Below, one piece after another: positions 1 through 32,933 of a stretch of 32,933 nucleotides of DNA (the stretch's first letter is position 1; each line of letters starts with the position of its first letter). The stretch spans positions 1 through 32,933 of the forward strand of contig WQYD01000015.1 of NCBI GenBank assembly GCA_009781445.1. Reading direction: 5' to 3'. The DNA is from Bacillota bacterium (lineage in GTDB: Bacteria; Bacillota; Clostridia; Christensenellales; DTU072). The notes beneath the pieces were generated by a model that did not search any database, had not been told where the DNA came from, and saw only the letters and a program-made list of their open reading frames with translations. The translations under genes and the position numbers were made by a program.

Positions 1-888
1 GAAAAGCGCAACCGCAACCGCAATCCACACTGCAAGATAAATTAGGAAAAGGGCTTTGTGCTTGGATATAATTAGCCCGTAAATCAAAAGCGGAACGGTG
101 AATATTGCAATAATTAGCACATTCCCGCGGGACATTGTGAATAAAATCGTGAACAAAAGCGCGAAAAACAAGCCGATATGCAAAAAGGAAAGTTTTGTTT
201 TTGACGCTGAAAACAGCACGAACGGCAGGCACATGGTGAGAATGCGCGCGTTGTCATTACTGCTGTTTCCCCAACCTGTAGCCCATGCTTTACCCATTAT
301 TGCACGCATGAAATCGTCCTGACGGAATAAATAAATCCAAGTTTGCACCAAAACCACAATCGCAACGCACACAAATATGTTCGCAAAGAACTTCGCGTCA
401 AACGATATTGCGTTTGAAGCTATAAAAAACACCGCGCCGAGGGCAAGGCAAATGCCCACGCCGATAAGCCAACCTGTGCTTCCGAAATGCCCCTCTGTGA
501 TTCCGCCGAAGATTCCTGCAAATAAAAGCAAGCCAAAGCCGATTAGCGCAGGCGAAAAGCGCAGTTTTACTCTGTTTTTAACATAAAAAACCAAAACAGA
601 CGCACACATTATCACCACGGATACAACTAATATTGTTATATTTGGTTGCGCAGTCATGGCGCGTTGATCCGCAATCAAGTACATAAATCCGCCCAAAATC
701 GCAAGCGCGCCGTTCATATTTTTGCAAGTTAAGGACATTAACAGCATTAAAACCGCAAAAATAGCCAGCCCTGCAATCGTTTGGTTTATAACCCAAAACA
801 AAATGCAGATTGCGGTAATCAGCAAAAGATAAAAATCAGAGGCAAAAAAAGCCTCAAGTTTAGTTTTTACTTTTAAGTTCAGCACCAT
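1..888 (-). CDS. O-antigen ligase/Wzy polymerase-like membrane protein, partial
   Basis: An open frame without stops runs from the ATG at 888 to the left edge (296 codons), so the C-terminus lies outside the window. The translation is almost entirely hydrophobic, with about eight or more membrane segments and short basic loops. A loop reading WGNSSNDNARILTMCLPF followed by FTMSRGNVL resembles the region of O-antigen ligase/polymerase (Wzy/WaaL-like) proteins that carries a conserved Asn and an Arg before a membrane helix. By family knowledge such proteins polymerise or transfer surface polysaccharide at the outer face of the membrane. No Shine-Dalgarno is visible before the ATG, and a heptamer repeat element lies just upstream. 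Membrane topology is clear; the family call is moderate, and another multi-pass transporter is possible. Confidence 0.65.
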   Translation of the reverse strand, partial: MVLNLKVKTKLEAFFASDFYLLLITAICILFWVINQTIAGLAIFAVLMLLMSLTCKNMNGALAILGGFMYLIADQRAMTAQPNITILVVSVVIMCASVLVFYVKNRVKLRFSPALIGFGLLLFAGIFGGITEGHFGSTGWLIGVGICLALGAVFFIASNAISFDAKFFANIFVCVAIVVLVQTWIYLFRQDDFMRAIMGKAWATGWGNSSNDNARILTMCLPFVLFSASKTKLSFLHIGLFFALLFTILFTMSRGNVLIIAIFTVPLLIYGLIISKHKALFLIYLAVWIAVAVALF

Positions 889-906
889 TATGTAGCTTTA
901 AAAACA

Positions 907-987
907 ATTAAGAATTCAGAATTCAGAATGTAGAATTATGGATTGATTAACTAATAATCCACCTCTAATCCCTTGCCCCTAATCCCT
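907..987. repeat. Heptamer-array element 1 (short core)
   Basis: Left array of AATTCAG-type 7-bp units, then a shortened core (ATGGATTGATTAACTAATAA, then TCC), then a right array of CTAATCC-type units. The core reads as the reverse orientation of the consensus core with its CTAAATCTCATT part missing. It lies between the convergent ends of parB and the start region of the membrane protein. Confidence 0.75.
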
Positions 988-1015
988 AAATAGATTTGCA
1001 TTCGCAAATCTATTT
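988..1015 (-). terminator. Hairpin overlapping the parB stop codon
   Basis: A perfect 12-bp inverted repeat, AAATAGATTTGC / GCAAATCTATTT, separated by 4 nt. On the minus strand the parB TAG stop lies inside the first arm. There is no long T-run after it, so it may be a weak terminator or an mRNA 3' stabiliser. Confidence 0.5.
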
Positions 1016-1909
1016 CTTCATTTTCTCAACAATATCGTAAATTCTTTGCAAATCTTCTTTTGAGAAATAATCAATTGAAATTCTGCCCTTTGTTTCGTTA
1101 CCCACGATTTTAACTTTGGTTGAGAAAACGCGCTTTAAGTTATCCGCAAAGGTTTTAAGTTCAAGCGAAAGTTTTTCTCTTGCCACAGGATCAAGTTTTT
1201 TGGGTAAGAGGTGCGGATTTAAGTAAAATTTAACTTTTTGTTCAAGTTCTCTTACAGACATTTGATTGTCGCAAGCCTTGTAAGCAAAATCTACCTGCGC
1301 GCTTATATCTTCAATCGGCACAAGCGTTCTTGCGTGTCCTGAAGAAAGCCTGCCACGCCTTACAAGATCTTTAACTTCGTCTTGAAGAGCTAAAAGCCTC
1401 AAGGTGTTTGCCACCGAACTTCTTGCTTTGCCTATTCTTCCTGCCAAGTCCTCTTGAGTTAAAGAGTACATATCGGAAAGTTCTTTAAGGGCTTCCGCTT
1501 CTTCTATCGGATTCAAATCCTCGCGTTGCAAGTTCTCAATAAGGCTGATTTCCCTAATTTTTTGCCCCGTAAGTTCTTTTACGATTGCGGGAACGGTTGC
1601 AAGCCCCACGGCAACACCCGCGCGGTAACGGCGTTCGCCTGCCACGATTTGAAACGAATCGCCTTTCTTTACGCAAATAAGGGGCTGAATGATTCCGTGT
1701 GTGCGGATTGAATCCTCAAGTTCCTTTTGTTCTTTGGGCCCGAAATATTTTCTGGGCTGATCAGGGTTAGGTTTAACATTGGCGATATCAAGATAATAAA
1801 TCTTCTCGCCGTCTATAACCTCAGCAACCTGAACATAAGTGGGCATAACGCGCGCATCTTCAATGCTTGCAAGCAATTCGCTTAATCCTCTTCCAATTCG
1901 TTTTGACAT
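1010..1909 (-). CDS. parB: Chromosome partitioning protein ParB
   Basis: 299 aa, the usual ParB length. The N-terminus KRIGRGLSELL is typical of chromosomal ParB/Spo0J. The CTP-binding motif GERRYRA is at residues 91-97, the ENLQRE motif at 125-130, and a helix-turn-helix at about 150-172 (LTQEDLAGRIGKARSSVANT). The C-terminal dimerisation region ends in basic residues. ParB loads at parS sites near the origin as a CTP-dependent clamp and recruits SMC. The ATG has a Shine-Dalgarno (AGAGG) about 9 nt upstream. It follows rsmG in the same direction after a repeat element. The usual parA neighbour is absent from both sides; noc is also not seen. Function is well supported by motifs. Confidence 0.95.
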   Translation of the reverse strand: MSKRIGRGLSELLASIEDARVMPTYVQVAEVIDGEKIYYLDIANVKPNPDQPRKYFGPKEQKELEDSIRTHGIIQPLICVKKGDSFQIVAGERRYRAGVAVGLATVPAIVKELTGQKIREISLIENLQREDLNPIEEAEALKELSDMYSLTQEDLAGRIGKARSSVANTLRLLALQDEVKDLVRRGRLSSGHARTLVPIEDISAQVDFAYKACDNQMSVRELEQKVKFYLNPHLLPKKLDPVAREKLSLELKTFADNLKRVFSTKVKIVGNETKGRISIDYFSKEDLQRIYDIVEKMKK

Positions 1910-1928
1910 AATTTTATCCTCTTTATTT

Positions 1929-2090
1929 TTTGGTGATTTGTATTTGGTGAAAAATATAAAATATAAAATATAAAATATAAATTATGGATTTAATAATAAA
2001 AATTTCCACAATTTGTACTTCGTACTTCGTACCTCGTACTTCTCAATAATGATATTTAGAATCCGCCATTGTGCGCTGTGCGCTGTGCGC
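1929..2090. repeat. Heptamer-array element 2 (compound)
   Basis: Contains four kinds of 7-bp array in 160 bp: AAATATA (x4), TACTTCG (x4, one variant) and TGTGCGC (x3), with TATGGATTT...TCCACAATT and the minus-orientation core AATGATATTTAGAATCC between them. The right array runs directly into the rsmG stop codon: on the minus strand TAG is followed at once by CGCACAG units. Confidence 0.8.
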
Positions 2091-2803
2091 TAAACCTTCG
2101 GCTTCGCCGTAATTTTTGCATACGCCCTCGGATATATTTTATCAAGTTTCCCTTTCCTTTTAATAAGGATTAAGGTTCTGCCGAATTCACCAAGAAGGCT
2201 AAAGGTTTCTATCGCCACAATTTCTGCGTTCAGCGCGGTTAGGGCAGAGGTGGCTTCCTTAATTTCCTCAGCGGTATCGCCCGATTTATAAGCTATGAAT
2301 GTGCCGTTTGGTTTTAGAAAAGGCACACACAGTTCCACAAGTATGCTAAGCGGTGAAACCGCCCTTGCAAGCACAATGTTAAAAGATTCGCGCAGTTCTT
2401 TCCTGTGCGCCACTTCTTCTGCGCGCGCATTTAGCGTTTTCGCGTTTTTTAAGCCCGATTTCGCTATAACGCTATCAATGAACGCAGTTTTCTTTTTTGT
2501 TGCGTCAAGAAGCGTAAAATGCGCATTTGGCACGCACGAGGCAAGAGGCAACGCAGGGAATCCCGCACCGCTACCGATATCAAGCACGCTATATCCGTTT
2601 TCAATGTGCTTAAGCGCGGAAAGGCTGTCTGCAAAGTGCTTTTTGGCTATTTCCGTTTCGCATTTAATGGCGGTGAGGTTCATGCGCGCGCTTTCCTCAA
2701 GCAAAAGGTTAAAGTGCGTACTCATTTGCCCAATTGCGCTTTCGCTAAGGTTATAATCCCCTAAAACGCTTTTCAAAAGCAAAATACTGCCGTTTCCGTC
2801 CAT
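2090..2803 (-). CDS. rsmG: 16S rRNA (guanine527-N7)-methyltransferase RsmG (GidB)
   Basis: 237 aa from the chosen ATG at 2803. RsmG methylates G527 of 16S rRNA with SAM in the cytoplasm. The SAM-binding loop DIGSGAGFPALPLA is at residues 75-88, preceded by the family's NLTAI and KKHFADSL segments, which match RsmG closely. The frame is open upstream to 2899, but those 32 residues come from a hairpin and repeat DNA, and family members begin near MDGNGS. A promoter ending only a few bases before this ATG supports a leaderless or near-leaderless start. rsmG before parB is the standard order in Bacillota origin regions, except that parA is missing. Confidence 0.93.
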   Translation of the reverse strand: MDGNGSILLLKSVLGDYNLSESAIGQMSTHFNLLLEESARMNLTAIKCETEIAKKHFADSLSALKHIENGYSVLDIGSGAGFPALPLASCVPNAHFTLLDATKKKTAFIDSVIAKSGLKNAKTLNARAEEVAHRKELRESFNIVLARAVSPLSILVELCVPFLKPNGTFIAYKSGDTAEEIKEATSALTALNAEIVAIETFSLLGEFGRTLILIKRKGKLDKIYPRAYAKITAKPKV

Positions 2804-2812
2804 ATCAATAGC

Positions 2813-2841
2813 AGTATAACACAAAAAGAATTGTTTCACAA
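2813..2841 (-). promoter_or_regulatory. Promoter of rsmG-parB
   Basis: On the minus strand, TTGTGA (-35, 2836-2841), a 17-bp spacer and TATACT (-10, 2813-2818). The predicted start of transcription is about 3-4 nt before the rsmG ATG, leaving no room for a Shine-Dalgarno. Two direct copies of TGTTTCAC (2832-2839 and 2844-2851), identical to a parS half-site, overlap the -35 region. Confidence 0.6.
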
Positions 2842-2858
2842 GTTGTTTCACATTATTT

Positions 2859-2885
2859 GCACAAAGTGCTTGGCGCACTTTGTGC
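2859..2885. other. Perfect 11-bp inverted repeat
   Basis: GCACAAAGTGC / GCACTTTGTGC around a 5-nt loop, located between the rsmG promoter and heptamer element 3. It belongs to the set of short perfect hairpins seen beside several heptamer arrays. Confidence 0.55.
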
Positions 2886-2990
2886 AGGGCATAGGGCATA
2901 GGGCATAGGGCATAGCAAAATATAAATAATGAGATTTAGAATCCTTCCCTATACCCTATACCCTATACCCTATAACCTATGCCCTTTCAC
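2886..2990. repeat. Heptamer-array element 3
   Basis: Left array (GGGCATA)x4, minus-orientation core AATGAGATTTAGAATCC, right array (CCCTATA)x4 ending in a TATGCCC unit. The two arrays are near reverse complements, one base different per unit. It lies in the rsmG/gyrB divergent intergenic region. Confidence 0.85.
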
Positions 2991-3029
2991 TCTAATAATA
3001 TACAAAATAACAATATATACAAAATATAC

Positions 3030-3058
3030 TTTACATACACGCGCGCACGCGCTATAAT
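3030..3058 (+). promoter_or_regulatory. Promoter of gyrB
   Basis: TTTACA (3030-3035), 17-bp spacer, TATAAT (3053-3058). The spacer is an unusual GC-rich alternating stretch (ACGCGCGCACGCGC), which could respond to supercoiling; that is inference. The leader would be about 90 nt and contains heptamer repeats. Confidence 0.7.
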
Positions 3059-3070
3059 ATAGAAAGCAAT

Positions 3071-5064
<1,994 letters not shown>

Positions 5065-5219
5065 AGGCCATAGGTTATAGGGCTTAGGGCATAGGGAAGG
5101 TACGAATTCACAGATTAAGTAACTAATAATGAAATTTAAATTCCACCCCTATGCCCTATGGCCTATGGCCTAACCCCTCAATCCACATAACACCAACCAC
5201 CAACCACTAACCACTAAAA
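5065..5219. repeat. Heptamer-array element 4, gyrB-gyrA gap
   Basis: Left array of GGCCATA/GGTTATA/GGGCATA units, a minus-orientation core (CTAATAATGAAATTTAAATT then CC), a right array of CCCTATG/GCCTATG units, and a second array of ACCAACC/ACTAACC units up to the gyrA start. It separates two genes that are normally closely spaced. Confidence 0.85.
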
Positions 5220-5222
5220 GAC

Positions 5223-7718
5223 ATGGAAAAGAAAAAATTAACACCCGAAGTAATCCAAGAAATGCTATCTAAAACCAAGATAGTTGATATAAGCGTGAAA
5301 GAGGAAATGAGTAAATCTTTCATAAGCTACGCAATGGCGGTAAATGTGTCGCGTGCAATTCCCGATGTGCGGGACGGTTTGAAGCCTGTACACCGCCGTA
5401 TTTTGTTCGCAATGAACGAAACTGGCAACACGCATGAGAAAGCGTACCGCAAGTGCGCTAACGCTGTGGGTTATGTAATGGGAAATTACCACCCTCACGG
5501 CGATTCCTCAATTTACGATGCCCTTGTGAGAATGGCGCAGGATTTTTCTATGCGCGAAATGCTTATAGACGGACACGGTAACTTTGGTTCAATAGATGAT
5601 GGCCCCGCCGCCCAAAGGTACACCGAAGCAAGGCTTTCCAAGATTGCAAACGAAATGCTTAAGGATATTGATAAAGAAACGGTAGATTTTTACCCGAACT
5701 TTGACGATACCCGCCTGCAACCCGTGGTTTTGCCTGCAAGAATCCCCAACCTTTTGGTAAACGGAAGCGAAGGTATTGCGGTTGGAATGGCAACAAGTAT
5801 ACCCCCCCACAACCTTGCGGAAGTTATTAACGCGGAAATCGCGCTTATTGATAACCCCGAAATCACAATAGACGAACTTATTGAATATATGCCCTGCCCC
5901 GATTATCCCACAGGCGGTTTAATTTTGGCGCGTGAGGCAGTTAGGCGCGCTTACCGCACAGGCAGGGGCGGAATCGTTATCCGTTCGCGCACCGAAATTG
6001 AAGAGGACGGCAACAGGGGAAGAATCGTGGTTACCGAACTTCCTTACCAAGTAAGCAAAGAAGCCTTAATTAAGAGTATTGCAGAACAGGTTAAGGATAA
6101 AAGGCTGGAAGGAATTTCTAACATTGTGGACGAATCAGGCAGGGACGGCACAAGGCTTGTGATTGATATTAAGCGCGATTTCAGCCCCCAAGTGGTGCTT
6201 AACGCGCTGTTTAAGCAAACCAACTTGCAAGTTTCCACAGGAATTGCGTTCCTTGCACTTCATAACGGCGTGCCGAGAACCCTTAACCTTTTGGAAATCC
6301 TGCAAGCCCATGTGTCGCATAGGCAAGCCGTGGTTGAAAGGCGCACAAGGTATCTTTTAAATAAGGCTAAAGAACGCGAACATATCGTGGAAGGGCTTGT
6401 GATTGCGCTTGCTAATATAGACGAGGTTATCGCGGTTATCAAGGCAAGCAAAGAACGATCCGAGGCACTTCAAAAGCTAATGGAAAGGTTTATTTTAAGT
6501 GATAAGCAGGGCAACGCAATCCTTGATATGCGCCTTTCAAGGCTTACAGGCTTGGAAGTTGAAAAGCTAAAAGAGGAACTGAGAGAACTTCAAATAATGA
6601 TTGCAGACTTCAACGATATCCTTGAAAAGCCCGAAAGAATCCTTCAAATTATCAAAACCGAACTCACTGAAATCAAAGATAATTTCGGCAATGAAAGAAG
6701 AAGCGAACTATCCTTTGATCCTTCTGAAATTGATCTTGCGGATCTTATTGAAAAAGAAGATGTGGTTATATCCATGACATTCCACGGCTATATTAAGAGG
6801 ATATCCGTAGCCGAATATAAATCCCAAAACCGTGGCGGTGTGGGCATTCAAGCACACAAAACTAAAGAGGAAGATTTTGTGAACAAAATGCTTGTTACGC
6901 ATTCTCATGACGATTTGCTATTTTTCGGAAACAAGGGAAAAGTGTACCGAATCAAGGCATATCAGGTACCCGAAGCCACCCGTCAAGCAAAAGGGCGCGC
7001 AATTGTGAACCTTCTTCCGCTTGCAGACGGCGAGAAGATTACGGCAATGCTTTTTGTGAAAGATTACGCTAACGGCTTTATCTTAATGGCAACCAAGAAC
7101 GGCACAATTAAGAAAACCGCCATAGAGGAATTTGCAAGAATCCACCAAGGGGGCAAAATCGCAATAAGCCTGAATGAAGGGGACGAACTTATTGAAGCCG
7201 CACTCACCACAGGCGAAAATGAAATTCTTGTGGCAAGTTCGCAAGGCAAATGTATCCGCTTTAATGAGGCAACCGTCCGTGCCATGGGGCGTACCGCCAC
7301 AGGCGTCCGCAGTATGAAAATTGATAAGGGCGAACGCGTGGTGGATATGGCAGTGCTTAAAGATAACGCAGAGGTTATCACCGTTACCGAAAAGGGTTAC
7401 GGCAAGCGCAGTGAAATTGAGGATTACCGCTTAACAGGCAGGGCAGGCAAGGGCATAAAAGCAGGCAACTTCACAGATAAGACTGGCGCGCTTGTTAACC
7501 TAAAACTTGTTTCAGAGGACGAAGATATTATCATAATTGCCGATAACGGAACTATGATTCGTATCCGCGCCGATATGATTAGCAAAATCGGCAGGGCTTC
7601 CCAAGGTGTGCGCCTAATGCGCCTCAAAAATGACGGCAAAGTAGCCTGCATGGCACTCACCCCAAGAGGCGAGGCAGACGAATATGACACTATTGAAGGA
7701 ACACCGATAGAGGAATAA
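5223..7718 (+). CDS. gyrA: DNA gyrase subunit A
   Basis: 831 aa, normal length. GyrA cuts and rejoins DNA through a tyrosine. The quinolone-region motif HPHGDSSIYD is intact, and the catalytic Tyr is residue 133 in AAQRYTEAR. The sequence before it, SIDDGPAAQRY, is one residue shorter than the common DGDxAAAMRY form. The C-terminal beta-pinwheel is present, but its GyrA box reads QNRGGVG (535-541) instead of the canonical QRRGGKG, losing two basic positions. The protein ends in a short acidic tail. There is no Shine-Dalgarno (ACCACTAAAAGAC before ATG). ParC is less likely because a full six-blade-length C-terminal domain with a recognisable box is present and gyrB is adjacent. Confidence 0.96.
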   Translation: MEKKKLTPEVIQEMLSKTKIVDISVKEEMSKSFISYAMAVNVSRAIPDVRDGLKPVHRRILFAMNETGNTHEKAYRKCANAVGYVMGNYHPHGDSSIYDALVRMAQDFSMREMLIDGHGNFGSIDDGPAAQRYTEARLSKIANEMLKDIDKETVDFYPNFDDTRLQPVVLPARIPNLLVNGSEGIAVGMATSIPPHNLAEVINAEIALIDNPEITIDELIEYMPCPDYPTGGLILAREAVRRAYRTGRGGIVIRSRTEIEEDGNRGRIVVTELPYQVSKEALIKSIAEQVKDKRLEGISNIVDESGRDGTRLVIDIKRDFSPQVVLNALFKQTNLQVSTGIAFLALHNGVPRTLNLLEILQAHVSHRQAVVERRTRYLLNKAKEREHIVEGLVIALANIDEVIAVIKASKERSEALQKLMERFILSDKQGNAILDMRLSRLTGLEVEKLKEELRELQIMIADFNDILEKPERILQIIKTELTEIKDNFGNERRSELSFDPSEIDLADLIEKEDVVISMTFHGYIKRISVAEYKSQNRGGVGIQAHKTKEEDFVNKMLVTHSHDDLLFFGNKGKVYRIKAYQVPEATRQAKGRAIVNLLPLADGEKITAMLFVKDYANGFILMATKNGTIKKTAIEEFARIHQGGKIAISLNEGDELIEAALTTGENEILVASSQGKCIRFNEATVRAMGRTATGVRSMKIDKGERVVDMAVLKDNAEVITVTEKGYGKRSEIEDYRLTGRAGKGIKAGNFTDKTGALVNLKLVSEDEDIIIIADNGTMIRIRADMISKIGRASQGVRLMRLKNDGKVACMALTPRGEADEYDTIEGTPIEE

Positions 7719-7720
7719 TT

Positions 7721-7883
7721 TTCAGCGCACAATGCACAGCGCACAGCGCACAATGATTGATTCTAAATCTCATTATGTAAAGTGAAACGAGAAACGATAA
7801 ACGAGAAACATGGCGGAATCTAAATCTCATTATTAGTTAATTAATCCGCCATTGTGCGCTGTGCATTGTGCGCTGTGCGCTGA
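7721..7883. repeat. Heptamer-array element 5
   Basis: GCGCACA-type array, partial core (GATTCTAAATCTCATTATG), an ACGAGAA/ACGATAA array, a full plus-orientation core, then a TGTGCGC-type array. It is nearly identical to element 6, from which it differs mainly by one whole 7-bp unit in the left array. Confidence 0.9.
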
Positions 7884-7899
7884 AATCTAAAATCAAAAT

Positions 7900-7940
7900 C
7901 GCGCCTTACGGGGCGCGTTTTGCTTTAGAGGCGCGTTTTT
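7900..7940 (+). terminator. gyrA terminator with two alternative 3' arms
   Basis: CGCGCC (7900-7905) can pair with GGCGCG at 7912-7917 followed by TTTT, or with a second GGCGCG followed by TTTTT at about 7930-7940. This gives two overlapping intrinsic-terminator shapes after gyrA and before the next promoter. Confidence 0.7.
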
Positions 7941-7950
7941 GCTTTCCCTC

Positions 7951-7979
7951 TTGCCTATTTTTATTTACCATGCTATAAT
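7951..7979 (+). promoter_or_regulatory. Promoter of the first TasA-like gene
   Basis: TTGCCT (7951-7956), 17-bp spacer, TATAAT (7974-7979), about 36 bp before the chosen ATG at 8015. Confidence 0.65.
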
Positions 7980-8014
7980 TAACTACTATCTTTATTGTTA
8001 AGAGAGTGTTGCCT

Positions 8015-8671
8015 ATGGATAGCAGTGCAAAAACAGAAGGAAAATTTAAGCTAAATAAGAACTTCAAACGCTTATTCTTTCCTGTGCTGTCGCTTGTAAT
8101 AGTTCTTGCATTTATTTTCGTGGTAGTTTTTGCGTACGCATGGTATGTGGATTCAGTTGATCCAAGGACTAACAGGGGCTTATTTCTAACCAAGAATTTT
8201 GATATTGTGGCAACCGTATCGGTATCTTTTAACGGTGAGGACATTCAGCTTGAAGAAGTTGATTCGCTTCCGCTTGTGGTGGGCGATATCCTTGAGTACA
8301 TTGTGGAAATTGAGAGTATAGACGAAAAGATTCTTGGCTTCGGTGTGTACTTAGAGGGCGTAACTTCAAATATGCTTACTATTGAGAAGACGGGTGGTGG
8401 CTACTATCAAATGTCGGATATGTACCAAATGGCGTATTACGATACTGCTACCGGGGATTTTTCGGCTTACGCACCAGTATCCGCCTTTCCTGCCACGGCA
8501 AGCGGAATCAAAGTGTTTTCGGCAAGAAGGGCAAGCGCAAATGAGGATTTTGTGATAAGATTCCGCATTGCATTCTTTCCCCCCGATAGCATAACCGAAA
8601 CTGAAATTAACCAACTGCAAAACCAAAAGTTCTCATTCACCGCGATAAGGCTAACGCAGGAAAACACATAA
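8015..8671 (+). CDS. TasA/camelysin-like secreted protein with SipW-type signal
   Basis: 218 aa. A basic N-terminus (KLNKNFKR) is followed by a long hydrophobic segment at about 20-45 ending in AYAWYVDS. The YAW[FY] pattern at the end of the signal peptide is shared by the island's other small proteins and resembles the SipW-cleaved signals of TasA and camelysin. The rest is a beta-rich domain with no Cys. It is probably an exported fibre or biofilm-matrix subunit. The ATG at 8015 was chosen over the in-frame GTG at 8006 because GAGAG sits about 8 nt before it. It stands alone behind its own promoter, flanked on both sides by near-identical heptamer elements. Family membership is inferred from signal and size; overall sequence similarity could not be tested. 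Confidence 0.65.
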   Translation: MDSSAKTEGKFKLNKNFKRLFFPVLSLVIVLAFIFVVVFAYAWYVDSVDPRTNRGLFLTKNFDIVATVSVSFNGEDIQLEEVDSLPLVVGDILEYIVEIESIDEKILGFGVYLEGVTSNMLTIEKTGGGYYQMSDMYQMAYYDTATGDFSAYAPVSAFPATASGIKVFSARRASANEDFVIRFRIAFFPPDSITETEINQLQNQKFSFTAIRLTQENT

Positions 8672-8675
8672 TGTT

Positions 8676-8872
8676 TTCAGCGCACAATGCACAGCGCACA
8701 ATGATTGATTCTAAATCTCATTATGTAAAGTGAAACGAGAAACGATAAACGAGAAACATGGCGGAATCTAAATCTCATTATTAGTTAATTAATCCACCAT
8801 TGTGCGCTGTGCGCTGTGCGCTGAAAAAATTCCACCATTGTGCGCTGTGCGTTGTGCGCTGTGCGCTGACAC
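8676..8872. repeat. Heptamer-array element 6
   Basis: Near-copy of element 5 (GCGCACA array, partial core, ACGAGAA array, full core, TGTGCGC array), with an extra CCACCATTGTGCGC array at its right end. The right arrays reach within a few bases of the ATG at 8878. Confidence 0.9.
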
Positions 8873-8877
8873 AAAAA

Positions 8878-9585
8878 ATGAAACATTTTTTAAGCAAAAA
8901 CACCAAACCCCTAATCCTTCCGCTAATCTCAGCGGTGGTTTTTGTTGCGGTTTTAGTAGCTAATGTTACTTATGCTTGGTTCTTGTTTTCGGGTGAGTTT
9001 TCGGGTTCGGATATAAACACCGCCGAAGTGAGTATCAAGGTTATCGCGCAGGAATGGGACGGCACGGAATACCTTGGAATGCCTCAAAACGGAAATGCTT
9101 TCAGCGCAAGCCTTAATTCAAATGAATCCGTTTTAAGCCAAGATATAAGCGATATTTATAAAATAAGTGTGCAAAACCTATCAAAAAGGGAAGTATCCCT
9201 ATCCTTAATCTTTAAAAATGTGGAAATTCCTTCCTCTTCCGCCACCGCGCCTCACCCGCATATTGATACTGCTAACCTGCTTGTGTTCGGCGTAATTATC
9301 CCAAGCGCAAGCACTGAACTTTCCCCCGAACAAGTTAAAAGCGGAATAATTCCGCATGAAACTTCACCCCTTAATTTCGTTTCAGCAGGCGGTGAATTGC
9401 TTAAGGATATTGAGTTAGAAGTTGAACCTCTTGAAACGGTTACTTTTTATCTCAAACTTGGTTTTAACAGAGTTGCCGTGCTTGAAGCAATAAGAAGCCA
9501 CCCAGACGAAGAGTTTCTAACTATTTGGAACAGAACCGAAATAAGGGTTCATGCAAAGGTTGTGAGTAAAAATGGGCAGAATTAA
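8878..9585 (+). CDS. TasA/camelysin-like secreted protein with SipW-type signal
   Basis: 235 aa from ATG 8878. The frame is open upstream to 8800, but that stretch only translates repeat units (CAVRCAL repeated), so it is excluded. After KNTKP comes a hydrophobic segment (about residues 12-33) ending VTYAWFLFSGEF, a SipW-type signal. The mature part has IYKISVQNLSKREVSLSLIF, a pattern like the beta-sandwich strands of TasA-like proteins, and no Cys. It is a probable minor fibre subunit or anchor. There is no Shine-Dalgarno; the leader is CACAAAAA. Its 3' end overlaps the next gene by 14 bp, so the two are translationally coupled and probably act together. Confidence 0.65.
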   Translation: MKHFLSKNTKPLILPLISAVVFVAVLVANVTYAWFLFSGEFSGSDINTAEVSIKVIAQEWDGTEYLGMPQNGNAFSASLNSNESVLSQDISDIYKISVQNLSKREVSLSLIFKNVEIPSSSATAPHPHIDTANLLVFGVIIPSASTELSPEQVKSGIIPHETSPLNFVSAGGELLKDIELEVEPLETVTFYLKLGFNRVAVLEAIRSHPDEEFLTIWNRTEIRVHAKVVSKNGQN

Positions 9586-11806
9586 AGCGGTTTTAATAAT
9601 ATTGCTTTGCTTTGCGGTGGCGGTTGCGTTACCGCTGACTTCCTATGCCCTCACGAATTTTTGGAAAGTTTCTTTAGAGGTTATAGACACGGATTCAAGA
9701 GTTACCCTAAGCGCGTTCTTTGAAAGAGGCACAGGCACTTCGCAAGATCCGTACATTATTCACCAGCCAAGGCACATGGCAAACCTTTCCAAACTTGTTG
9801 CCGTGGGCTATTTAATGAACCCTTATTTTTATGAAATTTGCACAGGTTGCGAAATCGGCACGGTAAGCGTTATTAACATGGAAGGCTACCCCACTGCACC
9901 CATAGGCAGTGCGGAATATCCGTTCACAGGGCATTTCAACGGCAGAGGCAGGACTGTTTCAAATGCCATGGTGGTATCAGGCAAGCCAGACGGTATTAAT
10001 GAATATGACGATCTTGGCTTCTTCGGATTCGTGGGCCCTGGGGCATCTGTAAGAGATTTAATTTTGGATAATCCAAGGATAGTAAGCGGAATTTATCCCG
10101 AAAGAGGGGTGCTTGATTCCTTAGATCCTGCCTCAAATTATAGCATTACTCATAACACAGCAAATAACACTATTGTCCTCAACGGTAACAGTGTGGGAAA
10201 TGAATTTTACACCCTGCATTCTTCCGATAGGTTTAATTTTCAAATAGATATCAGCCCCAGCGGTGTGTATTCCGCTACCCCTGCCACCCACGCGCAAGGC
10301 AGGGTGTTTTTGCATGTAAATGTTAATATTGTGGAAGCCTCAGGGCTTACTATTTCCAAGGCTTTGGGCGGTTATCTTGTGGATATTGCAGGTATGCAAA
10401 TCATAGAGTACAGGCAGTATACTAACATTTTAAGGCGGGACGGCTATAAGCATGTGGGGCTTGCAGTGGGGCATGTGGCAGGTTCTGTGGAAGATATTTC
10501 CGTGTACGGCGGAAGCATTGAAACTGATTATTACGAACAGTCCGCAAGTTTTAAAAACCACACTTCCATGTTTGGCACAATAGGCTTTGTGGATACCTTT
10601 TTGGTGTCTATCGGGTTCCTAAACGGTGATTCTGAGTACATTGAGGCAGGCGATGTGGGGTATCTTCACCCAGACGGTTTAAACACAAGAATAGGCACAC
10701 CCACAAGGTATTATGAAAACGGAATGCAGGATACGAATTACCTAACCTCAGGGGGCTTTGCCACAGTGCGTGCAGGTGGCGGTTGGAATTTCCAATCAAA
10801 TAGGAACTTACCGGGGTTCGGTGTTTTTAGGCTAATCACAGATGACGGCACAGGAAATATAACAAGGACAGAACCAATAGGCACAACCGTAACCCAATTC
10901 CATTATTTCCACACCCCTGTTGCGGGCAGTTCGCCCCTTAGATACGGGGATTACGCAAATCCTCAAACCACAGGCACACTCTTTGATTTAGCGCAGGATT
11001 ATGCCTCTAATCCCCACCTTGTTCCCGCGAATGAAGATAACATTATGCGGAATTTAAGAACCAATATTATAGATCCTTTCAAGGGTGGCACGCAAAGAAT
11101 TATTAGGGGGTTTGATTACGGCTTAAGGTTCGGCGCACCTGTTCAAAACAACCCGCAAAACTTCTTTCATGCACACCAGTACACAGGCGCACAAGGCGCG
11201 CAGAGTTCAGGTGTTATCGGCGCGTCTGTTCACTTTGAAACCACAAGACCGAATGCAAAGATTATAGTTATCGGAAGAAATGCTTTGCCCTCGCAAGGCA
11301 CTGCGCAAATCATTTTAGCGCGGTTGTTTTATCAAGGAAACCGTTGGCAGGACGAACCTATCCAAGTTCTGCACCTGCCCACAAACCAAACTTCGGCGGG
11401 TTGCGTTTTTGAAGTTCCCACCGCAGGAATGTACGCAATTCAAACCAAAACCAACTCAGGGCAACACAGCGGTGTGCAAGGCAACGCTAACGCGCAAATC
11501 CTTTATGTGGCAGTTGAGGGGCAAACGGAAGGCGAAAGCGGGGGTATTGACGCAGGCACAGTAAGCACGGTAGACTTTGTGTATAAGGACGCGCAAGGGC
11601 ATATAGTTCCAGTGAACGCAGGCGGATATGTGTGGACAGAGTTAAGCCTAAAATTTGATTGGGTAATAGACGGACGCAAAGCGTACTTCCGCCGAAATAG
11701 TTCCGCAATTCATGTAAATGTGTACTATAACGGCGATTCCTCAGATTTCACAAAAGAAAGCGCAAGCGGTTCACACACGGTGCATAGTGGCGAACCACCG
11801 CCATAG
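9572..11806 (+). CDS. Large secreted protein with GLUG-like segments
   Basis: 744 aa. An N-terminal signal peptide (hydrophobic residues about 5-25, TSYA) may be cleaved by ordinary or SipW-type peptidase. The segment GTGTSQDPYIIHQPRHMANL, followed by GHFNGRGRTVSNAMV and GFFGFVGPGASVRDLIL, matches the layout of GLUG-containing surface proteins, which fold as beta-helices. The middle and C-terminal parts are unrecognised and end in a Ser/Gly-rich tail (SASGSHTVHSGEPPP) without an LPXTG motif. It overlaps the preceding TasA-like gene by 14 bp, so it is probably the partner surface adhesin or fibre tip of that two-gene unit. Function is inferred. Confidence 0.6.
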   Translation: MGRIKAVLIILLCFAVAVALPLTSYALTNFWKVSLEVIDTDSRVTLSAFFERGTGTSQDPYIIHQPRHMANLSKLVAVGYLMNPYFYEICTGCEIGTVSVINMEGYPTAPIGSAEYPFTGHFNGRGRTVSNAMVVSGKPDGINEYDDLGFFGFVGPGASVRDLILDNPRIVSGIYPERGVLDSLDPASNYSITHNTANNTIVLNGNSVGNEFYTLHSSDRFNFQIDISPSGVYSATPATHAQGRVFLHVNVNIVEASGLTISKALGGYLVDIAGMQIIEYRQYTNILRRDGYKHVGLAVGHVAGSVEDISVYGGSIETDYYEQSASFKNHTSMFGTIGFVDTFLVSIGFLNGDSEYIEAGDVGYLHPDGLNTRIGTPTRYYENGMQDTNYLTSGGFATVRAGGGWNFQSNRNLPGFGVFRLITDDGTGNITRTEPIGTTVTQFHYFHTPVAGSSPLRYGDYANPQTTGTLFDLAQDYASNPHLVPANEDNIMRNLRTNIIDPFKGGTQRIIRGFDYGLRFGAPVQNNPQNFFHAHQYTGAQGAQSSGVIGASVHFETTRPNAKIIVIGRNALPSQGTAQIILARLFYQGNRWQDEPIQVLHLPTNQTSAGCVFEVPTAGMYAIQTKTNSGQHSGVQGNANAQILYVAVEGQTEGESGGIDAGTVSTVDFVYKDAQGHIVPVNAGGYVWTELSLKFDWVIDGRKAYFRRNSSAIHVNVYYNGDSSDFTKESASGSHTVHSGEPPP

Positions 11807-11807
11807 T

Positions 11808-11830
11808 GCATAGCGCGTTCCGCGCTATGC
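11808..11830. terminator. Perfect 10-bp hairpin right after the stop codon
   Basis: GCATAGCGCG / CGCGCTATGC around TTC, starting 2 nt after the TAG at 11804-11806. It is strong but has no T-run, so terminator activity is uncertain. Confidence 0.5.
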
Positions 11831-11831
11831 C

Positions 11832-11935
11832 CAATTAAGAATTTAGAATTCAGAATTAAGAATGGCGGATTCTAAATATCATTATTAACTAATCCACAAT
11901 TCTGCATTTTGAATTCATAATTCTGAATTATATAA
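11832..11935. repeat. Heptamer-array element 7
   Basis: AATTAAG/AATTCAG units, plus-orientation core with GGCGGATTCTAAATATCATT at its left end and AATCC at its right, then TTCTGCATTTTGAATTCATA-type units. The left and right arrays are reverse-complementary in type. Confidence 0.85.
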
Positions 11936-11941
11936 AAAAAT

Positions 11942-13039
11942 ATGGCAAACAAAAAGGGTTTAACCCCGCAAAACGAAACACCAAACGAACTACTTTCCGA
12001 CTTAGTCGGCATTATTGAGGAACAAAAGAAAACCATTTACCACCAAGTGAACAGCGGTGTGGTTATGACATTTTGGAAAGTAGGCAAGCGAATAAATGAC
12101 GAAATACTTGGAAACGAGCGGGCGGAATACGGAAAACAAATTAGTGCTACAGTGTCGCACCAATTGCAAGCGATATACGGGAACTCATACGAACATTCAA
12201 ATTTGACACGCATGATAAAGTTTGCCCGCGAATTCCCAATCGCAGAGATTGCTGTTACACTGTCACAGCAATTATCGTGGTCGCACATTTTGGCACTTCT
12301 GCCACTCAAAACGATAGAGGCAAAAATTTACTACGCAGAGGAATCCGCAAAACGCAACCTTGGCGTGCGCGACCTGCGCCACCTTATAGCGCGGAAAGGT
12401 TACGAAAGGCGCGATATTGCCAATTTGGCATTACCCAGCCAATCAAAAATACCATTCAATGTTTTTAAAGATCCTTACTTACTTGACGCGTTCAACCTAA
12501 AAGAAAACTTTTTAGAAGCGGACTTGGAAAAAGCAATTGTTGCCGAACTTGAAAAATTTATTTTAGAATTCGGCAGTGGCTTTTGCTTTGTGGGCAGGCA
12601 AAAACGAATTATATATAAGGGCGAAGAATATTACATTGATCTCTTATTCTATAATCGTGATTTGCGCCGTCTTGTAGCCATTGAGTTAAAACTTGAAAAA
12701 TTTAGGCTTGAGCATAAGGGGCAAATGGAAGGTTATCTCAGAATATTAAACGAAACCGAACGCAAGAGCGGGGAAGAAGAGCCTATCGGCATAATTCTTT
12801 GCACCGAAGCCAACCGCGATATGGTAGAATTATTAGAAATGGATAAATCGGGCATAGCAGTTTCAGAGTTTTGGACTAAAGTGCCACCAAAAGAGCAATT
12901 TGCGAGCAAGTTGCAAGAAATTGTGGAAGAAGCCAAAGAACGCTTGGCAAGGCGCGAACAAAAAGGCAACAGTCCAAACTTAAAGCAAATACAATATTTC
13001 ATTGAACCTAAGCCAGACGACTATCCAGATAAAGATTAG
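11942..13039 (+). CDS. DUF1016 (YhcG-type) PD-(D/E)XK nuclease family protein
   Basis: 365 aa, normal length for the family. The N-terminal DUF1016 helical domain is recognisable (YHQVNSGVVMTFWKVGKRI, YGKQISATVSHQL, LTRMIKFAREFP, LSWSHILALLPL). The C-terminal nuclease-like domain has the motif IDLLFYNRDLRRLVAIELK with Asp233 and Glu248-x-Lys250, which fits a PD-(D/E)XK core. Family members occur in defence islands and variable regions and are thought to act on nucleic acids; the substrate is not known from sequence. No Shine-Dalgarno is seen (ATATAAAAAAAT before ATG). It stands alone between two heptamer elements inside the fibre island and looks like inserted cargo. Confidence 0.9.
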   Translation: MANKKGLTPQNETPNELLSDLVGIIEEQKKTIYHQVNSGVVMTFWKVGKRINDEILGNERAEYGKQISATVSHQLQAIYGNSYEHSNLTRMIKFAREFPIAEIAVTLSQQLSWSHILALLPLKTIEAKIYYAEESAKRNLGVRDLRHLIARKGYERRDIANLALPSQSKIPFNVFKDPYLLDAFNLKENFLEADLEKAIVAELEKFILEFGSGFCFVGRQKRIIYKGEEYYIDLLFYNRDLRRLVAIELKLEKFRLEHKGQMEGYLRILNETERKSGEEEPIGIILCTEANRDMVELLEMDKSGIAVSEFWTKVPPKEQFASKLQEIVEEAKERLARREQKGNSPNLKQIQYFIEPKPDDYPDKD

Positions 13040-13140
13040 CAAAAACGATAAACGAGAAACGAGAAACATGAAGGATTCTAAATCCCATTATTAAATAATC
13101 CCACCATTATGCGTTATGCGTTATGCGTTATGCGTTAAAG
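13040..13140. repeat. Heptamer-array element 8
   Basis: ACGATAA/ACGAGAA array, plus-orientation core (AAGGATTCTAAATCCCATTA ... AATCC), then (GCGTTAT)x4 ending 5 bp before the next ATG. Left and right arrays differ in class here. Confidence 0.85.
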
Positions 13141-13144
13141 AAAC

Positions 13145-13918
13145 ATGGCATCATACGAAAAAATTGCAAAAAAACATACCCGCGAAAAGAAGCTAATAAA
13201 GATAGTGGTGCTTTGCCTGCTATTGATTTTGGCTATCACATTTATCACTTATGCGGTATCTTTGCTTAATCAAAATATGGGCGGGCTAACAATAAACCTC
13301 ACTTACCGCGGTGTTGACCCAGGGGGGCTTTCGCTTTTTGAAAGAAGAACTTTCATAAATCCCACCTCTTCACTCACTGTTGCCCCCCTAAAGCACGATA
13401 TGACTAATATCACTTACACTTGGTTCGGTGACAGCTTGCCCAGTATAGAAGATATAGACGATATAGACGGTTCATGGCACTATATGGCTTCGGGCAGTAA
13501 AGAGGTAAGTTTTTTATCTTATACCTTTTATGTAATGAACAGCACCATGGAATCGGATATCACATATTCTTCAAGCATTAACCTTTTAAGCCAAGCCAAA
13601 GGGGTAGCCGAAGCTGTGCGCATAATCATTGTGGAAGACGAACTTGCGTATACCACCCCCGGAAACACGCGCAAGCACACAATTTACGGCAAAAAAGCCC
13701 AAGACGGCATCGGTGAAGACGGTAGCGGGCTTGATCCTCTCACAGATATCGCATTTAGAGACGGCAAAACCATTATTTATGACGAAAAAACCCTAAAACC
13801 GGGCGAAGCCCACAAATACACCATTATCCTCTACCTTGAAGGCGAAGACCCCGAATGCATAAACGATATCTTAGGCGGTATGATCCGAATGAGTTGGGAC
13901 TTTTTGGTTATTAGTTAG
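13145..13918 (+). CDS. TasA-like secreted protein
   Basis: 257 aa. A strongly basic N-terminus (KKHTREKKLIK) is followed by a hydrophobic segment at about 20-40 ending FITYAVSL. The C-terminal motif ILYLEGEDPECINDILGG then IRMSWDFLV resembles the conserved end of clostridial TasA-like proteins. The 17458 protein has a related end (IDIYIWVDGNDIYNTNF ... LQFYGI). It is probably another exported subunit processed by the SipW at 18748. The start is the only sensible ATG. There is no Shine-Dalgarno, and the leader is the end of a GCGTTAT array plus AAAGAAAC. It is isolated by heptamer elements on both sides. Confidence 0.65.
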   Translation: MASYEKIAKKHTREKKLIKIVVLCLLLILAITFITYAVSLLNQNMGGLTINLTYRGVDPGGLSLFERRTFINPTSSLTVAPLKHDMTNITYTWFGDSLPSIEDIDDIDGSWHYMASGSKEVSFLSYTFYVMNSTMESDITYSSSINLLSQAKGVAEAVRIIIVEDELAYTTPGNTRKHTIYGKKAQDGIGEDGSGLDPLTDIAFRDGKTIIYDEKTLKPGEAHKYTIILYLEGEDPECINDILGGMIRMSWDFLVIS

Positions 13919-13920
13919 AG

Positions 13921-14097
13921 GGGCATTTGGATTCTAAATATCATTATGAAAAGTGAAACGAGAAACGATAAACGATAAACATGAAGGATTCCAAATCTCA
14001 TTATAAACAAATCCTTCACTGTGCGCTGTGCGTTGTGCGCTGTGCGCTGAAAAAATTCTGCATTCTGAATTCTTAATTCTGAATTAATCATTATTGC
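13921..14097. repeat. Heptamer-array element 9 (compound)
   Basis: Partial core (GGATTCTAAATATCATTATG), ACGAGAA/ACGATAA array, full plus-orientation core ending CAAATCCTTCA, then TGTGCGC array and a second ATTCTGA/ATTCTTA array. The build is like elements 5 and 6, with an additional array added at the right. Confidence 0.85.
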
Positions 14098-14112
14098 ACA
14101 TTATTCGCCAAA

Positions 14113-14187
14113 ATATATGCAATTCATTTGCACTAATGCTTGATTAATTGCATATAAACTGCTAAAATATATGCAATTGGTGAGGTG
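14113..14187 (+). promoter_or_regulatory. Promoter with three TATATGCAATT sites and SD of the fic gene
   Basis: ATATATGCAATT occurs at 14113-14124 and 14167-14178, and its reverse complement AATTGCATAT at about 14146-14155. A promoter TTGCAC (14128-14133), 17 bp, CATATA (14151-14156) is interleaved with them, so the repeats look like operator sites. The Shine-Dalgarno GGTGAGGTG is at 14179-14187. Confidence 0.5.
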
Positions 14188-14191
14188 TTAT

Positions 14192-15244
14192 ATGCGCAAG
14201 TTTGATTATTCGTTTTTAAAAAATGCACGGTTGCCTGTGGCAATTCTTGATTATGCTAACGGCATTGCCGAAATTAAGGCATTGCAAGATGCACGCAAAA
14301 AGAGTTATAAGGGCATTTTTAGCGGTTTGGAAGCTGTAGCCAAAGTTCAATCCGTAAAAGGTTCTAACGCCATTGAGGGCATTATTACCACAGATAAGCG
14401 CATTGAAGAAATCGTTAATAAAAGTAGCGCACCGCTTAACCATAATGAAGCAGAAATTGCAGGCTATAGAGATGCTTTGAACCTTGTGCATGGCGGGCAT
14501 GAAACGATTGATGCGCGCGAAGCGGATATTTTGCACCTGCATAACATTTTGCTTAGTTACACCAATTATTCAGAAAAAGGGCAGTATAAGCAAAGCGACA
14601 ATGTTATTCTTGAGGTAGACGCCTTAGGCAACCGCCGTGTCCGCTTTTCCCCCACTTCCGCGTTTGAAACCCCCAAAGCCATGGAACAAGCCGTTTTTGC
14701 GTATTTAGATGCAAGAAACAACAGCAGTATAAACCAACTTCTGCTTATCCCTTGCTTTATTCTTGATTTTCTTTGCATACACCCTTTTGCAGACGGCAAC
14801 GGCAGGATAAGCAGATTGCTATCCTTGTTGCTTTTGTATAAAAACGGCTATGATGCAGGCAAGTACATTTCTTTTGAAGAACAAATCAATAAATGTAAGG
14901 ATAGCTATTATGAGGCACTTAAGCAATCCTCAATCGGTTGGGATAAGGGCGAAAATGATTATATCCCTTTCATTCAAAGTTTTGTTATCACACTTATGCT
15001 TTGCTATAAGGAACTTGACAAACGCTTTGCCCTGTTCAACGAAAAAAAGGCGAATAAAAAGCAACGAATAGAAGCCACCGTTCTTAACAGCATTATGCCC
15101 ATAAGCAAAAGTGAGATTGCCTATATTCTTCCCGATATAAGCGCAACCACAATTGAGGCGGTTCTTTCTGCTATGGTTAAAAGTGGCGCAATTAAAAAAA
15201 TAGGAAACAACCGTAGCGCACGGTATTTGAGAGATAAGGGATAA
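14192..15244 (+). CDS. Fic family AMP transferase, self-inhibited type
   Basis: 350 aa from ATG 14192. The ATG at 14171 lies inside the operator-like repeat and lacks its own ribosome site, so the second ATG with GGTGAGGTG was chosen. The canonical Fic motif HPFADGNGRISR begins at His197. An N-terminal inhibitory helix motif, S58-NAI-E62-G63, matches the S/TxxxE(G/N) rule for class II Fic proteins, whose Glu blocks ATP binding until released. The C-terminus (about 300-350) looks like a winged helix. Such proteins attach AMP to target proteins, and the target is unknown here. The gene sits alone between heptamer elements, like the DUF1016 and AAA/DUF4143 genes. Confidence 0.92.
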   Translation: MRKFDYSFLKNARLPVAILDYANGIAEIKALQDARKKSYKGIFSGLEAVAKVQSVKGSNAIEGIITTDKRIEEIVNKSSAPLNHNEAEIAGYRDALNLVHGGHETIDAREADILHLHNILLSYTNYSEKGQYKQSDNVILEVDALGNRRVRFSPTSAFETPKAMEQAVFAYLDARNNSSINQLLLIPCFILDFLCIHPFADGNGRISRLLSLLLLYKNGYDAGKYISFEEQINKCKDSYYEALKQSSIGWDKGENDYIPFIQSFVITLMLCYKELDKRFALFNEKKANKKQRIEATVLNSIMPISKSEIAYILPDISATTIEAVLSAMVKSGAIKKIGNNRSARYLRDKG

Positions 15245-15300
15245 GAATTTTAGGTACGAAGTACGAATTGAGGTTTAATTCAGAATTCAGAATTATGGAT

Positions 15301-15545
15301 ATATCCGTAACTGCCCCGAAGCGGGCAGGATATGCTTGAGCCTTGGGTGCAACCCACGGCACACCATAGCGGAAAGCAAGCTAATATATGGATAAATCCG
15401 TAACTGCCCCGAAGCGGGCAGGATATGTATAACCGTGGGTGCAACCCACGGCACACCATAGCGGAAAGCAAGTTAATATATAGATAAATCCGTAACTGCC
15501 CCGAAAGCGGGCAGGATATGTATAACCGTGGGTGCAACCCACGGC
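15301..15545. repeat. Three tandem ~93-nt two-hairpin units
   Basis: Units begin near 15301, 15394 and 15486 (spacing 93 and 92; the last is truncated). Each has one hairpin, CTGCCC / GGGCAG, and a second, CCGTGGGT-GCA-ACCCACGG (one mismatch in unit 1), joined by near-identical sequence including GGCACACCATAGCGGAAAGC. It could be a repeat-type mobile element or a structured RNA. Short frames through it are repetitive and not credible proteins. Confidence 0.8.
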
Positions 15546-15580
15546 ACAAACGGCACAGCTAAGCACACGCACCACACCCC

Positions 15581-15621
15581 ATACCCCCACCCTTCCGCCT
15601 TTGGCGGAAGGGTGGGGGTAT
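15581..15621. repeat. Perfect 19-bp stem with TTT loop
   Basis: ATACCCCCACCCTTCCGCC (15581-15599) pairs without mismatch with 15603-15621. There is no adjacent T-run, so it is not a simple intrinsic terminator. Confidence 0.75.
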
Positions 15622-15681
15622 ATCTATATATGCGCACCTATACACCCCGCGCTACGCTAACGCTTGCACGGGGTTATGCAC

Positions 15682-15799
15682 ATTTCACCCCTTTGGGGTT
15701 CTATAGGATTTTATCCTACACTTGCCGTAAGGCAAATTTCACTCACAAAGTGAATTTCACTGCGATAGCAATTTCACTTTTCCGCAGGAAAAATTTCAC
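15682..15799. repeat. Array of short palindromes separated by ATTTCAC
   Basis: ATTTCAC occurs five times (15682, 15736, 15754, 15771, 15793). Short, different palindromes sit among the copies: CCCCTTTGGGG, TAGGATTTTATCCTA, TTGCCGTAAGGCAA, TTCACTCACAAAGTGAA, TGCGATAGCA, TTTTCCGCAGGAAAA. The first spacing is 54, then 18, 17 and 22 nt. A related array is at 30793-30847. Confidence 0.75.
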
Positions 15800-15855
15800 T
15801 GCACAATTCTGTATTTTGTATTCTCAATTCTGAATTAGAAAGAACCCTCAAAATG

Positions 15856-15884
15856 TTGACAAAAATAAAAATCTTGACTATAAT
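15856..15884 (+). promoter_or_regulatory. Promoter of the AAA/DUF4143 gene
   Basis: Consensus TTGACA (15856-15861), 17-bp spacer, consensus TATAAT (15879-15884). It overlaps the first possible ATG of the frame (15853), which therefore cannot be the start. Confidence 0.85.
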
Positions 15885-15918
15885 TAAGTTGTACTTCATT
15901 TTAGTCAGGAGGTGTCAG

Positions 15919-17157
15919 GTGAGCGGAACATTTTATGGCAGGCACATTGCAAGCGTTATTGAGAGGCAAAAGAAAAGAAAAGCGGTGTTAATAATCACGG
16001 GGCCTCGCCAAGTTGGCAAAACCACGATTTTGAAACATATAATGCCCGATATAAAGTACATTACTCTTGACGACCCCATGCTAAAAACCGTTGCAACGGA
16101 GGACGCTTTTGCCTTTTTGGCGCAGAATAAGCCCCCTGTGATAATAGACGAGGTTCAAAAAGCGCCGTCTTTATTTGAATATGTGAAAATTGCGGTTGAT
16201 AGTGAAGAGAAGACGGCACAATATTTTTTCACAGGTTCGCATAGCTTTAATTTAATGAAAGGTGTTACCGAAAGCTTGGCGGGTAGAGCTGGGATAATAA
16301 GAATGCTTGGGCTTTCGGGCAGAGAATTAAGCGGTGTTTCTTATCGCGAGCCGTTTAAGCCCACAGCAGGGCATATAGAGGCAATGCGCGAAAGCGAAGC
16401 AACATTTGATTATAACGAAACGATAAATATTATCCACAAGGGCGCGTTTCCCGAATTGTACAAACTTGAAACAGATTTAAAGGATTGGAAAGATTATTAC
16501 GCCTCATATCTTCAATCATATTTAGAAAAAGATATTAAGGATTTGATTAAGCCTCAAAATATGAGTGCGTTTATCAAGTTTATTAAGGGTGCCGCTGCGC
16601 TGAGCGGAGAACAGCTAAGCCTTGAAACCTTGTCTGAAATCGCAGGAATGAATGTAAACACGATAAAAAGCTGGCTTTCTATTTTGGAAACGGGAGGGCA
16701 TATATACTTATTGCAACCTTATTCAAATAATTCTTGCAAAAGGCTTATTAAAAAGCCCAAGCTGTATTTTTTGGATACGGGGCTAATTTGCTATTTGGGC
16801 GGTTGGAACACGCCTGAACAATTGTTAAACGGCGCAAGGTGGGGGCATATTTACGAAACCTATGTTATAAGCGAGGTGCTAAAAAGTTATTTTAATGACG
16901 GGGATTTATATCCGCCGTTGTACTATTATAGGGATAAAGAAAAAAATGAGGTAGATATAATTATTGAAGAGGGCAACACGCTGTACCCCGTGGAAATAAA
17001 AACAACCACAGAACCAAAAAAGGGGCATATAAGCGCATTTAATGTTTTAAAAAAGATTCCCTCTAAGCATATTGCTGAGGGTGCCGTAATATGTTTATAT
17101 AAAAATGCAATCAAATTAGACGGAAACAATTGGGCAATCCCCGTTTCCATGATATGA
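15919..17157 (+). CDS. AAA ATPase with DUF4143 C-terminal domain
   Basis: 412 aa from GTG 15919, chosen because AGGAGGTG (15907-15914) precedes it and because the consensus promoter lies upstream. The Walker A motif GPRQVGKTT starts at residue 28, and Walker B is IIDEVQ with Asp77-Glu78. The C-terminal DUF4143 region carries a PD-(D/E)XK-like motif, VDIIIEEGNTLYPVEIK (Asp346, Glu359, Lys361). This is a very common single-gene family in Bacteroidota, Bacillota and archaea, with unproven function. It is complete and has its own strong promoter. In this island it looks like a self-contained cargo gene between the repeat block and the fibre operon. Confidence 0.9.
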   Translation: MSGTFYGRHIASVIERQKKRKAVLIITGPRQVGKTTILKHIMPDIKYITLDDPMLKTVATEDAFAFLAQNKPPVIIDEVQKAPSLFEYVKIAVDSEEKTAQYFFTGSHSFNLMKGVTESLAGRAGIIRMLGLSGRELSGVSYREPFKPTAGHIEAMRESEATFDYNETINIIHKGAFPELYKLETDLKDWKDYYASYLQSYLEKDIKDLIKPQNMSAFIKFIKGAAALSGEQLSLETLSEIAGMNVNTIKSWLSILETGGHIYLLQPYSNNSCKRLIKKPKLYFLDTGLICYLGGWNTPEQLLNGARWGHIYETYVISEVLKSYFNDGDLYPPLYYYRDKEKNEVDIIIEEGNTLYPVEIKTTTEPKKGHISAFNVLKKIPSKHIAEGAVICLYKNAIKLDGNNWAIPVSMI

Positions 17158-17180
17158 GGCGTGTTTTCCTGCCCAAAAAA

Positions 17181-17313
17181 TGCAGAAATATCTGCAATAA
17201 AGCGGAAAATAAACAGTAAAAAACGAGTGAAAAATGTGAAAAATTGGCAAAAAGTGCCTAAAAAGCGCGTAAATGGCGGGTTTTGATAGTGCTTTTTGGC
17301 GTTTTACTGTTAA
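17181..17313. promoter_or_regulatory. Inverted repeats upstream of the main fibre gene
   Basis: The 300-bp gap 17158-17457 holds a palindrome TGCAGA-AATA-TCTGCA (17181-17196) and a spaced inverted repeat AACAGTAAAAAACG (17212-17225) / CGTTTTACTGTT (17300-17311). They lie just upstream of the promoter and could be regulator sites or a long-range stem. No heptamer element is present here. Confidence 0.45.
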
Positions 17314-17342
17314 TTTACTATTTCGCAGAAAATTTTTTGCTG

Positions 17343-17371
17343 TTGACTTAGTTGGAAACTTGTGGTAAAAT
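17343..17371 (+). promoter_or_regulatory. Promoter of the main TasA-like gene
   Basis: TTGACT (17343-17348), 17-bp spacer, TAAAAT (17366-17371), giving a leader of about 80 nt. Confidence 0.75.
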
Positions 17372-17457
17372 AGCTACACGGTGTGCTAAAGGGGAGTGCA
17401 AAACGCTTTCTTTGCGCACTTTAATAAACTAAAAAACCAAATTTGGAGGACAAATTT

Positions 17458-18609
17458 ATGAAAAAGAACAAATTTATGAATAAGGGGACAGCCCTTTTCG
17501 GCGCAATTGCAATGGTTATGATTGCTGTTGTGTCTATCGTGGGCGTAACCTTTGCATGGTTCAGTGCATCACCAGATCCCAGAGTAACGGGAATTAGGGC
17601 AGAAGTTGCAGGCGCGGAAACCTTACAGATTTCGCACCTCGGAACAGACGGCACTTTCTCAAGAATTCTAACTTGGACAAGTATCAGCACAAATCCTCAT
17701 GCGCAAGCAAACCTTCCCGCGAAACTTACCTCTGTAACACCCCAAGCAAACAGAACCACTGGCGAAGTTGAACTTGGTTTAAACAACAGGTTACAATTTT
17801 ATGGGGACGGCATGGAATTCTGCCCCGATTTGTTTGAAGATTGGTTTGTAGCAAACGAAACAACAAGAGACACTGTTCTTGGCGAAACCTTTGCAACTTA
17901 CGATTTAGCAATAGACAAAGCAATGGAAATGGGTATCATATATTCTGGCTTACCTTCCACATGGGCAAACCACCCTGCGTTTAATTGGTACAAGTACAAA
18001 GGCGGAGTTCTTTCTTACGCAACAACCCCTGGTACAGGAGACGGCGGTTGGTACTTCTTCCCCTTGTTCTTCAGGGCATCAAGTGACACCGATATTTATA
18101 TTGCACTTCCCACTGCTGACGGCGGACACGACAACACTTTTGCAGATTCAAGAGAAAATGGTACGATTGCAAGGCAAATAATTTCGCAATCCGTTCGTTT
18201 CGCGTTCGTACATAATGGCGAAACGGTTGTTTACAAACCTCAACCCGAAATTGTTGGCGGAACTAATGCGGGAGCGGCGGCAAACCTTACTGGCGACTTG
18301 CTTGATACAAGAGGTGGCGGAAATATCGTTCCTAACATTTATAACGCACACACTTGGGCAAGCGTAGCTGGCACTATTCCTTCCACTGATATTGTGAAAG
18401 GCGGTCCCGAAGTGAGTGGCGCAAACTTACTTAAGATTGGAACAACGGACGCATTTGACGATTCAACCACAGCACTTGCTGAAGAAACCACCACAAGGAT
18501 TGATATCTACATTTGGGTAGACGGCAACGATATCTACAACACCAACTTTGCCGCAAACAGCAACTTCATAGCGCAACTTCAATTCTACGGAATCGCTAAA
18601 ATAGCGTAA
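17458..18609 (+). CDS. Major TasA-like fibre subunit candidate
   Basis: 383 aa from ATG 17458. The frame opens at 17443 inside the Shine-Dalgarno (GGAGG at 17445-17449, 8 nt spacing), so the later ATG is used. The SipW-type signal reads ALFGAIAMVMIAVVSIVGVT then FAWFSASPDP. The mature protein is Ser/Thr/Asn/Gly-rich and ends with a TasA-like terminal strand pattern (IDIYIWVDGNDIYNTNF ... FIAQLQFYGI). It has one Cys. It is larger than typical TasA (about 260 aa). Strong promoter, strong ribosome site and position directly before sipW suggest this is the abundant exported subunit. Fibre formation is inferred from the family; an S-layer-like role is an alternative. Confidence 0.7.
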   Translation: MKKNKFMNKGTALFGAIAMVMIAVVSIVGVTFAWFSASPDPRVTGIRAEVAGAETLQISHLGTDGTFSRILTWTSISTNPHAQANLPAKLTSVTPQANRTTGEVELGLNNRLQFYGDGMEFCPDLFEDWFVANETTRDTVLGETFATYDLAIDKAMEMGIIYSGLPSTWANHPAFNWYKYKGGVLSYATTPGTGDGGWYFFPLFFRASSDTDIYIALPTADGGHDNTFADSRENGTIARQIISQSVRFAFVHNGETVVYKPQPEIVGGTNAGAAANLTGDLLDTRGGGNIVPNIYNAHTWASVAGTIPSTDIVKGGPEVSGANLLKIGTTDAFDDSTTALAEETTTRIDIYIWVDGNDIYNTNFAANSNFIAQLQFYGIAKIA

Positions 18610-18644
18610 AGAACCAAAAGTAAACAAAAGTGTGTAAATAATTA

Positions 18645-18673
18645 TTGACACTTACGCACACACATGTTATTAT
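18645..18673 (+). promoter_or_regulatory. Promoter of sipW
   Basis: Consensus TTGACA (18645-18650), 17-bp spacer, TATTAT (18668-18673). sipW thus appears to have a promoter separate from the fibre gene. Confidence 0.75.
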
Positions 18674-18698
18674 TAAACAACTTAAATATGAAAGCTTT

Positions 18699-18722
18699 AA
18701 GCACGATGCTTGCATCGTGCTT
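18699..18722 (+). other. Hairpin in the sipW leader
   Basis: Perfect 10-bp stem AAGCACGATG / CATCGTGCTT with loop CTTG, extendable with one mismatch by AGCT ends. It lies between the sipW promoter and its ribosome site (AAGGGGGG) and has no T-run, so a leader role or mRNA stability element fits better than a terminator. Confidence 0.55.
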
Positions 18723-18747
18723 TAGCTAACAACACAAAGGGGGGCAA

Positions 18748-19830
18748 ATGTCCAAATTTACTATCACAAAAAAGCAGGTGAAATTGATACTTGATATCGT
18801 TTCTTATGTGGCAATAGCATGCATTGTTTTGCTTGCAGTTCTATCCTTAATGCTTTCGGTAACCACTAAGAGGGAATCCGAACTTCCAAGGCTATTCGGT
18901 TCTACCGTTATGCTTGTGGAATCTGACTCAATGAAGGGTAGCAAGTCCGATAACTTCAAAAAAGGCGATCTTGTTAAAGTGGAAGTTTTATCCTCTAATG
19001 CAGACAAAGCAAAGCTAAAAGTCGGCGATATTATAACTTTTAAGTTTGACAGGGCAGGTAACCTTGACGGCGGGCAAGAGTTTAACACTCACAGAATTCA
19101 TAGCTTGATTTTAAACGAAGACGGCGAGGTTTACGGCTTTAAAACCAAAGGTGATAATAACACCGCCGTGGACGCAGACAGCGTTTATTTTCCCGATATC
19201 GTAGGCAAATATAACGGACACCTTTCGGGGCTTGGCGCGTTTATGGGCTTTTTGAAATCCACAGCAGGGTTTATTGTTCTTATTATTCTTCCCCTTGTGC
19301 TGTTTGCAGGCTACAGGGTTTATATCTTGGTTAAAATTATCCTTGACATTAAGAAAGAAAAGAATAAAGATAAGCAACCTTTATCCGAAGAAGATCAGCT
19401 TAAACTCTTAAAGGAATTAGAGGAATTAAAGGCAAAAGTGGCAGGCACGGCAAAAGAAGAAGCTGTGGAAGAAATCGCGGAAGTTCCCGCTGAGGTTATA
19501 ACCCAAGCCGAACCCGTAGCAGTGGCTACAGAAGAGGTTGCCATTCCCGCAGAAACCATTACTGAGGCAGAAGTAGCAGAAGAAATTGCAATCGTAGCAG
19601 AACCAGTGGCAGAAGCGGAAGTGGCGGAAGTAAAAGCCCCCAAAGCCACTGCAAAACCCGCTAACCCAAAAGCAACCGCGCCCAAAGCTACCACAGCTAA
19701 AACCGCAACCGCAAAGCCTGCAACTGCAAAAGCAACCGCCCCCAAAGCTACCACGGCAAAACCTGCCTCGGCTAAAGCCACACCCAAAGCAACAGCCCCC
19801 AAAGCAAAAGCAACGGACAAAAACGCTTAA
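18748..19830 (+). CDS. sipW: SipW-type signal peptidase I with long Lys/Ala/Pro-rich tail
   Basis: 360 aa. TM1 is at about 12-38. The catalytic Ser61 is in VESDSMKG, His115 in THRI (in place of the Lys of ordinary bacterial type I peptidases) and Asp136 in TKGDNN, so this is the Ser/His ER-type enzyme. TM2 is at about 167-192. By family it cleaves the signals of TasA/camelysin-type proteins on the outer face of the membrane. It is about twice usual length: after TM2 a Glu/Ala-rich coiled segment is followed by a low-complexity tail of PKATAPKATTAK-type repeats, predicted cytoplasmic. The ATG has the ribosome site AAGGGGGG. Five probable substrates are encoded nearby. Confidence 0.92.
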   Translation: MSKFTITKKQVKLILDIVSYVAIACIVLLAVLSLMLSVTTKRESELPRLFGSTVMLVESDSMKGSKSDNFKKGDLVKVEVLSSNADKAKLKVGDIITFKFDRAGNLDGGQEFNTHRIHSLILNEDGEVYGFKTKGDNNTAVDADSVYFPDIVGKYNGHLSGLGAFMGFLKSTAGFIVLIILPLVLFAGYRVYILVKIILDIKKEKNKDKQPLSEEDQLKLLKELEELKAKVAGTAKEEAVEEIAEVPAEVITQAEPVAVATEEVAIPAETITEAEVAEEIAIVAEPVAEAEVAEVKAPKATAKPANPKATAPKATTAKTATAKPATAKATAPKATTAKPASAKATPKATAPKAKATDKNA

Positions 19831-19851
19831 GGGAAACAAACCGAGTAAAAG

Positions 19852-19888
19852 ACCTCTTGCGGAATAACCCTTGCGCAAGAGGTTTTTT
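19852..19888 (+). terminator. Intrinsic terminator after sipW
   Basis: Stem ACCTCTTGCG / CGCAAGAGGT, 12-nt loop, then TTTTTT. It ends only 8 bp before the ATG of the next gene, so that gene needs read-through or a start signal inside the terminator. Confidence 0.85.
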
Positions 19889-19896
19889 AGATTAAT

Positions 19897-21399
19897 ATGG
19901 ATGTCTTTTTAAAATTTTTCTATGAAGTCATGTATGTACTCCTTGAGAAGCTGGGGGACTTTTTTGGCGGACTTTGGCGGAATTTTTGGGCGATTTTCAG
20001 CATTAGAGATTATAACGGAATCCTTTCCTTATATAAAGACGACTTCAACGGTTGGGCTTGGTTTTTCACAATTGTGTTCTTAATTCTTCTTGTGGGCTTT
20101 ATCGGGCTTATAGGATTTATGATTGTTTTGCTTGTGAAAAAGTACATAAGGGTAAGGAAAAAGTTTGTGGAACAGGAAGAAATGGTTCTGCAAATTGATG
20201 ATCTTAATAAAAAAGTGGTAAAGCTGATTCGTGAAAAGGATTACCTTATGGCACTCAAGGTTTCCCAACTTGGGCTAAAGCCGGGGGACGATGTGGGTAA
20301 CGGCGAAGTGGCAGGCGAGAAAGACGAACGCTTTGTTAAACTTATCAGCGTGGATCAGCAGTACGCAGAGGGAATGTATGTTACCGAACACCCGCAGGAT
20401 TTCACCCTTGAACAGCTTGTGAACGATTTAAGGAATTACGCGTGTAAAGAACTTAAACTTTTTTACACCCACCGCATAATAGGGCTTTTTGTGGCAGGGC
20501 TTGCCACCTCTAAAATCATAATCCTTGAAGGTATCAGCGGAACTGGTAAAACCAGCTTGCCGTATGCCGTGGGCAAATTCTTCGCGTTTGACACACCTAT
20601 CGTGCCTGTGCAACCCTCATGGCGTGATAAAGCGGAACTTGTGGGATATCTTAACGAATTTACCCGCCGTTTTAATGAAACAGACTTCTTGAAAAATGTG
20701 TACGAATGCAAATATCGTGAAACGGTAAGCCTAATTGTTCTTGACGAAATGAACTTGGCGCGTATTGAATATTACTTTGCAGAAGTTCTTTCAATGCTTG
20801 AACTTCCCAATACCGCTGAATGGCTTCTTGATGTTGTGCCTGATAATTGGGCAAGCGATCCTAAACTTCTCACAGGGGGCAAAATCCCTTTCCCCACCAA
20901 TGTTTGGTTTGTGGGAACTGCAAATAATGACGACTCTACTTTCACAATAACCGATAAGGTTTATGATCGTGCTACCGCTATCCCCATTAACACAAAGGGC
21001 GTTGCGTTTGAACCGGGTGAGTATAAGAGGTACGACATTAAGGAAACATACCTAAAGCAACTTTTTGTGGAAGCTAAGGAAAAATACATAATTCCCGAAG
21101 GGCTTTTTGCAAGAATCGCACAGCTTGATAACTTCGTGCTTGAAACCTTCCGCATTACATTCGGTAACCGTATTTTAAAGCAAATGAAGGATTTCTTGCC
21201 TGTGTTCGCCGCTTGTGGCGGTGATATGATAGACGGCTTGGATTTCTTCCTAACCACAAAAATATTCAGAAAGTTCGGCAGTTTAAACACTTCGCACGAA
21301 CAAGAGAACCTGCAAAAGCTGATTCTTGTGCTAACCGCCATATTTGGCGAAAAAAATATGCAAGAATCTAAAGAATTCATTCAGAGAATGATAAGATAG
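19897..21399 (+). CDS. Membrane-anchored McrB-like AAA+ ATPase
   Basis: 500 aa. A hydrophobic N-terminal region with a clear membrane segment at about 54-82 is followed by a basic, coiled-coil-like stretch (83-125) and an AAA+ domain. Walker A is GISGTGKTS at 212-220. Walker B, VLDEMNLARIEYYFAEVLSM, starts at 281 and is the McrB-family signature. The sensor region is TANNDDSTF at 341-349. Unlike McrB of restriction systems, there is no N-terminal DNA-binding domain but a membrane anchor instead. No Shine-Dalgarno is visible, and the start follows the sipW terminator by 8 bp. The EAL-like and DUF2357 genes downstream probably supply its partners. Whether it uses GTP or ATP cannot be told. Confidence 0.85.
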   Translation: MDVFLKFFYEVMYVLLEKLGDFFGGLWRNFWAIFSIRDYNGILSLYKDDFNGWAWFFTIVFLILLVGFIGLIGFMIVLLVKKYIRVRKKFVEQEEMVLQIDDLNKKVVKLIREKDYLMALKVSQLGLKPGDDVGNGEVAGEKDERFVKLISVDQQYAEGMYVTEHPQDFTLEQLVNDLRNYACKELKLFYTHRIIGLFVAGLATSKIIILEGISGTGKTSLPYAVGKFFAFDTPIVPVQPSWRDKAELVGYLNEFTRRFNETDFLKNVYECKYRETVSLIVLDEMNLARIEYYFAEVLSMLELPNTAEWLLDVVPDNWASDPKLLTGGKIPFPTNVWFVGTANNDDSTFTITDKVYDRATAIPINTKGVAFEPGEYKRYDIKETYLKQLFVEAKEKYIIPEGLFARIAQLDNFVLETFRITFGNRILKQMKDFLPVFAACGGDMIDGLDFFLTTKIFRKFGSLNTSHEQENLQKLILVLTAIFGEKNMQESKEFIQRMIR

Positions 21400-21410
21400 G
21401 TGATATAATA

Positions 21411-21540
21411 ATGCACGAGTGCATAATTCAGAATTCAGAATTATGAATTCAGAATTAAGGATTTCAAATATAATTAATAAAATTCCACAATTCTGCATTC
21501 TGCATTCTGAATTCTTAATTAGAAAATGCGGAACGCATTA
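21411..21540. repeat. Heptamer-array element 11 with bordering palindromes
   Basis: ATGCACGAGTGCAT (21411-21424), AATTCAG/AATTATG units, a degenerate core (GGATTTCAAATATAATTAAT ... TTCC), TTCTGCA/TTCTGAA units, then AATGCG-GAA-CGCATT (21525-21539). Each side is thus closed by a small palindrome. Confidence 0.8.
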
Positions 21541-21558
21541 TAGATAAGAGGTTAAAAC

Positions 21559-22701
21559 ATGGACGGACTTCCCGATTTAGTAGATTTAAATAGCTTAATG
21601 CAATCGCCAAAGGTTGCTGATTCTCAACCTGCGCCAAAAACCGCAGGCTTTGCAGGTATGCCTGCGCTTGATCCGCTTCCGCCCCTTGGCGGTACTTCGG
21701 CAGGTTTGCCACCCCTTAGCAGTGCGCCGTTAGGCAGTGCTTCTTTGGGCTTAGCCTCTAAGGGTGCGTCTGTGATTGCGCCTGTTCCCGTAAAGCCACC
21801 AAGAAAGCGCAAAGCAGTGGCAGAGGGCGCACCCGCAAAGCCCGCCACACCTAAGAAAGCACCCGCTAAGCCTGCCACCCCCAAAGTTGCCGTGGAAAAG
21901 CCCGCACCTGCCCCGCCTGCAAAACCTCAAGGAAAGCAAGCAGGATATGAAAAGGTTGCCACCCCCAAAAAAGCACCCGAAAAAATGCAAGTTCCCGAAG
22001 TGGAAGTTTTTGATCCTGCCGTAGCGTACAAGGCTATTGATTGGAAAAGCGCAGGGCTTTGGCGCAGGGCGGCGAAAGATACCGTGGCAGATAAGAACTT
22101 CTTATTTGATTACAGGCTTTCTTTGAAGAATAAAAAAGGCGTGCTTATCACGCAGGAAGATATTTCCCGAATGGCGGCAGTGCTACCTGAATTCCAAATT
22201 AAATTTGATAAACTTCTTATTGAAAAGGTTTTAAGCATTGCCTCGGCGCAAACCGTGCCACTTTGCGTTAAAATTTCCACAGGATATTTCCAAAGTGCGG
22301 AATTTGTGCGTGATTTTGTGGGAATGTTTGCCGATGCGGATTTCCCTCAAAATGTGTTTTTTGAGATTAATGACGATGCTTTTATCTATCACGAAAGAAA
22401 CAGCAAAACTTTTGAAATATTTAAAAAACTTGGCATAAAACTTGCGGTTAAGAACTTTGGCTATAATATTTTTGAGTACGGAAAGATTCCTGATTTTGAA
22501 ATAAGCGTGCTTAAAATCGGTTCTGAATTGGTTAAAAATTTCAGCAAAGATGTCCGTGCGCGTTCGGTGGTTCACCACATTTTCTCTTACGCAAAAATCA
22601 TGAAAGCCGAAGTGGTTGCTTACGGAATTGATACCGTGGCAGACGAATCAAAGTTTAAAGCACTCGGTTGCTATAAAATACAAGGGCTTGTAGAGAACTA
22701 A
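21559..22701 (+). CDS. Degenerate EAL-domain protein with Pro/Ala/Lys-rich N-terminus
   Basis: 380 aa. Residues 1-150 are low complexity, with KAPAKPATPK-type repeats. Residues about 155-380 align by eye with an EAL (c-di-GMP phosphodiesterase) fold: FFEIND (267-272) in place of LEITE, KNFG (298-301) for DDFG, LKIG (318-321) for LKID, AYGID (354-358) for AEGVE and LGCYKIQG (369-376) for LGCDxxQG. The EAL triplet and most metal ligands are missing, so it is expected to be catalytically dead and may bind a nucleotide or protein. Ribosome site AAGAGG precedes the ATG. Its stop overlaps the next ATG by 1 bp, indicating coupling with the DUF2357 protein. Confidence 0.75.
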   Translation: MDGLPDLVDLNSLMQSPKVADSQPAPKTAGFAGMPALDPLPPLGGTSAGLPPLSSAPLGSASLGLASKGASVIAPVPVKPPRKRKAVAEGAPAKPATPKKAPAKPATPKVAVEKPAPAPPAKPQGKQAGYEKVATPKKAPEKMQVPEVEVFDPAVAYKAIDWKSAGLWRRAAKDTVADKNFLFDYRLSLKNKKGVLITQEDISRMAAVLPEFQIKFDKLLIEKVLSIASAQTVPLCVKISTGYFQSAEFVRDFVGMFADADFPQNVFFEINDDAFIYHERNSKTFEIFKKLGIKLAVKNFGYNIFEYGKIPDFEISVLKIGSELVKNFSKDVRARSVVHHIFSYAKIMKAEVVAYGIDTVADESKFKALGCYKIQGLVEN

Positions 22702-23897
22702 TGAACGATAAGCAGATTGCAGAATTTTACGAAGCTTTTAAGAAGCGTGTTTTCGGCACTCTTAGTTCGGATATTTTTTATGCAAGTTTTTTAAACTCTT
22801 TGCAGGGCGGAAAGCGCAAATTTACCACGCAAAACATATTTATTGATCGTGAGGTAGACGAAACTTGGGTTCGCGCTATTGAGCTTGCAATCCCCCACAT
22901 GAGCCAAATTATCAATAATCCGCGCCAATTTCTTAAAACTGAAGAAGATGTTGTCGCGGTGGAACTCGCGCGGAAAATCACCGTTAAATCAATCCGCCAC
23001 CTTTCGGTAAATTCCCACCTTATCAGAAATATTGAGGATAAAAAGGTTACGCCCTCTAAAATTCTTACCTTTCATAACGAAGATACCCTTGATCTTTATG
23101 AAAACCGCTTTGTTATGACACTTCTCTTAAAAGTTACGGATTTCGTGGAAATGCGTTACTTAAAACTTACTTCGGATGCACGCGGTAAGAAATCCGAGAT
23201 AGCGTTTAAGGGTGAATTTGATAGGAATAATGAAAAAACCAAATATAGCCTGCAAGTGAAAACTGAGGACGGCGGATACACCGCCGAAAGCGGTAACGCC
23301 AATATGAAGCGCATTGAAAAAATCCGCGAATATCTTTTGGGGTTTAAAAGAACCAAGTTTTACAAGGATTTGAAAGGGCTTCCAAGCATTAAAATGCCCG
23401 TAAACAAAACCAATCTTTTATTAAAATCCCCCGACTATTTTGCTTGCCTCGGGCTTTGGAACTTCCTTGATGTTTATAGAAAACCGGGGTACAGCATTAA
23501 ACTTTACGATAATAACACCGCGCCCGAAGGCAAAATCAAAGAGGCGGAATGCCTTGTGTTTTTTGCTTACGCCATGCTTAAAGAAGTGCTTGCAGGTAAG
23601 GACGCACCGAATGAAAACGATATTGAACGCCAAAGAACGGTAGAACCCACCATTGTGCGCAAAAGCATTACGGATTTTGTGGAACACTTTGATGTGGGCG
23701 TGCCGATAAACGAACTCAACCACGAGGATATTATGGCAGGAATGCTTAAAGCATTCCACAGTGGCGCACCCGCGGAAGCCGAGTATACCAAACTTGCCCC
23801 CACCGTGCATTGGGAAGAATTTAGCGAAACAGAACCCCCCGAAAAGCAAGACGCCACAACCGTTAAAGCGAATGACGGGTTTGAGGTGTTTGAATAA
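22701..23897 (+). CDS. DUF2357/McrC-like protein apparently lacking a nuclease domain
   Basis: 398 aa. The segment ILTFHNEDTLDLYENRFVMT, with ENRF at 134-137, and the later KTNLLLKSPDYFACLGLWNF are typical of DUF2357 proteins, which are related to the N-terminal part of McrC and are encoded next to McrB-like ATPases. No PD-(D/E)XK motif (D...ExK with suitable spacing) was recognised in the C-terminal half, which ends in an acidic, probably flexible tail. It overlaps the EAL-like gene by 1 bp. The likely role is as partner or activator of the membrane ATPase at 19897. Family assignment is by motif only. Confidence 0.65.
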   Translation: MNDKQIAEFYEAFKKRVFGTLSSDIFYASFLNSLQGGKRKFTTQNIFIDREVDETWVRAIELAIPHMSQIINNPRQFLKTEEDVVAVELARKITVKSIRHLSVNSHLIRNIEDKKVTPSKILTFHNEDTLDLYENRFVMTLLLKVTDFVEMRYLKLTSDARGKKSEIAFKGEFDRNNEKTKYSLQVKTEDGGYTAESGNANMKRIEKIREYLLGFKRTKFYKDLKGLPSIKMPVNKTNLLLKSPDYFACLGLWNFLDVYRKPGYSIKLYDNNTAPEGKIKEAECLVFFAYAMLKEVLAGKDAPNENDIERQRTVEPTIVRKSITDFVEHFDVGVPINELNHEDIMAGMLKAFHSGAPAEAEYTKLAPTVHWEEFSETEPPEKQDATTVKANDGFEVFE

Positions 23898-24064
23898 TGC
23901 GAACGCATTATTCAGGGGGCAGGATGCAGGTTGCAGGGTGCAGGGAAGGAATCTAAATCTCATTATAAATAAATCCATAATTCTGCATTCTGAATTCTTA
24001 ATTCTGAATTAATCTTAAATATTCCCTGCACCCTGCACCCTGCACCCTGCAACCTGCACCCTAA
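23892..24064. repeat. Heptamer-array element 12 (nested) with hairpin over the stop codon
   Basis: A perfect hairpin, GAATAATGCG-AA-CGCATTATTC (23892-23913), contains the TAA of the DUF2357 gene. Then come GGTGCAG/GGTTGCA-type units, a plus-orientation core (GGAATCTAAATCTCATTATA ... AATCC), ATTCTGA units, and an outer array (CCCTGCA)x4 that is the reverse complement of the left one. It reaches to within 7 bp of the mfd start. Confidence 0.9.
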
Positions 24065-24070
24065 ATAACA

Positions 24071-27000
24071 ATGTTGCCCAAGCACCTATCACTCAATAGC
24101 CTTGGCGGTGAATTTACAGAACTTAAAACCGCAATAACCCGAGGTGAAAAAACCGCGGTGTTTTCTGCTATCGGAAATGCGCGCTATCATATTTCCGCAG
24201 GGCTTGAAAAGTTTTTTTTGCTTGTTACTTCGGATAGCGTTTCGGCAAGAAAAGCGCAAGAGATTTTAAAAGGTTACTGCGAAAAAGAAGTTGTGTATAT
24301 CCCTGAGGGCGGGGGCGTAAGGCTTAAAGGTAAGCCTATTAAAAGCCTTTCCGATACTGAAAGGTTTTCCGCTTTAACCAAAATTTTAACTGGCGGTGCA
24401 AGCGGTGCGGTGGTTTCCGCCGAGGCACTTTTGCAGTATCTTCCAAGCGCAGAACACTTTTCTTCGCTTATCGTTTCACTAAATAAAAACCAAACAATTA
24501 ACCGCGATAAACTTATTTCCCTCTTTATTAACGCAGGCTATAAGCGCGAAAGCGCGGTGCAGGAAACGGGGGATTTTTCCGTGAAAGGTGAGATTGTGGA
24601 TATTTGGGCATTAGGCGAGGATTTGCCTGTGCGCTTGGAATTCTTTGACGATATTGTGGAAAGCGTGCGCTACTTCGCCCCTGAAAGCATGACTGGCGTT
24701 AAGGAAATTAGTGAGATAACTATTTCCCCGATTGCTTTAAGCACAGCAAATGCGCCCCAATGCACGCTTTTTGATTATCTTAATAAAAGTGCGGTTATCG
24801 CGCTTGACGAAACCGTGCAAATTTATGAAAAGATTAAGGCATTTTATTTATCCCACATTACAAGGATTAAAAACCTAACCGAGGCAGGGGAAGAGATTGA
24901 TTACGAATTATCCTTAGTTCCCACCCCCGATAAAATAGCGGGCGATATTCGTGATTACGCGGTTTTAGGATTCCAAAACATTACTTCGGGTAACCTATTC
25001 TATAAGCCAAGCAAAATATTTTCAATTAAAGCCCTGCCCGTTACGCGGTACGCAATTAACCGCGATGCCCTCGTCCGCGATATTAAAAACGCGCTTATCC
25101 TCGGTGGCAGGGTGATAATTTTTGCAGGAAACTTAGGGGGCGCAAACGCGCTTTATAACTTCTTTTTAGAAAATGATTTAAAGGCGGTTTTATCCGAAAC
25201 AGGCGGGGAAGACGGTGAGTTTTTAATTGTTAAAAAGTATATTTCGGGCGGATTTATTTATCCTCAAAACAAAATCACCGTAATAGGGACTGACGACATT
25301 ATCCGCCGTGAAGCCCCGAAGGCAAAAAGCCTAAAGGAAAAGCGCGGTGCGTTTATCACCCCTGTAAAGGGTGATTTCGTGGTGCATGAAACCCACGGTA
25401 TCGGCATATCCGAGGGGGTTGTTCAAATTGAATCAGGTGGCAATCTTCGCGATTATTATGTTATTAAATATAAGGGTGAGGACAGGCTTTATATCCCAGT
25501 GGATCAGCTTGATACTGTGGAAAAATATACAGGCGGTGGCAAGCCCGAAATCCATGCAATCGGCGGTAAGGAATTTGCACGGATTAAAGAACGCGTTAAA
25601 AAATCCGTGAAAGCCTTGGCGGTGGATTTGCTTTCGCTTTATGAAAAGAGGCTTAGTGGCAGGGGGTATAAATATCAGCAAGATACCGTGTGGCAAAAGG
25701 AACTTGAGGATAGCTTTGAATTTAACGAAACCGAGGATCAACTTCGTGCGATAGCCGAAATCAAAAGCGATATGGAAAGCGGTAAGGTTATGGACAGGCT
25801 TCTTGCGGGCGATGTGGGATTTGGAAAAACCGAGGTTGCAATCCGTGCGATTTTTAAAACCGTGATTGAGGGACGGCAGTCCGCAATCCTTTCCCCAACC
25901 ACGATTTTAACCCAACAGCACTATAACACGCTTAAAAAGAGATTCGGCGATTTTGGTATAAAAATTGATGTTTTATCCCGTTTTATGAGTAAAAATTACA
26001 TTTCTTCCGCCTTAGAACGCATAAAAAGCGGTGAAACAAGTGTGATTGTTGCCACACACCGCCTGCTTTCAAAAGATGTTTCTTTTAAAGATTTGGGGCT
26101 TTTGGTGCTGGACGAGGAACAGCGGTTCGGGGTTGAACACAAGGAAAAAATCAAAGCCCTAAAAACCAATGTAAATGTGCTTGCGCTTTCCGCCACGCCC
26201 ATTCCGCGCACGCTTCACATGGCACTTTCGGGAATAAGGGACATTTCTGTGCTTGAAACGCCCCCCGTCAACCGCCAACCGATAGAAACTTTCGTTTGCG
26301 AATATTCCGAAGCGTTGGTTAAAGACGCAGTTTTAAGGGAACTTAGCCGTGGCGGGCAGGTGTTTGTGCTTTATAACCGCGTGCAAACGATAGAAAATTT
26401 TTATAACCGCCTGCGTGATTTCCTGCCAAGCGAGGCAAAAATCATTTACGCCCACGGACAGCTTGAAAGCGGTGAACTTGAAGATAGGATTTTAAAATTC
26501 TATAACAAGGAAGCAAATGTGCTTATTTCCACCACAATAATTGAAAACGGCATTGATTTGCCGAGTGCAAACACCCTTATTGTGGTTGATTCGGATTCCT
26601 TGGGGCTTTCCGAACTTTATCAGCTTAGGGGGCGCGTGGGCAGAAGTGACGCCTTGGCGTACGCATATTTCACCGTCCGCGAGGGCAAAGTTTTAACCGA
26701 AAATGCAGGCAAACGGCTTGACGCACTTTTAAGCCACACCGAACTCGGTAGCGGTTTTAAGATTGCCATGCAGGATTTGGAAATCCGTGGCGCAGGCAAT
26801 GTGCTTGGCAGAGAACAGCACGGAAACATGGAAAAAGTGGGCTATGATCTTTATGTTAAACTTTTAAACGAAAGCATGGACGAATTAAATAATACTTCCG
26901 CACGCAAACGGCGCGAAGCCGAAATCCTTGTGGACGGCGATGTTTCCTTACCTAATAACTATATTGAAAACGCGGGCGAACGCGTAAGGTTTTATAAAAA

Positions 27001-27352
27001 AACCGCTTCGCTAACCTCTCAAGACGAACTTAGCGAATTTTTAATAACCTTAAAGGACGCTTACGGCGAACCCTCAGAAAGCGTACTTGCGCTTTTGGCG
27101 GTGGGGCTAATCAAAAACCTTGCAATGGAAATTGATATTAAGCGCGTAATTGCAAAAAAGGACGCACTTTCGCTAATCTTTTATGATTTTTCCGTCCTAA
27201 AAAATGAAAGCGTTATGAACGCACTTTCAAAATTCCAAAAAACCGCCGTCCTCACCCCGCTAAACCCCCCAAGTATCCTCTTTGAAAACAAAACCAATTC
27301 CCTAAAAGCCCGCCTTGAAACTCTATTAAACTTTTTGCTTGCCTGCAACTAA
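24071..27352 (+). CDS. mfd: Transcription-repair coupling factor Mfd
   Basis: 1093 aa, usual length. Mfd pushes stalled RNA polymerase off DNA and recruits UvrA. The N-terminal UvrB-like region comes first. The RNA polymerase-interacting domain is at about 430-490 (KGDFVVHETHGIGISEGVVQ). Helicase motif I is GDVGFGKTEVA at about 578-588, motif II is LDEEQRFGVEHKEK and motif III is LSATPIPRTLHM. The C-terminal translocase has IIENGIDLPSANTLIVVDSD and the QLRGRVGRS motif. The start ATG has no Shine-Dalgarno, being preceded by the CCCTGCA array and AAATAACA. It is an ordinary housekeeping gene and shows no link to the fibre genes beyond position. Confidence 0.97.
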   Translation: MLPKHLSLNSLGGEFTELKTAITRGEKTAVFSAIGNARYHISAGLEKFFLLVTSDSVSARKAQEILKGYCEKEVVYIPEGGGVRLKGKPIKSLSDTERFSALTKILTGGASGAVVSAEALLQYLPSAEHFSSLIVSLNKNQTINRDKLISLFINAGYKRESAVQETGDFSVKGEIVDIWALGEDLPVRLEFFDDIVESVRYFAPESMTGVKEISEITISPIALSTANAPQCTLFDYLNKSAVIALDETVQIYEKIKAFYLSHITRIKNLTEAGEEIDYELSLVPTPDKIAGDIRDYAVLGFQNITSGNLFYKPSKIFSIKALPVTRYAINRDALVRDIKNALILGGRVIIFAGNLGGANALYNFFLENDLKAVLSETGGEDGEFLIVKKYISGGFIYPQNKITVIGTDDIIRREAPKAKSLKEKRGAFITPVKGDFVVHETHGIGISEGVVQIESGGNLRDYYVIKYKGEDRLYIPVDQLDTVEKYTGGGKPEIHAIGGKEFARIKERVKKSVKALAVDLLSLYEKRLSGRGYKYQQDTVWQKELEDSFEFNETEDQLRAIAEIKSDMESGKVMDRLLAGDVGFGKTEVAIRAIFKTVIEGRQSAILSPTTILTQQHYNTLKKRFGDFGIKIDVLSRFMSKNYISSALERIKSGETSVIVATHRLLSKDVSFKDLGLLVLDEEQRFGVEHKEKIKALKTNVNVLALSATPIPRTLHMALSGIRDISVLETPPVNRQPIETFVCEYSEALVKDAVLRELSRGGQVFVLYNRVQTIENFYNRLRDFLPSEAKIIYAHGQLESGELEDRILKFYNKEANVLISTTIIENGIDLPSANTLIVVDSDSLGLSELYQLRGRVGRSDALAYAYFTVREGKVLTENAGKRLDALLSHTELGSGFKIAMQDLEIRGAGNVLGREQHGNMEKVGYDLYVKLLNESMDELNNTSARKRREAEILVDGDVSLPNNYIENAGERVRFYKKTASLTSQDELSEFLITLKDAYGEPSESVLALLAVGLIKNLAMEIDIKRVIAKKDALSLIFYDFSVLKNESVMNALSKFQKTAVLTPLNPPSILFENKTNSLKARLETLLNFLLACN

Positions 27353-27369
27353 CAGCTTTGCGAAAAGTG

Positions 27370-27436
27370 CCTGTTTGGGAATCCTGTAAGCGTACTATGG
27401 CATAGACTAACGCACGGTGCAATAAACAGGTTTTTT
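27370..27436 (+). terminator. mfd terminator with long structured loop
   Basis: CCTGTTT (27370-27376) pairs with AAACAGG (27424-27430) followed by TTTTTT. The 47-nt interior can form its own stem GCGT/ACGC enclosing CTATG/CATAG. This is more structure than a standard terminator, and a small RNA is possible. Confidence 0.6.
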
Positions 27437-27439
27437 GGC

Positions 27440-28129
27440 TTAATCGTCTTTTCGTGAAACTATAATGGTTTTATTTTCCTTATCGTACGAGGCAAGGATT
27501 ATATTTTTTAAATCCTTTTTATTCTTTATGCCTGCTTTTTTGTACAGCCAACTTATATCTTTATTTAATTCGGTTAAACTGCTGTACGAAATGTGTCCGT
27601 CATCTATCAAATAGAAAGGGAACTTGGCAGGGGCTATAGGCAAATTCAAATCCTCAACCGTAACGGGCTTTTGGGGGGACTTGGGCATAACGCTTAACGA
27701 ACCGCTGTTTTCAAGAATGGCATAAGCAATATCGTTTAAATCAAAATAACCCTTATCTCTGCTTAGGGCAATTAAATCATTGATATCAATCTTGCTTTTC
27801 TTAAGCTGTTTATAATCAATTTTCCCCTCATAAATCACGGTTTTGGGTTTACCTTTAAAGAAATTTTTCAACACAGGCCCTTTTCTTTCCAAAAACACCA
27901 CAAGCAAACTAAACGCAAAAAACACCGTTAAAGCGGTAAGATAATAATAAAAAGGCGTACCGCCAGTGTCCGTTGCCATATTCGCCGCAATAGAACCCAA
28001 AGATATCCCAAACACATAATCCACAAAATCAAGCTGTGCAATTTGCTTTTTGCCAAGAATTTTTGAAATGATAAACAAAAAGGCAATAGAACCAAGCGAA
28101 AAAATTATAACTTTAAATATAGACGGCAT
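27440..28129 (-). CDS. DUF421 (YetF-like) membrane protein
   Basis: 229 aa, convergent with mfd. N-terminal membrane segments are at about 5-25, 33-52 and 60-80 (FYYYLTALTVFFAFSLLVVF). The cytoplasmic domain has the family pattern GKPKTVIYEGKIDYKQLKKSKIDINDLIALSRDKG read in order, with DLNDIAYAILENSGSLSV as the typical central strand-turn. YetF-type proteins of Bacillota are membrane-bound, and their exact role is unknown; some influence spore or stress traits. The start at 28129 gives the usual N-terminus. No strong Shine-Dalgarno precedes it. The protein is complete. Confidence 0.88.
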   Translation of the reverse strand: MPSIFKVIIFSLGSIAFLFIISKILGKKQIAQLDFVDYVFGISLGSIAANMATDTGGTPFYYYLTALTVFFAFSLLVVFLERKGPVLKNFFKGKPKTVIYEGKIDYKQLKKSKIDINDLIALSRDKGYFDLNDIAYAILENSGSLSVMPKSPQKPVTVEDLNLPIAPAKFPFYLIDDGHISYSSLTELNKDISWLYKKAGIKNKKDLKNIILASYDKENKTIIVSRKDD

Positions 28130-28186
28130 GGAATTAGTATCTTAATTATTCCATAAAAAACAAAAAGAGGGCTTAGCAAATTAGTT

Positions 28187-28390
28187 TTATTGCTTGCGCC
28201 CTGTTAAACAATCCAAATCTTCGTCAAAATAATCGGCAATTTTTATTAAATTTTCTAAACCGATTTCTCTTTGGCAATGCAAATATCTAAATAAAGTTTG
28301 TTGCGGAATGCCGATTTCCTTAGCCACACCGCCCACACTTCTGTTACCAATAAGGGTTTTTAAGTTTTCTGCTAATTTTTCTTTGTACAT
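28187..28390 (-). CDS. Small XRE-family repressor
   Basis: 67 aa from ATG 28390 (MYKEKLAENLK). The frame is open to 28474, but that extension covers the operator region and the opposite promoter. It is a single helix-turn-helix: VGGVAKEIGIPQQTLFRYLH (about 18-37), then IGLENLIKIADYFDEDLDCL, the classic Cro/CI-type layout with nothing else. It is divergent from the 28490 gene; the pair shares a 100-bp control region with palindromic sites, so it most likely represses its neighbour and perhaps itself. Confidence 0.85.
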   Translation of the reverse strand: MYKEKLAENLKTLIGNRSVGGVAKEIGIPQQTLFRYLHCQREIGLENLIKIADYFDEDLDCLTGRKQ

Positions 28391-28407
28391 ATCGTTATAA
28401 AAATTTA

Positions 28408-28458
28408 ACACCAAACGGTTATAAAAGGTTGACTTAACACCAAACGGTGTGATATACT
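28408..28458 (+). promoter_or_regulatory. Operator pair and promoter of the XRE locus
   Basis: ACACC-AAAC-GGTGT is a perfect palindrome at 28437-28450, and a related half-matching copy, ACACC-AAAC-GGTTA, is at 28408-28421, 29 bp apart. The first lies between TTGACT (-35, 28429-28434) and TATACT (-10, 28453-28458; 18-bp spacer) of the rightward promoter, an ideal position for repression. Confidence 0.7.
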
Positions 28459-28489
28459 CAACAAAATAACACAACTTAGGAGAAAAACT

Positions 28490-28984
28490 ATGCCAAATTA
28501 TGAATTTAAAACTTTAAAATGTTACCCCAATGACTACACCGAACAAAGATATGTCGATTTTTACCAAAATTGCGGTTGGCAAATTATGGACATGGACAGA
28601 AAGCAAGTTTACACAGGGCAAAGTTCGGACGGAACAAAGAACTACTCAACCTCAACGCATATAAAAATGCAAAGAGATACAAGTATGCTTAATTACGCAA
28701 AAATAGCTGAACTTTCAGCCAAAGCCGAAAGATATTTTGACACAAGTTTAACAAATGCGGTTAATTATGACAAGGCGTTCGCAAGTGCCAAAGGGCTTGC
28801 GACTATGTTTGTTTTATTCGGTTTCTTTATTCTTCCCGTAATAGGTTGGTTCTTAAGCATACCGTTTTTTAAGAAAATGAAATTGAGAAAACAGGAAGTT
28901 ACCGAAACATACAATAAAAACAAATCTGAATCGGACAAAGCTTACGAAGAATGCAAAGCACTTGTAAAAATTTCAAGGCAATAA
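28490..28984 (+). CDS. Unknown protein with one membrane segment
   Basis: 164 aa, not recognised. Residues 1-65 form a soluble domain (CYPNDYTEQRYVDFYQNCGW then QIMDMDRKQVYTG) that recalls small DUF2812-like domains, but this is weak. A hydrophobic hairpin or single membrane segment is at about 104-126. Residues 128-164 are charged and helical (KMKLRKQEVTETYNKNKSES). The ribosome site AGGAGA lies before the ATG, and the promoter is covered by the XRE operator, so expression is probably controlled by the divergent repressor. A terminator follows directly. The layout of a repressor plus a small membrane protein is like some phage-derived or stress modules. Confidence 0.75.
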   Translation: MPNYEFKTLKCYPNDYTEQRYVDFYQNCGWQIMDMDRKQVYTGQSSDGTKNYSTSTHIKMQRDTSMLNYAKIAELSAKAERYFDTSLTNAVNYDKAFASAKGLATMFVLFGFFILPVIGWFLSIPFFKKMKLRKQEVTETYNKNKSESDKAYEECKALVKISRQ

Positions 28985-29019
28985 TGCCAAACTAACTAAA
29001 CTAAAAATAACAACCGAGA

Positions 29020-29046
29020 AAGCCCCCGAACAAGGGGCTTTTCTTT
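29020..29046 (+). terminator. Terminator between convergent genes
   Basis: AAGCCCC (29020-29026) / GGGGCTT (29034-29040), then TTCTTTT. The reverse strand also gives a GC stem followed by TTTC, so it may serve the MFS gene as well. Confidence 0.75.
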
Positions 29047-29125
29047 TGCGCCACTTTTTAAGCCTCATTGTTTTTCAAAATTTAAAACACAGCATTTTCC
29101 TCATTTCTTAAAAAGCGGATAGTTG

Positions 29126-30736
29126 CTATTCGTTATTTTGCGGTTCTTCTTCCAAGGGGGAATCGGTGGCGGTTTCTTCGCAGGGCAGTTCTTCGCTTTT
29201 TAAATTTCTTTCTCTTAATTCCTTTAGCGCGGATTCTATTCTTTCTTGTTCCTTTTTGTTGTGTTTTATGAAAAGTAAGGGGATTATGGTGAGAATCGCG
29301 CCGAAAGCGGGGGCTAACATGAATACAGGCCATGCCCAACGGACGAATACGGGCGAAAGAGATTCCCTTGCGACAGCCAAGGCTTCGGCACTACTCATGC
29401 CTGCTTTTATCAATTCGGCGCGGATTTCGTCTATCGCGCCTGCGTCATATCTTAAAAGTGTTAAGGTTATGCCTGCAAAAAGCACATTTAAAGCACCGCC
29501 TGCTTTTGCAATAAGGTTTATCATGGCGAACACGCTTGCTTCGTTCCGCTTGCCCGTTTCAAGTTCAATTTTATCAAGGCTATCACTGAAAAGGGCGGTT
29601 TGCGCCACGCCCCTCATATTGTTTGGCGTGCTTGCTATAAACAAAAAGAATCCCGCAATAAGGACGCCCCAAACAGTGTTAAACGAAGCTAAGCTACTCA
29701 CGAAAGCAAACGCAAGCACACGGCAAACAAGTTGCACAAGAGGCACAAAAATCAGCACATTTCTCATTCCGCCAAGTTTTTTGGCAAGTTTTGTTGTGCC
29801 GAATATGCCAAGCATACTTGGAATGCCTGTTATCAGCCCGAAAATAAAGCCCGAAGTAATGCCGTCAAGCTGTTTTCCGAAGATATTAAAGCTAACAAGA
29901 TATTCAAAAAAATGGATATATCCGATAGTTAAGGTAACACCGCCCAAGATTGAACTTAGCATTGCAAGCAGAACTACCTTGTTTTTAAGCAAAAGTTTTA
30001 GCGGTTCAAGCACATTTTCTTCAAGTTTCGGCGCGTGTGCGCGTTCGCTAACGGCATAATTAAATCGGGATAAAAGCATACCGCCCAGCCCCAAAATCAA
30101 GCCAGCCACGGCAAAAACCCACCGCCTTTGCCCCACGGCTACTGCGCCGATAATAAGCGGAATTATTTCTTTCGGCAACCCGCCAACCATTGCGCCTGTG
30201 CGCCCCCATTGAGAAATCCGCCCCCTTTCTTCCGAAGTTGTGCCTGCAAGCGAACAAATTCCCCACTGCGCAATATCTTGAAAGGTGTAAAGAATGCTAT
30301 AAAAGAAAAAGGCAATCATTAGCAACACAAACGCAAGCATATTAGGTTCGCCCACGCCCTTATGCCCCACTAAACCCACCGAAAACATAAACGCAATCAG
30401 CACGCCCATAGGCAATGCAACCTGCTTCAGCATTGGCCTGAACTTCTCTTCGCTTTTAAAAAGCCCCGCAAAAACCTTTCTATCCATTAAAATTCCACCA
30501 GGGATATCCGTGAAAGCGTCCCAAATTCTAATGGCAAACAAAGCCCCGCCCACCAAAAGCGGATTTATGTACAGCACATTTACGCAGTAAAAAAGCAAGA
30601 ATGTCATCATTGAGATGCCCACATTCTGCCCAAACGCGCCCATAGTGAATCGTCCTATTTCCCTGTTAGGAATTTCGTGCTTTGAGTCCTCACCCCACAG
30701 CTTATTGCCTAACCGCTTTAATGGTGTTGCTTTCAC
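29126..30736 (-). CDS. GPH-type MFS (glycoside/cation symporter-like) transporter
   Basis: 536 aa from GTG 30736. The frame is open to 30847, but the extra 37 residues translate palindromic repeat DNA; GGGGG (30742-30746) is a good ribosome site for the GTG. It is a twelve-helix carrier. Typical glycoside-pentoside-hexuronide features are RIWDAFTDIPGGILMDR near the second helix and the GRISQWGRTG loop. The C-terminus is a charged tail (KEQERIESALKELRERN then an acidic end). It probably imports a sugar, perhaps together with the GH31 glucosidase at the right edge, though the tRNA cluster separates them. Substrate cannot be read from the sequence. A 12-bp inverted repeat lies immediately upstream in its leader. 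Confidence 0.85.
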   Translation of the reverse strand: MKATPLKRLGNKLWGEDSKHEIPNREIGRFTMGAFGQNVGISMMTFLLFYCVNVLYINPLLVGGALFAIRIWDAFTDIPGGILMDRKVFAGLFKSEEKFRPMLKQVALPMGVLIAFMFSVGLVGHKGVGEPNMLAFVLLMIAFFFYSILYTFQDIAQWGICSLAGTTSEERGRISQWGRTGAMVGGLPKEIIPLIIGAVAVGQRRWVFAVAGLILGLGGMLLSRFNYAVSERAHAPKLEENVLEPLKLLLKNKVVLLAMLSSILGGVTLTIGYIHFFEYLVSFNIFGKQLDGITSGFIFGLITGIPSMLGIFGTTKLAKKLGGMRNVLIFVPLVQLVCRVLAFAFVSSLASFNTVWGVLIAGFFLFIASTPNNMRGVAQTALFSDSLDKIELETGKRNEASVFAMINLIAKAGGALNVLFAGITLTLLRYDAGAIDEIRAELIKAGMSSAEALAVARESLSPVFVRWAWPVFMLAPAFGAILTIIPLLFIKHNKKEQERIESALKELRERNLKSEELPCEETATDSPLEEEPQNNE

Positions 30737-30747
30737 TTGTACCCCCG

Positions 30748-30784
30748 AAAAGTGTCTACAAGTTTCTGAAAAGTAGACACTTTT
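30748..30784. repeat. Perfect 12-bp inverted repeat in the MFS leader
   Basis: AAAAGTGTCTAC / GTAGACACTTTT around 13 nt, ending 1-2 bp from the GGGGG ribosome site. In RNA it would form a hairpin beside that site. It could alternatively be a short mobile-element remnant; no transposase is present. Confidence 0.6.
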
Positions 30785-30792
30785 AATTATAT

Positions 30793-30847
30793 TTTTCCTA
30801 CGGAAAAGTGATATTACTTCGTAATGATATTTGCCCCGTTGGGGCAA
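30793..30847. repeat. Second array of short palindromes
   Basis: TTTTCC-TAC-GGAAAA, ATTAC-TTC-GTAAT and TTGCCCC-GTT-GGGGCAA, separated by GTGATAT/TGATAT. The reverse complement contains TCACTTTTCCGTAGGAAAAA, which matches TCACTTTTCCGCAGGAAAAA in the 15682-15799 array, so both belong to one family. Confidence 0.7.
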
Positions 30848-30867
30848 GTGAAGGAAAAATTTAATTG

Positions 30868-30903
30868 AAAAGCCCTAAAATCATTAAAGATTTTAGGGCT
30901 TTT
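30868..30903 (-). terminator. Terminator of the tRNA operon
   Basis: Perfect 15-bp stem AAAAGCCCTAAAATC / GATTTTAGGGCTTTT with a 6-nt loop, directly after tRNA-Glu. It is symmetric, so it could also act on the opposite strand. Confidence 0.85.
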
Positions 30904-30905
30904 GC

Positions 30906-30980
30906 TGGTGACCCCTGGGAGAATCGAACTCCCATTGTCGCCGTGAAAGGGCGGTGTCATAACCGTTAGACCAAGGGGCC
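30906..30980 (-). tRNA. tRNA-Glu (TTC)
   Basis: 75 nt including the encoded CCA. The cloverleaf is complete: acceptor GGCCCCT/AGGGGTC, anticodon loop with TTC in CCCTTTCACGG, T-arm GTTCGATTC. It is last in a four-tRNA operon. Confidence 0.95.
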
Positions 30981-31009
30981 AAAATTTTAATGTGCGTGCG
31001 TTTCGGCGA

Positions 31010-31044
31010 AACAACCCGCGGTTCAAAGTGAAGCGAGGGTTGTT
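31010..31044 (-). other. Hairpin between tRNA-Val and tRNA-Glu
   Basis: AACAACCC (31010-31017) / GGGTTGTT (31037-31044) with an inner TTCA/TGAA stem. It is a likely processing or spacer structure. Confidence 0.45.
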
Positions 31045-31047
31045 TTG

Positions 31048-31123
31048 TGGTGGGAGCAGTAGGACTCGAACCTACGACCACCTGCTTGTAAGGCAGGCGC
31101 TCTACCAACTGAGCTATACTCCC
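31048..31123 (-). tRNA. tRNA-Val (TAC)
   Basis: 76 nt including CCA. Acceptor GGGAGTA/TGCTCCC, D-arm AGCTCAGTTGGTAGAGC, anticodon loop CTTACAA with anticodon TAC, T-arm GTTCGAGTCC. Confidence 0.96.
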
Positions 31124-31139
31124 GTAAGCCGACCAAGCG

Positions 31140-31165
31140 TTTTACAAAATTTCAATTTTGTAAAA
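31140..31165 (-). other. Perfect 12-bp hairpin between tRNA-Met and tRNA-Val
   Basis: TTTTACAAAATT / AATTTTGTAAAA with a 2-nt loop. It is AT-rich and may be a processing element within the tRNA transcript. Confidence 0.45.
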
Positions 31166-31257
31166 GTCGGGCCAGATTTGGATTGATTTTAGTTTTTTAA
31201 GTTACAGATTTTTGTTACCGCTTGTTCTTTTTTCGCTTACGGCTTTGTGTGTTGTTT

Positions 31258-31335
31258 TGGTAGCGGTGGTCGGATTCGAACCAACGACCTGCCGGGTATG
31301 AACCGGCCGCTATAGGCCAACTAAGCTACACCGCC
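31258..31335 (-). tRNA. tRNA-Met (CAT), elongator
   Basis: 78 nt including CCA. Acceptor GGCGGTG/CACCGCT, anticodon stem-loop GCCGG-TTCATAC-CCGGC, T-arm GTTCGAATCC. The paired 1:72 position (G-U) and its difference from the next gene point to the elongator form. Ile2 (modified CAT) is a less likely alternative. Confidence 0.88.
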
Positions 31336-31363
31336 CCATATTTTTGCCCGAAAGAAGTAAGTT

Positions 31364-31439
<76 letters not shown>

Positions 31440-31451
31440 ATGCCTAATCAT

Positions 31452-31479
31452 TTTATACCTTGTAAAACGCGCTTGTCAA
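31452..31479 (-). promoter_or_regulatory. Promoter of the tRNA operon
   Basis: On the minus strand TTGACA (31474-31479), 16-bp spacer, TATAAA (31452-31457). An overlapping TAAAAT at 18 bp is an alternative -10. It lies about 15 bp before tRNA-fMet. Confidence 0.8.
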
Positions 31480-31503
31480 CTCTTTTAACTATGTTTTTTC
31501 ATT

Positions 31504-31663
31504 CAGCGCACAACGCACAGCGCACAGCGCACAATGGTGGAATCTAAATCTCATTATTAGTTAATTAATCCACAATTCTGCACTCTTTATTCTGAATTAA
31601 TCCTTCATTGTGCGCTGTGCGCTGTGCGTTGTGCGCTGAAAAACAATTCTTTATTCTGAATTA
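31504..31663. repeat. Heptamer-array element 13
   Basis: GCGCACA array, full plus-orientation core (GGAATCTAAATCTCATTATT ... AATCC), TTCTGCA/TTCTGAA units, a second AATCCTTCA boundary, a TGTGCGC array and a final ATTCTGA unit that reaches the stop codon of the GH31 gene. Confidence 0.9.
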
Positions 31664-32933
31664 ACCCAAAATAGCCGTTTCCCCCGCCTTAACCCCGCTT
31701 ATAATCTTAATCGGTTCTTTCTTATTAAAGTCATGAAAGATTATGTTAAAGATTCTGCCGTTCGGGGCGAAGGATAAATCGCCCTCGGTTGAGATTTTTA
31801 GTGTGGGGGGTTGATTATCCTCTGCGTCTTTTAGTTCAAAAACGGTTGTTAGGAATTTGCCGTTTTTATATTCAAGGGTTTCGCTGTCGTCTTCGTACAG
31901 CTTAAATACGCCGTTGCCTTTGTAGCAGATAATATCAAGTTCTTTGGGGTTTTTGGTGCTATTACCCTCAGGTTTTGCTAAGGGGATAATTGAACCCTCT
32001 TTTGCGAAAACTGGAATTGAATTAAAATCACGGCTAACTTCTGTAAAGCCACCGCGAGAAGCGATTATTTCATGTGTAAAAATATCCTTAAATTGCCCTT
32101 TGGGTAACCAAACTTTGGTTTTTGATAGCCCGTTTTGTGATTTACTTGTTATCGGTGCAACTATCAATTCGCTTCCGAAAAGATATTCCCGCTTTGCTTT
32201 AAACGCACCTTTTTCATTGCTGTAATCATAATACAGCGGTTCAATTAAGGCTCTGCCGATATCTTCTGTGCGCTTTACCATGGTGTAAATATACGGAACT
32301 AACCGCATTCTCAAATTAAGTGCGTCTTTAAGCCTTTCGGTTTGCGGTGGGAATTTCCAAGGCTCTTTTCCCGTACCCATTTTAGTGCTGTGCAGGCGCA
32401 TTATCGGTGAAAAAACCCCGAATTGCGCCCAACGCAAAAATAGTTCCGCATTGTATTCGTTTGCGGTTGGTTCGCTTACGGTTCTTTTTAGATACCGCCA
32501 AACCCTTAAACTCATGTGTCCGCCGATATCGTGAGACCACATGGGGTAACCTGCGTTTGACGAATTCGCGGTGAAATAAGGCTGAAATTTTAAGGATTTC
32601 CAAACAATGAAAGCGTCCCCCGAAAAGCCCAAAGGATAGCGGTGGCTTCCAAGCCCTGCGTAGCGCGAAAGGATTAAACCGCGCGCGCCGTTCCTCATGC
32701 TGTTAAGATAATGGTAATGGTTTAAGCCCCACAAAGGATCGTAGCCTTTTATTTTGGTTTTCGTGCCTTGTTGCCAATCAATCCACCAAGAATCCACACC
32801 GCATTCTTCGTAAGGATTGTGCAAAACTTCAAAATACGCATTCACAAATTTGGGATCTGTTAAATCAAATTCCACAGTTTTGCCGTTTTTAGTGCCTGTG
32901 GCTTCCGCCATATCGGGGTATTGTTCTTCGTAC
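31661..32933 (-). CDS. Glycoside hydrolase family 31 (alpha-glucosidase-like), partial
   Basis: The frame continues past the first visible ATG (32911) to the right edge, so the N-terminal part, with the beta-sandwich and the first half of the barrel, is outside the window. The part seen (about 424 aa) has the GH31 nucleophile region VDSWWIDWQQG, the segment ILSRYAGLGSHRYPLGFSGD with the acid/base Asp, and MWSHDIGGHM. It then has the C-terminal beta domains with LFGSELIVAPI and VFAKEGSIIPLA. No secretion signal can be judged. It hydrolyses alpha-glucosides or alpha-xylosides; substrate is uncertain. The stop is followed directly by heptamer repeats. Confidence 0.93.
   Translation of the reverse strand, partial: YEEQYPDMAEATGTKNGKTVEFDLTDPKFVNAYFEVLHNPYEECGVDSWWIDWQQGTKTKIKGYDPLWGLNHYHYLNSMRNGARGLILSRYAGLGSHRYPLGFSGDAFIVWKSLKFQPYFTANSSNAGYPMWSHDIGGHMSLRVWRYLKRTVSEPTANEYNAELFLRWAQFGVFSPIMRLHSTKMGTGKEPWKFPPQTERLKDALNLRMRLVPYIYTMVKRTEDIGRALIEPLYYDYSNEKGAFKAKREYLFGSELIVAPITSKSQNGLSKTKVWLPKGQFKDIFTHEIIASRGGFTEVSRDFNSIPVFAKEGSIIPLAKPEGNSTKNPKELDIICYKGNGVFKLYEDDSETLEYKNGKFLTTVFELKDAEDNQPPTLKISTEGDLSFAPNGRIFNIIFHDFNKKEPIKIISGVKAGETAILG

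Follow-up and report, generated by a model that had tools for sequence, protein, structure and literature searches.

A CoCoPALM-type cassette that may couple a membrane-anchored McrB-like NTPase and its DUF2357 partner to SipW-dependent surface filaments

Introduction

Motors of the McrB type are known for the restriction of foreign DNA. The locus described here raises the question of what such a motor may do when it carries a membrane anchor and is encoded beside a signal peptidase, a secreted protein and a degenerate EAL-domain protein. An earlier note, made from the DNA letters, had proposed that these genes form a system and did not recognise it as described; the general class has, however, already been named, CoCoPALM denoting an NxD-type McrB GTPase with a transmembrane (TM)/coiled-coil region together with a signal peptidase (PMC11090510, eLife 2024).

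Results

Layout of the locus

The window (the whole stretch of DNA analysed) comprises 32,933 nt of contig WQYD01000015.1 (GCA_009781445.1) from a gut-type Bacillota bacterium (Christensenellales; DTU072). The five genes that had been placed at 17458-23897 were all confirmed as open reading frames on the forward strand:

17458..18609, + strand: candidate filament subunit, secreted, with a SipW-type signal (383 aa; TM-like segment 6-39, GVTFAWFS)
18748..19830, + strand: SipW-type signal peptidase (S-H-D, ER/archaeal-type; TIGR02228, motifs, two TM segments)
19897..21399, + strand: membrane-anchored McrB-like AAA+ NTPase (TM ~49-86, helix to 124, NTPase ~170-500, N-x-D-D)
21559..22701, + strand: degenerate EAL-domain protein (PF00563; Pro/Ala/Lys-rich N-terminus)
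22701..23897, + strand: DUF2357 (McrC N-terminal-like) protein (PF09823; no recognised nuclease)

The last two genes overlap by 1 bp, as had been reported, the EAL stop codon TAA (22699-22701) sharing one base with the DUF2357 ATG (TAATG). The possibility that they represent one split gene was rejected, the fused form being present in no relative examined.

The NTPase and its DUF2357 partner

When a profile built from 22 homologues of the ATPase was compared with the PDB, McrB was the sole significant match (E = 4.6e-7), which bears out the McrB-like assignment. This profile was preferred over a fold search because the fold matches were generic AAA+ proteins with low TM-scores, T. gammatolerans McrB appearing at rank 21. 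The Walker A (G-x-S-G-x-G-K-T), Walker B (LDE) and N-x-D-D motifs are kept in 22/22 homologues. Moreover, N343, D345 and D346 are invariant across these sequences and display the N-x-D signature of CoCoPALM, in which a D or E often comes next; the ungapped HMMER alignment permits N-x-x-D as well. The proposed membrane anchor corresponds to a hydrophobic segment (49-86) inside one long predicted helix (52-124). This combination of TM segment and long helix has the layout of the FtsB-like TM plus coiled-coil N-terminus of CoCoPALM; a search for FtsB homology itself gave no more than a weak NCBIfam FtsL match (E = 0.061). No DNA-binding Pfam domain was found in the 22 homologues, the N-terminus consisting of TM segment plus helix.

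A DUF2357 gene lies directly downstream of the ATPase in 100 of the 104 cases with enough sequence, from a total of 106 related ATPases. The window DUF2357 protein matches PF09823 (2e-8) and no other Pfam domain. Pfam likewise shows DUF2357 alone in an alignment of 18 proteins, the window protein included; the partner is thus free of a recognised nuclease, as first read, and the nuclease domain that the earlier note had named as evidence against its proposal did not appear. The structure model of this protein is poor (pLDDT 60, with ∼ 100 low-confidence residues at the C-terminus) and returned no meaningful match in a fold search, so the structure is not used as evidence for a McrC fold. A coiled coil is usual in the McrC/DUF2357 homologues of CoCoPALM; relatives of the window protein possess long, charged, coiled-coil-like tails, which the window protein lacks. 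Three distant TM-bearing ATPase/DUF2357 pairs (L044-L046) occur without sipW, which suggests that the basic job of the motor may be broader.

Linkage to a SipW-type signal peptidase

The identification of the second gene product as SipW-type held up. It scores 65 bits against TIGR02228, over the cut-off, and contains the Ser (VESDSM), His (THRI) and GDNN motifs; it also matches the SipW model NF046067 at 7.5e-24, yet under that model's 190-bit cut-off. TM segments are located at residues 9-42 and 161-201, and the C-terminal tail is long and rich in Ala, Lys, Thr and Pro.

The earlier note would have been contradicted had the ATPase, EAL and DUF2357 genes usually been found away from sipW. Instead, a SipW-type signal peptidase is encoded near the ATPase in 99/106 neighbourhoods, and in 68/85 a sipW gene or a DUF2357-peptidase fusion lies within 4.5 kb downstream. 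In 16 Ruminococcus-type loci the two are one fused protein, with DUF2357 N-terminal and the peptidase at ∼ 745-1015; in the fusion of R. albus KH2T6, residues 771-801 and 908-938 are TM-like.

The order sipW-ATPase-DUF2357(-second sipW) recurs in two samplings, and the association of the cassette is not due to chance; of at least 586 loci, the best 80 were named. Within the host's family, an above-cut-off SipW-type peptidase was present in 16/16 cassette genomes versus 3/18 genomes without the cassette (4.5e-7), and an EAL domain in 16/16 versus 2/18 (Fisher 7e-8); these p-values overstate independence because the loci are related to one another, and the contrast includes switches within genera g4 and g8. 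The general signal peptidase of most cassette-free genomes gave weak TIGR02228 matches only. A phylum-wide sample yielded almost exclusively other McrB-like NTPases, which scored 155 bits or less, mostly over the NTPase domain alone, and one full-length relative beyond the host's own genome was found, within the same class. The cassette is present in the cultured species Ruminococcus albus, R. flavefaciens and Eubacterium ruminantium, and so is testable now.

The secreted candidate subunit

The first gene had been called a TasA-like fibre. What stands is the SipW-type signal (GVTFAWFS), a feature of TasA/CalY proteins, with sipW following the gene; homology to TasA was not confirmed. PF12389 (Peptidase_M73/TasA) had no match in the whole genome, where a B. 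subtilis control was positive, and a profile of the family had no match in the PDB, hence no homologue among solved filaments was detected. In related loci, 23 open reading frames match the window protein at E ≤ 1e-3, and the family is characterized by a T[YF]AWF signal and a VYIWxEGQD-like C-terminal motif. The one feature that supports a putative fibre role is the SipW-type signal (FAWFS). Many cassettes among the related loci are flanked by proteins with such signals.

The degenerate EAL protein

The EAL domain (PF00563, 2.9e-21) is matched from profile position 38 onwards and follows a Pro/Ala/Lys-rich, probably disordered region of ∼ 150 residues; no TM segment is present. The domain had been described as catalytically dead, and the window protein indeed reads D, KN and Y at the EAL, DDFG and EGVE sites, whereas the glutamate of ExTE and the lysine of IKID are retained. 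A full set of six catalytic residues was present in 0 of 38 short EAL proteins. The same substitutions recur among them (E to Q in 32, E to D in 30, K to M in 27, and NVSP Asn to Tyr in 28), and together these losses and replacements make it likely that the short proteins are under selection for another role.

The order ATPase-EAL-DUF2357 is unique to the window among the loci examined, and a chance insertion of the EAL gene was suspected; this was rejected, the gene being a regular cassette partner elsewhere. An EAL gene is found upstream in the same orientation in 46/72 loci and in the opposite orientation in none of the 72, and this, with the family-wide contrast above, marks the degenerate EAL as part of the system. 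The host's own genome has just two EAL domains, one per cassette. At Bacilli-type loci a 350-aa protein is encoded directly upstream of the ATPase, with a weak hint of a diverged EAL domain (hhalign E 0.024, probability 2%).

Discussion

The cassette most likely specifies an NTP-driven platform for the processing and assembly of surface filaments, a mechanism that we infer. Our main reading, to which we assign a probability of about 60%, is that CoCoPALM-type cassettes encode a membrane platform of NTPase, DUF2357 protein and SipW that serves surface-filament processing and assembly or anchoring, with the EAL protein as a non-catalytic adaptor. By analogy with McrBC, and from what is known of the families, the membrane-anchored NTPase would form a ring at the cytoplasmic face alongside the SipW-type peptidase, and the nuclease-free DUF2357 partner would switch that ring on. 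Exported subunits would be released by the peptidase, and the platform would use the energy of NTP hydrolysis for processing these subunits in an orderly way and for assembling, or anchoring, them as filaments on the surface. In this scheme the EAL protein, being degenerate, would serve as a structural or adaptor subunit rather than a phosphodiesterase. We infer the coupling step, the formation of filaments and the adaptor role. It is a more tentative proposal, put at somewhat below even odds, that a domesticated McrB/McrC AAA+ motor drives both the export and the assembly of Gram-positive filaments, with its activator DUF2357 fused to the peptidase in some members of the family and, as a regular extra subunit, an EAL pseudo-enzyme that has become independent of c-di-GMP.

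Degenerate EAL domains can act as c-di-GMP receptors, as in LapD and FimX, and the EAL protein could similarly sense this nucleotide and, via the NTPase/DUF2357 pair and the membrane, toggle the peptidase and with it the shedding or display of surface proteins. The EAL protein and peptidase are co-encoded, the host's genome has three GGDEF domains, and a LapD model matches the window EAL weakly (4.5e-8, below cut-off), as do models of active EAL domains. However, seven EAL-bearing cassette genomes (G005, G009, G012, G018, G020, G024, G049) gave no GGDEF match, which makes it improbable that the dead EAL reads c-di-GMP in a general way. The active-site swaps of the short form, with Tyr for the NVSP Asn in 28/38 and Met for Lys in 27/38, also argue against this explanation, which we regard as unlikely.

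A membrane-bound, type IV-like anti-phage system that senses invading nucleic acid, with the peptidase or secreted proteins as effectors, would agree with the McrB ancestry of the NTPase, its match to the PADLOC candidate-defence model PDC-M26A (1.8e-38), the scattered distribution, and the accessory genes that adjoin the window cassette (YhcG nuclease, Fic, DUF4143). Defence is nevertheless quite improbable: no DUF2357 nuclease was found, none of the DUF2357 homologues has a PADLOC match, DUF2357 can be fused to the signal peptidase, substrates with SipW-type signals lie inside the cassette, and the two cassette copies of the host's own genome are each tied to sipW. AAA+ rings often pull polypeptides, and a machine that clears the membrane of stalled preproteins or of signal peptides left after cleavage, filaments being incidental, would also accommodate TM-bearing pairs without sipW (L044, L045). 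Such a clearing role appears very unlikely, because the cassette is tied to a specialised peptidase of the SipW type and to the proteins which that enzyme probably cleaves, rather than to the general signal peptidase.

Here the core of a restriction motor comes without recognised nuclease or DNA-binding parts, is anchored in the membrane, and is tied, or even fused, to a protease whose site of action should lie beyond the membrane. This suggests the recruitment of a defence motor for building or anchoring filaments at the cell surface. Assembly of SipW-dependent filaments in Bacillus is thought to need strand exchange between subunits only; the cassette, if confirmed, would provide an energised route. 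It would also account for many SipW-type signals of rumen and gut Clostridia, and provide an example in which selection maintains an EAL domain that has no general role in connection with c-di-GMP.

Comparison with known systems

McrBC type IV systems share with the window a McrB-like AAA+ NTPase and a DUF2357 partner encoded downstream, whereas the window system lacks a recognised DNA-binding domain or PD-(D/E)xK nuclease and has a membrane anchor and a tie to a signal peptidase. In LapD-LapG, a catalytically dead EAL domain is linked to a protease whose substrates are surface proteins. The association of a dead EAL with such a protease is common to the LapD/FimX type and the window, but the window EAL has no TM segment, its relatives are mostly EAL-only, its active-site positions are altered, and cassette EAL proteins also occur in genomes without detected GGDEF domains.

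The Bacillus tapA-sipW-tasA and sipW-calY operons likewise contain a SipW-type peptidase and adjacent substrates with a SipW-type signal (PMC10151520). The window subunit differs in having no detected sequence homology to TasA. To our knowledge, these operons are without an AAA+ NTPase, DUF2357 or EAL gene.

With CoCoPALM, of which we know of no member that has been tested, the window shares the N-x-D McrB-type NTPase, its TM/coiled-coil N-terminus, the McrC/DUF2357 partner and the linked signal peptidase; it differs in having a DUF2357 protein without the long coiled-coil tail, and in the EAL gene that separates ATPase from DUF2357. The published account covers CoCoPALM in one paragraph and announces a fuller one, and SipW, EAL and c-di-GMP are absent from its main text (PMC11090510). 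The locus fits a variant of CoCoPALM, to which the conserved dead EAL, the identity of the peptidase as SipW and the substrates with SipW-type signals are additions beyond that main text.

Organization and conservation of the cassette

The window is one contig (C15) of the draft genome G000, which is 1.89 Mb long and 93% complete. The earlier note had read five of its genes as encoding a TasA-like fibre protein, SipW, an McrB-like ATPase, a dead EAL protein and a DUF2357 protein, and all five were indeed present on the + strand, flanked by a DUF4143 gene and mfd:

17458-18609, +, secreted protein with a SipW-type signal
18748-19830, +, SipW-type signal peptidase
19897-21399, +, membrane AAA+ NTPase
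21559-22701, +, EAL protein
22701-23897, +, DUF2357 protein (PF09823)

The EAL and DUF2357 genes share one base (TAATG). Between gyrBA and the cassette (window 11942-17157) lie accessory genes for a YhcG PDDEXK nuclease (DUF1016), a Fic protein and a DUF4143 ATPase, possibly an exchangeable island.

Two samplings of related ATPases were taken. Among relatives of G000 the ATPase occurs in 21 of 58 genomes, with a second copy in G000 itself. Scanning named genomes yielded at least 586 relatives, and the best 80 of them were retained; these closest of many come from gut and rumen Clostridia and Bacilli, including Ruminococcus albus, R. flavefaciens and Eubacterium ruminantium. Together the samplings provided 106 ATPases from 105 loci, and because loci were picked by the ATPase alone, the neighbours were not selected for. 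The DUF2357 gene starts within 400 bases downstream of the ATPase in 100/104 cases. A sipW homologue is found near 99 of the 106 ATPases, which answers in the negative the question of whether the ATPase/DUF2357 pair usually lies away from sipW. Upstream, sipW ends no more than 1 kb from the ATPase in 74/94 cases; downstream, sipW is found within 4.5 kb, as a gene of its own or as a fusion, in 68/85.

Variants of the cassette were also observed. Loci L044, L045 and L046 carry divergent membrane ATPase/DUF2357 pairs without sipW, and in L044 one DUF2357 protein lies between two ATPases. Bacilli-type cassettes (L063:6947-7996 and 10 more loci) encode a conserved protein of ∼350 residues directly upstream of the ATPase, for which no Pfam match was found in L063; a distant relationship to the EAL proteins is weakly hinted at. 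In L110 (6049-8001) the signal peptidase carries a member of this family as a C-terminal fusion (73 bits). At many loci (e.g. L058:6510-7238 and L055:5471-6163) a single-TM protein of ∼231-243 residues, with no Pfam or NCBIfam match in the members tested, is encoded between EAL and sipW or the fibre gene.

The NTPase and its DUF2357 partner

The window NTPase has no Pfam match; AAA_5 is matched by 10 of 22 homologues. In a PDB search with the homologue profile McrB was the sole significant match (4.6e-7), and all 22 homologues share Walker A, an LDE Walker B, N-x-D-D and several arginines. An AlphaFold model (pLDDT 81), with broad fold matches at low TM-scores, supports an AAA+ fold in general. 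Its N-terminal part contains one long predicted helix, ending at residue 124, that includes a hydrophobic stretch (residues 49-86), so a membrane anchor for the ring domain is probable. The NTPase also matches the PADLOC candidate-defence model PDC-M26A (1.8e-38), so automatic defence annotation may mislabel such cassettes.

The window DUF2357 protein matches PF09823 above cut-off (2e-8) and no other Pfam family. Consistent with the earlier note, which had seen no nuclease in this partner, neither a nuclease nor any other Pfam family was found among 18 aligned proteins. The tail is short in the window protein and long, charged and coiled-coil-like in relatives; the structure model was too poor for use. 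In 16 Ruminococcus-type loci DUF2357 (at about 10-320) and a second signal peptidase (at about 745-1015) form one protein, with TM-like stretches at 771-801 and 908-938 in the peptidase part of the R. albus KH2T6 fusion. If both domains take their usual topology, DUF2357 would lie in the cytoplasm and the peptidase would have its active site outside the membrane. Of all the observations, this fusion argues most strongly that the McrC-like partner acts together with the peptidase.

The secreted protein and the signal peptidase

The one weak label in the earlier note is 'TasA-like', which was not confirmed. The SipW-type signal is present, but TasA/camelysin (PF12389) gave no match in the G000 genome, with B. 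subtilis as a positive control, and a profile of 15 related secreted proteins found no match in the PDB. These proteins share the T[YF]AWF signal and, at the C-terminus, a short motif similar to VYIWxEGQD. Several SipW proteins bear long Lys/Ala/Thr/Pro-rich C-terminal tails (window 19400-19830, L031:8142-10019, L035:6405-8165 and L038:7124-8764; the tailed relatives are 546-625 residues long), similar in composition to the Pro/Ala/Lys-rich N-terminus of the window EAL protein.

A degenerate EAL protein belongs to the cassette

Among the loci examined, the window alone has the EAL gene between ATPase and DUF2357; at other loci an EAL protein is encoded within 6 kb upstream on the same strand in 46/72 cases, and on the opposite strand in 0/72. 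The only two EAL domains of G000 (C15:22126 and C7:10177) each lie near one of its two cassettes. Across 34 genomes of the family, EAL occurs in 16/16 with the cassette versus 2/18 without (Fisher 7e-8), and an above-cut-off SipW-type peptidase in 16/16 versus 3/18 (4.5e-7), values that are a guide rather than exact because the genomes are related. Presence and absence change jointly within two genera (g4 and g8). The degenerate EAL is thus part of the cassette.

All six catalytic positions are kept in 0/38 short EAL proteins versus 14/29 longer ones. Substitutions follow a pattern: Gln replaces the EAL Glu in 32/38, Met the IKID Lys in 27/38 and Asp the EGVE Glu in 30/38. Such regularity argues for selection for a new function rather than decay, although many of the 38 come from Ruminococcus relatives and are not independent. 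A general role in reading c-di-GMP is unlikely, since seven genomes have cassette and EAL with no GGDEF match and the EALs of G000 are all degenerate. Draft genomes can miss genes, so the lack of a GGDEF match could reflect incompleteness in a single genome, but less probably in all seven. Individual members may still read c-di-GMP. G000 has three GGDEF domains, and no catalytically intact EAL was found in its whole genome, so c-di-GMP breakdown there would need another enzyme.

A proposed membrane platform and known systems

The most economical reading is an NTP-coupled platform for filament subunits. An McrB/DUF2357 switch under the membrane, beside a peptidase cutting SipW-type signals outside, would use NTP turnover to drive the processing, transfer or anchoring of the subunits, with EAL as an adaptor. 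Ring formation, hydrolysis, filaments and SipW contact outside the fused forms are steps that we propose. No comparable motor is known in Bacillus TasA assembly. There, SipW-processed TasA is assembled by donor-strand exchange (PMC9674648, PMC10151520). In McrBC, it is established that the DUF2357 stalk stimulates the McrB ring (PMC11090510). The same 2024 paper names the CoCoPALM class, an NxD McrB GTPase with a TM/coiled-coil part and a signal peptidase, and the window shows most of the features given in its passages on this class; a DUF2357-peptidase fusion was not found in those passages, and the literature search found no later CoCoPALM paper. SipW, EAL and c-di-GMP are absent from the main text of the 2024 paper.
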